Part shown: piece after piece, positions 1 to 64,000 of the stretch
How positions within the stretch are numbered: the first letter of the stretch is position 1
How the letters are laid out: every line of letters starts with the position of its first letter
Source of the DNA: Streptomyces sp. LX-29
GTDB taxonomy: Bacteria; Actinomycetota; Actinomycetes; Streptomycetales; Streptomycetaceae
NCBI RefSeq assembly: GCF_029541745.1
Contig: NZ_CP089746.1
Location: 6,395,559-6,459,558, forward strand
Direction of reading: 5' to 3'
Length of the DNA: 64,000 bases
Program-made: the position numbers and the translations under genes
The notes under the pieces: generated by a model
Seen by the model: only the letters and a program-made list of their open reading frames with translations
Told to the model about the DNA's origin: nothing
Databases searched by the model: none

Positions 1-1645
1 CCACGGCGCGCGCCACCTCCGGGTGGTGCAGGTCGAAGGCGGGGGACTCGGAGCGGATGCGCGGCAGGGTGACGAAGTTGTGCCGGGGCGGCGGGCAGGA
101 GGTCGCCCACTCCAGCGACCGGCCGTACCCCCAGGGGTCGTCGACATGGACCCGGACCCCGTAGTGCGCGGTCTTCCAGACGTTGTAGAGGAACGGCAGC
201 GTGGACAGGCCGAGCAGGAAGGAGCCGACGGTGGAGACCATGTTGAGCGTGGTGAAGCCGTCGGCGGCCAGGTAGTCCGCGATGCGGCGCGGCATGCCCT
301 GCACGCCCAGCCAGTGGTGCACCAGGAACGTGACGTGGAAGCCCACGAACAGCGTCCAGAAGTGGATCTTCCCCAGTCGCTCGTCGAGCAGCTTCCCGGT
401 GAACTTGGGCCACCAGAAGTAGAAGCCCGCGAACATCGCGAAGACCACCGTGCCGAAGACCACGTAGTGGAAGTGGCCGACGACGAAGTAGGAGTCGGTG
501 ACCTGGAAGTCCATCGGAGGCGACGCCAGGACGACCCCGGTCAGCCCGCCGAACAGGAAGCTCACCAGGAAGCCGACCGCCCACAGCATCGGCGTCTCGA
601 AGGAGAGTGAGCCGCTCAGCATGGTGCCGATCCAGTTGAAGAACTTCACCCCGGTCGGCACCGCGATGAGGAACGACAGCAGGGAGAAGTAGGGCAGCAG
701 CACCGCCCCGGTGACGAACATGTGGTGCGCCCAGACCACCACGGAGAGCCCGGTGATGGCCATCGTGGCGGCGATCAGGGTGAGGTAGCCGAAGATCGGC
801 TTGCGGCAGAAGACCGGGATGATCTCCGTGATGATGCCGAAGAACGGCAGCGCGATGATGTACACCTCGGGATGGCCGAAGAACCAGAACAGGTGCTGCC
901 ACAGCAGCGCCCCGCCGCTCTCGGCCTCGAAGATCAGCGCCCCGAACCGCCGGTCCGCCTCCAGGCACAGCAGCGCCGCGGCCAGCACCGGGAAGGCCAT
1001 GATGATCAGGATCGAGGTGAAGAGCACGTTCCAGGTGAAGATCGGCATCCGGAACATCGTCATGCCCGGGGCGCGCATCCCGAGGATGGTGGTCAGGAAG
1101 TTCACCGCGCCGAGGATCGTGCCGAAGCCGGCCAGCGCCAGCCCCATGACCCACATGTCCGCGCCCAGGCCCGGGGAGTGGATCGTGCTGTTCAGCGGGG
1201 CGTAGGCGGTCCAGCCGAAGGCCGCGCCCCCGGAGGGCACCATCAGGGCGCCCAGGACGATCAGCCCACCGAACAGAAACAGCCAGTACGACAGCATGTT
1301 CAGCCGGGGGAAGGCGACGTCCGGGGAGCCGATCTGGAGCGGGACGATCTCGTTGGCGAACCCCGCGAACGCGGGCGTCGCGAACAGCAGCAGCATGACC
1401 GTGCCGTGCATGGTGAAGGCTTCGTCGAAGTCCTGCTGCGAGATCAGCTGGAGTCCGGGCCGGGCCAGCTCGGCCCTGACCAACAACGCCAGCACGCCGG
1501 CGACCAGGAAGAACCCGAAGGACGTGATCAGATAGAGATGGCCGATCTTCTTGTGGTCGGTGGTGGTGAGCCAGTCCACCAGCAGCCGGCCGCGGCGCGG
1601 TGCCCGTGCCGGCGCGGCGGTCGGCCGCGCGGTGTCCATCGCCAT
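1..1645 (-). CDS. ctaD: Cytochrome c oxidase subunit I (partial, 3' end outside window)
   Basis: Catalytic subunit of the aa3-type terminal oxidase, a 12-TM membrane protein that reduces O2 and pumps protons. Reading the minus strand from ATG at 1645 ([12 protein letters not shown]..., GGGAG just upstream) gives about 548 residues before the window edge. Family usual length is about 560-580, so only the C-terminus is missing. Hallmarks seen are the helix II haem ligand region ([10 protein letters not shown]), the CuB/crosslink motif HPEVYI, the HH pair (VWAHHMFV) and the haem ligands in GHFHYVVFG. No ctaC, ctaE or qcr genes lie on the upstream side within the window, so this may be a stand-alone paralogue of the main ctaCDFE locus. 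That is inference, because the downstream side is not visible. Confidence 0.96.
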
Positions 1646-2060
1646 CCGGGCTCCCTCGCGTCCTCGGCTCCATCTGACGGGCTGTGGGCTCACGCCATGA
1701 TGCGCGCCGCGTCGGGCGGCGTGTGAGAGCGCCCCATCCGGCGGCGGCAAGGCCCTCCGAGTGGCGCAACGCGGGCCTCTCGAGCACCCGGCGAGATGGG
1801 GCGGAATCGTGGGGAGGCCATGCCGCGGGGCGCGATATCGGCCGGGTCGCGGAATTACCTCCGACGGGGCCCTCGCGGGTGTCGCGGATACGAAATTCAG
1901 GCAGCGACGCGAGATTTCCGGACGAAGGTCGGACTATCCTCCCCCCGTCAACTCGCGACCGCTATGAGTAACCCGCCTCCAAGCGAACCCGGGCGTGTTT
2001 TCTGTGACACAAGTGTGACCGGCCTTCCCTCCGTCGGCGGCCCCCGCCTACGGTGGCGAC
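1646..2060. other. Intergenic region upstream of ctaD and of the I78 inhibitor gene
   Basis: A 415-bp divergent spacer with no credible ORF. It becomes less G+C-rich around 1880-2020 (short stretches such as tatgagtaaccc and ttttctgtgacacaagtgtgacc), as expected for promoters of both flanking genes. I could not assign defined -35/-10 boxes with confidence. Confidence 0.4.
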
Positions 2061-2276
2061 ATGGCACCGATACCCCGCCCCGTCCCCGAACCCGACGACA
2101 CCGTGGACCGCTACGTCGGCATGGACGCCGAAACCGCCGCGGAGGTTGCGCGCGAGCGGGGCTGGTCCACCGTGCGCGCGGTGCCGCCGGGCGCGCTGCT
2201 CACCATGGAGTACCTGTCCGGCCGGCTGAACCTCGAGGTCGCCGACGGCGTCGTGCGGCGCTCCTGGAAGGGCTGA
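2061..2276 (+). CDS. I78-family peptidase inhibitor-like small protein
   Basis: A 71-aa protein with no signal peptide. Its core (VGMDAETAAEVARERGW, then RAVPPGALLTMEYLSGRLN, ending VVRRSWKG) matches the pattern of the potato-inhibitor-I-like I78 family, where a fold of about 65 residues presents a loop that blocks serine peptidases. The start ATG at 2061 has GGTGG 5 nt upstream. It stands alone and is followed by a strong hairpin. The target protease is unknown. Streptogrisin-like and S8 proteases are encoded in the same window, but the lack of a visible export signal argues for an intracellular target. Confidence 0.75.
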   Translation: MAPIPRPVPEPDDTVDRYVGMDAETAAEVARERGWSTVRAVPPGALLTMEYLSGRLNLEVADGVVRRSWKG

Positions 2277-2315
2277 GCGCGGCTCGCCCGGACTCCGCGC
2301 CCGCCACGGCTCGTA

Positions 2316-2359
2316 CGCGAACGGCCCGGACACCCTCTCGGGTGTCCGGGCCGTTCGCG
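2316..2359. terminator. Strong hairpin, bidirectional terminator
   Basis: A perfect 20-bp inverted repeat (2316-2335 / 2340-2359) with a 4-nt loop lies between the convergent I78 inhibitor and PAP2 genes. Confidence 0.85.
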
Positions 2360-2413
2360 TGGTGCGTGGTGCGGGGTGGGGCTGTGCGTACCGCCCCCGC
2401 GGACTGGGACGGG

Positions 2414-3448
2414 TCAGCCACCCGCCCCGCGGCCGGTGGCGGGACCACCCACCGGGGCCGCGGCGCGCGGTACCCGGTCGGAGTGCGGCGGCCGACGGCT
2501 GCCGGTCGGGGTGACCGGGGTCCGCTCGGAGCGCGCGGTGTGCGGGCGGGGCGCATGGTGCGGCCGGCCCTCCGAGGCCCGCGCGGGCCCACGGCCTCCC
2601 ACGCTCACCGGCTCGCGGGCCGGCAGCTCGTCGTCCTGGGCGCTGCGCGGCGTGGCCACCGCGCCGACCAGGGGCGATGCGGCGGGTACGGGCGCGGGCA
2701 CCAGGGTGCGACCGGTGGTGACCCGGGTGCGCAGCCAGTGCCAGACCGCCAGCAGCGGCGGTTCGGCGCGGGCCATCGCGGGCTCCAGCCACGGCAGCGC
2801 CAGCAGCACCAGCAGCCCCGCGGCCCAGCCGAGCAGCACATCGCTCACCCAGTGGGTGCCGAGGTAGACGGTCGTCATGCCCACACCCAGGGCGAAGATC
2901 GCCGCGATGACGGAGGCGACCCTGCGGGCCTGCGGGGTGGTGGCCAGATAGGCCAGCACGCCCCAGGTGACCACGGCGTTGGCGGTGTGACCCGAAGGAA
3001 ATATATCGCCGCCCAGCCACATCTCGTTGGAGCCGACGGTCGTCGCGTAGTGCGGGCCGAGTCGGCCCATGCCGAGCTTCGCCGCGCCCACGGTGATGTT
3101 CAGCAGCAGCAGCGAGATGCCCAGCGCGAGCAGCGGGCGCAGGGTCCGCTGCCGCCAGCAGCACCAGCCCAGCCAGGCGGCGACCGCGACCGCCGTGGGG
3201 CCGCGCTGTCCGAGCACCACGAAGTAGTCCAGGAAGGTGTGGAACTCCGGCCACTGCTTGTACGGCCGGAACAGCATGACCTGCCAGTCGAGCTTCACCA
3301 GCCAGGAGGTGGTGAGCACGCCGATCACGGTCGCCGCGTAGACCGCGAGGGTCGACCCGAGGAGCCAGAAGCGGATACGGGTCATACGCGGTCGCGCGAG
3401 ATCGTTGGGGCGCTCCTCGGTGCGAGGAAGCTTGTCATCGGTACGCAC
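2414..3448 (-). CDS. PAP2-family membrane phosphatase
   Basis: Predicted integral-membrane phosphatidic acid/undecaprenyl-pyrophosphate-type phosphatase. The three PAP2 motifs are visible in order: KLGMGRLGP, the PSGHT motif (DIFPSGHTANAV) and YLGTHWVSDVLLG with its catalytic His and Asp. Around six hydrophobic segments occupy residues 25-245. The last 100 or so residues are a Pro/Arg/Ser-rich, probably disordered cytoplasmic tail. I used GTG 3448. No clear ribosome-binding site precedes it, so a leaderless message or the internal ATG at 3384 (MTRIRFWLL) are alternatives. Substrate (PA, C55-PP or phosphatidylglycerol phosphate) cannot be told from sequence. Confidence 0.88.
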   Translation of the reverse strand: MRTDDKLPRTEERPNDLARPRMTRIRFWLLGSTLAVYAATVIGVLTTSWLVKLDWQVMLFRPYKQWPEFHTFLDYFVVLGQRGPTAVAVAAWLGWCCWRQRTLRPLLALGISLLLLNITVGAAKLGMGRLGPHYATTVGSNEMWLGGDIFPSGHTANAVVTWGVLAYLATTPQARRVASVIAAIFALGVGMTTVYLGTHWVSDVLLGWAAGLLVLLALPWLEPAMARAEPPLLAVWHWLRTRVTTGRTLVPAPVPAASPLVGAVATPRSAQDDELPAREPVSVGGRGPARASEGRPHHAPRPHTARSERTPVTPTGSRRPPHSDRVPRAAAPVGGPATGRGAGG

Positions 3449-3850
3449 TCAATCGACGTTACATTGCGTGACAGGTGGACTTCGCCGATCACGTCGGTTT
3501 GTGATGACGATGTGATGTGGAGTGTGTCTCGTCCAAGGGATTGGAACGAGCCATTCCGCGAAATGCGGGCGACCTCTCAACATTCCCCGGAACGACCTTC
3601 CTAAGGTGTGCTCGATGCCGTTTTACGCTTTTCGTGTGATGCGGTTTATCGGGGATTAGGCACGGTGTTCCGCGGAGTTTCCCTGCCGGTCGCCCACTCG
3701 TCGGACGATGATCGGGCGGCCGTCGGTTGCACCTCGGGTGGCCGGATCTCGTCGCTGTCGGGCGGCGCCGACTCCCCGGGCGCGCCCGCGCCCCGGCCCG
3801 AGGGCGACGCGGCGGTGCGACGGTCTCCGGGCTCCTCGGGGCGCCGGACC
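3449..3850. other. Intergenic region with a possible 14-codon ORF
   Basis: A 402-bp spacer between two minus-strand genes, with lower G+C at 3449-3700. On the plus strand ATG 3615 opens a 14-aa ORF (MPFYAFRVMRFIGD, stop 3657-3659) preceded by AAGGTG. It leads into no plus-strand gene, so a function as a leader peptide is unsupported. Otherwise nothing is recognisable. Confidence 0.3.
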
Positions 3851-5038
3851 TCAGGGGGGACCGGAACCGTGCAGCCAGAACGCTCCGTACAGCGCCGAGA
3901 CGAGGCCCAGCGCGCCGAGCAGCAGGCCGGCCCGCACGGGTCTGAGTCGGGCGAGCGCGAGGGCGATCGGCAGCAACAGCGGGAAGGCGGGCAGCAGCAG
4001 CCGCGGTTTCGAGCCGAAGTAGCCCTTGGCGCTCAGCGCGAGCAGCAGCACCACGCCGCCGTAGACCAGCAGCGGCAACGGCTGGCGCTGTCGCACGCAC
4101 GCCACGTACAGCCACAGCAGCAGGGCGACACCGACCAGCAGGGCGGCCCCGCCGAGGAACGTCGGACCGGTGAGCTGCTCCCCGATGAAGCCGGCGAAGG
4201 CCAGGCCGCCGTCGAAACCGTTGCCCCAGCCGCCCTGGACGTCGAGGTAGCCGGTGACGCTCTCGGTGTGGATCCCCACCCAGACCACGTAGCCGCACCA
4301 GCCGAGCGGGGCGAGGGCGAGGCCCAGCAGCATCCGGCGCCGCTCGGCGCGGTCGCGCGGTCCGCGCCGGCCCGGCAGCAGCGTGGCCGCCGCGGTCAGC
4401 CAGACCGCCGCCACCACCGCCGCGCCCACCGGTCGGGTCAGCCCGGCCAGGGCGGCGAGGACGCCCGCGGTGACCCAGCGCCCGCACAGCACCGCGTACA
4501 CCCCCCACGCGGCGAGGGCGGTGAAGAGCGACTCCGAATACGCCATCGACTGCACGATGCCGACCGGCAGCGCCGCCCACAGCACGACGAGGGTGGTGCC
4601 CGCTCTTCGCCCGTACAGCAGGTCGCCGACGGCGAAGATGCCCCAGGCGGCGACCAACGAGGCGAGGGCGCTCACCAGCAGCCCGGCGTCCGCGTGGCTG
4701 AGCGGGGATATCTCCGCCAGCAGCCGCTCCAGCCAGGGGAGCAGGGGGAAGAACGCGAGGTCGGAGTGGACCCGGACGTCCGCGCCGGCGGGCACGGAGA
4801 CCGAGTAGCCATAGCCGTCCGCGGCGATGCGCGCGTACCAGAGCGAGTCCCAGCGGGCGGAGAGCAGCCGGTGCGGGCTCTCGCCCGCCACGGCCGCCCA
4901 GATCGCGAGAACCGCCAGGCCCAGCAGTCGCGTCCCCGCATACGCCAGCAGCGCCGGGGCGGCCCGGCGCAGCACGGCACCCGACGCGCGCTCGGCGGAG
5001 TCGTGCGTCGCCACGAGGGGGCGGGCCAGTTCGGTCAC
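3851..5038 (-). CDS. PIG-V-like mannosyltransferase family membrane protein
   Basis: A 395-aa multispan membrane protein resembling the PIG-V/Mannosyl_trans2 group of dolichyl/polyprenyl-phosphate-sugar-dependent glycosyltransferases. Typical features are the loop-1 RWDSLWYARIA segment, FFPLLPWLERL, and SMAYSESLFTALAAWG in a TM helix. About ten hydrophobic helices follow. The start GTG 5038 is chosen because the family-like sequence begins there. The longer reading to 5188 adds a charged, non-conserved leader. The substrate is unknown; a role in lipoglycan or cell-envelope mannosylation is inferred from the family. Confidence 0.8.
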   Translation of the reverse strand: MTELARPLVATHDSAERASGAVLRRAAPALLAYAGTRLLGLAVLAIWAAVAGESPHRLLSARWDSLWYARIAADGYGYSVSVPAGADVRVHSDLAFFPLLPWLERLLAEISPLSHADAGLLVSALASLVAAWGIFAVGDLLYGRRAGTTLVVLWAALPVGIVQSMAYSESLFTALAAWGVYAVLCGRWVTAGVLAALAGLTRPVGAAVVAAVWLTAAATLLPGRRGPRDRAERRRMLLGLALAPLGWCGYVVWVGIHTESVTGYLDVQGGWGNGFDGGLAFAGFIGEQLTGPTFLGGAALLVGVALLLWLYVACVRQRQPLPLLVYGGVVLLLALSAKGYFGSKPRLLLPAFPLLLPIALALARLRPVRAGLLLGALGLVSALYGAFWLHGSGPP

Positions 5039-5398
5039 GATCTTGATTATCGGGCATGACCGCACGGGCCCCGGCCGCCTGTGGATAACCGCGGAGGCGG
5101 CAGGAGGGTAACGGGGCAAGGTCGGCGAACAGCGGCGAGAGGTGTGGTCGGCGTCATTCCGGAGTCCTGGGTGACCTGCGCAAATCACAGAACAAAAGGG
5201 ATGAGGCGCGCGTATGGGATGGCTGGCGGCCGAAGGGGTGGGCGCAAGATGACCTGGGGCACACGACGCACGCGGTGACTCGCGTACTCTGACGTCTCAC
5301 TCGCCTACGCCACCAGGGTCCCGGAACCACGTGCTCACGCCGTGCACCCGATGCCCACCCTGGCTCCTCGGCCGCGAGCAACACAGGGAGGTGCGTAG
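5039..5398. other. Divergent promoter region
   Basis: A 360-bp spacer between the mannosyltransferase (minus) and the exporter (plus). A TACTCT -10-like element sits at 5285-5290. No operator palindrome or small gene stands out. Confidence 0.35.
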
Positions 5399-7039
5399 AT
5401 GTCCGGGACGACCACGGCCGGCGAACGGCGGTCGGCGGGCGTTTCCCGGCAGGGTCGCGGGATCCGCGCGGGCGGCAACCGATGGTTCGTGCTGGTCGTT
5501 CTCTGTGTGAGCCTGCTGCTCGTCGCCGTGGACGGCACCGTGCTGCACGTCGCCGTCCCGGCCGTCAGCGAGGATCTGCGGCCCGGCGCGATCGAGCTGC
5601 TGTGGATCGTCGACGTTTACCCCCTGGTCTGCGCCTCCCTGCTGATCCTCTTCGGCACGCTCGGCGACCGGGTCGGTCGCCGGCGCATCCTGCTGTTGGG
5701 GTACGCGCTCTTCGGCGGCGCCTCCGCGCTGGCCGCCACCGCCGACTCCCCACAGGTCCTCATCGTGGCCCGCGCGCTGCTCGGCGTCGGCGGTGCCATG
5801 ATCATGCCAGCCACGCTGTCGATCCTGCGACAGGCTTTTCCCGACCGGCGCGAGCGGGCGCTGGCCATCGGCATCTGGAGCGCGGTCGCCGGCATCGGCG
5901 CCGCCGGCGGGCCGCTGGTCGGCGGCTTCCTGCTGGAGCACTTCTGGTGGGGTTCGGTCTTCCTGATCAACCTCCCGCTGATGGCGGTCGCCCTGCCCGT
6001 CGGCCGCTGGGTGCTCCCGGAGTCCACCGGTGACCGGGACGGCCCCTGGGACGTCGTCGGCGCGCTGTTGGCCGCCTTCGGCCTCTTCGGGGTCGTCCTC
6101 GGCGTGAAGCGGCTGGGCGGCGGCAGGGAACTGCTGGAGACCGGCACCCTGGGCTCGGTCCTCGTCGGCGGACTGCTGCTGACCCTGTTCGTCCGCCGCC
6201 AGCGGCGGCGCACGCACCCGCTGGTGGACCTCAGCCTCTTCGCCCGGCCCGCCTTCGGGATCTCGGTCGGCTGCATCGTCGTCACCCTGCTCGCCCTGGT
6301 GGGCCTGGAGCTCATAGCGGCCCAGTACCTCCAGCTCGTGCTCGGCCTCACCCCGCTGGAGACCGGGCTGCGGCTGCTGCCGCTGACCTTCGCCGCGATG
6401 GCGGCCGGGCTGTTCGGCTCGCGGATGCTGCAACGGCTCGGCCCGCGCGCCATGGTCGCCTGCGGCTTCCTGCTCACCGCCGTCGCCGTGCTCTCGCTCA
6501 CCCGCATGGGCGAGGACGACCGGCCCGTGCTGCTCATCGGCAGCTTCGTGGTCCTCGGCTTCGGCCTCCAGATGACGCTCTTCGCCTCGTACGAGTCCAT
6601 GCTCAGCGAGGCCCCCGCCAAGGCGGCGGGCGGCGCGGCGGCCATCGGCGAGACGTCCTATCAGCTCGGCGCGGGCATCGGCATCGCGTTCCTGGGCAGT
6701 GTGATGAACGCCGCCTACGCGCCCCGTGTCGCCGATGTCGCGGGTGTCCCCAGCGCCGACGGCGCCATCTCCGGGCAGTCGCTCGGCCAGGCGTACGAGG
6801 TCGCCGACCGGCTCGGCGGCGAGACCGGCGTCGCCCTGCGCATCGCGGCCCGCGAGGCGTTCGTGCACGGTCTGCGCGTCACCCTCGTCGTCAGCGCGGT
6901 CCTGCTCGCCCTCGGCGCGGTGGCGGCGCTCCGGCTGCCGCGGGTGATGGAGTGCGGCACGACCGCCCCCGGCGGGTCCCCCGACGGCGAGGCCCCCTCC
7001 TCGTGCGACCGGGCCGCGGTGTCGGCGGAGTCCAACTGA
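5399..7039 (+). CDS. DHA2-family (QacA/EmrB-type) MFS multidrug exporter
   Basis: A 546-aa, 14-TM proton-antiport drug transporter of the plasma membrane. The sequence shows motif A of the MFS (GDRVGRRRILLLG) after TM2, motif C-like glycine-rich helix 5 (IGAAGGPLVGGFLLEHFWW), and LMAVALP and MAAGLFG helices. Length fits the 14-spanner DHA2 group rather than the 12-spanner DHA1 group. ATG 5399 has GGGAGGT upstream. There is no adjacent TetR or MarR repressor, so control is not evident. The last 40 residues are a Ser/Pro/Gly-rich cytoplasmic tail. Confidence 0.92.
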   Translation: MSGTTTAGERRSAGVSRQGRGIRAGGNRWFVLVVLCVSLLLVAVDGTVLHVAVPAVSEDLRPGAIELLWIVDVYPLVCASLLILFGTLGDRVGRRRILLLGYALFGGASALAATADSPQVLIVARALLGVGGAMIMPATLSILRQAFPDRRERALAIGIWSAVAGIGAAGGPLVGGFLLEHFWWGSVFLINLPLMAVALPVGRWVLPESTGDRDGPWDVVGALLAAFGLFGVVLGVKRLGGGRELLETGTLGSVLVGGLLLTLFVRRQRRRTHPLVDLSLFARPAFGISVGCIVVTLLALVGLELIAAQYLQLVLGLTPLETGLRLLPLTFAAMAAGLFGSRMLQRLGPRAMVACGFLLTAVAVLSLTRMGEDDRPVLLIGSFVVLGFGLQMTLFASYESMLSEAPAKAAGGAAAIGETSYQLGAGIGIAFLGSVMNAAYAPRVADVAGVPSADGAISGQSLGQAYEVADRLGGETGVALRIAAREAFVHGLRVTLVVSAVLLALGAVAALRLPRVMECGTTAPGGSPDGEAPSSCDRAAVSAESN

Positions 7040-7217
7040 CGCCACCCCGCGACCCGGGGACGGCGTGCCGACCGGTGTGGTGTCGGTCCCTGCGCTGAGG
7101 CGGGTCTGGACGCCGGGGGTTACCCGGTCGTAGCGTCGGGGTGCCGGGGTGATCACCCGGAGGCCGGGGCGGGACGCGCACCCGGTGACGGGAGCCGCAC
7201 CCAGCCGGAGGCCGTAC

Positions 7218-8405
7218 ATGTCCGCATCCGCCCTGCCGCCGTTCGACCCGGCCGACCCGCTCGGCCTCGACGACCTGCTGGACGCCGAGGAGCTCGCCGT
7301 CCGGGACACCGTGCGGCGGTGGGCCGCCGACCGGGTGCTGCCGCACATCGCGGACTGGTACGAGCGCGGCGAGCTGCCCGACATCCGCGGGCTGGCCCGG
7401 GAGCTCGGCTCCATCGGCGCGCTCGGCATGTCGCTCCAGGGGTACGGCTGCGCGGGCGCCAGCGCGGTCCAGTACGGGCTGGCCTGCCTGGAGCTGGAGG
7501 CGGCCGACTCGGGCATCCGTTCGCTGGTCTCCGTCCAGGGCTCGCTGGCGATGTACGCCATCCACCGCTACGGCTCCGAGGAGCAGAAGCGGCGTTGGCT
7601 GCCCTCGATGGCCGCCGGCGAGGTCATCGGCTGCTTCGGGCTGACCGAGCCCGACGTCGGCTCCGACCCGGCCGCCATGCGCACCCACGCCCGGCGGGAC
7701 GGCTCCGACTGGGTGCTGACCGGCCGCAAGATGTGGATCACCAACGGCTCGGTGGCCGGTGTGGCGGTGGTCTGGGCGCAGACCGACGAGGGCGTCCGCG
7801 GCTTCGCCGTGCCCACCGACGCACCCGGCTTCTCGGCCCCGGAGATCCGCCACAAGTGGTCCCTGCGCGCCTCGGTCACCAGTGAGCTGGTGCTGGACGA
7901 GGTCCGGCTGCCCGCCGACGCGGTGCTGCCCGGGGTCACCGGGCTGCGCGGGCCGCTGAGCTGCCTGAGCCACGCCCGCTACGGCATCGTCTGGGGCTCG
8001 ATGGGCGCCGCCCGCGCCAGCTTCGAGGCCGCGCTGGAGTACGCCCGGACCCGTGAGCAGTTCGGCCGGCCCATCGGCGGCTTCCAGCTCACCCAGGCCA
8101 AGCTCGCCGACATGGCGGTGGAACTGCACAAGGGGGTTCTGCTCGCGCACCACCTCGGGCGGCGGATGGACGCCGGCCGGCTCCGTCCGGAGCAGATCAG
8201 CTTCGGCAAGCTGAACAACGTGCGCGAGGCGATCGACATCTGCCGCACGGCCCGCACCATCCTGGGGGCCAACGGGATCTCGCTGGAGTACCCCGTGATG
8301 CGGCACGCGACCAATCTGGAGTCGGTGCTCACCTACGAGGGCACCGTGGAGATGCACCAGCTGGTGCTCGGCAAGGCGCTCACCGGGCTCGACGCGTTCC
8401 GGTGA
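7218..8405 (+). CDS. Acyl-CoA dehydrogenase, glutaryl-CoA dehydrogenase-like
   Basis: A 395-aa FAD-dependent acyl-CoA dehydrogenase. The FAD/substrate motif GCFGLTEPDVGSDPAAM, GRKMWITNGSVA, the YARTREQFGRPIGGFQ segment and the catalytic glutamate in the LTYEGTVEMHQLVLG loop are all present. The YEGTVEMHQLV form of this loop is characteristic of the glutaryl-CoA dehydrogenase (GcdH) branch, which acts in lysine/tryptophan breakdown. I chose ATG 7218 because GGAGG lies 7 nt upstream; the upstream in-frame start at 7149 lacks support. It converges with the SepF gene 37 nt away. Confidence 0.92.
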   Translation: MSASALPPFDPADPLGLDDLLDAEELAVRDTVRRWAADRVLPHIADWYERGELPDIRGLARELGSIGALGMSLQGYGCAGASAVQYGLACLELEAADSGIRSLVSVQGSLAMYAIHRYGSEEQKRRWLPSMAAGEVIGCFGLTEPDVGSDPAAMRTHARRDGSDWVLTGRKMWITNGSVAGVAVVWAQTDEGVRGFAVPTDAPGFSAPEIRHKWSLRASVTSELVLDEVRLPADAVLPGVTGLRGPLSCLSHARYGIVWGSMGAARASFEAALEYARTREQFGRPIGGFQLTQAKLADMAVELHKGVLLAHHLGRRMDAGRLRPEQISFGKLNNVREAIDICRTARTILGANGISLEYPVMRHATNLESVLTYEGTVEMHQLVLGKALTGLDAFR

Positions 8406-8442
8406 GCCGGAGTGCCGGGCGGTCCGGTGAGCGGCCTCGCCG

Positions 8443-8877
8443 CTAGCTCTGGTTGAAGAAGCCGCCGGACGCCCGGCCCGCCTCGCCGCTCACGATGCGG
8501 TAGTCCGCGGGGGTGAGCAGGAAGACGCGGGTGGCGACCCGCTCGATCGAACCGCGCAGACCGAAGGTGAGACCCGCCGCGAAGTCCACCACGCGCTTGG
8601 CGTCGGAGGGCTCCATCGCGGTGAGGTTCACGATCACCGGGACGCCCTCCCGGAACAGCTCCCCGATCGTGCGGGCGTCCCGGAAACCGTCCGGGGTGAC
8701 CGTGGCGATCCGGGTCCCCTGGTCCTGCGCGGCCTCGTCGGCCACCCGGACCCGCGGGTCGGTCACCCAGGAGTCGCTGGGCTCGGGCCCCTCGGCGTAG
8801 TCGTCGTCGTAGTAGCGCTCGTCATCGCTGTCGTCGACGAGGCCAAGCCAAGCACTCGCCTTGCGCACCGATCCCAT
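8443..8877 (-). CDS. sepF: SepF-family cell division protein (SepF-like paralogue)
   Basis: A 144-aa protein made of an acidic, disordered N-terminus (residues 10-40, Asp/Tyr-rich) and a C-terminal SepF core (residues 55-135: [33 protein letters not shown]...[16 protein letters not shown]...VFLLTPADY). SepF tethers FtsZ to the membrane and polymerises into rings in Gram-positive bacteria. Canonical Streptomyces SepF sits in the dcw cluster beside ftsZ. This copy does not, so it is probably one of the SepF-like paralogues (SflA/SflB type), an inference from context. The N-terminus begins [13 protein letters not shown], the expected amphipathic membrane-targeting helix. AAAGGAGG precedes the start. 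Confidence 0.9.
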
Positions 8878-9110
8878 GGACGCCTCCTTTCACAAACCGT
8901 GTGTACTGTCCGCTCCTCTATGGTCGTCCATGATGCGGATGGTGTGCCAAGTGGTTGGCCGCCGCCCCGGTGTTTCGTGACGGTACTGGTGCATAACGCT
9001 TGGCGGCCAGTCAGAGTTCCTCCTGGCTGCGGGCGGTGACGGGGTGGATGTATAGACTCCGCCGAGCCGGACGGGTGACAACAGGGTCGTCCGAGTGAAA
9101 CGGGGGAGTC

Positions 9111-10457
9111 GTGTTCGGAATCGTACGGCCTTGTCAGCACCGCATGTCCGCCGGGCTGCGCACCGAGTGGATGGCGCATCTGTGCGGACTGTGCCTGGCG
9201 CTACGGGGAGCACAGGGGCAGTTCGCCCGCGTGGCCACGAACTATGACGGACTGGTCATCTCCGTGCTGGTGGAGGCGCAGTCGGAGCGCACCGGCGGCT
9301 GGCGGCGCACCGCCGGCCCCTGTCCGCTGCGCGGGATGCGCACCGCGCCGGTGGCCCAGGGTGAGGGCGCGCGGCTGGCCGCGACCGTCTCCCTGGTGCT
9401 GGCCTCGGCCAAGGTGCGCGACCACGTCGTCGACCGGGACGGGCTGCTGGCCCGCCGCCCGGTCGCCGCGGCCGCCCGCAAAGTCGCCCGTAAGTGGGAC
9501 CTGGCAGGAGCGCGTACCGGTGCCGGACTCGGCTTCGACACCGCCGTGCTGCTCGACGCGGTCGGGCGGCAGACGGAGGTCGAGAGCGCGGCGGGCCTCG
9601 GCACGTCGCTGCTGCACATCACCGAGCCCACCGAGACGGCGACCGCGGCCGCCTTCGGTCACACCGCCGTGCTGGCCGGGAAGCCCGGCAACCGCGCGCC
9701 CCTGGAGGAGGCGGGCCGCCTCTTCGGGCGCCTCGCCCATCTGCTCGACGCGGTCGAGGACCTCGCCGACGACGCCAAGTCCGGGGCGTGGAACCCGATC
9801 GCGGCCACCGGCACCGATCTCGCCGAGGTGCGCCGGCTGTGCGACGACGCGGTGCACGGGGTGCGGTTGGCGCTGCGCGAGGTGGAGTTCGCCGGGGAGG
9901 GGGCCGGGAAGCTGGCGCACATGCTGCTCGCGCACGAGCTGCGGCACGCGGTCGACCGGGCCTTCGGCCCCACCTGCTCGCACCAGCACCCCGGCCCCGG
10001 CAACCCGTACCAGCAGCGGGGCGGCTACGGGGATCCGTACGCCGGTCAGCAGGGCGGCGCGTACGGGGATCCGTACGCGGCGCAGCAGGGCAACCCGTAC
10101 GCCGGCGGTCCGTACGGTCAGCAGCCCGGCGGCTACGGCAACCCGTACGCCGGAGGTCCCCACGGCGGCGGTCCGCAGGGCCCCGGCGGTCCCTACGGAC
10201 CGGGCGGGCCGGGCGGCCCCGGTGGGCCGGGGGGTCCCCACGGAGCACCCCACGGGCCGCACGACCCCTACCCCCGCAAGCGCGGCACGATCGCCGGCTG
10301 CGCCGTCTGGCTGGGGCTGTTCTGCACCTGCCAGGTGTGCTGCCGGGAGAAGTACGACGACCCGTGGCGCAAGAACAAGAAGCGCGAGGGCTGGTGCCAC
10401 AACTGCGACTGCGGCTGCGGCGGCTGCGACTGCTGCTGCCCCTGCGACGGCTGCTGA
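9111..10457 (+). CDS. DUF5685-like protein with Gly/Tyr repeats and a Cys-rich C-terminus
   Basis: A 448-aa protein of unknown function starting at GTG 9111 with GGGGGAG upstream. Residues 1-285 form the conserved part, which begins MFGIVRPCQHRM and contains HLCGLCLALRG, so Cys/His residues suggestive of metal binding occur early. Residues 295-385 are low-complexity NPYxGG / GDPYA / PGGPGGP repeats. The last 50 or so residues contain about 15 cysteines in CxC and CC clusters (for example CDCGCGGCDCCCPC). It is divergently transcribed from the SepF gene across 233 bp, suggesting shared control. The family name is from memory of similar actinomycete proteins; no function is known to me. Confidence 0.8.
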   Translation: MFGIVRPCQHRMSAGLRTEWMAHLCGLCLALRGAQGQFARVATNYDGLVISVLVEAQSERTGGWRRTAGPCPLRGMRTAPVAQGEGARLAATVSLVLASAKVRDHVVDRDGLLARRPVAAAARKVARKWDLAGARTGAGLGFDTAVLLDAVGRQTEVESAAGLGTSLLHITEPTETATAAAFGHTAVLAGKPGNRAPLEEAGRLFGRLAHLLDAVEDLADDAKSGAWNPIAATGTDLAEVRRLCDDAVHGVRLALREVEFAGEGAGKLAHMLLAHELRHAVDRAFGPTCSHQHPGPGNPYQQRGGYGDPYAGQQGGAYGDPYAAQQGNPYAGGPYGQQPGGYGNPYAGGPHGGGPQGPGGPYGPGGPGGPGGPGGPHGAPHGPHDPYPRKRGTIAGCAVWLGLFCTCQVCCREKYDDPWRKNKKREGWCHNCDCGCGGCDCCCPCDGC

Positions 10458-10870
10458 CCCCGGCGAGCCCGCGCGCCGGGGTCACCTCCGCCCGACCCCG
10501 GCCCGCAGCCGCTCGGTGCTCCCGCCGGTGAGCGGGGAACCGTGACGCGAAAGAGTGGCGAGCCCCACCGGGTCGGTGCTCCGTCCGACGGGGTGACCCG
10601 AGGGGATGGGCAGGTGGCCCCGGTGAGCCTGGCGTGGCTCCCCCGGGGCCGTGTCGACGCCGGCCCAGGGCCCCGAGCGCGGGGCGCGCTCGCCGTGCGG
10701 TCGGCGAACACCCGGCGGGTCACGCGGTCTTGCGGACGACTGTTGAGTGCGCGAATACTTCCGGCAGCGCTTGTCAGGGTCACGACGGAAAGGAGGTCGC
10801 TCCACCCCCCTGGCTGCGCCTCACGGGCCCGCCCCACCCAAGCGGACCCCCGATTCCCTCGGAGGAAGAG
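10458..10870. other. Promoter and 5' leader of the streptogrisin B-like gene
   Basis: A 413-bp region with no credible ORF. It contains the promoter-like TTGCGG/AATACT pair at 10730-10759 and, just before the TTG start, an extended GGAGGAAGAG ribosome-binding site. Confidence 0.5.
10730..10759 (+). promoter_or_regulatory. Promoter of sprB-like gene (TTGCGG-N18-AATACT)
   Basis: TTGCGG at 10730-10735 and AATACT at 10754-10759 with an 18-nt spacer. The same arrangement (TTGTGT-N18-AATACT) occurs before the second streptogrisin gene at 13220-13249, and the bases just downstream are also similar (CCGGCAGCGCTTG versus CGGCGAGGCACTTG). Confidence 0.55.
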
Positions 10871-11782
10871 TTGAGGATCAAGCGCAACACCCCCCGCAGC
10901 GCACGTACCCCCCGAACCCGACTGATCACCGCGTCCGCCGTGCTGGCGGCCGCGTCCGTGCTGGCCGTCCCGGCCGCCGCCAACGCCGGCGACGGCGCCG
11001 CGCCGCGCACCTTCACGGCCGCCGAGGCCAAGGCGGCGAGCGCCGGCGTGCTGAAGGCCGACGTCGCGGGCACCGCCTGGTACACCGACTCCACGACCAA
11101 CACCCTGGTGGTCACCGCGGACTCCACCGTGACCTCCGCCGAGATAGCCGAGATCAGGAGAGCGGCGGGCGACAGCGCCGACGCGATACGCGTCAAGCGC
11201 ACGCCCGGCACCATCCAACGGCTGATATCCGGCGGCGACGCCATCTACGCCAGCAGCTGGCGTTGCTCGCTGGGCTTCAACGTCCGCGACAGCCGCGGTG
11301 CCAACTACCTCGTGACCGCGGGACACTGCACCGACGGCGCCGGGACCTGGTACTCCAACTCCGGCCGCACCACGGTCGTCGGCCCGACCGCCGGATCCAG
11401 CTTCCCGGTCAACGACTACGGGCTGGTCCGCTACAGCGGCTCCGTCCAGCCCCAGGGCACGGTCGGCGGCCAGGACATCACCCGCGCCGCCGACCCGACC
11501 GTCGGGCAGTCGGTGACCCGCCGCGGCAGCACCACCGGCACCCACAGCGGGCGCGTCACCGCGCTCAACGCGACGGTCAACTACGGCAACGGCGATGTCG
11601 TCTACGGCATGATCCAGACGACGGTCTGCGCCGAGCCCGGCGACAGCGGCGGCCCGCTGTACTCCGGCTCCACCGCACTGGGCCTGACCTCCGGCGGCAG
11701 CGGCAATTGCTCCTCCGGTGGGACGACCTTCTTCCAGCCGGTCGTCGAGGCCCTGAACGCGTACGGCGTCAAGGTCTGGTGA
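10871..11782 (+). CDS. sprB: Streptogrisin B-like secreted serine protease (S1E)
   Basis: A 303-aa pre-pro-protease starting at TTG 10871, directly after GGAGGAAGAG. Residues 1-38 are a twin-Arg-less basic signal peptide ending AAANA. Residues 39-118 are the propeptide. The mature enzyme starts at [20 protein letters not shown] (residue 119), giving 185 residues, the length of Streptomyces griseus protease B. The triad is His152 (TAGHC), Asp182 (NDYG) and Ser259 (GDSGGP). Two disulfide pairs are expected from the CSLGFNV/GHC and VCAEPG/GNCSS cysteines. It is an extracellular chymotrypsin-like enzyme preferring large hydrophobic P1 residues by family knowledge. It ends in tandem hairpins. Confidence 0.93.
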
Positions 11783-11840
11783 TCGCGGCGCGCGTGTGAC
11801 GGGCGCGCGTCCCGAGGCACGACCCGCGGCCGGCGGTACG

Positions 11841-11872
11841 GCGGCCCCGCCCGATGCGTCGGGCGGGGCCGC
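11841..11872. terminator. Terminator hairpin after sprB-like gene
   Basis: A 14-bp perfect G+C stem (11841-11854 / 11859-11872) with a 4-nt loop, 58 nt after the stop codon. Confidence 0.8.
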
Positions 11873-11890
11873 TCCGCGTCCCGACGCCGA

Positions 11891-11924
11891 GGGCCCCGCC
11901 GGGCGCTCCGGCCCGGCGGGGCCC
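11891..11924. terminator. Second terminator hairpin
   Basis: A second 14-bp stem (11891-11904 / 11911-11924, 6-nt loop) immediately follows the first, a tandem arrangement that insulates the SPFH gene from protease transcription. Confidence 0.75.
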
Positions 11925-12055
11925 GGCGGCGCGGCTTTCCGGAGCGCCTTCCTCGGTCCCTTCCTCCACCTGCCCACCGTGCGAGCTCGGGACTATCGTG
12001 GACATCAGGCCCTTCAAGGGGCATCGCTCGCGATACGGACGGGCAGGTGGCCGTG

Positions 12056-13087
12056 ATGTTCGAGGAGCTGATGGCCGCCGGGGTCGCGGCGGCGGCCTGC
12101 GGGGCCGTCTACGTCGCGGCTGCGGCGCGCGTGATCAAGCAGTACGAGCGCGGGGTGGTCTTCCGGCTCGGGAGGCTGCGCTCGGCTGTCCGAGGCCCGG
12201 GATTCACCATGATCGTCCCCCTGGTCGACCGGCTCCACAAGATCAATATGCAGATCGTGACGATGCCGGTGCCCGCCCAGGAGGGCATCACTCGCGACAA
12301 CGTCACGGTGCGGGTCGACGCGGTGGTCTACTTCAAGGTCGTCGACGCGGCGGACGCGCTGATCAGGGTCGAGGACTACCGCTTCGCGGTCTCGCAGATG
12401 GCCCAGACCTCGCTGCGCTCCATCATCGGCAAGAGCGAGCTCGACGATCTGCTGTCCAACCGGGAGAAGCTCAACCAGGGCCTGGAGCTGATGATCGACA
12501 GTCCGGCGATGGGCTGGGGCGTCAGCGTCGACCGCGTCGAGATCAAGGACGTCTCGCTGCCGGAGACGATGAAGCGCTCCATGGCGCGGCAGGCCGAGGC
12601 CGATCGCGAGCGGCGGGCCCGAGTCATCAACGCGGACGCGGAGTTGCAGGCGTCCAGGAAGCTCGCGGATGCGGCCAAGCAGATGGCCGACACCCCCTCC
12701 GCGCTCCAACTGCGGCTGCTCCAGACGGTGATGGCGGTGGCCGCGGAGAAGAACTCCACGCTGGTGCTGCCCATCCCGGTGGAGCTGCTGCGCTTCCTGG
12801 AGAAGAACGCCGAGAACGCCGGGCAGGCGGCGGACCAGGCCAAGCGGGCCGCGGAGCGGGCCGGCGCGTCGACCCCGGGTGGGCCGGCGGCGGACTCCGC
12901 GCCGGCCCCGACCCCGGCCGTGGAGTCGCCGGCCGAACCGCCGGCGGTCGCGCCGGCGGCGGTCGACTCCCCGACCGTCGAGGCCATGGAGGCCGCCGAT
13001 GCCGCGGGGGTGGACCGGCGCTCCGTCGACCCCGCGGCCGAGCGGGATTCCGGAAGCGGAACGACTATTACCGGACAGTTGTCCTGA
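12056..13087 (+). CDS. SPFH/band-7 family (slipin/stomatin-like) membrane protein
   Basis: A 343-aa protein anchored by one N-terminal hydrophobic helix (residues 4-25). It is followed by the slipin signature VIKQYERGVVFRLGRL, then the band-7 domain to about residue 200 (ITRDNVTVRVDAVVYFKVVD, SLRSIIGKSELDDLLSNRE, VEIKDVSLPETMKRSMARQAEA) and an Ala/Glu-rich helical region. Residues 265-343 are a Pro/Ala/Glu-rich tail. Slipins oligomerise into membrane microdomain scaffolds. The usual partner, a NfeD-type protease or ClpP-like protein, is not adjacent. AGGTGG lies 5 nt before ATG 12056; GTG 12047 or 12053 are close alternatives. Confidence 0.9.
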   Translation: MFEELMAAGVAAAACGAVYVAAAARVIKQYERGVVFRLGRLRSAVRGPGFTMIVPLVDRLHKINMQIVTMPVPAQEGITRDNVTVRVDAVVYFKVVDAADALIRVEDYRFAVSQMAQTSLRSIIGKSELDDLLSNREKLNQGLELMIDSPAMGWGVSVDRVEIKDVSLPETMKRSMARQAEADRERRARVINADAELQASRKLADAAKQMADTPSALQLRLLQTVMAVAAEKNSTLVLPIPVELLRFLEKNAENAGQAADQAKRAAERAGASTPGGPAADSAPAPTPAVESPAEPPAVAPAAVDSPTVEAMEAADAAGVDRRSVDPAAERDSGSGTTITGQLS

Positions 13088-13219
13088 GCGTCGGCCGTCC
13101 ACCCGGCGATCGACCCCACCCGCTCACCCTCGCCCCTTTCGTCGCTGACGTGCCCGAAACGGGCGCGTTGGCCTCCGCGGGCGCTCCCGGACACGGATGA
13201 GCGCGTCGTGAACACGACC

Positions 13220-13249
13220 TTGTGTGCGCCGGACGGGCCTCGAAATACT
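13220..13249 (+). promoter_or_regulatory. Promoter of sprD-like gene (TTGTGT-N18-AATACT)
   Basis: TTGTGT at 13220-13225 and AATACT at 13244-13249 with an 18-nt spacer, about 125 nt before the TTG start. It matches the pair before the streptogrisin B-like gene in boxes, spacing and early transcribed sequence. Confidence 0.55.
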
Positions 13250-13373
13250 CGGCGAGGCACTTGGCATGGACGCGCCCCGGGGGAAGAGCCGGGGGGTCGG
13301 TCCCTGCCCTATCCGCCCTCCGGGCCGACGGCACCCCACTGCCTGGTCCCACCCCCCACTGGAGGTTCGCGAG

Positions 13374-14450
13374 TTGAAGAAGCGACGCATAGCCGACCGG
13401 TGTGCCGTCACCGCCGGAGTGGGTCTGGCCGTCCTCGCGGTCACGGCCGGGCTCGCCCTGTCCAGCGCCAGCGCGGCGCCGCTGGCGCGGCCCGGGTCCG
13501 TCTCGGGTGTCGAGGCCGGAGAGCTCGCCGCCGACCTCCGGGTCGCCCTCGAGGGCGACGCGGCGGGTGCCTACTACGACGCCACCACCGGGCGGCTCGT
13601 GGTCAACGTCGTCGACGGCCCGGATGCCGTCCGGGTGCGGGAGGCCGGGGCGGTGGCCAGGACGGTCACGTACACGCTGGCCCAACTCGACGCCACGCGC
13701 TCGGAGTTACGACGGAAGGTCGACATCCCGGGCACCTCCTGGGCGGTGAACCCCAAGGCCAACAAGGTCGTCGTCACCGCCGACCGCACGGTCGGGGACG
13801 CCGGGCTGGCCCGCCTCACCCGGGCGGCGCGCGGCTACGGCGACAAGGTCGAGGTGCGCCGCTCGGCGGGGAGGTTCGACCGCTTCCTGCGGGACGGCGA
13901 CCCCATCCACACCGAGGACGGGCGCTGCTCGCTGGGCTTCAACGTGGTCGACGGGGACGGCACCCCGTACTTCCTGACCGCCGGGCACTGCACGGACGGC
14001 AGCGGCGCCTGGTCGGACGCGAGGGGTCGGGTGATCGGGGACACGGCAGGCAGCAGTTTCCCCGGCGACGACTACGGGATCGTCCGCTACCGGCCGGGCG
14101 TCGAGCACCCGAGCGAGGTGAACCTCCACGACGGCTCGGCGCGGTCCATCACACGCGCGGCCGACGCCTACGTCGGGGAGCGGGTCTGGCGGAGCGGCAG
14201 CACCACCGGGCTGCACCAGGGCGAGGTCGTGGACCTGGATGTGACGGTCCAGTACCCGCAGGGCATCGTCGAGGGGCTGATCCAGACCACCGTCTGCGCC
14301 GAGCCCGGCGACAGCGGCGGCTCGCTCTTCGACGGCGACGCCGCGCTGGGGCTGACCTCCGGTGGCAGCGGCGACTGCTCCTCCGGCGGCGAGACCTTCT
14401 TCCAGCCGGTGGCGGAGCCGCTGGCGGCCTACGGCGTCACCATCGGCTGA
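13374..14450 (+). CDS. sprD: Streptogrisin D-like secreted serine protease (S1E), contains a TTA codon
   Basis: A 358-aa pre-pro-protease starting at TTG 13374 with GGAGG 8 nt upstream. A signal peptide (residues 1-34, ending ASAA) precedes an unusually long propeptide of about 135 residues, as in S. griseus protease D. The mature part starts near residue 171 ([21 protein letters not shown]). The triad is His205, Asp233 and Ser314. The [11 protein letters not shown] stretch and YGVTIG end are SGPD-like. The substrate pocket motif GDSGGSLF differs from the GDSGGPLY of the neighbour. Leu112 in the propeptide is encoded by TTA (13707-13709), so expression should need the bldA tRNA. It converges on the inhibitor gene. 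Confidence 0.9.
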
Positions 14451-14535
14451 CCGGCGCGGCCCGACCCCCTGGCGGCGCGGGGGTGTGGCCCTGAGACGGA
14501 GAGGCCCCGGCCGGCGGGGAGCCTCCGAAAAACGG

Positions 14536-14574
14536 GAAGGCCCCCGGACACCCCTCTTGTGTCCGGGGGCCTTC
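14536..14574. terminator. Bidirectional terminator between sprD-like and SSI genes
   Basis: A perfect 16-bp inverted repeat (14536-14551 / 14559-14574) with a 7-nt loop lies between convergent genes. Confidence 0.85.
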
Positions 14575-14615
14575 TCATGCCTGAGGAGGCTGCGCCCGTG
14601 CGTTCCGACGTCGGG

Positions 14616-15059
14616 TCAGAACTCGAAGACCAGCGACTTCTGCAGGGAGTTCCGCATCACGCAGGAGTTCGGGAAGGTGTGCTCGTAGCTGACCCGGCTG
14701 CCGTCCCAGACGCCCTGGGCGGTCACGACGATGGGTCGGTACTCCTTGGTGCAGAACGCGCCCTGCGGTTCCGCCAGCGTCAGCTGGTCGAACTGGCCGT
14801 CGATGGCGGCGAGCTCGGCGCACGCCTCGCGCGGGGCCGGGTGGGTCCCGCTGAACGAGGGCCGGCAGTTGAGCGTCACCGCGCGCTGCACGGCGGTGGA
14901 GGCGGCGTCCTCTCCCTGCCCGACGGTGAGCACCAGCGCCGACGGCGCGTACAGGCTCTGCGGTTGTGCGGGTGACGCGCTCGCGACCCCGCTGGTCACC
15001 ACCAGGCAACTCGTCGTCGCCGCGGCAGCCAGGCCGATCGCTCCAGCGATCTTCCGCAT
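14616..15059 (-). CDS. Streptomyces subtilisin inhibitor (SSI) family protein, P1 lysine
   Basis: A 147-aa secreted inhibitor: signal peptide residues 1-29 (ends ASA), then the SSI fold starting near [16 protein letters not shown]. Four cysteines (65/80 and 103/133) fit the two family disulfides. Aligning AFCTKEYRP with the SSI reactive loop MCPMVYDP puts P1 at Lys105 and P1' at Glu106, a trypsin/plasmin-inhibiting P1 rather than the Met of SSI itself. AAGGGAG lies upstream of ATG 15059; an upstream in-frame start at 15125 would only add a non-signal leader. It faces the streptogrisin D-like gene. SSI proteins also inhibit subtilisins, so the target in the cell is not settled. Confidence 0.93.
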
Positions 15060-15205
15060 TCCGAACACTCCCTTGTTTCGTGGTTGACCAGATACCGGAC
15101 GGGAGTCTTGCCCAAGTGGGCGCAAAGCGCACTTTGATCGATCAGTTTCCGGTCACTAAATGTGGTCGCACGGTGGCTCGTCGTGTCAACGATAGGGCTG
15201 GACGC

Positions 15206-15261
15206 GCCCCCGGCGCACGCCCCCGACCTGCGTCGGTGCGTCGGGGGCGTGCGCCGGGGGC
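15206..15261. terminator. Very long hairpin between vgb-like and SSI genes
   Basis: A perfect 21-bp inverted repeat (15206-15226 / 15241-15261) with a 14-nt loop. It lies downstream of the minus-strand vgb-like gene and about 150 nt upstream of the SSI start, so it most likely terminates the vgb-like transcript. Confidence 0.75.
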
Positions 15262-15357
15262 GGCGGAACAGGCTCGACCGGAAAGCAGTGCCTCTTCGAT
15301 GGGTCAGGCGGTGATTTCGCCGGCGATTCGGCGCTGTTTCAACAATATTTCCTGCCG

Positions 15358-16311
15358 TCAGGCGCTCGGTCGCAGCGCGACCCGCGCGACCGTCCCCACC
15401 TCCAGAGCGACCCAGAGGGCGCCGTCCGGGCCCACCGTGAGGCCGTGCGGCTCGGCCGACGGGGTGGGCAGGTCGTATACCCGGACCTCTCCCTCCGGGG
15501 TGACGTGCCCGACGCGGCCGCTGCCCCACTCGGTGAACCAGCAGCCGCCGGCGGGGCCGGCGACGATGGCGTGCGGCCGGGCCGTGCGGTCCGGGAGCGG
15601 GAACTCGGTGATCTCGCCGTCGGTGGTGATCCGGCCGACCTGCCCGGCGCCGATCTCCACGAACCACAGCGCCCCGTCGGTCCCGGCCGCGATGCCCACG
15701 GGCGCCGCGCCGTCGGTGGGCAGCGGATGGAGCGCGACGGTCCCGTCCAGGCCGATGCGGCCGATGGCGTTCGCCTGGTTGAGGGCGAACCAGAGGGCGC
15801 CGTCGGGGCCCGCGGTGATCGCCGAGGGGAAGCCGCCGTCAGGCAGCGGGAACTCGGTGATCTCGCCGTCGGTGGTGATCCGGCCGATCCGGCCGGCGTT
15901 CGCCTCGGTGAACCACAGCGCCCCGTCCGGGCCCGTCACGATGCCGAACGGCCCGCACTCCGGCGTGGGCAGGTCGAACGAGGTGATCTCGCCGTCGGTG
16001 GTGATCCGGCCGATGCGATGGTCCCGGTAGCGGGTGAACCACAACGCCCCGTCCGGACCGGGGGTGATGACCGTCGGCCCGCTCTCGGTCGCCCCCAGCT
16101 CATGGGCGGTGAACCCGCCGTCCGGGGTCAGTCGGGCGATCCGCCCCGCCCGCACCAGCGTCAGCCAGAGGGCGCCGTCGGGGCCGGTGGTCAGGGCGTA
16201 CGGCCCGGCTTCGGGGCCGCCGGCCGGGATCTCCCGTATCTCGGGGTGGTCGTGCCCCGTGGTCTCGGGGTGGTCGTGGTGCATGGGGGAAGCGGTGTCA
16301 TGTGTCGTCAT
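15358..16311 (-). CDS. Virginiamycin B lyase (Vgb)-like beta-propeller protein
   Basis: A 317-aa protein with about seven repeats of GPDGALWFT...GRIGRITTDGEITEF, the seven-bladed propeller of streptogramin B lyases. Vgb linearises type B streptogramins by a Mg-dependent elimination. The catalytic pair H-x13-E (His270/Glu284 of the staphylococcal enzyme) is matched by His247 (ARPHAIV) and Glu261 (WFTEWG). However, the residue two before the His, a Glu metal ligand in Vgb as I recall it, is Arg245 here. The next blade has EPHG but lacks the paired Glu. Activity on streptogramins is therefore uncertain, and many such proteins are non-resistance propellers. The His-rich N-terminus is unusual. Confidence 0.75.
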   Translation of the reverse strand: MTTHDTASPMHHDHPETTGHDHPEIREIPAGGPEAGPYALTTGPDGALWLTLVRAGRIARLTPDGGFTAHELGATESGPTVITPGPDGALWFTRYRDHRIGRITTDGEITSFDLPTPECGPFGIVTGPDGALWFTEANAGRIGRITTDGEITEFPLPDGGFPSAITAGPDGALWFALNQANAIGRIGLDGTVALHPLPTDGAAPVGIAAGTDGALWFVEIGAGQVGRITTDGEITEFPLPDRTARPHAIVAGPAGGCWFTEWGSGRVGHVTPEGEVRVYDLPTPSAEPHGLTVGPDGALWVALEVGTVARVALRPSA

Positions 16312-16383
16312 CGGCGCCACCCTGACCGTTGCCGCGCGGACGCGCAAGTGCTTTTCCGGGTGGGCGCCTGACGTCCCGTCGAC

Positions 16384-17481
16384 TCAGCGAAGCACCAGGT
16401 CAGGGCCGGGGTTTCGGCGGCCGCGCACCGCGGCGGAGACCAGGGTGAGCACCACCCCGGCGGCCGCCCAGGTGTAGAGCACCAGCAGCGGTCTGGTCGT
16501 CGCGTGCCCGTGGAAGTACGCGATCGACCGGGTGGTCCAGGTGCCCGCGCCCGGCGGCAGGGCCGGCCCGACGGCCCGCCAGAGGTCGGGGAGGAGAGGA
16601 TACGGATACGCGCCGCCCGAGCCGGGGTTGCCGATCACGATCACCGCCAGCATCGCGAGGCCGATGCCGACGACGCCGGCGAGCCCCTGGAGGGCCAGGG
16701 TCGCCGCGCCGACCGCGAAGACCAACAGCGCGCCCAGCCCCCACAGCGGGAGCAGCGCGCCCGGCAGCGCGTGCAGCCACGGCCCCACGATCGCCGCGCC
16801 GGTCAGGCCCGCCACGGCCGCGTACAGCGCCATCGCGCCGAGCCGGGCGAGCGCGCGGCGCGGGTTGGCCGGCCGGACGCCATGGCTGACGGCGAGCATC
16901 GCCGCGCCCAGGCAGCCGCCCACGCACCAGCCGAGGACCAGGTAGAACGGGGTCAGCCCGCGCGCGTCCCGCTTGCCCGCGGGGACCAGGTCGACGACCC
17001 GCACGCTCCGCCGCTGCGTCGCCTCCGCTGTGCCGACCGCCTGCGAGACGGCGTCGGAGAGCGAGGCGCCGGCGGCGCCGGCGACGAACAGCCGGTCGGT
17101 GTTCGAGCGCGGATCGACCACCAGCGCGGCGTCGACGATCCGCCGTTCGACCTGACGTATCGCCTTGGCCTCGGTGGAGGCCGCGCGGGCCGCGAACGGC
17201 CGTCCCGGCAGTCCGTTGAGCCGCTCCACCATCTGGCCGCGGAGCTGCTGGGGCGCGACGGTGGCCAGGGCGACCCGATGTGGCCGGGGCTGGTGGAAGG
17301 CGCCCACGTAGGAGGCGATGAACGCGAGCTGGAGCAGCAGGGCGCCGAGCACCAGCAGCGCGGCGCGGCCCGTCACCCCGTTTCCGCTCCCGTCGGTGAA
17401 GGACACGTGGGGGCTGGAGCTCGTCCCGGTGCTCGTCCCGGTGCTCGACGAGATGCCTATCGAGGTGCCTATCGGGGCCAT
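16384..17481 (-). CDS. Multispan membrane protein, DUF3533/YhgE-like topology
   Basis: A 365-aa protein with a Ser/Thr/Gly-rich N-terminus, one TM helix (residues 45-65) and an extracytoplasmic domain of about 130 residues (QQLRGQMVERLNGLPG ... VVDLVP). At least five further TM helices fill the C-terminal half. This 1 TM + large loop + 5 TM plan is that of YhgE/Pip and DUF3533 proteins and ABC-2-type permeases. No ATPase partner is adjacent. ATG 17481 has GAGGAG 5 nt upstream. The function is unknown. Confidence 0.6.
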   Translation of the reverse strand: MAPIGTSIGISSSTGTSTGTSSSPHVSFTDGSGNGVTGRAALLVLGALLLQLAFIASYVGAFHQPRPHRVALATVAPQQLRGQMVERLNGLPGRPFAARAASTEAKAIRQVERRIVDAALVVDPRSNTDRLFVAGAAGASLSDAVSQAVGTAEATQRRSVRVVDLVPAGKRDARGLTPFYLVLGWCVGGCLGAAMLAVSHGVRPANPRRALARLGAMALYAAVAGLTGAAIVGPWLHALPGALLPLWGLGALLVFAVGAATLALQGLAGVVGIGLAMLAVIVIGNPGSGGAYPYPLLPDLWRAVGPALPPGAGTWTTRSIAYFHGHATTRPLLVLYTWAAAGVVLTLVSAAVRGRRNPGPDLVLR

Positions 17482-17659
17482 GCGCGTGCTCCTCGCCACG
17501 CCGTGTGGGGCGCATCTGGGGGCGTATGGGGGTGCGGGTGGTCCGTGCCCTCCATGGTGGGCGGGCGGTGGCGGCCGCGCAGGCGGCGTGGTCCGTTCAG
17601 GCGACCCGGGCAGGCGCGGGGGGAGGAGGCGGATGAGGCGGAGGAGATGGTTCCGCGCT

Positions 17660-17673
17660 CGTACGAATGTTCG
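17660..17673 (+). promoter_or_regulatory. Candidate LexA (SOS) box upstream of dnaE2
   Basis: CGTACGAATGTTCG matches the Gram-positive/actinobacterial LexA box CGAACnnnnGTTCG at 9 of 10 fixed positions, and the flanking T and A extend the palindrome. It lies 85 nt before the dnaE2 start. Confidence 0.65.
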
Positions 17674-17757
17674 ATGATTGGTCTATGGTGGGAACAGGAA
17701 GGCCGAGCAGGGCAGGTCAGGGGGTGGACACGTACGAAGCGGCAGTGGGAGGTGCGG

Positions 17758-20700
17758 ATGCCGGGCTTCACGCATCTGCGCACCGCCTCCGGGTTCTCGA
17801 TGCGGTACGGAGCCGCGCACCCGGAGCGGCTGGCGCGGTGCGCCGCCGAGCGGGGCATGGACGCGCTCGCGCTGACCGACCGCGACAGCCTCGCCGGGGC
17901 GGTTCGCTTCGCCAAGGCGGCCGCCGCCGCCGGAGTGCGGCCGCTGTTCGGCGTCGACCTGGCGGTGCGCGAAGACCTGGCCGGAGACCCGGCCGCGGAC
18001 CCGGCCGCGGACCCGGCCGTCCGGGGCGGCTCCCCCACGGGGGCGCGGCGCCGCACACCGGCGCGCGGCGGGGCGTTCCTCGACGAGTCCGCTCCGCGCG
18101 CGGTCTTCCTCGCGAGGGACGGCGCGGCCGGCTGGGCCGCGCTGTGCGGCCTGGTCTCGGCGGCGCACGCCGGCCCGACGGAGGGCCCGCGGAGCCCCGC
18201 CCCCGTCCCGCTGCTGCACTGGGCGGACCTGGCGGGCGCGGCCGCCGCGGCGCGCGCCCCGCTGACCGTGCTGCTCGGCCCCGACTCGGACGTCGGCCGG
18301 GCGCTCGCCGCCGGCCGCCCCGACCTGGCCCTCCGCCCGCTGGCGCGGTGGCGCGAGCTGTTCGGCGCCGACGCGCTGCGGCTGGAGGCGGTCTGGCACG
18401 GCCGCACCGGCACCGGCCCCGGCTCGCTGCGGCTCGCCGCCCGCACCGTCGGCTTCGCCGCCGACCAGGGTCTGCGGGCCGTGCTCAGCAACGCCGTCCG
18501 CTACGCCGACCCCGGACAGGGCCCGGTCGCCGATGTGCTGGACGCCGCCCGCCGACTGGTGCCCGTCGACCCGCGCCGCCCCGAGGCGCTGGACGGCGGG
18601 GAGCGCTGGCTCAAGGGCACACGGGAGATGACACGGATCGCCGAGCGGATCGCGGAGGCCGCCGGGGACCGCCGGGCCGCCGCACGGCGACTGCTGGAGG
18701 AGACCGCGCGCACCGCCGCCGAGTGCCGCGTCGACCCCACCGCCGACCTGGGCATCGGCGGCATCCACTTCCCCGAGCCGCACCTGGTCGGCGCCGACCG
18801 GCGGGGCGCCGCGCGGGTGCTGCGCTCGCGCTGCGCCGCCGCCATGGTGCTGCGGGGCTACGACCGCGACGCGCGGCGGTTGCGGCGACTGGAGGACGAG
18901 CTGCGCACCATCGAACGGCTCGGCTACGCCAGCTACTTCCTCACCGTCGCCCAGGTCGTCGACGACACCCGCGCGCTGGGCATCCGGGTCGCCGCCCGCG
19001 GCTCGGGCGCCGGCTCGTTCGTCAACCACCTGCTGGGGATCGCCCACGCGGACCCGGTCGAGCACGGTCTGCTGATGGAGCGCTTCCTGTCGGTGCGCCG
19101 GGCCGCCCTCCCCGACATCGACATCGACGTCGAGTCCGCGCGCCGCCTGGACGTCTACCGCGCGATCTTCGACCGCTTCGGGGCGGAGCGGGTGGCGACC
19201 GTCGCGATGCCCGAGACCTACCGGGTGCGCCACGCGGTACGGGACGTGGGCGCCGCCCTGGGCATGGACCCGGCCGAGGTGGACCGGCTCGCCAAGTCCT
19301 TCCCGCACATCCGCGCCCGGGACGCGCGGGCGGCGCTGGTCGAGCTGCCCGAGCTGCGAGAGGTGGCGGCGGAGTCGCGCCGTAAGGGCTACGACCGGCT
19401 GTGGAGCCTGGTGGAGGCGCTGGACGGGCTGCCGCGCGGGATCGCCATGCACCCGTGCGGCGTGCTGCTCTCGGACGCCGGGCTGCTGGCCCGCACCCCC
19501 GTCGTGCCCACCAGCGGCGAGGGCTTCCCCATGGCGCAGTTCGACAAGGACGACGTGGAGGACCTCGGTCTGCTCAAGCTGGACGTGCTCGGTGTGCGGA
19601 TGCAGTCCGCGATGGCGCACGCCGCGCGGGAGATCGAGCGGGTCACCGGCCAGGCCCTGGACCTGGACGACCCGGCGCAGGTGCCGCCCGGCGACCGTGA
19701 CACCTACGAGCTGATCCGCTCCGCCGAGACGCTCGGCTGCTTCCAGATCGAGTCGCCGGGCCAGCGCGACCTGGTCGGGCGGCTGCAACCCACCACCTTC
19801 CACGACCTGGTCGTGGACATCTCGCTGTTCCGGCCCGGCCCGGTCGCGGCCGACATGGTGCGCCCCTTCATCGAGGCGCGGCACGGCCGCCGCCCGCCGC
19901 GCTACCCGCACCCGGACCTGGCGTACACGCTGCGCGAGACCTACGGCGTCGTCGTCTTCCACGAGCAGATCATCAACATCCTCGCCACCATGACCGGCTG
20001 CGAGCGCGACCTGGCGGACGAGGCGCGGCGCGCCCTGTCCAGCCCCGAGCGGCAGAGCCGGGTGCGGGCCTGGTTCTGGGAGCGTGGGACGCGGCGCGGC
20101 TACGACCGGGAGGTGCTGACGCGCACCTGGGAGATCGTCGAGGCGTTCGGCAGCTACGGCTTCTGCAAGGCGCACGCCGTCGCGTTCGCCGTGCCGACGT
20201 ACCAGTCCGCCTGGCTCAAGGCCCACCACCCGGCGGCCTTCTACGCCGGGCTGCTCACCCACGACCCCGGGATGTACCCCAAGCGGCTGCTGCTGGCGGA
20301 CGCGCGGCGGCGCGGGGTGCCGATCCTGCCGTTGGACGTGAACCGCTCCGACACCGCCTATCGGATCGAACTGATGTCCGGTTCGGGTGTCGGCGGCGGG
20401 CCCGGTGGTCCGGGGCGCCTCGGCATCCGGATGGCGCTGAGCGAGGTGCACGGCATCAGCGAGGCGGAGGCCGGCCGGATCATCGCCGGACAGCCGTACA
20501 CCTCGCTCCAGGACCTGTGGCGGCGCGCCCACCCCGGGCGACCGGTCGCCGAACGACTCGCGAACGTGGGCGCGCTGGACGCCTTCGGCGCCAACCGCCG
20601 CGAGCTGCTCCTGCGCATCGCCGAGCTGCACCGACAGCAGACGTCCGGGCGGCGCGGCGCCACCGGCGCGGGCCAGCTCCCGCTCGCCGAGGCCATGTCG

Positions 20701-21354
20701 CCGGCCCCCGCCGGCCTGCCCGACCTGGACGAGCGGGAGCGGCTCGGCGCCGAGCTCGGCGTCCTCGGCATGGACGTCTCCCGTCACCTGATGGGCGACC
20801 ACCAGGGGTTCCTGGAGGAGCTGGGGGTGACATCGGCGCGGCGGCTGCGCGGGGCGCGGCACGGGGAGACGGTGCTGGTCGCCGGGGCCAAGGCGGCCAC
20901 CCAGACGCCGCCGGTACGCTCCGGCCGCCGGGTCATCTTCACCACCCTCGACGACGGCACCGGCCTGGTCGACCTCGCCTTCTTCGACGACAGCCACGCC
21001 GCCTGCGCGCACACCGTCTTCCACTCCTGGCTGCTGCTCGTGCGCGGCGTGGTCCAGCGCCGCGGCCCGCGCAGCCTCAGCGTGGTCGGCTCCGCCGCGT
21101 GGAACCTCGCCGAGCTCATCGAGGTGCGGCGCACCGGCGGGCTGGAGCAGGTGGCCGCGCTGCTGGCGCGGCGGCCCCCGGCCGCCGAGGAGGGCGCGGT
21201 GGACGAGGCGGCCGCGGCCGCCGGCACGGACCGCCGTATCCACCTGTCCACCGGCTACGAGCTGCACCCCTGGGCCGACCTCCGGCCCGCCGGCGACACC
21301 TCGGCCACCGGTCGCAAGCTGTGGCACTCGAGTCCGGGGAGCGCGGGCCGATGA
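17758..21354 (+). CDS. dnaE2: Error-prone DNA polymerase III alpha subunit DnaE2
   Basis: A 1198-aa C-family polymerase starting at ATG 17758 (GGGAGG upstream); the open frame extends far upstream but only as shadow of the previous gene. An N-terminal PHP domain begins HLRTASGFSMRYGA, where the second His of the usual HxH metal pair is Arg, as in DnaE2-type degenerate PHP sites. The polymerase core includes RGSGAGSFVNHLLGI and the catalytic LPDIDIDVESAR (DxD). A helix-hairpin-helix region and a C-terminal OB fold (ETVLVAGAKAATQTPP ... FTTLDDGTGLVDLAFF) follow. Normal DnaE1 is essential elsewhere; DnaE2 performs SOS-induced mutagenic translesion synthesis with ImuA/ImuB partners. It overlaps the next gene by ATGA. 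Confidence 0.95.
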   Translation: MPGFTHLRTASGFSMRYGAAHPERLARCAAERGMDALALTDRDSLAGAVRFAKAAAAAGVRPLFGVDLAVREDLAGDPAADPAADPAVRGGSPTGARRRTPARGGAFLDESAPRAVFLARDGAAGWAALCGLVSAAHAGPTEGPRSPAPVPLLHWADLAGAAAAARAPLTVLLGPDSDVGRALAAGRPDLALRPLARWRELFGADALRLEAVWHGRTGTGPGSLRLAARTVGFAADQGLRAVLSNAVRYADPGQGPVADVLDAARRLVPVDPRRPEALDGGERWLKGTREMTRIAERIAEAAGDRRAAARRLLEETARTAAECRVDPTADLGIGGIHFPEPHLVGADRRGAARVLRSRCAAAMVLRGYDRDARRLRRLEDELRTIERLGYASYFLTVAQVVDDTRALGIRVAARGSGAGSFVNHLLGIAHADPVEHGLLMERFLSVRRAALPDIDIDVESARRLDVYRAIFDRFGAERVATVAMPETYRVRHAVRDVGAALGMDPAEVDRLAKSFPHIRARDARAALVELPELREVAAESRRKGYDRLWSLVEALDGLPRGIAMHPCGVLLSDAGLLARTPVVPTSGEGFPMAQFDKDDVEDLGLLKLDVLGVRMQSAMAHAAREIERVTGQALDLDDPAQVPPGDRDTYELIRSAETLGCFQIESPGQRDLVGRLQPTTFHDLVVDISLFRPGPVAADMVRPFIEARHGRRPPRYPHPDLAYTLRETYGVVVFHEQIINILATMTGCERDLADEARRALSSPERQSRVRAWFWERGTRRGYDREVLTRTWEIVEAFGSYGFCKAHAVAFAVPTYQSAWLKAHHPAAFYAGLLTHDPGMYPKRLLLADARRRGVPILPLDVNRSDTAYRIELMSGSGVGGGPGGPGRLGIRMALSEVHGISEAEAGRIIAGQPYTSLQDLWRRAHPGRPVAERLANVGALDAFGANRRELLLRIAELHRQQTSGRRGATGAGQLPLAEAMSPAPAGLPDLDERERLGAELGVLGMDVSRHLMGDHQGFLEELGVTSARRLRGARHGETVLVAGAKAATQTPPVRSGRRVIFTTLDDGTGLVDLAFFDDSHAACAHTVFHSWLLLVRGVVQRRGPRSLSVVGSAAWNLAELIEVRRTGGLEQVAALLARRPPAAEEGAVDEAAAAAGTDRRIHLSTGYELHPWADLRPAGDTSATGRKLWHSSPGSAGR

Positions 21355-23525
21355 CCCACGAGCGATGGTCCGCCGACCCACGCCCCACGGCCCCGGCCGC
21401 ACCGCCGGTCGGCCGCCCGCCGGCCGCCGACCGGACCCGCGCCGAGGCTCCGGACCTCCGCCACGACCGGCCAGGCCGGCCAGGCGGGCCCGACCGGCCC
21501 GTCGGCTCCGGTGCGGACTCCGGCCGTGGTGCGGACTCCGGGCATGGCATGGACTCCGGGCGCGGTGCCGGCTTCGGCCGTGGTGCGGACTTCAGCCGTG
21601 GCGCGGACTCCGGGCATGGCATGGACTCCGGGCGCGGTGCCGGCTTCGGCCGTCGTGCGGACTTCAGCCGTGGCGCGGACTCCGGGTGGGAGCGGGCACG
21701 GGCCCGTGGGCGCGACGGCGATGTCGAGCGTGGTCGTGAGGGCGCCGGTGGTTCCGGGGCGGCCGTGGTCGCCCCGCTCGACGCGGGCCGTGTCTGGGAG
21801 CGGAGCGCCGTCGGCGGCCGTGGCGGCTGGGGCGCGGGGGCCGAGCGGGACGGGGGGCGAGTCCCGGGCCGGGCCCGGAACACCGCTGCCTCTGCCGCCG
21901 CCGGTGCCGGCGGCGCCCCGGCGCGGGCGCGCGGTGGCGAGCGCCGTCCGGTCGGTGGGGCGGGGGACCGGCTGCCGGTGCGTTCGGGGCGGGGCGGCGG
22001 CGGGCGGACGGAACCCGGGGTGCTCTTCGTGCGCTTCCACCCGACCGGGGACGAGGCGGCGCTGGGGGCCGACACCTACCAGGCGCTGCTGGGACTGCTG
22101 GCCGGGGTGACACCGATCGTGGAGGCGCTGCCGCCCGACGCGGCGCTCGTCGACGTCAGCGGGGCGCTGCGCTACTTCGGTCGGGACGCGATCGGGCTGG
22201 CCGGGATCGTACGGGTGCGGGCGCTGGCCCGGTACGGCGTGGACTGCACCATCGGGGTGGCCGCCAACCCGCTGCTCGCCCGGATGGCCGCCGCCGACAG
22301 CCCGCGCGGGGCGATCCGCGCCGTGCCCGCCGATCCGGACGCGGTCGCCGCCTTCCTCGCGCCCAAGCCCGCCGCCGCGCTGCACGGCGTCGGCCCGGCC
22401 ACCGCCCGCGCCCTGGGCGCGTACGGCCTGGACAGCGTGGAGCGGATCGCGGCCACCCCGCTGCCCACCCTGCAGCGCATCCTGGGCGCGGCCGCCGGCC
22501 GCCGGGTCTACGAGGGCGCGCACGGCCTCGACCCGGCGCAGGTCACTCCGAACGCCCCGGCGCGCGCGATGGCTCTGGAACACCGCTTCGAGCTGGACGA
22601 ACTGGACCCGGTGCGGCGGCGCCGGGCGCTGCTCGCCCTGACCCACCGGCTGGGCGCCGCCATGCGCCGGGAGCGGCAGGCGGCCACCGCGCTCACCCTG
22701 ACCGTCCGCTACGCCGACCGCTCCACGACCACCCGCGGTCACACCCTGCCCGAGCCCACCGCCCACACCCCGGCCCTGACCGCCGCCGCCTACCGGTTGC
22801 ACGAGGCCCTCGGGCTGCAACGCGCCCGCGTCCGCTCGCTCGCGCTCCGCGCGGATCTCACCGACGCCCGGCGCGCCGTCCAGCAGCTGACCTTCGACCC
22901 GCTGGACGCCCGCCGTCGACGCGTCGAGGCCGCCATGGACCGCGCCGAGGCCCGCTACGGGACGGGCGCGGTCGGGCCCGCCGCCACCTACCGCCGCCGA
23001 AGCGCGTTAGCAGCGGCGGAAGGCGTAGCCCTCCTCGCCCGCCGGCCGCACGTCCAGGTCCCGGCTCACGATGGACAGCCGCCCTCCCCAGGCGGCGCAC
23101 GCCTTCCGGAAGTCCGCGTCGCTGTACTCGATGACGAAGACGCGGTCGCGGTACGCCTCCGCGTACTCCTCGCACTCGTCGTAGCGGCCGCACTCCTCCA
23201 CGACGGCGAAGTCGAAGCCGATCGAGGCGCGTTCGGGCAGCAGCTCGGTGGTGTTCTTCTGACCGATAGCCAGCCCGGCCCGGTGCGCCCGGGCGGCCAG
23301 CAGCCGGGCGAAGGCGATGTTGTCGCCCTTGTCGAGCCGGCCGTCGGAGCGCTCGTAGGAGTCGAGGTTGTCGGGCTCCAGGGCCTGGTACCCGCTGCGC
23401 GCGCAGCCGTCGATCCACCGGCCGACGATCGCGGCCAGCTCGGTCCGCTTGGCCGCGGTCGAGATGTCGAGGAGCGGCTCGTCCCAGTCCTCGTCGACGA
23501 TCAACTCCCCGTCGGCGTCGCGTAG
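21351..23525 (+). CDS. Catalytically degenerate Y-family polymerase (ImuB-like), long overlap at 3' end
   Basis: ATG 21351 overlaps the dnaE2 stop (ATGA), implying translational coupling. Residues 1-220 are disordered, Gly/Arg/Asp-rich and contain a 24-aa tandem repeat. Residues 222-548 match Y-family polymerases: palm, the VDVSGALRYFG strand, the HhH (KPAAALHGVGPATARALGAYG), little finger and VQQLTFDPLDARRRR. The catalytic Asp of the DxDxFFA motif is replaced (VLFVRFHP) and the SxDE motif lacks Glu (PPDAALVDVSG), so nucleotidyl transfer is not expected. This is the hallmark of ImuB. The clamp-binding motif (QLSLF-like) is degenerate. Recognisable domain ends near 23000; the remaining 170 or so codons are antisense to the GH114 gene, entered through a TTA codon at 23007-23009, so the true C-terminus is uncertain. 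Confidence 0.8.
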   Translation: MTHERWSADPRPTAPAAPPVGRPPAADRTRAEAPDLRHDRPGRPGGPDRPVGSGADSGRGADSGHGMDSGRGAGFGRGADFSRGADSGHGMDSGRGAGFGRRADFSRGADSGWERARARGRDGDVERGREGAGGSGAAVVAPLDAGRVWERSAVGGRGGWGAGAERDGGRVPGRARNTAASAAAGAGGAPARARGGERRPVGGAGDRLPVRSGRGGGGRTEPGVLFVRFHPTGDEAALGADTYQALLGLLAGVTPIVEALPPDAALVDVSGALRYFGRDAIGLAGIVRVRALARYGVDCTIGVAANPLLARMAAADSPRGAIRAVPADPDAVAAFLAPKPAAALHGVGPATARALGAYGLDSVERIAATPLPTLQRILGAAAGRRVYEGAHGLDPAQVTPNAPARAMALEHRFELDELDPVRRRRALLALTHRLGAAMRRERQAATALTLTVRYADRSTTTRGHTLPEPTAHTPALTAAAYRLHEALGLQRARVRSLALRADLTDARRAVQQLTFDPLDARRRRVEAAMDRAEARYGTGAVGPAATYRRRSALAAAEGVALLARRPHVQVPAHDGQPPSPGGARLPEVRVAVLDDEDAVAVRLRVLLALVVAAALLHDGEVEADRGAFGQQLGGVLLTDSQPGPVRPGGQQPGEGDVVALVEPAVGALVGVEVVGLQGLVPAARAAVDPPADDRGQLGPLGRGRDVEERLVPVLVDDQLPVGVA
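21531..21686 (+). repeat. 72-bp in-frame tandem repeat in the ImuB-like gene
   Basis: Two copies (21531-21602 and 21603-21674) differing at only one or two bases, plus the first 12 bases of a third. They encode a 24-residue GADSGHGMDSGRGAGFGR-type unit. The period is a multiple of three, so copy-number change keeps the frame. Confidence 0.9.
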
Positions 23526-23993
23526 CAGCAGCTCGGGGTGGTTCTTCCGCCACCAGCCGACCGCGTCGGGCTGGGCCTGGAAGGTGTTGACGTAGCAGAC
23601 GTTGTAGGCGCCCTTCGCGGGCGGGGCCGTGCGGTCGCGGGCCACGGCGCGCACCCCGGCGGGCGGCGGGTAGGGGCCGCCGATCTGGTAGTCGAACGCC
23701 ATGTCGGCGGTGGGCGCCTCGACCACGCGGTCCGCGGCGGGCGGCGCCGTGGTGGAGCTCGGCGGGCGGGTGCGGTCGGAGCCCTCCGACCGGCCGCCGT
23801 CGGAGCAGCCGGTGGCCGTCATGGCGAGCGCCAGCACGCCGATCGCGACGGCCGCCGCGCCGGCCGGTCGACGGCGCCGGCGCCCCGCCGGGGCCTCACC
23901 CGCCGATCCGCGTTCGCCGTGCGGCGTCCCCGTCCATGCCCGGGTCCCCGTCCGCTCCCGGCTCCGCGCCCGTCCCCGCGCCCGCATCCGCAT
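23007..23993 (-). CDS. GH114 endo-alpha-1,4-polygalactosaminidase-like lipoprotein
   Basis: A 328-aa predicted secreted lipoprotein. A long basic n-region precedes a hydrophobic stretch ending at lipobox AMTATGC (Cys63), then a Thr/Pro linker. The catalytic TIM-barrel-like domain runs from about residue 95 (FDYQIGGPYPPP) to the end, with GH114 marks: YVNTFQAQ, LLDISTAAKR, YQALEPDNLDSY and FVIEYSD. The enzyme class hydrolyses alpha-1,4-galactosaminogalactan in microbial exopolysaccharide. The start ATG 23993 follows GGGGGG; an internal start cannot be excluded given the long n-region. Its 3' half lies opposite the reading frame of the ImuB-like gene. Confidence 0.88.
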   Translation of the reverse strand: MRMRARGRARSRERTGTRAWTGTPHGERGSAGEAPAGRRRRRPAGAAAVAIGVLALAMTATGCSDGGRSEGSDRTRPPSSTTAPPAADRVVEAPTADMAFDYQIGGPYPPPAGVRAVARDRTAPPAKGAYNVCYVNTFQAQPDAVGWWRKNHPELLLRDADGELIVDEDWDEPLLDISTAAKRTELAAIVGRWIDGCARSGYQALEPDNLDSYERSDGRLDKGDNIAFARLLAARAHRAGLAIGQKNTTELLPERASIGFDFAVVEECGRYDECEEYAEAYRDRVFVIEYSDADFRKACAAWGGRLSIVSRDLDVRPAGEEGYAFRRC

Positions 23994-24305
23994 ACCCCCC
24001 GTATTCACCGCATCCGTTCCGATAAGGATCAAGATTCCATACGCGCGCCGGGGACGCGCCGCCCGCACCCCGGCGACGCCCCTCGGCGCGGGGTCGGCCG
24101 TTCTGCCAGGACAGCGAGAGTTCGGCACCCTGATGGCGATTTCCGGCCCATGGTTCCTGGATGTCCCGTGAGGATTCCGTACGGCTTTCTTCACCAGCCG
24201 ATGGCTGGATGCGGATGCTACTGACTCGTAAGTTAATTAACGCGCAACACTCTTGTGATCCGGATCGCAGGTGCGCAGCTTTCAACCCCCCATCGAGGAG
24301 TTCCT
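23994..24305. other. Divergent promoter region between GH114 and lipase genes
   Basis: A 312-bp spacer, AT-richer near 24170-24260. It contains the perfect 10-bp palindrome GTTAATTAAC (24232-24241), 65 nt before the lipase start, a candidate operator. No ORF is supported. Confidence 0.4.
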
Positions 24306-25301
24306 ATGAAGCTGCCCTGGAGACGGAACAAGCGATTCCGCGCCATAGTACCGGCGTTGACATTGGCGCTCGTCGGGGCCGTGGCGCCGGTCGCGAGCGC
24401 CGCGCCCGCGGCCGGCCCGCAGGCGGAGAGCCGCGGCTCGCAGAGCGTCGGTCAGGACCTGCGGGACGGCGCCAGCCTGAGCGAGGCCGAGGCGGCGCAG
24501 GCCCGGTCGGCGGTCGTGGCACAGGTGAACGCCCAGGCCGGCCCCGACCGCGGCTGGAACGACTACTCCTGCAAGCCCTCGGCGAAACACCCTCGCCCGG
24601 TCGTCCTCGTCCACGGCACCCTCGGCAACTCCGTGGACAACTGGCTCGGGCTCGCCCCCTACCTCGTCGCCCGCGGCTATTGCGTGTTCTCGCTCGACTA
24701 CGGCCAACTGCCCGGAGTGCCGCTGTTCTACGGACTCGGCCCCGTCGCCGACTCGGCCAAGCAGCTGTCCAGGTTCGTGGACAAGGTGATCGCCGCCACC
24801 GGGAGCTCCAAGGTCGACCTCGTCGGCCACTCCCAGGGCGGGATGATGCCCCGTCACTACCTGAAGTTCCTGGGCGGCGCGGCCAAGGTGAACCACCTGG
24901 TCGGGATCGCTCCGACCAACCACGGCACGTCCCTGTCCGGGCTGACCAAGCTGCTGGACTACTTCCCCGGCGCGCGTGACCTCATCGACACCAACGCCCC
25001 GGGGCTGACCGACCAGGCCGTCGGGTCGGACTTCCTCAAGCGCCTCAACGAGGGCGGCGACACCGTCCCCGGCGTGGGTTACACCGTCATCGCGACCAAG
25101 TACGACCTGGTCGCCACCCCCTACACCACCGGGTTCCTGAACGGTCCGAACGTCAGGAACGTCGTGCTCCAGGACCTCTGTGCGGTCGACCTGTCCGGGC
25201 ACGTCCTGGCCGCGATGGCCGACCGGCTCGTCTTCCACGAGACCGCCAACGCGCTCGACCCGGCCAACGCCAAGCCGACCAACTGCCTCTCGTTGACCTA
25301 G
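24306..25301 (+). CDS. Secreted class 2 lipase / alpha-beta hydrolase
   Basis: A 331-aa extracellular triacylglycerol lipase-type hydrolase. The signal peptide (residues 1-33) starts MKLPWRRNKRFR and ends VASAA. The oxyanion region VVLVHGTLGNSVDNW and the nucleophile elbow GHSQGG (Ser176) are clear. The catalytic Asp is likely in YDLVATPYTT and the His in LSGHVLAA. Paired cysteines (SCKP/YCVF and LCAVD/TNCLS) suggest disulfides. ATG 24306 has GAGGAG upstream. It is monocistronic, followed by a strong hairpin. Confidence 0.92.
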   Translation: MKLPWRRNKRFRAIVPALTLALVGAVAPVASAAPAAGPQAESRGSQSVGQDLRDGASLSEAEAAQARSAVVAQVNAQAGPDRGWNDYSCKPSAKHPRPVVLVHGTLGNSVDNWLGLAPYLVARGYCVFSLDYGQLPGVPLFYGLGPVADSAKQLSRFVDKVIAATGSSKVDLVGHSQGGMMPRHYLKFLGGAAKVNHLVGIAPTNHGTSLSGLTKLLDYFPGARDLIDTNAPGLTDQAVGSDFLKRLNEGGDTVPGVGYTVIATKYDLVATPYTTGFLNGPNVRNVVLQDLCAVDLSGHVLAAMADRLVFHETANALDPANAKPTNCLSLT

Positions 25302-25411
25302 AACCGCCCCCGTGCCCGCCCGAGAGGTCGTATACGACGCGTACGCGACCCCTCGGCGGATTCCGTACGCCGGAAGGCCCCCGGTCGGGGCTCGACGGCG
25401 CTCGGGAGGGA

Positions 25412-25453
25412 CGACGGGCCGCCACCCTCCATCGGTGGGGTGGCGGCCCGTCG
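25412..25453. terminator. Bidirectional terminator between lipase and ohr
   Basis: A perfect 16-bp stem (25412-25427 / 25438-25453) lies between convergent genes. It is followed by short repeats of gtcgcgcgttccc. Confidence 0.85.
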
Positions 25454-25551
25454 CGCGTTCCCCTGCCCGTCGCGCGTTCCCATGGCGCGTCGTGGCTTCA
25501 GGCGGCGCGTCGTGGGCTCCGGCGGCGCGGGCGCGTCCGCGGCGGCGCGCG

Positions 25552-25977
25552 CTACTCGACGACGAGCTCGACCTCGACGTTGCCGCGGGTCGCCTTGGAG
25601 TACGGGCAGACCTGGTGGGCCTGCTCGATCAGGGCGTGGCCGGTCTCGCCCTGGAGCGCCTCGGGGAGCTCGACGCGCAGCGTGGCCTTGAGGCCGAAGC
25701 CGCCGTCCGCCTCGTCCTTGCCGATGCCGACCTCGGCGGTGACCGAGACCTCCGAGGTGTCGACCTTCGCCTGGCGGCCGACCAGGCCCAGCGCGCTGGC
25801 GAAGCAGGCGGCGTAGCCGGCGGCGAAGAGCTGCTCCGGGTTGGTGCCCTGGCCGTTCCCGCCCAGCGCCGTGGGCATCGCCAGCGGCAGATCCAGCTGG
25901 CCGTCGGAGCTCACGGCCCGACCGTCGCGCCCGCTGGCCGTGGCGACCGCGGTGTACAGAGCGTCCATGGGGACCAT
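25552..25977 (-). CDS. ohr: Organic hydroperoxide resistance protein
   Basis: A 141-aa cytoplasmic Ohr/OsmC-family thiol peroxidase that reduces organic and fatty-acid hydroperoxides with lipoylated partners. Both redox cysteines are present in their Ohr contexts: GYAACFASAL and QVCPYSKATRGN. The NPEQLFAAGYAACF block marks Ohr rather than OsmC. Start at ATG 25977 (GAGG upstream); ATG 25968 gives a 138-aa product and is nearly as likely. It is divergent from the MarR-type ohrR gene with a shared operator region, the standard Streptomyces organisation. Confidence 0.95.
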   Translation of the reverse strand: MVPMDALYTAVATASGRDGRAVSSDGQLDLPLAMPTALGGNGQGTNPEQLFAAGYAACFASALGLVGRQAKVDTSEVSVTAEVGIGKDEADGGFGLKATLRVELPEALQGETGHALIEQAHQVCPYSKATRGNVEVELVVE

Positions 25978-26020
25978 CCCTCTTTTCCTCGCTGTGGGGT
26001 GCTTGAACAGGAGTGAAGCA

Positions 26021-26040
26021 CACAATTAAGTTGTGCACAA
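26021..26040. promoter_or_regulatory. OhrR operator
   Basis: CACAATTAAGTTGTG (arms CACAA/TTGTG, 5-nt spacer) overlaps TTGTGCACAA, a second perfect palindrome, in the 83-bp ohr/ohrR spacer. The spaced ACAA/TTGT half-sites are like known OhrR sites (TACAATT-AATTGTA). Regulation of both genes from here is inferred. Confidence 0.75.
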
Positions 26041-26060
26041 CCAAAGGGTAGGCTGGGGGC

Positions 26061-26573
26061 ATGCCTGACCGCCCCGACACCGCCCCGCAGGCCACGGCCG
26101 CCGATCTCCCCGACGAAGAGGACCTGCTCCGTCTCGACCTCCAGATCTGCTTCGCGCTGCACGCGGCCTCCCGCGCCTTCGGCGGGGTGTACCGCCAGGT
26201 CCTGCGGGACACCGGGCTCACCTACCCGCAGTACCTGGCGATGATGGTGTTGTGGGAGCACGGCGAGATGCCGGTGAAGCGGCTGGGCGACTTCCTGCGA
26301 CTCGACTCCGGCACCCTGTCGCCGCTGCTCAAGCGGCTGGAGGCGGCCGGTCTGGTGCAGCGGGAGCGCAGCGTGCACGACGAGCGCTCGGTCACCGTGC
26401 GGCCGACGGCCGACGGCACGGCGCTGAAGCGGACCGCCCAGGCCGTGCCGCGCAAGGTGATAGGGGCCACCGGCCTGGACGCCGTCGAGATGACCGAGCT
26501 GAGGTCACGGCTGCGCCACCTCACGATGGCACTCGACGCGGCCCTGGACGACCTGGAGGAGACGGAGGACTGA
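26061..26573 (+). CDS. ohrR: MarR-family organic peroxide sensor OhrR
   Basis: A 170-aa winged-helix repressor. The peroxide-sensing cysteine is in the expected N-terminal helix (LDLQICFALHAASR), followed by the LTYPQYLAMMVLWEHGE helix and wHTH (KRLGDFLRLDSGTLSPLLKRLEAAGLVQRER). The DERSVTV wing is present. In this family oxidation of that Cys releases DNA and de-represses ohr. ATG 26061 is chosen, with GGGGGC weakly complementary upstream. Confidence 0.93.
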   Translation: MPDRPDTAPQATAADLPDEEDLLRLDLQICFALHAASRAFGGVYRQVLRDTGLTYPQYLAMMVLWEHGEMPVKRLGDFLRLDSGTLSPLLKRLEAAGLVQRERSVHDERSVTVRPTADGTALKRTAQAVPRKVIGATGLDAVEMTELRSRLRHLTMALDAALDDLEETED

Positions 26574-26599
26574 GCCGGCCTGCCGCGCGCGGCCCGGTG

Positions 26600-26715
26600 C
26601 TCGCCGTGGGCGCGCGTTCTCTCCGTGGGCGGGGGCATGGCGTTCCGTGGGCGCGCGGGCATGGCGACCTCTCCGTGAGCGGACATGGCGACCTCTCCGT
26701 GAGCGCGCGGACATG
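26600..26715. repeat. Imperfect tandem repeats downstream of ohrR
   Basis: Units of the type atggcgacctctccgtgagcg recur. Two near-identical copies lie at 26661-26681 and 26685-26705 (24-nt period), with looser copies on both sides ending in catggcg. Non-coding. Confidence 0.6.
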
Positions 26716-26754
26716 GCGATCGGCCCTCATCCGCGCACGATGAGGGCCGATCGC
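26716..26754. terminator. Bidirectional terminator between ohrR and LPMO gene
   Basis: A perfect 15-bp stem (26716-26730 / 26740-26754) with a 9-nt loop, followed by gactacggccggac direct repeats up to 26840. Confidence 0.85.
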
Positions 26755-26859
26755 CGGTCGAGCACCGCTCGGCCGCGGCCGGACTATGACCGACTACGGC
26801 CGGACGGAGACCTGACTACGGCCGGACTACGACCTGACTACGGGGTCGCCGCCCGCGGC

Positions 26860-27744
26860 TCAGGCGCGGCGGTGCTTGGCCCTCCTGCGCCGCTGCTCGT
26901 TCGCGAAGAGCAGCGCGGTCGCCGCGGCCGCCGCGACGGCCGCGGCGCCGCCCATGGACAGCCTGGAGTCGTCGCTGCTGCCGTGCGCGTCGCCCATGCC
27001 CATGCCGTCGTGGCGCACCGTGGACTTGTCGGCGCCCGCGGCGATCTGCTTCTCGGTCGGCGCCTTCGCGAGCGGACCCGCCTTCGCGGCCTTGGTGGCC
27101 TTGGCGGAGTTACCGAAGACGACGTCCGAGCAGAGGTAGAACGCCTCGGGGCTGTCGGTGCGCTGCCAGATGCCGTAGATCAGATGGCGTCCGGTCCTGG
27201 CCGGCACGTTCCCGGAGAAGTGGTAGTAGCCGTCGGGCGCGTTCAGCGTGGTGGGGGTGGTCGCGAACGGCGTCGACTCCAGGTCCGACCACTTCAGCGG
27301 CTTGGTCGGGTCATAGCCCGGCTTGGTGAGGTACAGCTCCATGGTGCCGCGGTGCTTGGCCGTGACCCGGTAGCGGAAGTCGTGCTTCCCGGCCGTCAGC
27401 CGGCTGGACGGCCAGTCGGTGCGCGGCATGTCCAGGGCCTTGTACTTGTCGCGGCCCGCGCTGCACAGCTTGCCGTCCGGTATCGCCTTGCGGTGCTGGC
27501 CGTTGACGGCCGGGAGGTTGACCTCGTTCCAGTCGTACAGCGGCTGGGTGCCGCTCATGGCGACCAGCGCCTTACAGGCCGGGGAGTCCGGGCTCTCGGG
27601 GTTCTCCGCGAAACAGGCCGAGATCCGGCTCACCGGGTCGTGCATGGAGCCGTGCGCCCCGGCCGGAACGGCGGGCAGCGCGACGAGTGCGGCCGGCACG
27701 ATGCCGAGCACGGCGATGCGCGCGGCTTTGCGGCGAGCGTGCAT
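26860..27744 (-). CDS. AA10 lytic polysaccharide monooxygenase with C-terminal membrane anchor
   Basis: A 294-aa secreted copper enzyme that oxidatively cleaves chitin or cellulose. The signal peptide (residues 1-30, ends AGA) is cut before His31, giving the N-terminal His of the copper brace (HGSMHDP). The second ligand is His131 in TAKHRGTMELYLT, and the axial Phe202 lies in AFYLCSDVVF. After a linker (residues 215-255) there is a hydrophobic segment (residues 261-280) followed by a strongly basic end (NEQRRRRAKHRRA), so the enzyme should stay anchored rather than be released. There is no carbohydrate-binding module. A DasR-like site lies 228 nt upstream. Confidence 0.92.
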   Translation of the reverse strand: MHARRKAARIAVLGIVPAALVALPAVPAGAHGSMHDPVSRISACFAENPESPDSPACKALVAMSGTQPLYDWNEVNLPAVNGQHRKAIPDGKLCSAGRDKYKALDMPRTDWPSSRLTAGKHDFRYRVTAKHRGTMELYLTKPGYDPTKPLKWSDLESTPFATTPTTLNAPDGYYHFSGNVPARTGRHLIYGIWQRTDSPEAFYLCSDVVFGNSAKATKAAKAGPLAKAPTEKQIAAGADKSTVRHDGMGMGDAHGSSDDSRLSMGGAAAVAAAAATALLFANEQRRRRAKHRRA

Positions 27745-28094
27745 GAAGAAGTCTCCCTCGATGGTGGGGGTGAGAGTGAAGCTGAGGCGGGTGAGGCAGA
27801 TGGCTACGGCTGTGGGTTGGGGGGTGTTGTCATGGCTGAGATTTGGGGGGTTCGTGGTGTCGCGCGGCATGGGAACGGGCGCGCCGACGCCGCCGCCGTA
27901 ACGCGGCATCGCGGCCCTGACTCACCCGCCGTCGCACTCAACACGCTAGCTCTGACCGGCGGTTGAGTCACTGGTCCAGACCAGATCTGTCGGATTCTTA
28001 TGGCGGGGTTATGGATTGCTTGAGGCGGCCATCAGGCTGTCGCCGTGACACCGGTCGGTGGTGGCGGATTCGGGTGGCGTGGCAGGGTGGACAC
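27745..28094. other. Divergent control region between LPMO and carboxyltransferase genes
   Basis: A 350-bp spacer with AT-richer blocks at 27770-27870 and 27935-28030. It contains a DasR/chitin-type operator (27972-27983). No ORF with support. Confidence 0.5.
27972..27983. promoter_or_regulatory. DasR-responsive element-like / chitinase repeat-like operator
   Basis: TGGTCCAGACCA matches the DasR element core TGGTCTAGACCA at 11 of 12 positions. It also equals the Streptomyces chitinase-promoter repeat TGGTCCAGACCT at 11 of 12. DasR represses chitin-use genes until glucosamine-6-phosphate rises. Its location upstream of an AA10 gene fits. Confidence 0.7.
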
Positions 28095-29834
28095 ATGACC
28101 GGAACCCGTCCGCGCACGCCCGTCCTCCAGCTGATCGAGACCGTTGTCGACCCCGACAGCTGGCAATCCTGGGACGTGCCGGTCCAGGTCACCCCCGCCG
28201 ACCCGGACTACCGAGCCGATCTGGAGCGGGCGCGCGAGCGCACCGGCCTCGACGAGTCGGTGATCACCGGCGAAGGGCGGCTGCGGGGACGCCGGGTGGC
28301 GGTCGTGGCCTGCGAGTTCGCCTTTCTGGCCGGGTCCATCGGGGTGGCCGCGGGGGAGCGGCTGGTGCGGGCCGTGGAGCGGGCCACCCGAGAGCGGCTG
28401 CCGTTGCTGGCCGCGCCCGCCTCGGGAGGCACCCGGATGCAGGAGGGCACCATCGCCTTCCTCCAGATGGTGAAGGTCGCCGCGGCGATCACCGAGCACA
28501 AGGCGGCCGGTCTGCCCTACCTCGTCTATCTGCGCCACCCCACCACCGGCGGAGTCCTCGCCTCCTGGGGCTCCCTCGGCCATGTCACCGCGGCCGAGCC
28601 GGGCGCCCTGATCGGCTTCCTGGGCCCGCGGGTCCACGAGGCCCTGTACGGCGAGGAGTTCCCGCCCGGCGTCCAACTCGCGGAGAACCTGCTGGCCAAC
28701 GGTCTGGTCGACGCGGTGCTGCCCGCCGACGGACTCGCCACCGCGACCGCGCGTGCGCTGCGGGTGCTCTGCTCGGACGGCACGGACGCGGTCGACGACG
28801 ACGGCGGTGTGGGCGGCGACGGCGGTGTGGGCGGCGACGGCGGTGTGGTCGGTGACGGCGGCGCGGGCGGCGGCGGCAACGTGGACGGTGACGGCGGTGG
28901 GGGCAGGGGAGTGGGCGCGGACGGCGAGACAGAGGCGGGCGTCGTCTCCGGTCCCGGCGCGACGGGGCCCGGCGCACCGTCCACCGCGGAGTCCATCCGG
29001 CGCTCCCGGCGTCCCGAACGCCCCGGTGTGGTGGAGCTGTTGCGGGTCGCGGCCCGGGACGTCACCCCGCTGAGCGGCACCGGCGCCGGCGAGCACGACC
29101 CGGGGCTGCTGCTCGCGCTGGCGCGGGTGGGCGGCGCCCCGTGCGTGGTCCTCGGGCACGACCGCGGCGACCACCCCGGCCAAGGCGTCGGGCAGGCCCT
29201 CGGCCCGGCCGGGCTGCGCACCGCCCGGCGCGGCATGCGGATCGCCGCCGAGCTCGGCCTGCCGCTGCTCACCGTGGTCGACACCGCGGGCGCGGCGCTC
29301 AGCAAGGAGGCCGAAGAGGGCGGCCTCGCGGGGGAGATCGCCCGTTGCCTGGCCGACATGGTGACGCTGCCGGCGCCGACGCTGTGCCTGCTGCTGGGCC
29401 AGGGCGCCGGCGGAGCCGCGCTCGCCCTGCTTCCCGCGGACCGCGTGGTGGCGGCCCGGCACGCCTGGCTGTCCCCGCTCCCCCCGGAGGGGGCCTCCGC
29501 GATCCTCTACCGCACCACGGACCGGGCCTACGAGGTCGCCGACCGCCAGGGGGTCAGCTCCGCGGATCTGCTCGCCCACGGCATCGTGGACCGCATCGTG
29601 GAGGAGACGGCGGAGGAGACGGCGGAGGAGACGGCGGAGGACAGGGGGGCCGAGGCCGCGGCGGACGCGTCGGCGGACGTCACTGTGACCGACGCGGCGG
29701 ACCGCCCGCGCGCCTTCCTCACTCGTCTGGGTGAGGTCCTCGGCGCCGAACTCGCCGCCCTGCGCGCCCAGGACCGCACCGAGCGGCTCGCCGCCCGCCG
29801 CGCCCGGCACCGCGGCCTGGGGCTGCCGGGCTGA
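28095..29834 (+). CDS. Acyl/acetyl-CoA carboxylase carboxyltransferase, fused beta and alpha halves
   Basis: A 579-aa carboxyltransferase with an N-terminal AccD-like half (residues 1-232; GEGRLRGRRVAVVACEFAFLAGSIGVAAGERL, SGGTRMQEG) and an AccA-like half (about 320-579; DTAGAALSKEAEEGGLAGEIA, LLGQGAGGAALALLPADRV). The halves are joined by a Gly/Asp linker (residues 233-275) built from an 18-nt repeat. A second 12-nt repeat encodes EETA x3 near residue 505. There is no zinc ribbon. No biotin carboxylase or biotin carrier gene is nearby, so it must share an AccA1/A2-type subunit encoded elsewhere. The acyl-CoA substrate is unknown. ATG 28095 follows AGGGTGG. Confidence 0.88.
   Translation: MTGTRPRTPVLQLIETVVDPDSWQSWDVPVQVTPADPDYRADLERARERTGLDESVITGEGRLRGRRVAVVACEFAFLAGSIGVAAGERLVRAVERATRERLPLLAAPASGGTRMQEGTIAFLQMVKVAAAITEHKAAGLPYLVYLRHPTTGGVLASWGSLGHVTAAEPGALIGFLGPRVHEALYGEEFPPGVQLAENLLANGLVDAVLPADGLATATARALRVLCSDGTDAVDDDGGVGGDGGVGGDGGVVGDGGAGGGGNVDGDGGGGRGVGADGETEAGVVSGPGATGPGAPSTAESIRRSRRPERPGVVELLRVAARDVTPLSGTGAGEHDPGLLLALARVGGAPCVVLGHDRGDHPGQGVGQALGPAGLRTARRGMRIAAELGLPLLTVVDTAGAALSKEAEEGGLAGEIARCLADMVTLPAPTLCLLLGQGAGGAALALLPADRVVAARHAWLSPLPPEGASAILYRTTDRAYEVADRQGVSSADLLAHGIVDRIVEETAEETAEETAEDRGAEAAADASADVTVTDAADRPRAFLTRLGEVLGAELAALRAQDRTERLAARRARHRGLGLPG
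28803..28874 (+). repeat. 18-nt in-frame tandem repeat (Gly/Asp linker)
   Basis: Four tandem 18-nt units, the first two identical (GGCGGTGTGGGCGGCGAC), encode a GGVGGD linker between the two carboxyltransferase halves. Confidence 0.85.
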
Positions 29835-30136
29835 ACCGCCGACGCCCCTCCGGCGCCGGCGCTCTCGGGGCCTCGACGCGGGGTGAGAGATGAAGCTCCC
29901 GCCCGGCGAGGCGAATTGAAACTTAGGCATGCCTAACCTAATGTCTCACCGTGCAAGAAACCGATCTTGACGCGAGACGGTCAGCTGACGCCGCCCCCAC
30001 CCCCGGCGGCACCACCGGGGTGTAGCCCCGTACCGCCATCCGTACCGCGATCTGGCGCCGGGCCGCGCACCGCACACCACGGCGACGCCCCACGTCCAGA
30101 CACTCCGGAACCGAACCCCTGAAAGGCACGCTCCCC
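29835..30136. other. Leader and promoter region of the siderophore operon
   Basis: A 302-bp region holding the iron box (29923-29941). Downstream of it runs about 195 nt of leader with no ORF before GTG 30137. Confidence 0.5.
29923..29941. promoter_or_regulatory. Iron box (DmdR1/IdeR operator)
   Basis: TTAGGCATGCCTAACCTAA matches the actinomycete iron-box consensus TTAGGTTAGGCTAACCTAA at 15 of 19 positions, with both outer half-sites intact. In iron-replete cells DmdR1 should repress the operon starting at 30137. Confidence 0.88.
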
Positions 30137-31372
30137 GTGCGGCTTCACCTGCTGGCGCTCAACCCCACCGACTCCGTCACCCAGGGCTTCCTCCCCGCCG
30201 CGGCCCGGCTCGGGTTGGCCGTGACGTTGCTCACCGACCAGCCGGCCGCCCATGAGCTGGCCTACCGGCGCCATGCCGCGGCCGGCGGCGAGCTGCCCCC
30301 ACTGACCGTCGTCCACTGCGACGTACGCGACGCCCGCGTGGTCATCAGCCACCTCTCCGCGGCCTCCGCGCGGGAGGGCAGACGGCCGGACGCCGTCTTC
30401 ACCAACAGCGACCACCTCCAGGTCCAGGCGGCGCTCGCCGCGGAGTTCTTCGGGCTGCCGGGCAAGGACTGGCGGGCGGCGCTGCGCGCCAAGGACAAGG
30501 CGGAGCTGCGCCGGACCCTCACGGAGACCGGCGCGGACACCGTCTGGTCCGCGGAGCTCCTCCCCGGCGCGGACCCGGAGGAGCTGGCCGCGGCCGAGGT
30601 GCCGTACCCCTGTGTCGTCAAGCCGCGCGAGGGGGTGGCCAGCGAGGACGTGGTGCTGGTCGCGGACCGCGCGGAGCTCGTGGCGCGCTGCCGCGCCATC
30701 CAGGACCGACGCCCCGGACAGGCCCTGGTCGTCGAGGAGTTCCTGGACGGGCCGCTGCGGACCCTGGAGACCCTCGGCGACGGCACCATTCTGCACGCCC
30801 TCGCCGCCTTCCACACCGAACTCTCCCCGCCCCCTTACTTCCTGGAGGAGCGGCTCGAACTGCTCCCCGAACCGCCGCGGCCCCACACCGGCCAGGTGCT
30901 CGCCCAACTGCGGGCGCTCGGCGTCGGCTTCGGCGCCTGCCACACCGAGTACGTCGTCCAGAACGACCAGGCCCGGTTGATAGAGGTCAACTACCGGGCC
31001 ATCGGCGACCAGTGCGACCTGATGCTGGCCGAGCTGCTCGACATACCGCTGTTCGCGCACATCCTCCGCACCCACCTGGGCGAGCCGCTCCCCGCCGACC
31101 TCGGGGCGCGCACCGACGGCAGGGCGCGCATGGAGTACGTCATGGCCGACCGCGCCGGCCGGCTCGTCGCCGCGCCCCCCGCGAGCGTGCGCGTCGTCGA
31201 CGGCGTACGGCTGGACTACCGCCCGCTGCGGGAGATCGGCGAGGAACACCCGCGCTACCACACCAACCGCGACTTCCTCGGCGTGCTGCGCGCCACCGGC
31301 ACCGACCAGGGGCGCATCGACGAGGCGGTGGCCGGCTTCCTCGCCGCCCACCGCTGGGAGATCGCGTCATGA
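30137..31372 (+). CDS. ATP-grasp siderophore ligase (PvsA-like)
   Basis: A 411-aa ATP-grasp amide ligase, first gene of an iron-box-preceded operon. An N-terminal Rossmann-like part (MRLHLLALNPTDSVTQGFLPAA) leads to the ATP-binding PYPCVVKPREGVASEDVVLV and VVEEFLDG lid strand. Metal-binding residues lie in HTEYVV...RLIEVNYRAIGDQ. Such enzymes join carboxylic acids to amines; in vibrioferrin synthesis PvsA is the ATP-grasp member. The GTG 30137 start has GAAAGG upstream at a rather long spacing. The stop overlaps the next start (ATGA), so the pair is translationally coupled. Confidence 0.88.
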   Translation: MRLHLLALNPTDSVTQGFLPAAARLGLAVTLLTDQPAAHELAYRRHAAAGGELPPLTVVHCDVRDARVVISHLSAASAREGRRPDAVFTNSDHLQVQAALAAEFFGLPGKDWRAALRAKDKAELRRTLTETGADTVWSAELLPGADPEELAAAEVPYPCVVKPREGVASEDVVLVADRAELVARCRAIQDRRPGQALVVEEFLDGPLRTLETLGDGTILHALAAFHTELSPPPYFLEERLELLPEPPRPHTGQVLAQLRALGVGFGACHTEYVVQNDQARLIEVNYRAIGDQCDLMLAELLDIPLFAHILRTHLGEPLPADLGARTDGRARMEYVMADRAGRLVAAPPASVRVVDGVRLDYRPLREIGEEHPRYHTNRDFLGVLRATGTDQGRIDEAVAGFLAAHRWEIAS

Positions 31373-33342
31373 GGGCCGAGGCCGACCCGACGGCCGACAC
31401 CGACCCGACGGCCGACACCGACCCGACGGCCGACACCGACCCTCAGACGCCGCCCGCGCCCGCGCGGCCCACGCCCACGTCCTCACCCGCCGCGCCAGCG
31501 CGGCCCACGCCCACGCCCGCCGCGCCCGCGCGGCTCAACGGCGCGCCCCCGGCCACCGGCGCGGCCACCCCCGCCGACCCCGCCGAAGCCGGCCTCCTCC
31601 AGCGCGTCCTCAGCACCCTGCTCCGGGAGGACGCCTACGGGCTGCGCGCCCGCGCCCGCGCGCTGCGCCGCCCGGACGGCGACTGGCTGCGCACCCCGCT
31701 GCGCGGAGCCGGACACCTGCTGCTGCCGGTCGGGCCCGACGGCTTCCAGGGCGATCTCGCCGTCCGTCGCCCGCTGTTGGAGTACGAGCCGCCGCCCGGC
31801 GGCATGGCGCCCACCACCCACACCACGCTCGACGGGGCGCTGGCCCGGCTCAAGCAGGCCGTCGCGCCCGAGGACCACGGCCGCTACGACACCTTCGTCG
31901 CCGAGTGCCGCCGGGAGCTGGAGTCGGCGCGGGTGCTGGGCCGGGTGCGCCCCGGGGTGCTCGCCCGGCTGGCCGGCCAGTACGGCGAGCGGCCGGCCGA
32001 ACAGTGGGCGGGGCCGTCCGGCGCCGTCGCCTACGACACCCTCGCCGCCTTCCGTGGCCACCCGGTCCACCCCACCGGCCGCGCCCGCTCCGGCCTCTCG
32101 GCGGAGCAGATCCGCACCCACGCCGCCGAGTTCCACCCCGCCTTCGCGCTGCGCTGGCTCGCCCTGCCGCGCGAGGCCGTCACCGGGGACCCTGCCCAGC
32201 TGCCCGCGTGGTGGCCGTCGCCAGGGGCGCTGGGGCTGCCGCCCTTCCTGGACCACAGCCACCTCGCCCTCCCGGTCCACCCGCTGACCGCCGGGCGGGC
32301 GCTGGCCGCCGCGCGCCGCGCCTGCGGACCGTACGAGGCCCACCTGGCCGAGCGCCCCTGGCTGGACGTACGGCCGACGCTGTCGATGCGGACGGTCGCC
32401 GTCGCCGCCGATCCCACGGTGCACCTCAAACTGCCGCTGGCCACCGCCACCCTGGGCGCACGCAACCGGCGCTCCATCAAGCCCGGCACGCTCACCGACG
32501 GGGCGGTGGCGCAGCGGCTGCTGGAGGCGGTGCTCGCCCGCGAACCCCGGCTGGCCGCGACCGTGCTGCTCGCCGACGAGACCACCCACCTCCACGCCGA
32601 CCAGGAGTTCCTGGCCGCGCTCATACGTCGACAGCCCACCGGACTCGGCCACTGCCAGGTGGTGCCCATAGCCGCGCTGCTGGCCCGCACCCCGAGCGGG
32701 GCGCTGGTCGCCGACGCGCTCGCCGACCGCTTCTACGGCGGAGACCTGACCGCGTTCCTCGACGCCTACCTGACCGTCCTGTTCGACGTCCACACCACGC
32801 TCTTCGGCTACGGCATCGCGCTGGAGTCGCACCAGCAGAACACCTCCCTGGTGGTGGACGCCCCGGACGGGCGCCCCCGACTGCGGCTGCTGATCAAGGA
32901 CCACGACGGACCGCGGGTCTTCGCCGTACGACTGGCCGGCGTGCTCGGCGGAGCGGCCGCCGCCGACCTGTGCGGGTTCGACGACCGCAGGATCCTCACC
33001 CGCGGCGACGGGCCGGTCGCCGACGTCTTCACCACCATCACCGTGCACCTGTGCGCCGCCGCGCTCGCCTTCGAACTCGCCGCGCTGGGCCGGCTGCCGC
33101 TCGACCCGCTGCTGCGGCTGCTGCGTACCCGGCTCGCCGAGGCCGTCCACCGGCTGGACGGCACCGCGCCCGGCGCGCCCGGGGCCGTGCTGCGCGCCAG
33201 GGTGCTGGACGCCCGCCGGCTGCCGGTCAAGGCGATGGTCACCGCGGGCACCCTCTACACCAAGGAGCGCTCCCGCGCCGCCGACATCAACAAGCACTAC
33301 ACCAGCGGGCCGAACTACCTGCTGCGTGGACGCCCCCGGTGA
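31369..33342 (+). CDS. IucA/IucC-family NIS siderophore synthetase 1
   Basis: A 657-aa NRPS-independent siderophore synthetase, which adenylates a carboxylate of citrate or a citryl intermediate and couples it to an amine or alcohol. ATG 31369 overlaps the previous stop. Residues 1-70 are a low-complexity leader (DPTADT x3, then Pro/Ala), so the catalytic part begins near residue 75 (LLQRVLSTLLREDAYG). Family marks include GHPVHPTGRARSGLS, LPVHPLTAGR, MRTVAVAADPTVHLKLPLATATLGARNRRSIKP, ESHQQNTSL and KDHDGPRVF. The FhuF-like C-terminal part follows (LPVKAMVTAGTLYTKE). It could be the PvsB or PvsD counterpart; sequence alone does not decide which. Confidence 0.92.
   Translation: MRAEADPTADTDPTADTDPTADTDPQTPPAPARPTPTSSPAAPARPTPTPAAPARLNGAPPATGAATPADPAEAGLLQRVLSTLLREDAYGLRARARALRRPDGDWLRTPLRGAGHLLLPVGPDGFQGDLAVRRPLLEYEPPPGGMAPTTHTTLDGALARLKQAVAPEDHGRYDTFVAECRRELESARVLGRVRPGVLARLAGQYGERPAEQWAGPSGAVAYDTLAAFRGHPVHPTGRARSGLSAEQIRTHAAEFHPAFALRWLALPREAVTGDPAQLPAWWPSPGALGLPPFLDHSHLALPVHPLTAGRALAAARRACGPYEAHLAERPWLDVRPTLSMRTVAVAADPTVHLKLPLATATLGARNRRSIKPGTLTDGAVAQRLLEAVLAREPRLAATVLLADETTHLHADQEFLAALIRRQPTGLGHCQVVPIAALLARTPSGALVADALADRFYGGDLTAFLDAYLTVLFDVHTTLFGYGIALESHQQNTSLVVDAPDGRPRLRLLIKDHDGPRVFAVRLAGVLGGAAAADLCGFDDRRILTRGDGPVADVFTTITVHLCAAALAFELAALGRLPLDPLLRLLRTRLAEAVHRLDGTAPGAPGAVLRARVLDARRLPVKAMVTAGTLYTKERSRAADINKHYTSGPNYLLRGRPR
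31384..31437 (+). repeat. 18-nt in-frame tandem repeat at the 5' end of NIS synthetase 1
   Basis: Three identical copies of GACCCGACGGCCGACACC encode DPTADT x3 directly after the start. Confidence 0.9.
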
Positions 33343-33430
33343 CCCTCGCCCGCCGGCCGGCGCCGCAGCCCGGCCCGCCGCCACCCGCCACCCGCTCCCC
33401 CCGCCGTACCGCACCCGTCGGAGCCGCCGC

Positions 33431-35170
33431 ATGCCCCCGTCCCGAACCGTCGTGGCCCACCCCGACCACGTCGTCGCCCACACCCTCCTCAACTGCCTGC
33501 TCCGCGAGGTCTCGACACCCGAGCGCCACACCACCGTCGTCGACGGCCGGCTGCTGCTGCGGCTGCCGCACAGCGACACGGTGCTGCGGGTCGCGCTGCG
33601 TCGCACCTCGCTGATCGGCGCGCACCGGTTCAACGGGCCGGTCACCGAGCGGCGCGACGCCGGCTGGGCCGAGCTCGGCTGGCGGGAGCTGGCCGAACGG
33701 ATCGACCGGGAGCTGCGGCTGCGCACCGGCGCCGCCAACGACGAGTTCCTGGAGCAGGTCGCCGCCAGCCACGCCGGGGTCAGCGCCGCGCTGGACCTGG
33801 CGGACCGCCCGGCGGCCGACGACGCGCCCGACGACCCGTATCTGGAGTCGGAGCAGTCGCTGGCCTTCGGACACCGCTTCCACCCCACCCCCAAGGCGCG
33901 CACCGGCAGCGCCGGGCAGTGGCGGCGCTTCGCCCCCGAGGCCCGGGCCCGCTTCCCGCTGCACCACCTGGCGGTGCGGCGGGAGCTGGTGCGGGAGGAG
34001 ACGGCGCGGGCCGGCGCGCTGGCCGCCCTCGATCGGCAGCGGACCGTCCCCGACGGCTACCGACTACTGCCCGCGCACCCCTGGCAGTACGCCATGCTGC
34101 GCGACCACCCCGCGCTGCGCGCCGCGCAGGCCCGCGGCGATGTGCTCGACCTCGGCCCCGGCGGCGGCGACTTCGCGCCCACCGCCTCCGTCCGCACCCT
34201 CTACGACGGTCGCGACTTCCTCAAGTTCAGCCTCAACGTGCGGATCACCAACTGCCTGCGCAAGAACGCCGACTACGAGCTGTCCGGCGCGGTGGCGCTG
34301 ACCCGGCTGCTGGAGCCGGTCGCCCACGACCTCGCCGCCCGCTTCGACGGCTGCGAACTGCTGCGCGAACCCGGCTACCGCACGCTCGACCTGGGGGAGC
34401 GCTCTCTCACCGAGGGGCTCGGCGTCATCGTGCGGGAGGGGCTGGCCGCCCGGCTGCGCCCCGGCCTCACCGGGCTGCTGGCGGCCGCGGTCGCCGACGA
34501 GTACCCGACCGGGCGCGCCCAGGTGTCCCGGCTGCTCGACGGCGCCGGACCCGAGGAGACGCTCGCCTGGTGGGAGGCGTACCTCGCGCTGCTGGTGCCG
34601 CCCGTGCTGGCCGCCTACCTCGACCACGGCGTGGTCCTCGAACCGCACCTGCAGAACGTGGTGGTCGGCGTCGACGGTGCCGGGCTGCCGCGCCAGGTGC
34701 TCTTCCGCGACCTGGAGGGCACCAAGCTGCTGCCCGACCGGCACGCGGACGTGCTCGCCGCGCTCCCCACCGCCGTGGCCCGCCCGCTCACCTACGACCG
34801 CGAGCGCGGCTGGGACCGGGTCGTCTACTGCCTGATCGTCAACCACCTCGCCGAGCTGCTGGCCGCGCTCGCCGACCGGCAGCCGCGGCTGGAGCCCGCG
34901 CTGTGGTCCGCGCTGCGCCGGGTGCTGGCCGCCCGCGCCGCCGCCCACGGCCGCCCACCCGCCCTGGCCGCGCTGCTGGCCGGGGCGCCGCTGCCGGCCA
35001 AGGCCAATCTCCTCACCCGCTGGGGCCGCAAGGCCGACCGCGACGCCGGATACGTCCGCATCGCCAACCCCCTGGCGGCCGACCTGCTCTCCGAAGCCGC
35101 CCGTTCCGCGGCCCCGCGGCCCGCGCCGGCGCTGCTCACCGCCCGATCCGACCCCTGGAGCGCCCAGTGA
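33431..35170 (+). CDS. IucA/IucC-family NIS siderophore synthetase 2
   Basis: A 579-aa second NIS synthetase. I chose ATG 33431 (MPPSRTVVAHPDHVV, GGAG upstream) over GTG 33326, which would overlap the previous gene but has no ribosome-binding site. Conserved blocks: FGHRFHPTPKARTGS, LLPAHPWQY, PTASVRTLYDGRDFLKFSLNVRITNCLRKN, VVLEPHLQNVVVGVD and LFRDLEGTKLL. The C-terminal part (LPAKANLLTRWGRKADR) is the FhuF-like segment. Having two synthetases of different subfamily beside an ATP-grasp ligase and a decarboxylase is the vibrioferrin-type set. The stop overlaps the decarboxylase start (GTGA). Confidence 0.92.
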   Translation: MPPSRTVVAHPDHVVAHTLLNCLLREVSTPERHTTVVDGRLLLRLPHSDTVLRVALRRTSLIGAHRFNGPVTERRDAGWAELGWRELAERIDRELRLRTGAANDEFLEQVAASHAGVSAALDLADRPAADDAPDDPYLESEQSLAFGHRFHPTPKARTGSAGQWRRFAPEARARFPLHHLAVRRELVREETARAGALAALDRQRTVPDGYRLLPAHPWQYAMLRDHPALRAAQARGDVLDLGPGGGDFAPTASVRTLYDGRDFLKFSLNVRITNCLRKNADYELSGAVALTRLLEPVAHDLAARFDGCELLREPGYRTLDLGERSLTEGLGVIVREGLAARLRPGLTGLLAAAVADEYPTGRAQVSRLLDGAGPEETLAWWEAYLALLVPPVLAAYLDHGVVLEPHLQNVVVGVDGAGLPRQVLFRDLEGTKLLPDRHADVLAALPTAVARPLTYDRERGWDRVVYCLIVNHLAELLAALADRQPRLEPALWSALRRVLAARAAAHGRPPALAALLAGAPLPAKANLLTRWGRKADRDAGYVRIANPLAADLLSEAARSAAPRPAPALLTARSDPWSAQ

Positions 35171-36354
35171 TCACCGAACCGGTCGCCGCCCTCGCCGACA
35201 CCCTCGCCGACGACTCCCTGCCGGCCTACGTCTACGACCTGACCCGGCTGGCCGAGCACGCCCGGGCCGTACGGGAGGCGCTGCCGCCCTCCGTCGAGCT
35301 GTACTACGCGGCCAAGGCCAACGCCGCCCCGCAGATCCTGCGCGCCCTCGCCCCGTACGTCTCCGGCTACGAGGTCTCCTCCGGCGGCGAGCTGTCCCAT
35401 GTCCACGGTGCCGTGCCGGAGCTCCCGCTGGCCTTCGGCGGCCCCGGCAAGACCGAGGCCGAGCTGCGCCGGGCGCTCGACGTCGGGGTGCACCGCTTCC
35501 ACGTGGAGAGCGCCTCCGAACTGCGGCTGCTGGCGGAGCTGGCGGCCGATCGCGGACGCGTCGTGGAGGTGCTGCTGCGCGTCAACCTGCCCGCGGGGGA
35601 GGGCGAGCTGGGCGGCGCCGCCCTCGCCATGGGAGGCCGGCCCAGCCCGTTCGGACTGGACCCCGACGGGATCGTCGACTGCCTGCCGCTGCTCGCCGAG
35701 GCCGCCCCGGCGCTGCGGCTGCGCGGCGTCCACGCCCATCTGGCGAGCGGACTGGACGCCGCCGCCCAACTCGCCGTGGCCGCCCGGATCACCGGCTGGG
35801 CGCGGGAGCTGTCCGAGCGGCACGGCCTGGCGCTGACGGAGGTCAACGTCGGCGGCGGCATGGCCGTCGACTACGGCCGGCCCGGGGACCGCTTCGACTG
35901 GGCGGCCTACGGCGCCGGTCTGGCCGAACTGTGTGCCGCGCACCCCGAGCTGACCCTGCGGATCGAGCCGGGCCGCGCGCTGACCGCCTACTGCGGCTGG
36001 TACGTCACCGACGTGCTGGACCTCAAGCACAGCGGCGGCGAGGCGTTCGCGGTGCTGCGCGGCGGCACCCACCACATGCGGACCCCCGCCGCCAAGCAGC
36101 ACGACCACCCCTTCACCGTGCTCCCGCGGGAGGCGTGGTCCCGGCCCTGGCCGCGCCCCGAGGCGCACGACGAGCCGGTGACCCTCGCCGGCCAGCTGTG
36201 CACCCCCAAGGACGTGCTGGCCGGCCGCATCCCGCTGCCCCGGCTGCGCGCCGGCGACCGGGTGGCCTTCGCCCTGGCCGGCGCGTACGCCTGGAACATC
36301 TCGCACCACGACTTCCTGATGCACCCGGCGCCGGGCTTCTACTTCCTCGGCTAG
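35167..36354 (+). CDS. PLP-dependent (fold III) decarboxylase, PvsE/SbnH/LysA-like
   Basis: A 395-aa alanine-racemase-fold decarboxylase of the DAP/Orn/Arg decarboxylase 2 family. The PLP Lys is in LYYAAKANA (about residue 49). The phosphate-binding loop VNVGGGMAVDYG, EPGRALTAYCGWYV, and the cross-subunit active-site Cys (GQLCTPKDVL) are present. In siderophore operons these enzymes decarboxylate an amino acid already bound to citrate (citryl-Ser in vibrioferrin, citryl-Dap in staphyloferrin B). The GTG start 35167 overlaps the preceding stop. This is the last gene of the operon; no MFS exporter or siderophore-binding lipoprotein is included. Confidence 0.9.
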   Translation: MITEPVAALADTLADDSLPAYVYDLTRLAEHARAVREALPPSVELYYAAKANAAPQILRALAPYVSGYEVSSGGELSHVHGAVPELPLAFGGPGKTEAELRRALDVGVHRFHVESASELRLLAELAADRGRVVEVLLRVNLPAGEGELGGAALAMGGRPSPFGLDPDGIVDCLPLLAEAAPALRLRGVHAHLASGLDAAAQLAVAARITGWARELSERHGLALTEVNVGGGMAVDYGRPGDRFDWAAYGAGLAELCAAHPELTLRIEPGRALTAYCGWYVTDVLDLKHSGGEAFAVLRGGTHHMRTPAAKQHDHPFTVLPREAWSRPWPRPEAHDEPVTLAGQLCTPKDVLAGRIPLPRLRAGDRVAFALAGAYAWNISHHDFLMHPAPGFYFLG

Positions 36355-36500
36355 CCCCTCGGGCGGTCCGCCGCACTCGCCCCCTCGGGCCGGTCGCCGG
36401 ACCCGCCCCCTCGGGCCGGCCCTTCCCGCGTCGGTCCTCACCGCCTGGCCGCCCCGCTCCGGCGGCCGCCCCGAACCCGCCGGGGCGGCCGCCCGCGTCA

Positions 36501-36541
36501 GGCCGCCGACCTGCATTCCCCCGTGCCGCAGGTCGGCGGCC
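36501..36541. terminator. Terminator of siderophore operon
   Basis: A perfect 14-bp stem (36501-36514 / 36528-36541) with a 13-nt loop, about 150 nt after the decarboxylase stop. Confidence 0.75.
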
Positions 36542-36600
36542 GCCCTCGGAGCAGACGCTCCACGACGGGCAAGAACGACTTTGCCTCATGGTCCGGGGCT

Positions 36601-36619
36601 AAACCTTGAAGAAACCTTG
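36601..36619 (+). promoter_or_regulatory. SARP/AfsR-type direct repeat upstream of the regulator gene
   Basis: AAACCTTG occurs at 36601-36608 and 36612-36619, an 11-bp period, the arrangement recognised by OmpR-type DNA-binding domains of SARP regulators. It lies 68 nt before the AfsR-like start, suggesting autoregulation. Confidence 0.5.
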
Positions 36620-36686
36620 TGAGTGTGCAGGCGCGTCCTCCACAGGGTGCGAGAGGATCGCGTTGAGCGAAGCGGGAGGGCGCGCG

Positions 36687-39600
36687 ATGGAGTTCCGGAT
36701 CCTCGGCCCGGTGGAGGCGTTCGCCGACGGCGGGCAGGTCGGACTCGGCCATGCCAAACAGCGGAGCGTCCTGGCCGTGCTGCTCCTGGAGGCCAACCGC
36801 GTGGTCTCCGTCGACCAGCTCATCGACCGGGTGTGGAGCGAGGACCCGCCCGGCGCGGTGCGCAACGTGCTGTACGGCTATGTGGCCCGGCTGCGCGCGG
36901 TGTTGCGCACCGGTGGCGCGGAGCGGGCCGGGGTGCGGTTGGCCCGGCGCTCGGGCGGCTACGTCCTGGAGACCGACCCGCAGACCGTCGACGTGCACCG
37001 CTTCCGCGCCCTGGTCGCCGAGGCGAGGAGAGCCGGCGGGGACGACACCCGTGCCGCCGCGCTGCTCCGCGAGGCGCTCGGACTGTGGCGCGGAGAGGCC
37101 CTGGTGGGCCTCTCCGGCGACTGGCTGGACGCCACCCGCGAACAGCTGGGGGCCGAGCACCTCGCCGCGCTGCTGGCCCGCAACGACGTGGAGCTGCGGC
37201 TGGGACACCACGGCGAGCTCCTCGCCGAGCTGCGGGCCCTGGTCACCGCGCACCCCCTGGACGAGCGGGTGGTCCGGCAGTTGATGGTGGCGCTGTACCG
37301 CTGCGAGCGGCAGGCCGAGGCGCTGGAGGCGTACGAGCGCACCCGTGAGCGGCTCGCCGAGGGCCTCGGCGTCGACCCCGGGCCCGAGCTGCGCTCGCTG
37401 CACCAGCGGATCCTCCGCAACGACCTGGCCCCGGCCGGTGCCGCGGTCGCCCCGGCCCCGGCCGCCGTTCGGCCGCGCGAGCCCGGCGGCACCGCCCGGC
37501 TCATCCCCGCCGAACTGCCGCGCATGGTCCCCGGGTTCAGCGGCCGCGCCGCCGATCTGGCCACGCTGGACTCCCTGGCGCGGTGCTACGGGGGCGACGG
37601 CCCCGGCACGCTCGACCCGGGAGCGGTGGTGATCTCCGCCATCGCCGGCACCGCGGGCGTCGGCAAGACGGCGCTGGCCGTCCACTGGGGGCACCGGGTG
37701 CGCGACCGCTTCCCCGACGGCCAGCTCTACGTCGACCTGCGCGGCTTCGACCGCGACCGGGAGCCGCTCAGCCCCCGTGCCGCGCTGGCGCAGCTGCTCT
37801 GCGGCCTCGGGCTGACCTCGCAGGAGATCCCCGCGGACGAGGAGGAGCAGATCCGCCGCTACCGCTCGCTGCTGGTCGACCGTCAGATGCTGATCGTGCT
37901 CGACGACGCGGCCAACGCCGAGCAGGTGCGGCCGCTGCTGCCCGGCGGCCGGTCCTGCTTCGTCGTGGTGACCAGCCGCAACCGGTTGCGCGGACTGGTC
38001 GCCCGGGACGGCGCCCACCCGCTCAGGCTGGACGTCCTCGCCGTCGGCGAGGCGCACGACCTGCTGACGGCGGTGCTCGGCCGGGCCCGGGTGGCCGCCG
38101 AGCCCGACGCGGCGGCCGAGCTGGCGCGGCTGTGCGGCTACCTCCCGCTCGCCCTCCGGGTGGCCGCGGCGCAACTGGTGTGCGAGCCGGACCGGGACAT
38201 CGCCGATCTGGCCGCCGAGCTCGCCGAGGGCAGCCGGCTCGCGGTGCTCGAGCTGGAGGACGACGAGCCCTCGGCGGTCCGCGCCGCCTTCGAGCTGTCC
38301 TACCGCGCGCTCAGCCCCGAGGCCCGGCTGCTGTTCCGCCGGCTCGGGCTGGTGCCCGGGCTGGAGTTCGCCGCGGGCGCCGCGGCCGCCCTGCTGGACG
38401 GCACCGAGCGCGAGGCAGCCCGGCTGCTCCGCCACCTGGCCACCGCCCATCTCATCGAGTCCCACGGCGAGGACCGCTACGGCTTCCACGACCTGCTGCG
38501 CGAATACGCCTGCGAGCTGTGCGCCGCGGTCGAGCGCGAGGAGGACCTGACCGCGGCCCGGGACCGGCTCTACGCCTGGTACCTCCTCGGCGCCGACGCC
38601 GCGGGGGACCTGCTGTACCCGCAGGTCCCCCGGCTGCCGCGACAGGTGCCGGGAGCGGCGGGCTCGGCGGCCCCGGAGGGGACGGCCTCGGCCGGCTCGG
38701 CGGCCCCGGAGAGAACGGCCCCGGGCGGTCCGGCGGGTGCGAGGGGGGCGGCCGCCGCGGGATCGCCCCCGGACGCGGCGGAGGACGCCGGCCGGTCCGG
38801 CCCGTACTTCGCCCCCGACACCCCCGTGCTCGCCATCCCCCCGGTCCGCGACCCCGTCGTCTTCGCCGACGAACGGGAGGCGATCGAATGGCTGGCGGGG
38901 GAGCGTTCCCATCTGCTCGCCGTCGCGGAACGGGCGGCCAAGGAGGGCCCGCACGCGGTCTCCTGGCACCTGGCGGACTCCCTCTTCGCCTACTTCTGGC
39001 TGAGCCTGCCCCGCGACTCCTGGCAGGCCATCTCCCAGGCCGCGATGGACGCGGCGGCGTCCGTCGGGGACCGCAGGGGGGAGGCCGCCATGTGCAGCAA
39101 CGTCGGGGTCGCGCTGCGGGAGGTGGGCCAGGTCGGCGCCGCCGCCTCCTACCTGCGTCGCGCGCTGGAGCTGCACCGCGCGATCGGCTGGCCCATCGGC
39201 GAGGCGCGGGCGCTGGCCGGCCTGGGGCACGTGGCCTGGGAACAGGCCCGGCTCGACGACGCCCTGGCCCACCACTCGCAGGCCGTGGGGATGCTGCGCG
39301 AGCACGGCCAGTGGGGCGGCGAGGCGCTGGCGCTGGTCGGTGTCGGCCTGATCCACCGCGACATGGGCCGGCTCGACCTGGCCATCGAGCACCTGGAGAC
39401 GGCGCTCCAGATCAGCCGGGACTGCGGGGTGCGCTACGAGACCAACCACCTGGACACCCTCGGCATCGCCTACTGGGAGGCGGGTCGGCTCCGGGAGGCG
39501 CTCAAGGTGCTGGACGAGGCGCTGGCCGTCAACGACGCGGTCGGCTACCACAACGGGCGCGCGGTGGCGCTGGTGTTCCGGGGACGGGTGCACGTCGAGC

Positions 39601-40166
39601 TCGGGCGGCACGACGAGGGACGGGCGCAGGGCGAGCGCGCGCTGCGGCTGGCCCTGGACACCGGGCACCGCAGGATCCAGGCCGACGCCCTCAACACCAT
39701 CGGCGAGGCCCATCGCGGCCTGGGGCGCGCCGACCTCGCCGCGGCGGCCCACGCCCGTGCCCTCGCCGCCGCGCGCGCGGCGCAGAACCTGCGCGCGGTC
39801 GCGGACAGCGTGCTCGCGCTCGCCGTCACCGGACGGCTGCTGCGCCGCTACGACGAGGCCGAGACCCGGGTACGCGAAGCCCTGGCCATGGCCCGCCGCA
39901 GCGGCTTCCGGGTCGTCGAGGGCCAGGCGCTCACCGAGAGCGCCGAGCTGCACGCCGCCCTCGGTGAGCACGAACGCGCCCGCGCCGCCGCCGAGGAGGC
40001 GCTCACCGTCCACCGCGAGACCGGTCACCTCCTCGGCGAGGCCCGTACCCTGGCGGCCCTCAGCCGCGCGCTCCGCGCCCTCGGCGACTCCCCGGAGGCG
40101 GATTCCGCCTGGCGGCGGGCCCGCCGGATCGTGGCCGAGACGGGCGCCCGGCAGCTCGACGCCTGA
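36687..40166 (+). CDS. AfsR/SARP-family transcriptional regulator (BTAD + NB-ARC + TPR)
   Basis: A 1159-aa large SARP. Residues 1-95: OmpR-type winged helix (MEFRILGPVEAFADGG ... NRVVSVDQLIDRVW). Residues 95-245: bacterial transcriptional activation domain (VDVHRFRALVAEARRAG, ALYRCERQAEALEAYERTRERL). Residues 310-560: NB-ARC ATPase with Walker A GTAGVGKTAL near 321-330 and Walker B LIVLDDAAN near 401. A Ser/Gly/Pro-rich linker near 655-700 precedes TPR repeats from about 790 to the end. Such regulators activate antibiotic or secondary-metabolite genes and may respond to Ser/Thr kinase phosphorylation and ATP. ATG 36687 has GGGAGGG upstream. Its target could be the adjacent siderophore operon, but only adjacency supports that. 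Confidence 0.93.
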   Translation: MEFRILGPVEAFADGGQVGLGHAKQRSVLAVLLLEANRVVSVDQLIDRVWSEDPPGAVRNVLYGYVARLRAVLRTGGAERAGVRLARRSGGYVLETDPQTVDVHRFRALVAEARRAGGDDTRAAALLREALGLWRGEALVGLSGDWLDATREQLGAEHLAALLARNDVELRLGHHGELLAELRALVTAHPLDERVVRQLMVALYRCERQAEALEAYERTRERLAEGLGVDPGPELRSLHQRILRNDLAPAGAAVAPAPAAVRPREPGGTARLIPAELPRMVPGFSGRAADLATLDSLARCYGGDGPGTLDPGAVVISAIAGTAGVGKTALAVHWGHRVRDRFPDGQLYVDLRGFDRDREPLSPRAALAQLLCGLGLTSQEIPADEEEQIRRYRSLLVDRQMLIVLDDAANAEQVRPLLPGGRSCFVVVTSRNRLRGLVARDGAHPLRLDVLAVGEAHDLLTAVLGRARVAAEPDAAAELARLCGYLPLALRVAAAQLVCEPDRDIADLAAELAEGSRLAVLELEDDEPSAVRAAFELSYRALSPEARLLFRRLGLVPGLEFAAGAAAALLDGTEREAARLLRHLATAHLIESHGEDRYGFHDLLREYACELCAAVEREEDLTAARDRLYAWYLLGADAAGDLLYPQVPRLPRQVPGAAGSAAPEGTASAGSAAPERTAPGGPAGARGAAAAGSPPDAAEDAGRSGPYFAPDTPVLAIPPVRDPVVFADEREAIEWLAGERSHLLAVAERAAKEGPHAVSWHLADSLFAYFWLSLPRDSWQAISQAAMDAAASVGDRRGEAAMCSNVGVALREVGQVGAAASYLRRALELHRAIGWPIGEARALAGLGHVAWEQARLDDALAHHSQAVGMLREHGQWGGEALALVGVGLIHRDMGRLDLAIEHLETALQISRDCGVRYETNHLDTLGIAYWEAGRLREALKVLDEALAVNDAVGYHNGRAVALVFRGRVHVELGRHDEGRAQGERALRLALDTGHRRIQADALNTIGEAHRGLGRADLAAAAHARALAAARAAQNLRAVADSVLALAVTGRLLRRYDEAETRVREALAMARRSGFRVVEGQALTESAELHAALGEHERARAAAEEALTVHRETGHLLGEARTLAALSRALRALGDSPEADSAWRRARRIVAETGARQLDA

Positions 40167-40275
40167 GAGCCCCGAAGGGGGAACTTCCCGGCTCCGTCGC
40201 GCGTTGCGGCGGACGACCTGTTCGTTTGATATGTGACACGACGGTGGCGCCGTCGTCGGGAGAAGTGAGCAACCC

Positions 40276-40797
40276 ATGGCCATGGTGGGCCTGTTCTGGA
40301 TCGTCGAGGGCGACGTGTACGTGGGCGCGAAGCCGTCCGGTCTGGCTCCCGGGGTGCGCCTGACCCCCGAGGGCGTGGTGGCCCTCGGCGACGGACAGGA
40401 CGGCCTCTACCTGTGGGAGGACGTGAACGCCCTGACGGTGGACGGCGTCCCCGTGAAGTCCCTGAAGCGGCAGGCCGGCGCGGTCAAGGACCTGGTCCTG
40501 GGCACGGTGATGAGCCTGACGCTGTCCGTGGACATGGGGGGCGAGGCCCCGCCGTTGATGACGGTGTCCGTGGGAACACCCGACGGCGACCACGAGTTGG
40601 CCGCCTACGTGGCCGCGGCCAACGGCTACTCCCCGACGGAGGTCGACCTGTCCCGCGCCCTCCTGGCCCGCCTCACGGAGGGCGCCGCGACGATGGCGAC
40701 GACGCTGGCGGCGATGTCGGAGTGGGGCCGCGCCTGGGAGGGAGGCACGCCCCGGGCGGCGGAGCGGGAGGCGCTGTTGCGGGAGTGGGTGGGCTAG
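40276..40797 (+). CDS. Hypothetical protein, 173 aa
   Basis: Unrecognised. It starts MAMVGLFWIVEGDVYVGAKPSG and reads as a mixed alpha/beta cytoplasmic protein: a short beta-rich first half (VVALGDGQDGLYLWEDVNALTVDGVPV) and a helical second half (DLSRALLARLTEGAATMATTLAAMSEW). No signal peptide, no TM segment and no cysteines. A hairpin-like repeat (ACGACGG/CCGTCGT, 40238-40256) sits in the 109-bp gap after the AfsR-like gene, which makes an independent transcript likely. Confidence 0.7.
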   Translation: MAMVGLFWIVEGDVYVGAKPSGLAPGVRLTPEGVVALGDGQDGLYLWEDVNALTVDGVPVKSLKRQAGAVKDLVLGTVMSLTLSVDMGGEAPPLMTVSVGTPDGDHELAAYVAAANGYSPTEVDLSRALLARLTEGAATMATTLAAMSEWGRAWEGGTPRAAEREALLREWVG

Positions 40798-40924
40798 CGT
40801 CCCCGATCGCGCCCTGCTGGACCAACGGTCCTCGGACCGGGGCCCCGGGCGCGCGGGGCGGCGCACACCGCGGCCCGGGGCGGGAGACGCGGGTTCCAGG
40901 GGAGCGGGGCCGGCGGGCCCCTCG

Positions 40925-41854
40925 TCAGCCCGCCAGCTCCCGTACGTACCGCCACTCGGTGGCCGCGAGCTGGTAGCCGAACCACCGGTTGATGGCGAGC
41001 ATGGGCGCGTTCTCACCGTCGTTGCCGGTGAAGGCGAGCGCACAGCCGGCGGCGCGGGCGCGGCGGAGGGAGTCGTGCTTGGCCAGCTTGGCGAGCCCGC
41101 GGCCCCGGAAGGCGCGCAGGGTGCCGGTCATGCCGGACCAGTAGCGGCCGTGGCCGTCGGTGTGGGCGACGCTGTAGGCGGCGACGGCGCCGTCGACCAG
41201 GGCGACGGAGGTCAGTTCGCGGTCGAGGGCGGGGTGTTCCCAGGTGTGGGCGAGCCACTGCGCGTAGGGGACCGGTCGTTCGGACACGTCGCCCGGCTCG
41301 TCGGCGGTGCAGGCGATGTCCGCCTCGTACAGCGGCCGCGGGTCGGCGGCGAAGTCGGCCGCGGTGCGCAGCTCGACGCCCGGGGCCCCGGCCGCCTCCG
41401 GAAGCGGGGGCAGCGGCGTTCGGGCCAGGTCGAGGCGTTGGACGCGGGAGGAGCGGCCGCGCGCGTAGCCGCGGCGCTCGGCGAAGGTGACCGCGTGGCG
41501 CTCGTCCAGCGTCCAGACGAAGACCTTCGCGGCGCCGAGCCCGGCCAGGTACTCCTCGGCGGCGGTCACCAGCGCCGAGCCCGCGCCGCGGCCGCGCTCC
41601 TCGGCGTGCACGGTGGTGTCGGCGTAGGCCAGCCCCGGCTCCTCGCTGTCGGAGTAGAGCCCGGTCTCGGTCGATCCGACCACGCGCCCGTCCCGCTCGA
41701 CCACCAGCAGCCGGTGGTGCCGCGCCGCGGGCGCACGGGCCACCTCCCAGGCGATCGTCCGCGCGGTGGTCACCAGATAGGGGAAGGCGGAGCGTCGCGC
41801 CGCGGCGACGGACTCGGCGTCCGAGGGGCGGAATTCACGCACGTTCAGCGTCAT
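40925..41854 (-). CDS. Tandem-GNAT N-acetyltransferase
   Basis: A 309-aa protein with two GNAT folds. The first (residues 1-150) has the acetyl-CoA motif VHAEERGRGAGSALV; the second (residues 160-309) has the weaker TLRAFRGRGLAKLAKHDSL. This two-domain plan is seen in MshD-like and other actinobacterial acetyltransferases, but no mycothiol genes are adjacent, so the acceptor is unknown. The gene faces the hypothetical at 40276 and is divergent from asnB across 197 bp. Confidence 0.88.
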   Translation of the reverse strand: MTLNVREFRPSDAESVAAARRSAFPYLVTTARTIAWEVARAPAARHHRLLVVERDGRVVGSTETGLYSDSEEPGLAYADTTVHAEERGRGAGSALVTAAEEYLAGLGAAKVFVWTLDERHAVTFAERRGYARGRSSRVQRLDLARTPLPPLPEAAGAPGVELRTAADFAADPRPLYEADIACTADEPGDVSERPVPYAQWLAHTWEHPALDRELTSVALVDGAVAAYSVAHTDGHGRYWSGMTGTLRAFRGRGLAKLAKHDSLRRARAAGCALAFTGNDGENAPMLAINRWFGYQLAATEWRYVRELAG

Positions 41855-42051
41855 GGAGCCGCAGGCTACGCGCAGTTCGGGGCGGCGGCGCGGGATTTTC
41901 GAGGGGCCCGGTGATGGCCGGAAGATTTCGATTGCCCCAGGCTATAGATGCTGTATGCACGTAAATGCGCGTACGGTGATCGCCGCGGCTCGTCGCCGGG
42001 CGCGACGAGCCCACGGGACCCCTGTCCACCGGAGCTGAGGAGGGCCGCGAC

Positions 42052-43902
42052 ATGTGCGGAATCACCGGATGGATCGCCTACGAACAGGACCTGAGCCGCG
42101 AACGCGGCACCCTCGACGCGATGACCGCCACCATGACCTGCCGCGGCCCGGACGCGGGCGGCGTCTGGCTGGACACCCATGCCGCCCTCGGCCACCGTCG
42201 GCTGGCGGTGATAGACATCGAGGGCGGCGCCCAGCCGATGACCGTCGCCCGCGGCGGCGAGACGGCGCTCGTCATCACCTACAGCGGCGAGGTCTACAAC
42301 CACCGCGAACTGCGAGCCGAACTCGAGTCGCGCGGCCACGTCTTCCGCACCCGCAGCGACACCGAGGTGGTGCTCCACGCCTACCTGGAGTGGGGCGCGG
42401 ACTTCACCAGCCGGCTCAACGGCATGTACGCCTTCGCGCTGTGGGACCCACGCGAGGAGGAACTCCTCCTGGTCCGCGACCGCATGGGCATCAAGCCGCT
42501 CTACTACCACCCGACGGCGGACGGCGTGCTCTTCGGCTCCGAGCCCAAGGCGCTCCTCGCCCACCCGGCCGTGCGCCCCGCCGTCGACACCGAGGGCCTC
42601 GCCGAGCTCCTCGCCTTCACCAAGACCCCCGGCCACGCCGTCTACAAGGGCATGTACGAGGTGCGGCCCGGGCACACCGTGCGGGTCCGCCGCCAGGGCC
42701 TGACCGTCCACCGCTACTGGGCCCTGGAGGCCGCGGACCACACCGACGACCTCGACACCACCGTGCGCCGGGTGCGCGAACTGCTCGACGACATCGTCGC
42801 CCGCCAACTGATCGCGGACGTCCCGCTGTGCACCCTGCTCTCGGGCGGCCTGGACTCCTCGGCCATCACCGCGCTCGCCGCCGGCCGGCTGGCCGCCGAG
42901 GGGCGCGGACCGGTGCGCTCCTTCTCCGTGGACTTCCTCGGCCACGCCGAGCACTTCCGCCCGGACGACCTCCGCGCCACCCCCGACGGGCCCTACGCCC
43001 ACGCCCTCGCCGAGCATGTGCGCTCCGACCACCGCGACATCGTGCTGGACACCACCACCCTGCTGGACCCCGACCACCGCGCCGCCGTCCTCTCCTCCCG
43101 CGACCTCCCGGTCGGCTTCGGCGACGGCGACACCTCCCTCTACCTGCTCTTCAAGGCCATTCGCGAACAGTCGACCGTCGCCCTGTCCGGCGAGTCCGCC
43201 GACGAGGTCTTCGGCGGCTACCGCTCCTTCCACGACCCCAAGACCGTGTGGGCCGACACCTTCCCCTGGATCGCCGACGGCGTGGACGCCGCCTTCGCCG
43301 GCGGCGGCGGAACCCGACAGGCGCTCCTGGACCGCGGGCTGCTGGCCAAGCTCGACCTCACCGGCTACCGGGACGACCGCTACCGCGAGGCGCTCGCCGA
43401 GGTGCCCCACCGCGCGGGCGAGACCCGCCTGGAACGGCGCATGCGGGAGATCTGCTACCTCCACCTGACCCGCTTCGTCCAGGTGCTGCTGGACCGCAAG
43501 GACCGCGCCAGCATGGCCGTCGGGCTGGAGGTGCGGGTGCCGTTCTGCGACCACCGGCTGGTCGGTTACGTCTTCAACACGCCCTGGGCGATGAAGACCT
43601 TCGACGGCCGCGAGAAGTCGCTGCTGCGGGCCGCCACCCGCGATGTGCTGCCGGCGGCCGTCGCCGACCGGGTCAAGAGCCCCTACCCGTCCACCCAGGA
43701 CCCGCGCTACGCGCTCGCCCTGCGCGACGAGCTGCGACGACTGCTCGCCGACCCGGACGCGCCGGTGCGCCCGCTGCTCGACGCCGGGGCGCTCGCCGAG
43801 GCCCAGGCGGATCCCACCGGCGGCGGCTTCCGGGCCGGCACCGAACTCGTCCTCGCCCTCGACGCCTGGCTGCGTCAGTACCGGACCGCGCTCGAGCTAT
43901 AG
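42052..43902 (+). CDS. asnB: Asparagine synthetase (glutamine-hydrolysing)
   Basis: A 616-aa cytoplasmic class II amidotransferase making Asn from Asp, Gln and ATP. It begins MCGITGW, where Cys2 becomes the N-terminal glutaminase nucleophile, and runs through GHRRLAVIDIEGGAQPM, ITYSGEVYNH and DRMGIKPLYY. The ATP PP-loop is LLSGGLDSSAI (near residue 264), and LSGESADEVFGGY follows. ATG 42052 has GGAGGG upstream. Some AsnB homologues modify cell-wall peptides or secondary metabolites, but this one has the normal motifs. A TATAG/TATGC-containing AT-rich stretch at 41930-41960 is the likely promoter. Confidence 0.94.
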   Translation: MCGITGWIAYEQDLSRERGTLDAMTATMTCRGPDAGGVWLDTHAALGHRRLAVIDIEGGAQPMTVARGGETALVITYSGEVYNHRELRAELESRGHVFRTRSDTEVVLHAYLEWGADFTSRLNGMYAFALWDPREEELLLVRDRMGIKPLYYHPTADGVLFGSEPKALLAHPAVRPAVDTEGLAELLAFTKTPGHAVYKGMYEVRPGHTVRVRRQGLTVHRYWALEAADHTDDLDTTVRRVRELLDDIVARQLIADVPLCTLLSGGLDSSAITALAAGRLAAEGRGPVRSFSVDFLGHAEHFRPDDLRATPDGPYAHALAEHVRSDHRDIVLDTTTLLDPDHRAAVLSSRDLPVGFGDGDTSLYLLFKAIREQSTVALSGESADEVFGGYRSFHDPKTVWADTFPWIADGVDAAFAGGGGTRQALLDRGLLAKLDLTGYRDDRYREALAEVPHRAGETRLERRMREICYLHLTRFVQVLLDRKDRASMAVGLEVRVPFCDHRLVGYVFNTPWAMKTFDGREKSLLRAATRDVLPAAVADRVKSPYPSTQDPRYALALRDELRRLLADPDAPVRPLLDAGALAEAQADPTGGGFRAGTELVLALDAWLRQYRTALEL

Positions 43903-43947
43903 CAGACAATGGGTGCGACAAAGTCGTCTCACCCTGGGAGTCCCACC

Positions 43948-44325
43948 GTGGCCCTACGGATCTCCGTCGACCCCGAGTCCGCGACCGCCCCGTTCGAGCA
44001 GCTCCGCGCGCAGATCGCCGAGCAGGCACGGGCCGGCGTCCTCCCCGTGGGCTACAAGCTCCCGACCGTACGCGGCTTCGCCGAGGAACTCGGCCTCGCC
44101 GCGAACACCGTCGCCAAGGCGTACCGCGCCCTGGAGGCGGACGGCGTCATCGAGACCCGCGGCCGCAACGGCACCTTCGTGGCGGCCGCGGGCGACGCCG
44201 CCCGGCGCGAGGCCGCCGCCGCGGCCGCCGGCTACGCCCAGCGGGCCCGGCGGCTCGGCCTGGACCGAGCCGCCGCGCAAGCCGCCGTCGAGGACGCCCT
44301 GCGAGCCGCCTACGGAGAGGAGTGA
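43948..44325 (+). CDS. Small GntR-family regulator (YtrA-type)
   Basis: A 125-aa protein carrying only the GntR winged helix (VDPESATAPFEQLRAQIAEQ ... LPTVRGFAEELGLAANTVAKAYRALEADGVIETRGRNGTFV) and a short helical, Ala-rich C-terminus for dimerisation, the YtrA subfamily plan. YtrA members usually regulate a neighbouring transporter; none is adjacent here. I chose GTG 43948, 8 nt after GGGAG; ATG 43909 lacks a ribosome-binding site. It lies 46 nt after asnB and 31 nt before the DDAH gene, so the three probably form one operon. Confidence 0.88.
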   Translation: MALRISVDPESATAPFEQLRAQIAEQARAGVLPVGYKLPTVRGFAEELGLAANTVAKAYRALEADGVIETRGRNGTFVAAAGDAARREAAAAAAGYAQRARRLGLDRAAAQAAVEDALRAAYGEE

Positions 44326-44355
44326 ATACGCCCATCGGGCTACCATCCTGAACCC

Positions 44356-45153
44356 ATGACTGCCATGAACCCCCTGACCAGCAGCAGGAAAGCGCTCGTA
44401 CGACGGCCCAGCCCGCGGCTGGCCGAAGGGCTCGTCACCCACATCGACCGCAAGCCGGTCGACGCCGCCCTGGCGCTGCGCCAGTGGGAGGAGTACGTCG
44501 CCACCCTCGGCGCCCACGGCTGGGAGACGGTCGAGGTGCCCGCGGCCGACGACTGCCCGGACGGCGTCTTCATCGAGGACACCATGGTCGTCTACCGGAA
44601 CGTGGCGCTCATCGCCCGGCCCGGCGCCGACTCCCGACGCCCGGAGACCGAGGCCGCCGAGGCGACCGTGGCCGCGCTGGGCTGCTCCCTCAACCGCGTC
44701 CGCGAGCCGGGCACCCTCGACGGCGGTGACGTCCTCAAGATCGGGGACACCCTCTACGTCGGCCGCGGCGGCCGCACCGACGGCGAGGGCGTGCGGCAGC
44801 TCCGCGCCGTCTTCGAACCGCTGGGCGCCCGCGTGGTCGCCGTCCCGGTCAGCAGGGTGCTGCATCTGAAGTCCGCGGTCACCGCGCTGCCGGACGGCAC
44901 CGTCATCGGCTACCCGCCGCTGGTCGACGACCCGCGGGCCTTCCCCCGCTTCCTCTCCGTGCCCGAGGAGTCCGGCTCCCATGTGGTGCTGCTGGGCGGC
45001 GGCCGGCTGCTGATGGCCGCCAGCGCCCCGCGCAGCGCCGAGCTCTTCGCGGACCTCGGTTACACGCCGGTGCCCGTGGACATCAGCGAGTTCGAGAAGA
45101 TGGAAGGCTGCGTGACCTGCCTGTCCGTGCGGCTCCGCGGCCTGTACGCCTGA
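44356..45153 (+). CDS. ddaH: Dimethylarginine dimethylaminohydrolase (DDAH)
   Basis: A 265-aa guanidine-modifying enzyme hydrolysing N-methylated arginines to citrulline and methylamines. Active-site residues are in place: VFIEDT (Glu74/Asp75), LHLKSA (His170) and GCVTCLSV (Cys255, the position of the human catalytic Cys). LDGGDVL is the substrate-site loop. The length and N-terminal KALVRRPSPRLAEGLVTH are typical of bacterial DDAH. It is the last gene of the probable asnB-gntR-ddaH unit. Homologous arginine deiminases are longer and lack this pattern. Confidence 0.93.
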   Translation: MTAMNPLTSSRKALVRRPSPRLAEGLVTHIDRKPVDAALALRQWEEYVATLGAHGWETVEVPAADDCPDGVFIEDTMVVYRNVALIARPGADSRRPETEAAEATVAALGCSLNRVREPGTLDGGDVLKIGDTLYVGRGGRTDGEGVRQLRAVFEPLGARVVAVPVSRVLHLKSAVTALPDGTVIGYPPLVDDPRAFPRFLSVPEESGSHVVLLGGGRLLMAASAPRSAELFADLGYTPVPVDISEFEKMEGCVTCLSVRLRGLYA

Positions 45154-45333
45154 GCGCTCCGCGGGAGGCGCCGCGAGGGGCCTGCGAGGGGCCGTCGTTC
45201 GCCCGCGGGCCCGTCGCGGCTGCTCGCGCGGTCCCGCACGCCCGGGGTCCAGACCCGTAGGCCGCGGCTCAGACCCGTACGCCCGCGGTCTCCAGGCTCG
45301 TACGCCCGGCGCCCACCGGCAGTCGGGCGCGCG

Positions 45334-46440
45334 TCACAGATACAGCCCCGCGTCCGCCCCGGGCGCGGGGCCCGGCACCGAGGCCGGCCCGGTGCCCCGG
45401 CGCAGCGCGAACAGCTCGGCCAGCGTCGCCCCGTCCCGCCCGACGCCCTCCTCGGTGCCCAGCCAGCCCACCGCCTCCGCGCGGGTCAGCCGGCCCACCT
45501 CGATTCGCGCCAGGCAGCGGCCCGGCCGCACCACCGCCGGGTGCAGCCGCTCCAGGTCCTCGTTGGTGGTCACCCCCACCAGCACCTTCCGGCCCTGCCC
45601 GAGCAGCCCGTCCGTCAGGTTCAGCAGCCGGGACAGCGCCTGGCCCGCCAGATGCCGGGCGTCGCCGCGCATCAGCTCGTCGCAGTCCTCCAGCAGCAAC
45701 AGCCGCCAGCGCCCGCCGCCGCCCGGCCCGTCCTCCTCGCCGATGGCGATGTCCATCAGATAGCCCAGGTCGCTGAAGAGCCGCTCCGGGTCCAGCACGC
45801 AGTCCACCTGGCACCAGTCCTGCCAGGAGCGGGCCAGCGTGCGCAGCGCCGAGGTCTTGCCGGTCCCCGGCGGGCCGTGCAGCAGCAACAGCCGCCCGGC
45901 GATGTCGCCGGGGGACACCTTCATCACCCCGTCCAGCGCCTCCGCCACGGGCGCCGTGTAGTTGCCGCGGATCTCCTGCCAGGTGCCGGCCGAGATGCGG
46001 CGGGTGGTGCGGTGCGGCAGCCCGCGTCGCGGCGAGAAGTACCAGAAGCCCATCGTCACATCGTCCGGCTGCGGCTCCGGCTCGTCCTCCGCGCCCTCCA
46101 CCGCCTCGCCCAGCACCCGCTCGGCGAGCTCCGCCGCCACCGCCGTCACCGTGACATCGGCGCCCTGGTTCCAGCGCGACACCAGCAGCGTCCAGCCCTC
46201 GCCCTCCGCCAGCGTCGCGCTGCGGTCCTCGTCGCGGACCGAGCGCAGCACGGTGGCACCCCGGGGCAGCAGCGTGGCGCCCGATCTGACCCGGTCGATG
46301 GAGCGGCTGTGGGCGTACGGCTGCTCGCCGGTGGCGAACCGCCCGAGGAACAGGGCGTCGACGACGTCCGAAGGCGAGTCGTTGTCGTCGATGTTCAGCC
46401 GGATCGGCAGGGCCTTCTCGGCCTCGGAAGGGGCGCGCAT
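45334..46440 (-). CDS. AAA+ ATPase with DUF5925-like N-terminal domain
   Basis: A 368-aa protein. The first 160 residues form a conserved actinomycete domain of unknown function, starting RLNIDDNDSPSDVVDALFLGRFATG. Residues 165-335 are an AAA+ module: Walker A LLHGPPGTGKTSAL, Walker B LLLLEDCDEL, sensor-like GVTTNEDLERLHPAVVRPGR. It resembles single-ring remodelling ATPases. ATG 46440 is chosen at the start of the conserved domain; upstream in-frame sequence is unlike it. It is divergent from the GH39 gene across 131 bp. The cellular role is unknown. Confidence 0.82.
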   Translation of the reverse strand: MRAPSEAEKALPIRLNIDDNDSPSDVVDALFLGRFATGEQPYAHSRSIDRVRSGATLLPRGATVLRSVRDEDRSATLAEGEGWTLLVSRWNQGADVTVTAVAAELAERVLGEAVEGAEDEPEPQPDDVTMGFWYFSPRRGLPHRTTRRISAGTWQEIRGNYTAPVAEALDGVMKVSPGDIAGRLLLLHGPPGTGKTSALRTLARSWQDWCQVDCVLDPERLFSDLGYLMDIAIGEEDGPGGGGRWRLLLLEDCDELMRGDARHLAGQALSRLLNLTDGLLGQGRKVLVGVTTNEDLERLHPAVVRPGRCLARIEVGRLTRAEAVGWLGTEEGVGRDGATLAELFALRRGTGPASVPGPAPGADAGLYL

Positions 46441-46571
46441 GCAGCCATGATCTGCCAACTGCCGCTCTCGCGTACATGTTTTTACGGGGGTACGTGGTGC
46501 GAAGCCCCCGGAAATACGGGCGATCACGGATACTCTTACGCGTTGTGGGACGACACGGTGGGGGACATTCG

Positions 46572-48008
46572 ATGTTGTTCAGAGCAGGACGGTGGCGGCT
46601 CACCACACTGCTCGGCGCGGTCGTGGTCGCTCTGGCCCTGCTGCTCACCACGTGCGCGGGCTGGCCGGGCGGCGACGCCAAGGGGACCACGGCCGAAGCC
46701 CCGGCGCCCACGGGCCCGACCACGGACCCGCCGGTGCCCCCCGGGCCCTCGCCGCGATCACCCGGCGGCCCGGCCAGCCCGGAGCTGGGCTGGGGGTTCA
46801 CCCACACCCAGTACAGCGCCGACCAGGGCGCGTCGGACGCCAGACGTCGGGCCGACACCCTGCTCTCCGCCCAGCCCATGCCGCAGAACCAGCACATCAT
46901 GGGCTGGGGCGCCGACAACCCCGAGCCCTCCCCGGACCGTTACGACTTCCGGGAGCTGGACCGGCGCGTCGCCCTGATGCGAGCCACCGACGCCACCCCG
47001 GTGCTCACCCTGTGCTGCGCCCCCGACTGGATGAAGGGCGGGCAGGCGGGCCGCACCGACTGGTCGCAGCGGGCGCTGGAGACCGCCCCCGACCCGGAGC
47101 ACTACGCCGACTTCGCGCAGCTCGCCGGCGAGATCGCCCACCGCTACCCGGACGTTCGGCACTTCATCGTGTGGAACGAGTTCAAGGGCTTCTACGACGA
47201 CGAGAAGCGGCGCTGGAACTACGAGGGGTACACCGAGCTGTACAACCTCGTCTACGCGGAGCTGAAGAAGGCGAACCGGGACAACCTCGTCGGCGGCCCC
47301 TACGTGGTCGCCGACAGCGACCCACCCGACGAGGAGGGCGGCTCCGACGAGGTCCGCGGCCTGTGGGGCGCGCTCGACCAGCGCTCCGCCGACGCCATCC
47401 GCTACTGGAACGAACACAAGACGGGCGCGGACTTCGTCGTCGTCGACGGCTCCAGCTACACCCGCGAGGACGACGAGCTGATCCCCGACGAGTTCGCCGC
47501 CACCGAGAAGTTCGCCTCCGTCACCCGCTGGCTGAGCCGCACCACCGGGCTGCCGGTGTGGTGGGCCGAGTGGTACGTCGAGCCGCCCGCCGACGACGGC
47601 AGCGGACGCGTGGGCGGCCGGGACGGCTGGAGCGAGCGGCACCGCACCGCGGTACAGGCCACCGCCATGATGCGGCTGGCCGGCGGCGGCGCGGCCACCG
47701 CCTTCTACTGGAACCCGCAGGAGACCGGCTCCGACTGCCCCGGATGCCTGTGGAACAGCACCGAACTGCGCGACGGCGGCGAGCAGTTGCCGATGATGGG
47801 GCTGCTGCGGCGGTTCGCCCGCGCGTTCCCGCCCGGTACCGACTTCCGCCCCGTCACGGTCACCACCGGGGACGCCGCCCGCATCGAGGTCCTCGCCGAC
47901 GACGCCGTCGTCCTGGTCGTCAACACCGAGGACCGCCGGGTCGGCGCGACGGTCGACGGGCAGGAGCTGGACCTCTCCCCGTACGAGGTGCGCTGGCTGA
48001 GCCGGTGA
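46572..48008 (+). CDS. GH39-like secreted glycoside hydrolase
   Basis: A 478-aa extracellular TIM-barrel hydrolase with an N-terminal hydrophobic helix (residues 9-28, ending LLLTTCAG, a poor lipobox) and a Pro/Thr-rich linker to about 75. The catalytic acid/base Glu is in HFIVWNEFKGF and the nucleophile Glu likely in VWWAEWYVE, as in GH39 (beta-xylosidase/PslG type). In exopolysaccharide loci such enzymes trim or disperse the polymer. It faces the flippase-like gene and sits at the edge of the EPS cluster. ATG 46572 follows GTGGGGGA. Confidence 0.85.
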   Translation: MLFRAGRWRLTTLLGAVVVALALLLTTCAGWPGGDAKGTTAEAPAPTGPTTDPPVPPGPSPRSPGGPASPELGWGFTHTQYSADQGASDARRRADTLLSAQPMPQNQHIMGWGADNPEPSPDRYDFRELDRRVALMRATDATPVLTLCCAPDWMKGGQAGRTDWSQRALETAPDPEHYADFAQLAGEIAHRYPDVRHFIVWNEFKGFYDDEKRRWNYEGYTELYNLVYAELKKANRDNLVGGPYVVADSDPPDEEGGSDEVRGLWGALDQRSADAIRYWNEHKTGADFVVVDGSSYTREDDELIPDEFAATEKFASVTRWLSRTTGLPVWWAEWYVEPPADDGSGRVGGRDGWSERHRTAVQATAMMRLAGGGAATAFYWNPQETGSDCPGCLWNSTELRDGGEQLPMMGLLRRFARAFPPGTDFRPVTVTTGDAARIEVLADDAVVLVVNTEDRRVGATVDGQELDLSPYEVRWLSR

Positions 48009-48257
48009 GGGGAGGGGAGGGCCGTGGGTGGGTGCGGGTCGGTGGGTGGGGCGGGTCCGGTCCGGGGCGCCTTCGGGGCAGCATGATTTACGGGCCTTAC
48101 CCGTACCGCGAGGGGTCTCCCTCTTTGCCCACACATCACGCGTCAGCGCCCCGAAGACACCCCTCCCCGTCCCCTTCCGCCGTCAGCAGCCCGGCCCCCG
48201 CGCGGTCGACCGTCGGCAGTCGCTTACAGCGCCCGGAGGCGAACCGAGCCCTGAGAC

Positions 48258-51200
48258 TCACGACAGCGTGATGAACCTTTGTGCCAGCGACGCCAGTAGC
48301 AGCGCCAGCAGGGGCAGCGCGAACCAGTACAGGCCCTGCAGCCAGCGGAGCTGGCGCACGCTGGGGGGGAGGGCCACGCGCAGCACCTCACGGGCCGTCA
48401 GCAGGACGCACAGGGCCAGTGCGGCGAGCGCGGCCGCCACCGACCAGGGGGTCCAGGTGATCAGCGGGCCGGCGGGACCCGGGTCGGCGCGCTCCACGGG
48501 GCCGCGGGGCGGGTTCCGCAGCTCGTACACCGCGGCGTCGTCGTTGGCCAGCACTCGGCGCAGCTCGGACCGCCCGTCCAGGGTTCGTCGCAGCCGCTCC
48601 ATCCAGTCGGTGGCGTAGCCCGAGTCGAACTCCAGGTAGACCGACTGGCCGCGGTTCACCATCAGATACGACCGCGGGCCCGCCTCGCGCAGCGCCTCCA
48701 CCAGCGGATCGACCCGTCCGGGGTCGCGCGGGGCGAGGGTGGGCACATAGCCGACCTTCTCCATGTCGCGCGCGCCCCAGGGCATCGCCGGGGTGACGTT
48801 GACGGCCGGGTCGTCGCTCATCCACAGCACCCGCGCGGTCGGCTCGTCGTGCGCGTAGACGTACTCCATCGCCGCGACCTCGCCGGGCCGCACCCGCTCG
48901 AAAGGCTCGTTGCCCCACCGCGCCACCAGGAAGCCGCCGAACAGCACCAGGCCCGCCAGCAGCGCGCACAGCGGGCCGGTGCCCCGGCGCGTCGCGGCCG
49001 TGCGGGGGAACAGCGCCAGGGCCCCCAGGGCGCAGGCGCCCGGGAGGGCGAACATGAAGACCCGCAGCGCCATCTCGCCGCCGTAGGACTGCATGCCGAA
49101 ACCCAGGAACGGCACGAAGGTCAGCACGAGGAGCGACCGCTCCGTGAAGCCCGCGGCGCGCCGCCGCAGCAGGCCGAGGCAGGCGAAGGCGAGCACCCCG
49201 CCGGCCAGCGCGACCCGCGTGTACAGCACCAGCTTGTGGGTCTCGCTGCCACCTTCGATCCGGCCGGAGACGGAGGAGGACACATTGCCGCCGACCCCGC
49301 CGACCCCGCCGAACAGTTCGTCGAAGTGGCCCGACCAGTACGGCTCGGCGAACAGCCCCACCCAGGCCACCACCAGCACCCCGCACAGCAAGGGCAGCCC
49401 GCGCAGCGTGGAGCGGCGCAGCAGGACCAGGGCGGTCGCCACGCCCAGCATCACGAACGGGGTCAGCTGGTGCGCCGCCACCGACGCCGTGAACAGCGCC
49501 AGCAGCAGCGCCAGCAGCGCCACCCGCTGGCCGCGCGTGGACTCGCCGACCTCCGCCTCGCCAGGCCGCCGCTTGCCGGGCAGCTCCCGCGGCTCCCGGA
49601 ACCAGACCAGCAGCACGGCGACGAAGACCAGGTAGAAGAGGTAGGTGAAGCCCTGCGGGGAGAAGTAGTCCTGGCCCACCCAGGCGCACAGCGCGAACAG
49701 CCACACCGCCGTCCACTTGGCCCGCCAGCTCGCCCGCACGGCTCGCATCAGCAGCATCAGCGGCGCCAGGTAGAGCAGTTGGATGAGCGTCGGCCACCAG
49801 CGCAGCACCTCGCCGACGTCCTCGATCCCGCACGCCTGGGCCACGAACTGCGCCGCCGCGAAGAATCCCGGCCAGCTCCAACGCGCGTCCAGGTCCGGCA
49901 CCGCGTCGCCGGTGCGCGCGATGTAGTCCATGAAACCGACGTGTTGCCAGGCGGTCGCGAACCGCGGCTCGGCCTCCAGCACGGCGGGTACGGCGTGCAG
50001 CGAGAGGACGGTGGCCAGCAGCGTCACCGTCAGCAGGGCCGGGCGCGGCCGGTCCAGCCACAGCGCGGACACGAAGGCCAGCACCAGCAGCCCGGCCCCG
50101 AGCAGCGTCGCCGCGGGCAGGACGGAGACCAGCCCCAGTCCGCCCATGGCGTCCAGCGCGCTCTCCCGCAGCCGCAGCAGCGGCAGCCAGTACAGCGTCA
50201 GCGCCGCGACCAGCAGCAGCCAGATCCCGGTCTCGGGCCAGCGGGCGGGGCGGGCGCCGGGCGGCCGGACGTCGGGCTCGTCGGGCCGCCGCTCGGGCGC
50301 CTCCCCCTCGGCCGGCTCGGGCCGGCGCCGCCCGGCCTCGGCGGCCGTGGACGGCCCCGGCTCGCGCTCGCGGCGGTCGGCCGCGGTGCGCCGCCCCTCG
50401 GTGAGGGGCGGGCCGTCCGGGGCGCTCCGGAAGTGGCCGTTGGCCGGCGGCACGCCGTCCGTGCGGGGCAGTCCGGGCGGCACCGAGGACTCGCCGCTCG
50501 GCGCGGACCGGCCGTCGGCCGGCGCGGAGAGCTCCCGCGGGGGCCCCGTCCGCTCGATCGGCGGCGGGCCGCCGTACGGGTCGGGCCGCCGCTCGGGGTG
50601 GTCGAAGTCGGCCCGCACGCCCAGCGGCAGGGTGTCGGAGTCCAGCGCCGCGCGGAGCGCCCAGCGGGTGCCGAAGCGCTGTTCGGCGCGGCCGCGCAGC
50701 GGCGAGCGGAGCGCGGCCCCGCGGTCGCCGTACACCGCCAGGTCCGCCAGGTCCCCGTCCGGCGCGGTGGCCGCCCCCCGCACCTTCGCGGCCCGGGACG
50801 ACGGGCGCGCCGAGCCCTGGGCCGCGGTACCCGAGGGCGCCCCGACCGGCGTACGGGACGGCGTGGCGGACGCGGCGCCACCGCCCTCGGCGAGCATGCG
50901 ACGCAGCCGGACCGCCGCGATCGCGGCGATCACCGTCAGGCTGCTCACCTCCGCGACACCGGCGCCGGTGAGCCCCATCCGCGGCAGCAGCAGCAGCGTC
51001 AGCCCCAGCACCAGCACGCACAGCAGGCCCTGGAGATAGGCCAGCCCGGAGGTGCGGCTGTGCGCCCGGAGCACCGCGAAGTACACCTCGATGACCACCC
51101 GCAGCAGGGCGCCCACCGCCAGCCAGCGCAGCAGCCAGGTGGCCTCCTCGGCGTAGCCCGCCCCGAACACCCCCAGGATCTGCGGGGCGAAGACGAACAG

Positions 51201-52181
51201 GACCACGCAGGCCGGGACCATGATCCGGGCCATCCGACGGAGCGCCGCCTTACAGTTCTCCGCCAGCCGGGCCGGGTCGTGCGAACCCTCCACGGTCAGT
51301 GAGGCGCCCATGTTGATGGCGAGCAGATTGGTGGTGCCGCCGATGGTGGTGGTGATGTAGAAGTACGCGTTGTCGGTGGAGCTGACCTGCGAGGCGACGA
51401 TGACCGGCACCAGGTAGACCGCGGCCAGCGAGAAGAGCGACCCCGTGTAGTCACCGGCCAGGAAGCGGCCCATCTCGCGCGCGGTGGCGGGCCTGGCCTT
51501 GCCCTCGGTCGCCGCGACGTGGCGCGGCACCAGCCGCCGGAAGACCAGCCAGCCCAGCGGCAGCACGGAGACCCCGATGGCCGCCACCCAGGAGACGAAG
51601 ACCCCCACGGTCGGGATCGCCGCGGCCAGCCCGACCAGCAGCACCAGTTTCACCGCCGAGAAGACGGTGTTCCCCACCGGCACCCAGAAGGCGCTGCGCA
51701 GTCCGGTCAGCACCCCGTCCTGGAGGGTGAGCAGCGACCAGGCGACCACGGCCACGAGGAAGAACGCGCCGTGCAGCGGCCCGTGCAGAAAGCGGTAGGA
51801 GGGCCCCCACATGTCGAGGGTCAACAGGAAGACCGCCGCCGCGCAGGTGACGACCAGCGAACTGGCGGCGTAGGTGCGGAACACCAGCCGGCCCGTCGCG
51901 CGTCCGGCCACCGGGATGAAGCGGGCCAGCGCCCCGGTCAGGGTGACCGCCGTCAGCCCGGCCAGGAACTTCATCGCGGCGATGGCCGCCGAGCCCTGGC
52001 CGACCGCGGACTCCTCGTAGTACCGGGCCGCGGCCAGCCAGTAGCCCAGTCCCAGGACCGCGGAGATGCCCGTGTTGAGCATCAGCGCGTAGGCGTTGCG
52101 GAACAGGGGGTCCCGCCCGCCCCGCGCCGTGGCCGGCTTGTCGGCCGTCCGCTCCTCGGTCCGGGTGGTCGTGTCGGACAC
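48258..52181 (-). CDS. Giant flippase-polymerase-like membrane fusion protein
   Basis: A 1307-aa polytopic protein. Residues 20-430 are a Wzx/MATE-like polysaccharide flippase (RNAYALMLNTGISAVLGLGYW, about 12 TM). Residues 430-645 are a charged, Pro/Arg/Glu-rich cytoplasmic linker. Residues 647-1307 contain another 12 or so TM helices, with a periplasmic loop (HVGFMDYIARTGD...) and a C-terminal extracytoplasmic domain of about 150 residues, resembling an EPS polymerase or GT-C glycosyltransferase. Such a join would couple export of lipid-linked repeat units to their polymerisation. It is the last gene of the EPS operon, 4 nt after the deacetylase gene. The fusion interpretation is inference; the frame is uninterrupted. 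Confidence 0.8.
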   Translation of the reverse strand: MSDTTTRTEERTADKPATARGGRDPLFRNAYALMLNTGISAVLGLGYWLAAARYYEESAVGQGSAAIAAMKFLAGLTAVTLTGALARFIPVAGRATGRLVFRTYAASSLVVTCAAAVFLLTLDMWGPSYRFLHGPLHGAFFLVAVVAWSLLTLQDGVLTGLRSAFWVPVGNTVFSAVKLVLLVGLAAAIPTVGVFVSWVAAIGVSVLPLGWLVFRRLVPRHVAATEGKARPATAREMGRFLAGDYTGSLFSLAAVYLVPVIVASQVSSTDNAYFYITTTIGGTTNLLAINMGASLTVEGSHDPARLAENCKAALRRMARIMVPACVVLFVFAPQILGVFGAGYAEEATWLLRWLAVGALLRVVIEVYFAVLRAHSRTSGLAYLQGLLCVLVLGLTLLLLPRMGLTGAGVAEVSSLTVIAAIAAVRLRRMLAEGGGAASATPSRTPVGAPSGTAAQGSARPSSRAAKVRGAATAPDGDLADLAVYGDRGAALRSPLRGRAEQRFGTRWALRAALDSDTLPLGVRADFDHPERRPDPYGGPPPIERTGPPRELSAPADGRSAPSGESSVPPGLPRTDGVPPANGHFRSAPDGPPLTEGRRTAADRREREPGPSTAAEAGRRRPEPAEGEAPERRPDEPDVRPPGARPARWPETGIWLLLVAALTLYWLPLLRLRESALDAMGGLGLVSVLPAATLLGAGLLVLAFVSALWLDRPRPALLTVTLLATVLSLHAVPAVLEAEPRFATAWQHVGFMDYIARTGDAVPDLDARWSWPGFFAAAQFVAQACGIEDVGEVLRWWPTLIQLLYLAPLMLLMRAVRASWRAKWTAVWLFALCAWVGQDYFSPQGFTYLFYLVFVAVLLVWFREPRELPGKRRPGEAEVGESTRGQRVALLALLLALFTASVAAHQLTPFVMLGVATALVLLRRSTLRGLPLLCGVLVVAWVGLFAEPYWSGHFDELFGGVGGVGGNVSSSVSGRIEGGSETHKLVLYTRVALAGGVLAFACLGLLRRRAAGFTERSLLVLTFVPFLGFGMQSYGGEMALRVFMFALPGACALGALALFPRTAATRRGTGPLCALLAGLVLFGGFLVARWGNEPFERVRPGEVAAMEYVYAHDEPTARVLWMSDDPAVNVTPAMPWGARDMEKVGYVPTLAPRDPGRVDPLVEALREAGPRSYLMVNRGQSVYLEFDSGYATDWMERLRRTLDGRSELRRVLANDDAAVYELRNPPRGPVERADPGPAGPLITWTPWSVAAALAALALCVLLTAREVLRVALPPSVRQLRWLQGLYWFALPLLALLLASLAQRFITLS

Positions 52182-52185
52182 AGGC

Positions 52186-52974
52186 TCAGTGCACCTTCCG
52201 TAGGACTTGGCGTGATCGGCGGATCAGGGCGTAGCTCTTGGTCAGCGCCCGGTCCTTGGCGAAGGTGCGGCCGATCGCGCGGCCCTCGACGAGCCGCTCG
52301 AACTCCTCGATCCGGGTGCTGCGCCGCACGGTGACCCGGCGCAGTGCGTAGGGTCCCTGGTGCGGTGCGGCGAGCGCGTTGCCCACCGCGAGGGATATCT
52401 GGAAGCCGGCGGAGCGCACCGCCTGCCGCACCCGGCGGCTCGAGTAGCCGTAGGGATAGGCGAACGACCCCGGTGGGCCGCCGAGCTCCTTGGTGAGGAT
52501 CTCCCGGCAGCGCACCAGCTCGAACCAGAGCCGCTCGGCCGGCAACTGGTCCAGTTGCGGATGGGTGTGGCTGTGCCCGCCGATCTCCACCCCGGCGCCG
52601 GCGAGCTCGCGCACCTGCTCCCAGCAGAGCATGAGGTCGAGCGCGCCCCCCGTCTCGTACGGCCCGCGCAGCCAGCCGGTGGCGATGAACAGGGTGGCCG
52701 GGAAGGAGTACCGGTCCAGGACGGGGAGGGCGTGCCGGTGCACGCCCTCGTAGCCGTCGTCGAAGGTGATCAGGACCGGGCGGGGTGGCAGCGGCGGGCC
52801 GCCGCGCCAGGCCACCCCGAGCCGCTCACAGGTGACCGGGGTGTACCCGCGCTCGTCGAGCAGGGCCATCTGCTCGGCGAACGCGCCCGGCGCGACGGAC
52901 AGGCCGTGTGTGGCTCGGGCGGGGGAGTGGGCCACGGCGTGGTACATCAGTATCGGCACCGCGGCTGTGATCAC
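52186..52974 (-). CDS. Polysaccharide deacetylase (NodB homology, CE4)
   Basis: A 262-aa CE4 enzyme. PILMYHAV and VLITFDDGYEG provide the catalytic/base Asp and metal Asp, GGHSHTHPQL gives the His-x3-His metal pair, and FAYPYGYSSR is motif 3. Start GTG 52974 with GGAGG 7 nt upstream; longer in-frame readings run into the neighbouring glycosyltransferase and lack a ribosome-binding site. No signal peptide is evident from this start, so it acts in the cytoplasm or uses a non-classical N-terminus. It sits within the EPS operon and probably removes acetyl groups from the polymer or its precursors. Confidence 0.86.
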   Translation of the reverse strand: MITAAVPILMYHAVAHSPARATHGLSVAPGAFAEQMALLDERGYTPVTCERLGVAWRGGPPLPPRPVLITFDDGYEGVHRHALPVLDRYSFPATLFIATGWLRGPYETGGALDLMLCWEQVRELAGAGVEIGGHSHTHPQLDQLPAERLWFELVRCREILTKELGGPPGSFAYPYGYSSRRVRQAVRSAGFQISLAVGNALAAPHQGPYALRRVTVRRSTRIEEFERLVEGRAIGRTFAKDRALTKSYALIRRSRQVLRKVH

Positions 52975-53206
52975 GCCGCGCCTCCGTCGCCGCCGCGTCG
53001 CCACTCCGGCCGATCCGTGGGAGTCGGCCGTGGGCCCTGCCGTGGCGCCCCCTCCGGGCCGTCCGGTGGCCGCGGACGGCCGCGCGGGTGCCGGACGCGC
53101 GCCTCGGCCCCCCGCGGCCCGGCGTACCGCCGGCCACCGCTCACCAGCGTGAGCCCGGCCCGGCCCCCGCTTGGTCTGGTTTCGCTCGTGTGCGCGTGCG
53201 CAGGTC
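52975..53206. other. Spacer between GT2 and deacetylase genes
   Basis: A 232-bp, very G+C-rich spacer inside the operon. An in-frame extension of the deacetylase through it would be Arg/Pro/Gly-rich and non-conserved. No separate gene is seen. Confidence 0.4.
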
Positions 53207-54280
53207 TCATGCCGCCCCCTCACGCGCCGCCGTGCCGGCCGGCGGCCCGGTCGTGATCCCGGCCGGGGCGCCGCCCGGGACGGCGGCGATGGTGAAACGG
53301 GCTCCGCCTCCCCTGCGGGCCCGTACGCTGCCGACCACATACCCGCCCGTGGCGGCCGCGATTCCTGTCACGATCGCCCCGGCGCGGCCCGCCCCGCCGG
53401 GTCGGCCCAGCAGCGCGTCGCGCAGCCCGCGCACCACCCCGGCGGGCAGCACCCGGGTGGTGTAGCGGCGTTCGCTGGCCAGCCCCTGCCGAGCTCCGAC
53501 GCTGTGCGCCACCAGGGCCTTGGACAGCCCCTCGGCGTAGGAGCGGCTGCGGAGGTAGCCGAATCGCTCCCGCGCGGAGGGCACCTTGTGGTGGATGACC
53601 GCGCGGTCGTCGATCAGCAGGACGGCCTCCGGTCGGGCGCGGGAGAGTCGGATGCACAGCTCCGTCTCCTCGCAGCCCAGCGGGCGTTTGTCGCCGTCGC
53701 GTCCGATGCCGGTCGCGAAGCCGCCGGCCGCCTCGAACGCCTCGCGGCGGAACGAGGCGTTGCCGCCGAAGACGTTGCGCACCCGCACCCGGCCCGGGGG
53801 CAGCCCGCGGTAGGTGCAGCCCACCACCCAGTCGAACTCCTCGGGGAACCAGGCAGGCCGGCGGCCGGACGCCCACACCGGGAGCGTCCTGCCGCCGACC
53901 GCCATCACCCGTGGGTCGGCGTACGCCTCGGCGAAGTGTCGCAGCCAGTCCCGCTCGGCGACCGCGTCGTCGTCGAGGAACGCGATCACCTCGCCGGTGG
54001 CCGCCGCGATGCCGGTGTTCCGGCCCGCGGACAGCCCGCGCGGGCCGGCGTTCTCCAGCACCCGCACCCCGGCCGCACCGGACCCGCCCTCGGGGGCGAA
54101 CCGCGTGGCGAGGCGGCGCAGCAGCGCGGGGTTGTGGTCGACGACCAGGAGCGTCTCGTGGGCGGTCAGCGACTGGTCGCCCACCGAGGCCACCGCGGCG
54201 AGGATGTCCTCCCAGCGGTCCTCGGTATAGACGCAGATCACCACGGAGATCCGCGGCGTCCGCTCGGGGACGGTGCTCAA
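53207..54280 (-). CDS. Glycosyltransferase family 2 (EPS locus)
   Basis: A 357-aa GT-A fold transferase. The nucleotide-sugar region is ISVVICVYTEDRWEDILAAVASV, the DxD is in VIAFLDDDAVAERDWL, the acceptor region shows VFGGNASFRREAF, and CEETELCIRL is the ED-like motif. A C-terminal hydrophobic segment may be a membrane anchor. Translation starts at TTG 54280, overlapping the previous gene's stop (TTGA), with GGGGAGG in that gene's 3' end, so the two GT genes are coupled. The sugar is unknown. Confidence 0.88.
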   Translation of the reverse strand: MSTVPERTPRISVVICVYTEDRWEDILAAVASVGDQSLTAHETLLVVDHNPALLRRLATRFAPEGGSGAAGVRVLENAGPRGLSAGRNTGIAAATGEVIAFLDDDAVAERDWLRHFAEAYADPRVMAVGGRTLPVWASGRRPAWFPEEFDWVVGCTYRGLPPGRVRVRNVFGGNASFRREAFEAAGGFATGIGRDGDKRPLGCEETELCIRLSRARPEAVLLIDDRAVIHHKVPSARERFGYLRSRSYAEGLSKALVAHSVGARQGLASERRYTTRVLPAGVVRGLRDALLGRPGGAGRAGAIVTGIAAATGGYVVGSVRARRGGGARFTIAAVPGGAPAGITTGPPAGTAAREGAA

Positions 54281-55119
54281 GACACCTCCCCGCGGCGAGG
54301 CGCGAGGGCCGCGACGGGCGGCCGGCGGCGCGGCCGGCGCACCCCGCGCTCGTTCAGGATCACCTTGAGCACCCGCAGCCCGTCGCGCACCGCGCGCAGA
54401 TTGCTGACGCCGTGGATGCGCTCGTACTCGTGGCTGGGGATCTCCTGCACCCGCAGACCCGCCTTGACGACCCGGATGTTCATCAGGGTCTCCACCTCGA
54501 ACCCGGCGCAGTCCAGGGCGATCTCGTCCAGGCAGCGGCGCCAGAAGGCGTTGTATCCGTAGCACAGGTCGGTGTAGCGGGCGCCGAACTTGCGGTTGAC
54601 GAAGGCGGTCAGCGCCCGGTTGCCGAGCTTGCGGATCGCCGTCATGTCATCGGTGCCGCCGCCGTTGGCGAAGCGCGACCCCTTGGCGAAGTCGGCGCCG
54701 GAGACCAGCGCCGAGACATAGCTGACGATCTCGCCACCGTCTGCCGAGCCGTCCGCGTCGATCATCACCACGATGTCCCCGGTGCAGGCCGCGAAGCCGG
54801 TGATGAGGGCGTCGCCCTTGCCCCTGCCGCGTTGCCGCACCACGGTGATGTCCGGCCACAGCTCCCGGGCCACCTTGACCGTGTCGTCGGTGGAATTCCC
54901 GTCCACGAGCACGACCTCGTGAATCCAGTCGGGCAGGGTCTTGAACACATACGGAAGATTCTGCGCCTCGTTCATCGCCGGAATGACGATACTGACCGGC
55001 GGCGCGATGGCGAGATGAGAGGAGACCGGGCGATAGGCGGCGCTCTGCTGATCGTTTTCCGGTGTTTTCGGCGCCGAGTGCCTATTCGACTGGCGCGGCG
55101 GATGCACGAAGGAGCTCAT
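54277..55119 (-). CDS. Glycosyltransferase family 2, DPM/polyprenyl-phosphate sugar synthase-like
   Basis: A 280-aa GT2 enzyme: VSIVIPAMNEAQNLPYVF, VVLVDGNSTDDTV, QRGRGKGDALITGF, IVVMIDADGSADGGEI (DxD) and YTDLCYGYNAFWR. There is no TM helix. The pattern is that of dolichol-phosphate mannose synthase-like enzymes that load a sugar onto a lipid carrier, a plausible first step of repeat-unit assembly in this locus. ATG 55119 with GAGAGG upstream. First gene of the 55119-48258 operon. Confidence 0.9.
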   Translation of the reverse strand: MSSFVHPPRQSNRHSAPKTPENDQQSAAYRPVSSHLAIAPPVSIVIPAMNEAQNLPYVFKTLPDWIHEVVLVDGNSTDDTVKVARELWPDITVVRQRGRGKGDALITGFAACTGDIVVMIDADGSADGGEIVSYVSALVSGADFAKGSRFANGGGTDDMTAIRKLGNRALTAFVNRKFGARYTDLCYGYNAFWRRCLDEIALDCAGFEVETLMNIRVVKAGLRVQEIPSHEYERIHGVSNLRAVRDGLRVLKVILNERGVRRPRRRPPVAALAPRRGEVS

Positions 55120-55472
55120 GAGTCTGTTTCCCTCTCGTCCGGTGGAACCGCCCGCCTAGGCGGATCCGTTGGTGTGTCCGGTTCGAAAGGGGGGTTCTCA
55201 CCCGCCCATGACGACATGGCGCGCCGTCGTCCGGAGTTGGGTGAGCTGGCTGGTGTAACTGGCCTCGCGGCACGCGACCCGGCGCGCGTGAGCGACCGGG
55301 CACGGCACCCCCCTACCGCGCCCGCGGCCGGCACCATCGCGGCGCTTGAGCCCTCCCCTAGAGCCGCAATTGCTGACGGTGAACCGACGCGGGTGGTTGA
55401 ATTACCGAATTGACGGTATTGATGGTGGAGACTCTACGGCAAGAACTTCAGGAATCTTCCTCCTTTTAAGTG
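55120..55472. other. Promoter region of the EPS glycosyltransferase operon
   Basis: A 353-bp spacer with no credible ORF. It is AT-richer at 55370-55470, including a short palindrome TACCG-AATTGA-CGGTA around 55413-55428. Confidence 0.4.
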
Positions 55473-56612
55473 TTATTGCTCGTCGCTGTTCGAGAATCGA
55501 TGGGGGGCGATCTTGATTTGCCTGACCTTGCCCATGTGCTTGAGGAATCGATCGGCCGGGTCGAACAGCTCCGGCCGGGAGAGCACGGTGTTGCGCAGCG
55601 CCCGCACCGGGGCGCGCCGGGCGCGATGGCCGAGCGCCACCGGGTGACGCCGGGTCACCCATCCCTCCGATACGGAGAGGTCCCGGGTCTTCAGCGAGTC
55701 CTTGTACTCCTTCTCCCCCCGCCCCAGGTCCAGATAGGCCAGGCCCTCCGCGGCGGCCCCCTCCGCCATCCGCAGATGCAGCGCCAGACCGGGCGAGAAC
55801 TTCGCGTACGCCGTGTCGTACGCGGGGAACCAGCAGGCCAGTACATGCTCCGAACGGAGCCCGAAGTGCGCGGCGACCGGCCGCCCGCCCGCGTACAGCA
55901 CCGACAGCAGCCCCGCGAACGACGGGGTGCGGGTGTGGAAGAGCTGGTGTACCAGCCGGGCGATCCACGGGTGGGCGAAGCGGTCGCTGCGCCCGGTTCT
56001 TCGGTACTGCGCGGACTTCCAGGCCATCAGCGTGCGCAGCGCCTCCGGGTTCCGCTCGTCGTGGACGTACCGCACCTCGCCGACGTCCCGCCCGAGCTTC
56101 CGTTCCTTGGCCAGGGTGGTGCGGGCGAACTTCGGCGAGCGGGACCGGAGCTGGCCCAGGTAGGCCGCGTACCCCTGGTCCACATCGATCACCGGCGAGG
56201 GGAAGGTGCGGACCGTGCCCATCTGGAACGGCTTCTGTCCCTCCACCAGGTGGTCGAACTCCCACACCGCCAGCCGACACGCCTGGAGCAGCTCCCGCGC
56301 GTCCCACTGGAAGCCGGGCCGGTGCACCAGGCCCTGGGAGTCGGAGACGCCCAGCCCGATCGCCCGGCCCACCCCGAACCGGGTCCGCTGGAAGGGGAAG
56401 AAGGCCACCGGTTCGCCCTCCTCGCGGACCACCGCGATCCGCACCTCGCGCCGACAGCGGCCCAGGGCCAGGGTGAACTCGGGGGAGAGGAAGGGGTTCG
56501 CCAGCTCCGGCGAGCCCAGCAGATGCGCCTGCGCCTGCATGGCGGTCCAGGCCGCGCGGTCCGCGGCGGTGAGCTCACCGGGGCGGTACACGCCGATGTC
56601 GCGGTTCCTCAC
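55473..56612 (-). CDS. GNAT/BioF2-like (CelD-type) acyltransferase of EPS locus
   Basis: A 379-aa protein with the FemAB/BioF2/CelD-like double-GNAT layout: an N-terminal domain (LANPFLSPEFTLAL..., REEGEPVAFFPFQRTRFG) and a C-terminal acyltransferase domain (RVLYAGGRPVAAHFGLRSEHVLACWFPAYDTAYAKFSPGLALHL ... YLDLGRGEKEYKDSLKTRD). Such proteins are common in exopolysaccharide and cellulose loci and likely acylate the polymer or lipid precursor. GTG 56612 starts 3 nt after the stop of the upstream small membrane protein gene, so the two are cotranscribed. Confidence 0.85.
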   Translation of the reverse strand: MRNRDIGVYRPGELTAADRAAWTAMQAQAHLLGSPELANPFLSPEFTLALGRCRREVRIAVVREEGEPVAFFPFQRTRFGVGRAIGLGVSDSQGLVHRPGFQWDARELLQACRLAVWEFDHLVEGQKPFQMGTVRTFPSPVIDVDQGYAAYLGQLRSRSPKFARTTLAKERKLGRDVGEVRYVHDERNPEALRTLMAWKSAQYRRTGRSDRFAHPWIARLVHQLFHTRTPSFAGLLSVLYAGGRPVAAHFGLRSEHVLACWFPAYDTAYAKFSPGLALHLRMAEGAAAEGLAYLDLGRGEKEYKDSLKTRDLSVSEGWVTRRHPVALGHRARRAPVRALRNTVLSRPELFDPADRFLKHMGKVRQIKIAPHRFSNSDEQ

Positions 56613-56615
56613 GGC

Positions 56616-57011
56616 TCACACCTGGCTCTTCCGGGCCACTCGGCGGCGCCGCGCCCGGCCCAGCAGGAAGATCAGCAGGCTCAGCACCCCGACCGCGACC
56701 ACGCCCCCGCGTGCGCTCCACAGGCGCAGCGACAACATGGCCTGGGCGATCAGCACGTCGATCGCGACCGCGCCGGCCACCGCGAGCACCGCGCGGCCGA
56801 GCGGGTCGATGCCGCGGAGCGCGGCCGCAACCGCGGACGCCGGCGCCACGACCAGGAACAAGAGAGTGAAGGGCGCGCGCAGCGGCGAGTCGAGGTCGAC
56901 GATCGCCAGCACCGCGCCGATTCCCCCGACGCCGCACACCACGCCCGCGAACACGGGGAAGAGCTCCCCGAGCGATGCTCGCCTGCCTCTGTTGTCGGTG
57001 AACGTCTGCAT
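56616..57011 (-). CDS. Small multispan membrane protein
   Basis: A 131-aa protein with four predicted TM helices (for example FPVFAGVVCGVGGIGAVLAIV and VGVLSLLIFLL) and a basic C-terminus (RARRRRVARKSQV). Not recognised as a named family. It lies directly before the CelD-like gene and probably assists the EPS machinery. ATG 57011 is used; an in-frame start at 57080 adds 23 residues. Confidence 0.7.
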   Translation of the reverse strand: MQTFTDNRGRRASLGELFPVFAGVVCGVGGIGAVLAIVDLDSPLRAPFTLLFLVVAPASAVAAALRGIDPLGRAVLAVAGAVAIDVLIAQAMLSLRLWSARGGVVAVGVLSLLIFLLGRARRRRVARKSQV

Positions 57012-57181
57012 TGGCGACTTTGCCCCCCGAAGCGCCGGATGCCGGGCTTCAATGTCGCGCAGCGGGCGGATGCCCGTCAAGACGCCGAAGCTGCCGATGA
57101 ATGTGCGAACGAGCCACGATGGGGCGGGAGTTGCCCATGTGCCGTGGCTCGCCGCACTGTTTCGGGTAATGCGTCGGAGCG

Positions 57182-58417
57182 CTACGGAACGATCTTCAGC
57201 AGCCGGTTGGGCGAACCGGAGCCGGGGTTCGTGACCTTCCCCTGGGTCGCCCCGTTGGTCAGCGCGGTGGCGACCTGACCGGGGGTGTGCGAGGGATGGC
57301 CCGCGAGGTAGACGGCGGCCGCGCCGGCCACGTGCGGAGTGGCCATGGAGGTGCCGGAGATGGTGTTGGTGGCGCTGTCCGAGGTGTTCCAGCCCGCGGT
57401 GATGCCGGAGCCGGGCGCGAACAGGTCGAGCCGGGAGCCGTGGTTGGAGAAGCTGGAGCGCGCGTCGGTGTTGGTGGTGGAGCCCACGGTGATCGCCTCG
57501 GGCACCCGGGCCGGCGAGTAGTTGTTGGCGTTCGCGTTGGAGTTGCCGGCCGCCACCGCGAAGACCACGCCGCTGGCGATGGCGTTCTTGACGGCGTTGT
57601 CCAGCGCGGTGCTGGCGCCGCCGCCCAGCGACATGTTGGCGACCGCGGGACCGCTGCGGTTCCGGGCCACCCAGTCGATGCCCGCGACCACGCCCGCCGT
57701 GGTTCCGGAGCCGCTGTTGTTGAGCACCCGGACCGCCACCACCTTGGCCTTCTTGGCGACGCCGTAGTGGGTCCCGGCGGCCGTCGAGGCCACGTGCGTG
57801 CCGTGGCCGTTGCCGTCCTGGGCCACGTTGTCGTTGTCCACCGCGTCGTAGCCGTTGACGGCCCGTCCGCCGAAGTCGCCGTGGCTCACCCGGACGCCGG
57901 TGTCGATGACGAAGACCGTCGTCCCGGCGCCCGCGCTGTCCGGGTAGGTGTACTTGCTGTCCAGCGGCAGGCCGGCCTGGTCGATCCGGTCCAGGCCCCA
58001 GGACGGGGGGTTGGTCTGGGTCGCGTCCAGCGAGACCCGGACGTCCTGGACGACCTGGTCGACGGCCGGGTCGGCGGCCAACCTGCGGGCCTGGGACTCG
58101 GTGAGCCTGACCGCGTAGCCGTTGAGGACGGTCCGGTAGGTGTGCCGCACGGTGCCGCGGTGCTCCGCTATGAGCCGCTTGCCGGCGGCGGAGCCGGCCT
58201 TCAGGCCGGAGCCCTTGGTGAACGTGACGATGTAACTGCCCTTGACGGCGTCGGGGGAGTGGGCGCCGATGACCGTTCCCTCGGCCGGTGCCGCGTCCGC
58301 GGGGAGCGCGGTGACGCAGAGCACGGTGGCGGCCGCGGTGGCGACGGCCGCCGCGGTCAGCCTCGTACGAGGGTGTCGAGTGGGCTGGTGGTTCTCGGAC
58401 TTACGCATCACTGCCAT
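57182..58417 (-). CDS. Secreted subtilisin-like serine protease (S8, proteinase K type)
   Basis: A 411-aa pre-pro-subtilisin: signal peptide residues 1-43 (ends ADAA), an I9 inhibitor propeptide (residues 60-131, SYIVTFTKGSGLKAG ... VVQDVRVSL) and a catalytic domain from about 135. The triad is Asp172 (VIDTGV), His205 (GHGTHVAS) and Ser357 (SGTSMATPH); AAGNSN holds the oxyanion Asn. There is no C-terminal P-domain. ATG 58417 has GAGGAGG upstream. It is an extracellular broad-specificity endopeptidase and a plausible target of the SSI-type inhibitor in this window. It is divergent from the SGNH hydrolase gene. Confidence 0.95.
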   Translation of the reverse strand: MAVMRKSENHQPTRHPRTRLTAAAVATAAATVLCVTALPADAAPAEGTVIGAHSPDAVKGSYIVTFTKGSGLKAGSAAGKRLIAEHRGTVRHTYRTVLNGYAVRLTESQARRLAADPAVDQVVQDVRVSLDATQTNPPSWGLDRIDQAGLPLDSKYTYPDSAGAGTTVFVIDTGVRVSHGDFGGRAVNGYDAVDNDNVAQDGNGHGTHVASTAAGTHYGVAKKAKVVAVRVLNNSGSGTTAGVVAGIDWVARNRSGPAVANMSLGGGASTALDNAVKNAIASGVVFAVAAGNSNANANNYSPARVPEAITVGSTTNTDARSSFSNHGSRLDLFAPGSGITAGWNTSDSATNTISGTSMATPHVAGAAAVYLAGHPSHTPGQVATALTNGATQGKVTNPGSGSPNRLLKIVP

Positions 58418-58723
58418 CGCGAGGGGCCTCCTCGGTCGGTGGCGCGTCGTGGTGCACGCGCGAGTGGGGGGCCGCGCACGGAATCCGTGCGCGCCACCGG
58501 GGGCGTGCGCTCCGCGTTGCCGGACGCTTCGCGCGCACCGCCCGGTGTGAAAAAGATTTCGCATCATCGCGCATAGAGCAATGGGTTGAGCGGCATGACA
58601 TAGACATGTCATCCATCCGCAATGATCGCGGCGGCGTGGCCGACAGCCCATGGCGGGGCGCCCCTCACCCGGGGGTGGCCTCCCAGTAGCGCATCCGGCA
58701 GAGACCCTGCCCGGGGAGGTTCG
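58418..58723. other. Divergent control region between S8 protease and SGNH hydrolase
   Basis: A 306-bp spacer, AT-richer at 58548-58625, containing an 18-bp palindrome at 58595-58612. No ORF. Confidence 0.5.
58595..58612. promoter_or_regulatory. 18-bp palindromic operator candidate
   Basis: ATGACAT-AGAC-ATGTCAT, perfect 7-bp arms, lies in the shared spacer of two divergent secreted-hydrolase genes. The binding protein is unknown. Confidence 0.5.
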
Positions 58724-59575
58724 ATGAGACTGTTCCGCTCCTTGACCGGCATCCGTTCCCTCGCCTTCGCCGCCGTCCTCGCCCTCGTCGGGGCGTCGGC
58801 GGCGCACGCCGCTGACGGCGCGACACCGTCCGCGCCCGGCGGCGGTGTCGCGCATACCGGCGCCGCCGGGACCGCCTACGTGGCGCTCGGCGACTCCTAC
58901 TCGTCCGGCGTCGGCGCCGGCGGCTACGAGAGCTCCAGCGGCGACTGCAAGCGCAGCACCAAGGCGTATCCGCGGCTGTGGGCCAACGCCAACGCCCCCA
59001 GCAGCTTCTCCTTCACCGCCTGCTCCGGCGCCCGCACCGACGATGTGCTGGCCAAGCAGCTCGGGCCGCTCAACTCCGGCACCGGCCTGGTCAGCGTCAC
59101 CATCGGCGGCAACGACGCCGGCTTCGCCGACACCATGACCACCTGCGTCCTCAACTCCGAGAGCACCTGCCTCAACCGGATCGCCGAGGCGCGCACCTAT
59201 GTCACCAACACCCTGCCCGGCAAGCTGGACAAGGTGTACTCCGCCATCACGGCCAGGTCGCCGGCCGCCCGGGTCGTCGTCCTCGGCTACCCCCGCTTCT
59301 ACAAGCTCAACGGGTCCTGCACCAGCGGCCTCAGCGAGCGGGTGCGGACGGCGATCAACGACGCCGCGGACCTGCTCAACTCCGTCACGGCCAAGCGCGC
59401 CGCCGACCACGGCTTCACCTTCGGCGACGTCACCCCGGCCTTCACCGGCCATGAGATCTGCTCCGGCGACTCCTGGCTGCACAGCGTGAACTGGCTCAAC
59501 ATCGGCGAGTCCTACCACCCCACAGCCGCCGGCCAGTCCGGCGGTTACCACTCCGTCTTCCGCTCAGCCGCCTGA
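58724..59575 (+). CDS. Secreted SGNH/GDSL hydrolase (lipase/esterase)
   Basis: A 283-aa extracellular esterase: signal peptide residues 1-29, then Ser-containing block I YVALGDSYSSGVG (Ser58), block II Gly region, block III GGNDAGF and block V DSWLHSVNW...SYHPTAAG with the catalytic His (and Asp in GDSW). Six cysteines suggest three disulfides, as in Streptomyces GDSL lipases of the S. rimosus/S. coelicolor type. ATG 58724 follows GGGGAGG. It is followed by a terminator shared with the convergent kinase gene. Confidence 0.94.
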   Translation: MRLFRSLTGIRSLAFAAVLALVGASAAHAADGATPSAPGGGVAHTGAAGTAYVALGDSYSSGVGAGGYESSSGDCKRSTKAYPRLWANANAPSSFSFTACSGARTDDVLAKQLGPLNSGTGLVSVTIGGNDAGFADTMTTCVLNSESTCLNRIAEARTYVTNTLPGKLDKVYSAITARSPAARVVVLGYPRFYKLNGSCTSGLSERVRTAINDAADLLNSVTAKRAADHGFTFGDVTPAFTGHEICSGDSWLHSVNWLNIGESYHPTAAGQSGGYHSVFRSAA

Positions 59576-59608
59576 GCCCTCCACCCCACACGAGGAGCCC
59601 GATCTGAC

Positions 59609-59634
59609 GAGGCCCCGCCCGACGGCGGGGCCTC
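59609..59634. terminator. Bidirectional terminator between SGNH hydrolase and kinase genes
   Basis: A perfect 11-bp stem (59609-59619 / 59624-59634) with a 4-nt loop between convergent genes. Confidence 0.8.
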
Positions 59635-59644
59635 CGTGCGTCCG

Positions 59645-61312
59645 TCAGGGCAGGGAGCGGGCCGCGACCGCGCCGCCGGCGACCCAGCGGTGGATCCCCG
59701 CGGCCGGGGCCGGGCCGACCGCGAACCTCACCGTGACGTACGGCGCCCCCGTGGTGGCGGAGGCGGAGGCGGTGGCGGAGTAGGTGGACGGCGAGGGGGT
59801 GCGCGAAGGCGTGGCGGACGTCGACGCGGAAGGAGAGGGAGAGGAACTCCAGGAGGCCGAGGACGTCGCGGAGGACGAGGAGGTCGAGGGGGAGGGGGCG
59901 GGCGTCGCGGAGGTCGTGCTGGGAGCGGGGCTGGGAGCGGGGCTGGGAGAGGCGGTGGTCGGGGTCGGCGAGTTGGAGCCGCCGCCGGTGCCGCCGTTCT
60001 CACCGCCCGTCTCGTCGGGGCTCTGGCCGCCGCCCGGCGAGCCGTCGCTCCGGGTGGCGCCGCCTGGACCGCCCCCGGTGTCGGTGCGTCCGCCGATGTC
60101 GGAGCCCTGGCCGTCGTCCGAGGTGGCGGCCCCACCGTTCACCGCGGGGCTGGTGACCCCGGACCCTCCGCTGTTCCCGTTCCCCTCCGAGCCGCCGCCG
60201 TGCAGGGCGGCCCAGGCGAGCCCGCCCACCGCGAGCGCGGCCAGCAGCGCCCCCACCGTCAGGACGACGGCGGCCCGCCGCCTCCGCCCGGCGTCCGGAT
60301 CACCCACCGTGGCGGGCCCGGGCCCGGGGTACGGCACGGGGGTCGGCGGCGGTGTCGCGTACGCGGGCCGGCCGTGCGGCCCCTCGGACGGCCGGGGTTC
60401 GGGCGGCGGGACGACGACCGTGGGGGCGGTGTGCCCGGCGGCGTCCGTCGCGGCCCCGCGCGGGGCGCCCCCGGCGGCCACCAGCCGCAGCATCCGTTCC
60501 GTCTCCGCCGCGTCCGTCCGCCGCTCCGGGTCCTTGCGCAACAGCCCGTCCAGCACCGGCCCGAGCGGCCCCGCGCGGCGCGGTGGCGGTAACTCCTCGT
60601 CGACCACGGCGCGCAGCGTGCTCAGCGGGGTGTCCTGACGGAACGGGGAGTGGCCCTCGACCGCCGCGTACAGCAGCACGCCCAGCGACCACAGGTCCGA
60701 GGCCGGGCCCGGCGGCCGGCCCAGGGCGCGCTCCGGCGCGAGGAACTCCGGGGAGCCGACCAGCTCGCCGGGGAGCGTCAGCGTCGAGGCGCCCGTGACC
60801 AGCGCGATCCCGAAGTCGGTCAGGACCACCCGACCGTCGTTGCCCACCAGGACGTTGCCGGGCTTCACATCGCGGTGCAGCACCCCCGACTCGTGCGCGG
60901 CGCGCAGCGCGGCCAGCACCTCGGCCCCGATGTGCGCGGCCCGCGCGGGCGGCAGCGGGCCCTCCGCGTCCAGCAGGTCCGCCAGCGACAGCCCGCGCAC
61001 CAGTTCCATGACGATCCACGGGCACCCGGCCTCGACCACGACGTCGTACACCGTCACGACATTGCGGTGGGAGATCCGGGCCGCCGCCCGCCCCTCGCGC
61101 TCCAGCCGGGCGTAGAGCAGCCGCACCTCGGAGTCGTTGAGCCCGACCGGGGCGCGCACCTCTTTGATCGCGACCTCACGGCCGAGCGCCTCGTCGCGCG
61201 CCTGCCAGACCACTCCCATGCCGCCGTGGCCCAGTTCGCGGATGAGCCGGTAGCGGTGGGCCACCAGCCGGCCGTCGCCGGGACCGGTGTTCCTGGCGGG
61301 ACCTTCACTCAT
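59645..61312 (-). CDS. Transmembrane Ser/Thr protein kinase (PknB-type), contains a TTA codon
   Basis: A 555-aa Hanks-type kinase. The cytoplasmic kinase domain spans residues 20-280: LGHGGMGVVWQA, VAIKEV (Lys50), HRDVKPGN, DFG (LTDFGIAL) and APERALG. A Pro-rich juxtamembrane segment leads to a TM helix near residues 345-368. The outside part is a Gly-rich then Ser/Thr/Pro-rich stalk (SPSPAPSPAPSTTS...) ending in a short conserved-looking tail (YVTVRFAVGPAPAAGIHRWVAGG). It has no PASTA repeats. Leu241 (EELPPP) is a TTA codon at 60590-60592, predicting bldA dependence. ATG 61312 is used. Confidence 0.92.
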   Translation of the reverse strand: MSEGPARNTGPGDGRLVAHRYRLIRELGHGGMGVVWQARDEALGREVAIKEVRAPVGLNDSEVRLLYARLEREGRAAARISHRNVVTVYDVVVEAGCPWIVMELVRGLSLADLLDAEGPLPPARAAHIGAEVLAALRAAHESGVLHRDVKPGNVLVGNDGRVVLTDFGIALVTGASTLTLPGELVGSPEFLAPERALGRPPGPASDLWSLGVLLYAAVEGHSPFRQDTPLSTLRAVVDEELPPPRRAGPLGPVLDGLLRKDPERRTDAAETERMLRLVAAGGAPRGAATDAAGHTAPTVVVPPPEPRPSEGPHGRPAYATPPPTPVPYPGPGPATVGDPDAGRRRRAAVVLTVGALLAALAVGGLAWAALHGGGSEGNGNSGGSGVTSPAVNGGAATSDDGQGSDIGGRTDTGGGPGGATRSDGSPGGGQSPDETGGENGGTGGGSNSPTPTTASPSPAPSPAPSTTSATPAPSPSTSSSSATSSASWSSSPSPSASTSATPSRTPSPSTYSATASASATTGAPYVTVRFAVGPAPAAGIHRWVAGGAVAARSLP

Positions 61313-61841
61313 GGCCGAGCCCCCTCCCGCGACGACCCGATTCGGGGTGAATGTACCTCAACCCAGCGTTCTTGCCGCCCCCTTGAACGCCAATCCACCA
61401 GCCGGTACCGGCGCCGGGGTCGCGCCGGTGACGGGGGAGGCCCGGTGTGTCGTACGGAGCGGTCGACGGCGGCGCGCGCGGTCGGTCCGCGCGCCCGGCG
61501 CGACGCTCGCGCGCGGACCGAGGGAGAGGCCGGGCCGCCCCCGGCGAAGCCGCGCGGGAGCGACCGCCGTGCTGGGGTCCCTGGACGCCCCTGGTGCCCC
61601 CTGCGAGCTGCCGCCCCGATGGTAAATACGTCCCCCTGTCGACCCTTTGCCCGAATGTCGGGGAGTCCGGCGCGGGCCGTTCGGGCCAGGTCGGTGAGCC
61701 GATCGCGCGAAGTGTTCGGTGGCGGTCTGTCAACGCCCTTGACGGATAGGTGAATCCACGGTGGGGGATGCGCGGGTGACGTTCGGGGGAGGTAGGGTTA
61801 CTCTGCCCGGGGCGGGTGCCCTCGTACGGGTGGGGAGTGTC
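61313..61841. other. Long non-coding spacer upstream of kinase and 87-aa protein genes
   Basis: A 529-bp divergent spacer. It is AT-richer at 61340-61400 and 61620-61770, with an inverted repeat GTCAA-CGCCC-TTGAC at 61729-61743. No ORF fits codon bias there. Confidence 0.4.
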
Positions 61842-62105
61842 ATGGAGCAGATAACGGTTCGGAGCAGGCCACGGGTGCCTGCCATCAACTGCGGGAGCAG
61901 CGCGACCAGCGCGCGGCTCGACCGCCATCTCGCGGTGCTGGGCGGCCCTGCCGTCTCCCAGCGGGACGCCGAGGGCGCGACGGTGCTCATGCGAGAGCTG
62001 ACCGCTCGCGACCACGCACGCATCGGTGAGAGCCGGGGGGCCAGGGTGTCGCTGTTCGCACCGCTGCGCCGGCTGCGCCGCTCGCTGTTCGGTAATCGGG
62101 GCTGA
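61842..62105 (+). CDS. Small conserved-type hypothetical protein, 87 aa
   Basis: Starts MEQITVRSRPRVPAINCGSS, is basic at both ends (APLRRLRRSLFGNRG) and has a helical middle (EGATVLMRELTARDHARIGE). No signal peptide and no TM helix; one Cys. ATG 61842 has GGGGAG 7 nt upstream, while the longer in-frame start at 61761 has none. The function is not recognised. Confidence 0.6.
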   Translation: MEQITVRSRPRVPAINCGSSATSARLDRHLAVLGGPAVSQRDAEGATVLMRELTARDHARIGESRGARVSLFAPLRRLRRSLFGNRG

Positions 62106-62426
62106 TTTCCGCCCGACGCCCGTCGCTCCGCTGATCCCGCCCTTCGCGTCGATCCGCTGAGCGTGGTGGAGCCGGTCCCGCTCCCACCGGTCATCCGCGC
62201 TCGCCGCGTATCACGTGATCATCATCACGTTTCAATCTTCGAACGCGGCCGTGGCAACGCGCGAACCGTCCGTCCGGACCGGCCACCTGATGGCCCAGCA
62301 CGGAGGTCGGCCACCCGGCCGGCCCCGGGGCCGGCTTTCTTCGTATCAGCCGTCGTCGGTGGGCCACCGGGCCGGCGGCCCTCCTGCCGGCCGCCTCGGC
62401 CGGCGTCCGGCGTCCGTCGTCCGTTG
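62106..62426. other. Spacer between 87-aa gene and GntR regulator
   Basis: A 321-bp region between convergent genes holding a palindromic ATCACGTGAT-like motif at about 62210-62220 and a terminator at 62317-62340. No gene or tRNA seen. Confidence 0.4.
62317..62340 (+). terminator. Rho-independent terminator-like hairpin
   Basis: A 10-bp G+C palindromic stem around 62317-62336 with a following T-rich run (tttctt). Confidence 0.55.
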
Positions 62427-63179
62427 TCAGTTGTGGGCGTCCACCGTCACCGTGAACGAGAACCGGTCCCCCCGGTAGCGGATCCGCGCCACGTCCACCA
62501 CCCGGCCACTCTCGTCGTAGGTCACGCCGGTGTAGTGGAGGATCGGGCTGAGGAGCGGGACGTCGAGGAGGCGGGCGGTCTCGGGATCCGCGAGACGCGC
62601 CTCGACGGTGTCGGTGATGCGGCTGATCCGCACCCCGACCGCGTCGCGCAGCACCTTGGTCATGGGCCAGCGGGCCAGGTCCGCGAGGTCGATGCGCTCG
62701 GCGAGTTCCGGGCGCACCAGGTTCTCCGCCCAGTTGGTGGGCTCGCCGCCGCGCTCGTCGGAGCGCAGCCGCCGATAGGCGACGGCCTCCTCCAGGTCCG
62801 GGAAGTACTCGGCGAGCTCGCCGGGGACCGGCTCCGGGCCGTGGCCCAGGATCTCGGTGCGCTCGCCCGACTGCTGGGCCACGATCGCGTCCACCGAGCC
62901 GAGCAGCCGCACGGGCGCGCCGCGCTGGGCGCTCGGCTCGATGAACGTTCCGCGCCGTCGGTGCCGGCTGATGAGCCCCTCGGCCTCCAGCTCCTTCAAC
63001 GCCTGCCGCATGGTGAGCACGCTCACGCCGTAGTGCTCGGCCAGCCGGTCCTCGGTGGGCAGTCGCAACGGCTCGTGCGGCCGGCGGCCGAGTATCGAGG
63101 CGCGCAGCGACTGCGAGACCTGGTACCACAGCGGGAGCTTGCGGTTGAGGGCGAGTGAGTCGGGGGCGAAGGTGGTCAT
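62427..63179 (-). CDS. GntR-family regulator with UTRA domain
   Basis: A 250-aa HutC/FadR-like repressor: winged helix residues 10-80 (LPLWYQVSQSLRASIL ... RLPTEDRLAEHYGVSVLTMRQALKELEAEGLISRHRRRGTFI) and a UTRA effector-binding domain from about 100 (AVAYRRLRSDERGGEPTNW ... ILHYTGVTYDESGRVVDVARIRYRGDRFSFTV). ATG 63179 with GGAGG upstream. It lies 51 nt downstream of hmgA on the same strand, so it probably belongs to that operon and controls homogentisate/tyrosine catabolism, with an intermediate as ligand (inference). Confidence 0.92.
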   Translation of the reverse strand: MTTFAPDSLALNRKLPLWYQVSQSLRASILGRRPHEPLRLPTEDRLAEHYGVSVLTMRQALKELEAEGLISRHRRRGTFIEPSAQRGAPVRLLGSVDAIVAQQSGERTEILGHGPEPVPGELAEYFPDLEEAVAYRRLRSDERGGEPTNWAENLVRPELAERIDLADLARWPMTKVLRDAVGVRISRITDTVEARLADPETARLLDVPLLSPILHYTGVTYDESGRVVDVARIRYRGDRFSFTVTVDAHN

Positions 63180-63230
63180 CGAACGGCCTCCGGTCACGGA
63201 CGGGTTCGGTCACGCGCGTCCGCGCGGACC

Positions 63231-64000
63231 TCAGGGACGGAAGTGGCGCTCCAGACCCTGCCATACGTCGTCGTAACCCGTCTGGAGGTGGGGTGCCTCC
63301 GCCGCCTGTCGGGTGAGCGTCACCGGCCAGCGGGTCTCGAACATGAACGCCAGCCCGTCGTCGATCTTCTGCGGCGCGAGCTCGGCCGCGCTCGCCTTGT
63401 CGAAGGTGTCCCGGTCCGGTCCGTGCGCCGACATCATGTTGTGCAGCGAGCCGCCGCCGGGGACGAAGCCCCCCTCGCCGGCGGTCTTCGCGTCGTAGGC
63501 GCCCTCGATCAGGCCCATGTACTCGCTCATCACGTTCCGGTGGAAGTAGGGCGGCCGGAAGGTGTCCTCGCCGACCAGCCAGCGCGGTGCGAAGACCACG
63601 AAGTCGACGCCGGCGAGGCCGGGGGTGTCGGACGGCGAGGTGAGGACCGTGAAGATCGACGGGTCCGGGTGGTCGTAGCTGATGCTGCCGATGACGTTGA
63701 AGCGGCGCAGGTCGTAGACGTACGGGAGGTAGTTGCCGTGCCAGGCGACGACGTCCAGCGGGGAGTGGTCGTAGGTCGCGGACCACAGGTTGCCGCAGAA
63801 CTTGTTGACGACCTCGAACGGGCCCTCCACGTCCTCGTACGCGGCGACCGGCGCGAGGAAGTCCCGCGCGTTGGCCAGGCCGTTGGCGCCGATCGGGCCG
63901 AGGTCGGGGAGGACGAAGGGCCGGCCGTAGTTCTCGCAGACGTAGCCGCGGGCGGAGGCGTCCAGCAGCTCCACCCGGAACCGCACCCCGCGCGGAATCA
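63231..64000 (-). CDS. hmgA: Homogentisate 1,2-dioxygenase (partial, 5' end outside window)
   Basis: C-terminal 256 residues visible; the start lies beyond 64000. The enzyme opens the homogentisate ring to maleylacetoacetate in tyrosine/phenylalanine degradation, using Fe(II). Family marks: [69 protein letters not shown], the iron-binding [15 protein letters not shown] and [11 protein letters not shown]. The end at 63231 fits the family length if about 180 residues are missing. It is followed by the GntR regulator. Confidence 0.95.

Follow-up and report, generated by a model that had tools for sequence, protein, structure and literature searches.

The locus analyzed here raises the question of what a Y-family protein stripped of catalytic residues does when its gene overlaps that of an error-prone replicase. 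It lies in a window of 64,000 nucleotides (the whole stretch of DNA analyzed, to which all positions refer) from Streptomyces sp. LX-29, whose genome is a single contig of 8.23 Mb. A preliminary description, made from the letters of the window, had proposed a LexA box, dnaE2 and a coupled ImuB-like protein as a possible two-component mutasome.

The dnaE2 gene, its upstream region and its overlapping partner

The dnaE2 gene was correctly recognized: it is intact (17758-21354, plus strand) and encodes a full-length error-prone C-family DNA polymerase of 1198 amino acids, in which Pfam and NCBIfam find the PHP, palm, finger, HhH and OB domains and the catalytic motifs are preserved (PDIDID at residue 452, KLDVLG at residue 607). 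Using the C-terminal 484 residues as the query for genome searches, identity with DnaE2 of PolY-linked genomes was 52-78%, and 70-78% with DnaE2 of the nearest relatives carrying the same inactive Y-family partner (hereafter iPolY), while it was only 30-37% with the canonical-cassette type of DnaE2 in the sampled Streptomycetaceae. Judged by percent identity, the LX-29 protein appears not to be of the ImuA/ImuB-linked type (DnaE2A), and we refer to it as DnaE2B.

Upstream of dnaE2, a predicted SOS operator, TCGTACGAATGTTCGA, is located at 17659-17674 (plus strand), one mismatch away from the Streptomyces LexA consensus TCGAAC-N4-GTTCGA (PMC9380542); the box claimed at 17660-17673 is this element short of one base at each end. 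It occupies the bases 84-99 upstream of the dnaE2 ATG, its start being at 99. By itself, such a box is unselective across the genome: sites with at most one mismatch number 21 in 8.2 Mb, while the reversed control gives 15. Despite this weak selectivity its position is conserved, the best site upstream of dnaE2 having at most one mismatch in 63 of 74 testable loci and at most two in 72, nearly always at -74 to -128, whereas of 296 control segments (300 bases each, taken from within dnaE2) 56 contain a site with two mismatches or fewer. A -10-like TATGGT (17684-17689, plus strand) stands at a fixed spacing from the box, and an alignment of 72 upstream regions revealed that both elements are conserved. 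Binding of LexA upstream of dnaE2 is documented in S. venezuelae, where treatment with mitomycin raises expression of dnaE2 30.6-fold and of dinP 13.7-fold (PMC9380542). The dnaE2-dinP operon of that species (vnz_06640-06635) resembles ours in the LexA box upstream of dnaE2; both of its genes are damage-induced and two LexA-bound boxes have been reported, while LX-29 possesses one clear box, to which LexA would presumably bind.

The ATGA overlap between the stop of dnaE2 and the start of iPolY, also claimed previously, is found at 21351-21354 (plus strand) and is conserved across relatives. A dead Y-family gene is adjacent to dnaE2 in 79 of 80 Streptomycetaceae loci, and in all 79 the overlap is ATGA or GTGA, in frame with the Y-family core in 78; in another count it is ATGA in 30 loci out of 30. 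From this overlap, stoichiometric co-production of DnaE2 and iPolY may be expected. The two genes also occur together at a larger scale, since in a sample of 120 Streptomycetaceae genomes every carrier of DnaE2B (92/92) has a PolY match exceeding the DinB background, and such a match is missing from 27 of the 28 genomes without DnaE2B. The PolY counted in this sample is, in several genera, an apparently active one. Each gene of the pair is present on more than 100 plasmid records, and the three records inspected, including S. clavuligerus pSCL3, are all linear and carry both genes.

A Y-family core lacking catalytic residues and fingers

The open reading frame of the partner (21351-23525, plus strand) is composed of three parts, namely a low-complexity tail, a Y-family core and an antisense read-through. 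A Y-family gene is indeed present downstream of dnaE2, as had been described, but its Y-family part extends only from 22020 to about 22999.

The N-terminal tail (21351-22019, plus strand, 223 codons), hypervariable and of low complexity among relatives, carries here an 18/72-bp tandem repeat (21510-21686). Its GC content by codon position is not coding-like, and its substitutions relative to Streptomyces sp. SAJ15 show no third-position bias. A non-coding origin was considered and rejected on account of the reading frame, which is conserved at about 79 loci: although relatives place the core anywhere between -10 and 740 nt from the dnaE2 stop, the frame is maintained in 78 of 79. Compared with SAJ15, four of four gap runs in the tail are multiples of three, a count to be read knowing that the repeat unit is itself a multiple of three. 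Given the kept frame, the tail looks to be translated but free in sequence.

At the other end, the C-terminal extension (23000-23525, plus strand) runs antisense to a GH114 gene identified by Pfam (23007-24194, minus strand), and codon-position GC over 23000-23525 points to the minus strand. At the other loci (n = 79) the frame ends 319-380 codons from the core start, and only in this locus and in SAJ15 does it run to 501 codons; the last 170 codons or so, past about 23000, are thus explained by loss of the usual stop. Sequencing error was rejected as the cause, because SAJ15 has the same loss.

The core itself (22020-22999, plus strand, the end being approximate) is 99% identical to the SAJ15 core, 13 of the 15 substitutions falling at third codon positions, and is, on this comparison of sequences, under purifying selection. 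We aligned it with the genome's own DinB (Pol IV; G000:C1:898431, L001), which with iPolY makes up the whole Y-family complement of the genome. The first-strand Asp is replaced by Arg (VRF versus VDM) and the Glu of SxDE by Ala (LPPDAALVD), confirming the two losses already claimed; among the palm carboxylates, then, two of the three catalytic ones are gone, but the Asp of SxDE is retained. The two proteins share the palm core, thumb and little finger at 28-32% identity; unlike iPolY, DinB keeps DMD, SLDE and the fingers, so that it should be active.

The Y-family fold had been said to be kept, and on this point our results differ, since the fingers are missing by Pfam, alignment, profile and AF2 model. 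The iPolY sequence jumps from the first strand straight to the helix preceding SLDE; Pfam IMS covers it only at positions 78-147 of 148 (IMS_C is also matched), and the iPolY family profile, matched to solved chains of DinB and of the Dpo4 type, begins at their residues 76-83. Modelling of the domain with AF2 (mean pLDDT 89.6) did recover Y-family structures, at Z 20-23, but with the fingers absent: model residues 1-177 correspond to residues 5-239 of the 4dez chain, with 170 residues aligned at 2.2 A. About 66 residues, i.e. the fingers subdomain, are lacking in iPolY, leaving a reduced palm, the thumb and the little finger, and the fingers are absent in every aligned member of the iPolY clade. 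Neither the complete set of three catalytic carboxylates nor the fingers of an active Y-family polymerase were found by alignment or in the AF2 model; with both affected, iPolY cannot polymerise. The partner is therefore more than merely dead, and this is an addition to the known system. Some residues of the thumb and little finger are invariant in an alignment of the family (A5).

Two short motifs lie near the end of the core. QLTFD (22884-22898, plus strand), whose Q, L and D are invariant in the same alignment (columns Q289, L290 and D293), stands at what we take to be the equivalent of the clamp-motif place in DinB proteins, and is a candidate for binding the sliding clamp. Downstream, RRRRVEAAMDRAEARYGTGAVGPA (22911-22982, plus strand) finds its best match in the genome's own RecA in the N-terminal segment REKALDAALAQIERQFGKGAVMRM, with a score reached by none of 5000 shuffles; this score is 24.5, against 23.0 for an unrelated DnaE2 segment. 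The resemblance, to the RecA oligomerisation segment, is short and composition-prone. Relatives end within about 60 residues of this motif, with no ImuB-C beta domain following it.

Relationship to ImuB and to the published Streptomyces pair

The pair recalls the ImuA'-ImuB-DnaE2 mutasome, known from M. tuberculosis and present as canonical imuA'-imuB-dnaE2 cassettes in other Streptomycetaceae (such as L079 and L081), in combining an SOS-type DnaE2 with a dead Y-family neighbor. It differs in the absence of ImuA', ImuB-C and fingers and in a DnaE2 that is only distantly related. The preliminary description had seen no imuA/imuA' adjacent to the pair, and this holds genome-wide: a profile built from canonical-cassette ImuA' (A2) has no match in the genome, while it finds ImuA' in four control genomes (G116, G099, G073, G102) at E values of 1e-93 to 1e-115, one of the four having been left out of profile building. 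The absence of ImuB-C from the genome is less firmly indicated, the best match to an ImuB-C query, itself used with no positive control, having an E value of 0.06. Of the RecA family, recA is the single member that turned up in the genome. In a maximum likelihood tree the partner is placed apart from ImuB on a long branch (support 100/100). The identification as ImuB was consequently rejected, as the protein is without ImuB-C and fingers, the genome is without ImuA', and the two are separate in the tree.

A system of this composition, DnaE2B-iPolY(-RecA) of the scDinB2-like type, has already been published for Streptomyces (PMC6511836, PMC12926913), and the version including RecA was proposed independently of this work, on the basis of associated genes and AlphaFold models (PMC12926913); an earlier review lists the Streptomyces arrangement as an 'imuBC cassette' (PMC3901139). 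The two-component mutasome thus stands as gene content but not as a novelty, and a mutasome function of the pair in Streptomyces is unproven. With the scDinB2-like group as the accessible text describes it (S. coelicolor DinB2/DnaE2; Timinskas and Venclovas 2019, 2026), our pair shares an inactive PolY beside DnaE2, a genome encoding RecA and devoid of ImuA/ImuB, a RecA-NT-like motif and the Streptomyces distribution, and it appears to belong with this variant. What sets the LX-29 copy apart from the group so described is the great length of its N-terminal tail and the loss of its stop codon. The comparison with S. coelicolor DinB2 (CAB50953.1) runs through Streptomyces orthologues of many species. 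The passages available call scDinB2 inactive and leave missing fingers unmentioned (PMC6511836, PMC12926913).

Concerning the origin of the fingerless proteins, they form one clade in the maximum likelihood tree (support 99/99). The PolY of G011, dead but full-length and ATGA-coupled to DnaE2, adjoins this clade with modest support (84/75). In other genera, a methyltransferase gene separates DnaE2B (52-60% identity) from a downstream, apparently active PolY.

Possible functions of the module

We consider it probable that the locus is a Streptomyces-type DnaE2B-iPolY module, i.e. an SOS-induced DnaE2 complex in which iPolY is a non-catalytic adaptor. Upon DNA damage, activated RecA would make LexA vacate its site at 17659-17674, and dnaE2 would be expressed together with the iPolY gene that overlaps it. 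Error-prone synthesis would be carried out by DnaE2 and none by iPolY, which most likely would act as an adaptor holding DNA and DnaE2 through its thumb and little finger. Its QLxFD motif might touch the sliding clamp, while the C-terminal RecA-like segment could dock on RecA, which would replace ImuA. These contacts are all deduced, and so is a part in the bypass of lesions. Evidence against a simple mutasome comes from S. coelicolor, where strains deleted for dnaE2 (imuC) reportedly survived UV as before and showed normal UV mutagenesis (PMC3901139, citing Tsai 2012).

Other explanations have to be weighed against this adaptor. That the module serves mainly the linear chromosome, with iPolY (DinB2) not synthesizing DNA itself but bringing in another polymerase to help complete the patching of telomere ends, alongside DinB1 or in its place, we regard as unlikely, although two facts favor it. 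Streptomyces linear replicons are reported to need at least one of DinB1 and DinB2 for replication (PMC4513846, citing Tsai 2012), yet DinB2-type proteins are fingerless, and the plasmids inspected were linear. On the other hand, 27 of the 120 sampled Streptomycetaceae genomes are without both genes, SOS control is more in keeping with damage tolerance than with a step of replication that operates constitutively, and end patching was reportedly free of defects after dnaE2 deletion (PMC3901139, citing Tsai 2012). Even less probable is that iPolY, instead of being part of a mutasome, is a pseudogene undergoing decay or acts as an antimutator, a non-productive decoy that takes up the clamp or the DNA. 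The loss of active site, fingers and, in LX-29, stop codon would fit with this reading, as would the missing UV-mutagenesis phenotype reported for S. coelicolor, but the purifying selection on the core, the family-wide maintenance of the pairing with dnaE2 and the invariant residues of thumb and little finger speak for a retained function, which could conceivably be that of a decoy.

A canonical ImuA'-ImuB-DnaE2 mutasome that recently lost ImuA' would account for a dead Y-family protein adjoining a LexA-controlled dnaE2. We judge it very improbable, because the partner is without ImuB-C and apart from ImuB in the tree, the canonical DnaE2 of the same family is so distant in identity, and the ImuA-less state is common to the relatives G196, G154, G005 and G088.

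Returning to the adaptor, we put forward more tentatively, as a possibility we hold rather doubtful, that the fingers were lost in a single event after catalysis, giving a pure DnaE2-clamp-RecA adaptor, and that the telomere function of DinB2 is therefore non-catalytic. If, as its relatives suggest, DinB2 is without fingers, its reported role at telomeres would not be synthesis. A conflict in the literature is sharpened here: the DinB2 group of Streptomyces figures there as a translesion polymerase that can stand in for DinB1 at telomeres, whereas every member aligned in this work is devoid of the parts that synthesis requires. The results to retain are the loss of the fingers and the stepwise series. 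Within one family, an active PolY, a dead full-length one and a dead fingerless one, all beside DnaE2B, constitute a graded natural series, in which the contribution of a dead Y-family subunit to an error-prone replicase can be studied.

Both ends of iPolY and an upstream gene

The low-complexity N-terminal tail of iPolY, the dead, fingerless Y-family protein, contains an 18/72-bp tandem repeat (21510-21686), and in Streptomyces sp. SAJ15 this tail is shorter by 354 nt overall. The read-through end overlaps a GH114 gene in antisense over about 519 nt (23007-23525), an overlap common to the window and SAJ15. Upstream, a repetitive gene on the reverse strand (15358-16347) seems beta-propeller-like, and its sequence, judged by eye, resembles streptogramin lyases.

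Plasmid-borne and solitary copies

Streptomyces plasmids also carry dnaE2-iPolY genes (NZ_CP117867.1, NZ_CP108986.1, NZ_CP086232.1 and more than 100 further plasmid records), and all three plasmids inspected are linear. There dnaE2 is annotated as dnaE, and iPolY as "helix-hairpin-helix domain-containing protein", "hypothetical protein" or "DNA polymerase". Fingerless iPolYs lacking a DnaE2B-type dnaE2 in the stretch covered occur at L058, L059, L064-L068 and L072, several of them close to contig ends; L058, L059 and L067 have a LexA-like box of their own, and Ku genes (Pfam PF02735) adjoin L066 and L068.

Cassettes and PolY types across Streptomycetaceae

Canonical imuA'-imuB-dnaE2 cassettes exist inside the family (L078-L081, L083), and some genomes, such as G090 and G105, appear to possess both DnaE2 types. 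In several other genera of the family a SAM methyltransferase gene lies between dnaE2 and a downstream PolY gene (L167-L175, L177, L180-L189, L191-L194); this PolY has a RecA-NT-like C-terminus and, from its D-M/L-DAFYA and LDEA/MDEA motifs, is apparently active. At L179 (G011:C110:20955-21878) and L176, the PolY coupled to DnaE2 is dead, as marked by HVRLEDLP and LLPGDRAVLDL, with fingers present, an apparent intermediate adjoining the fingerless clade.
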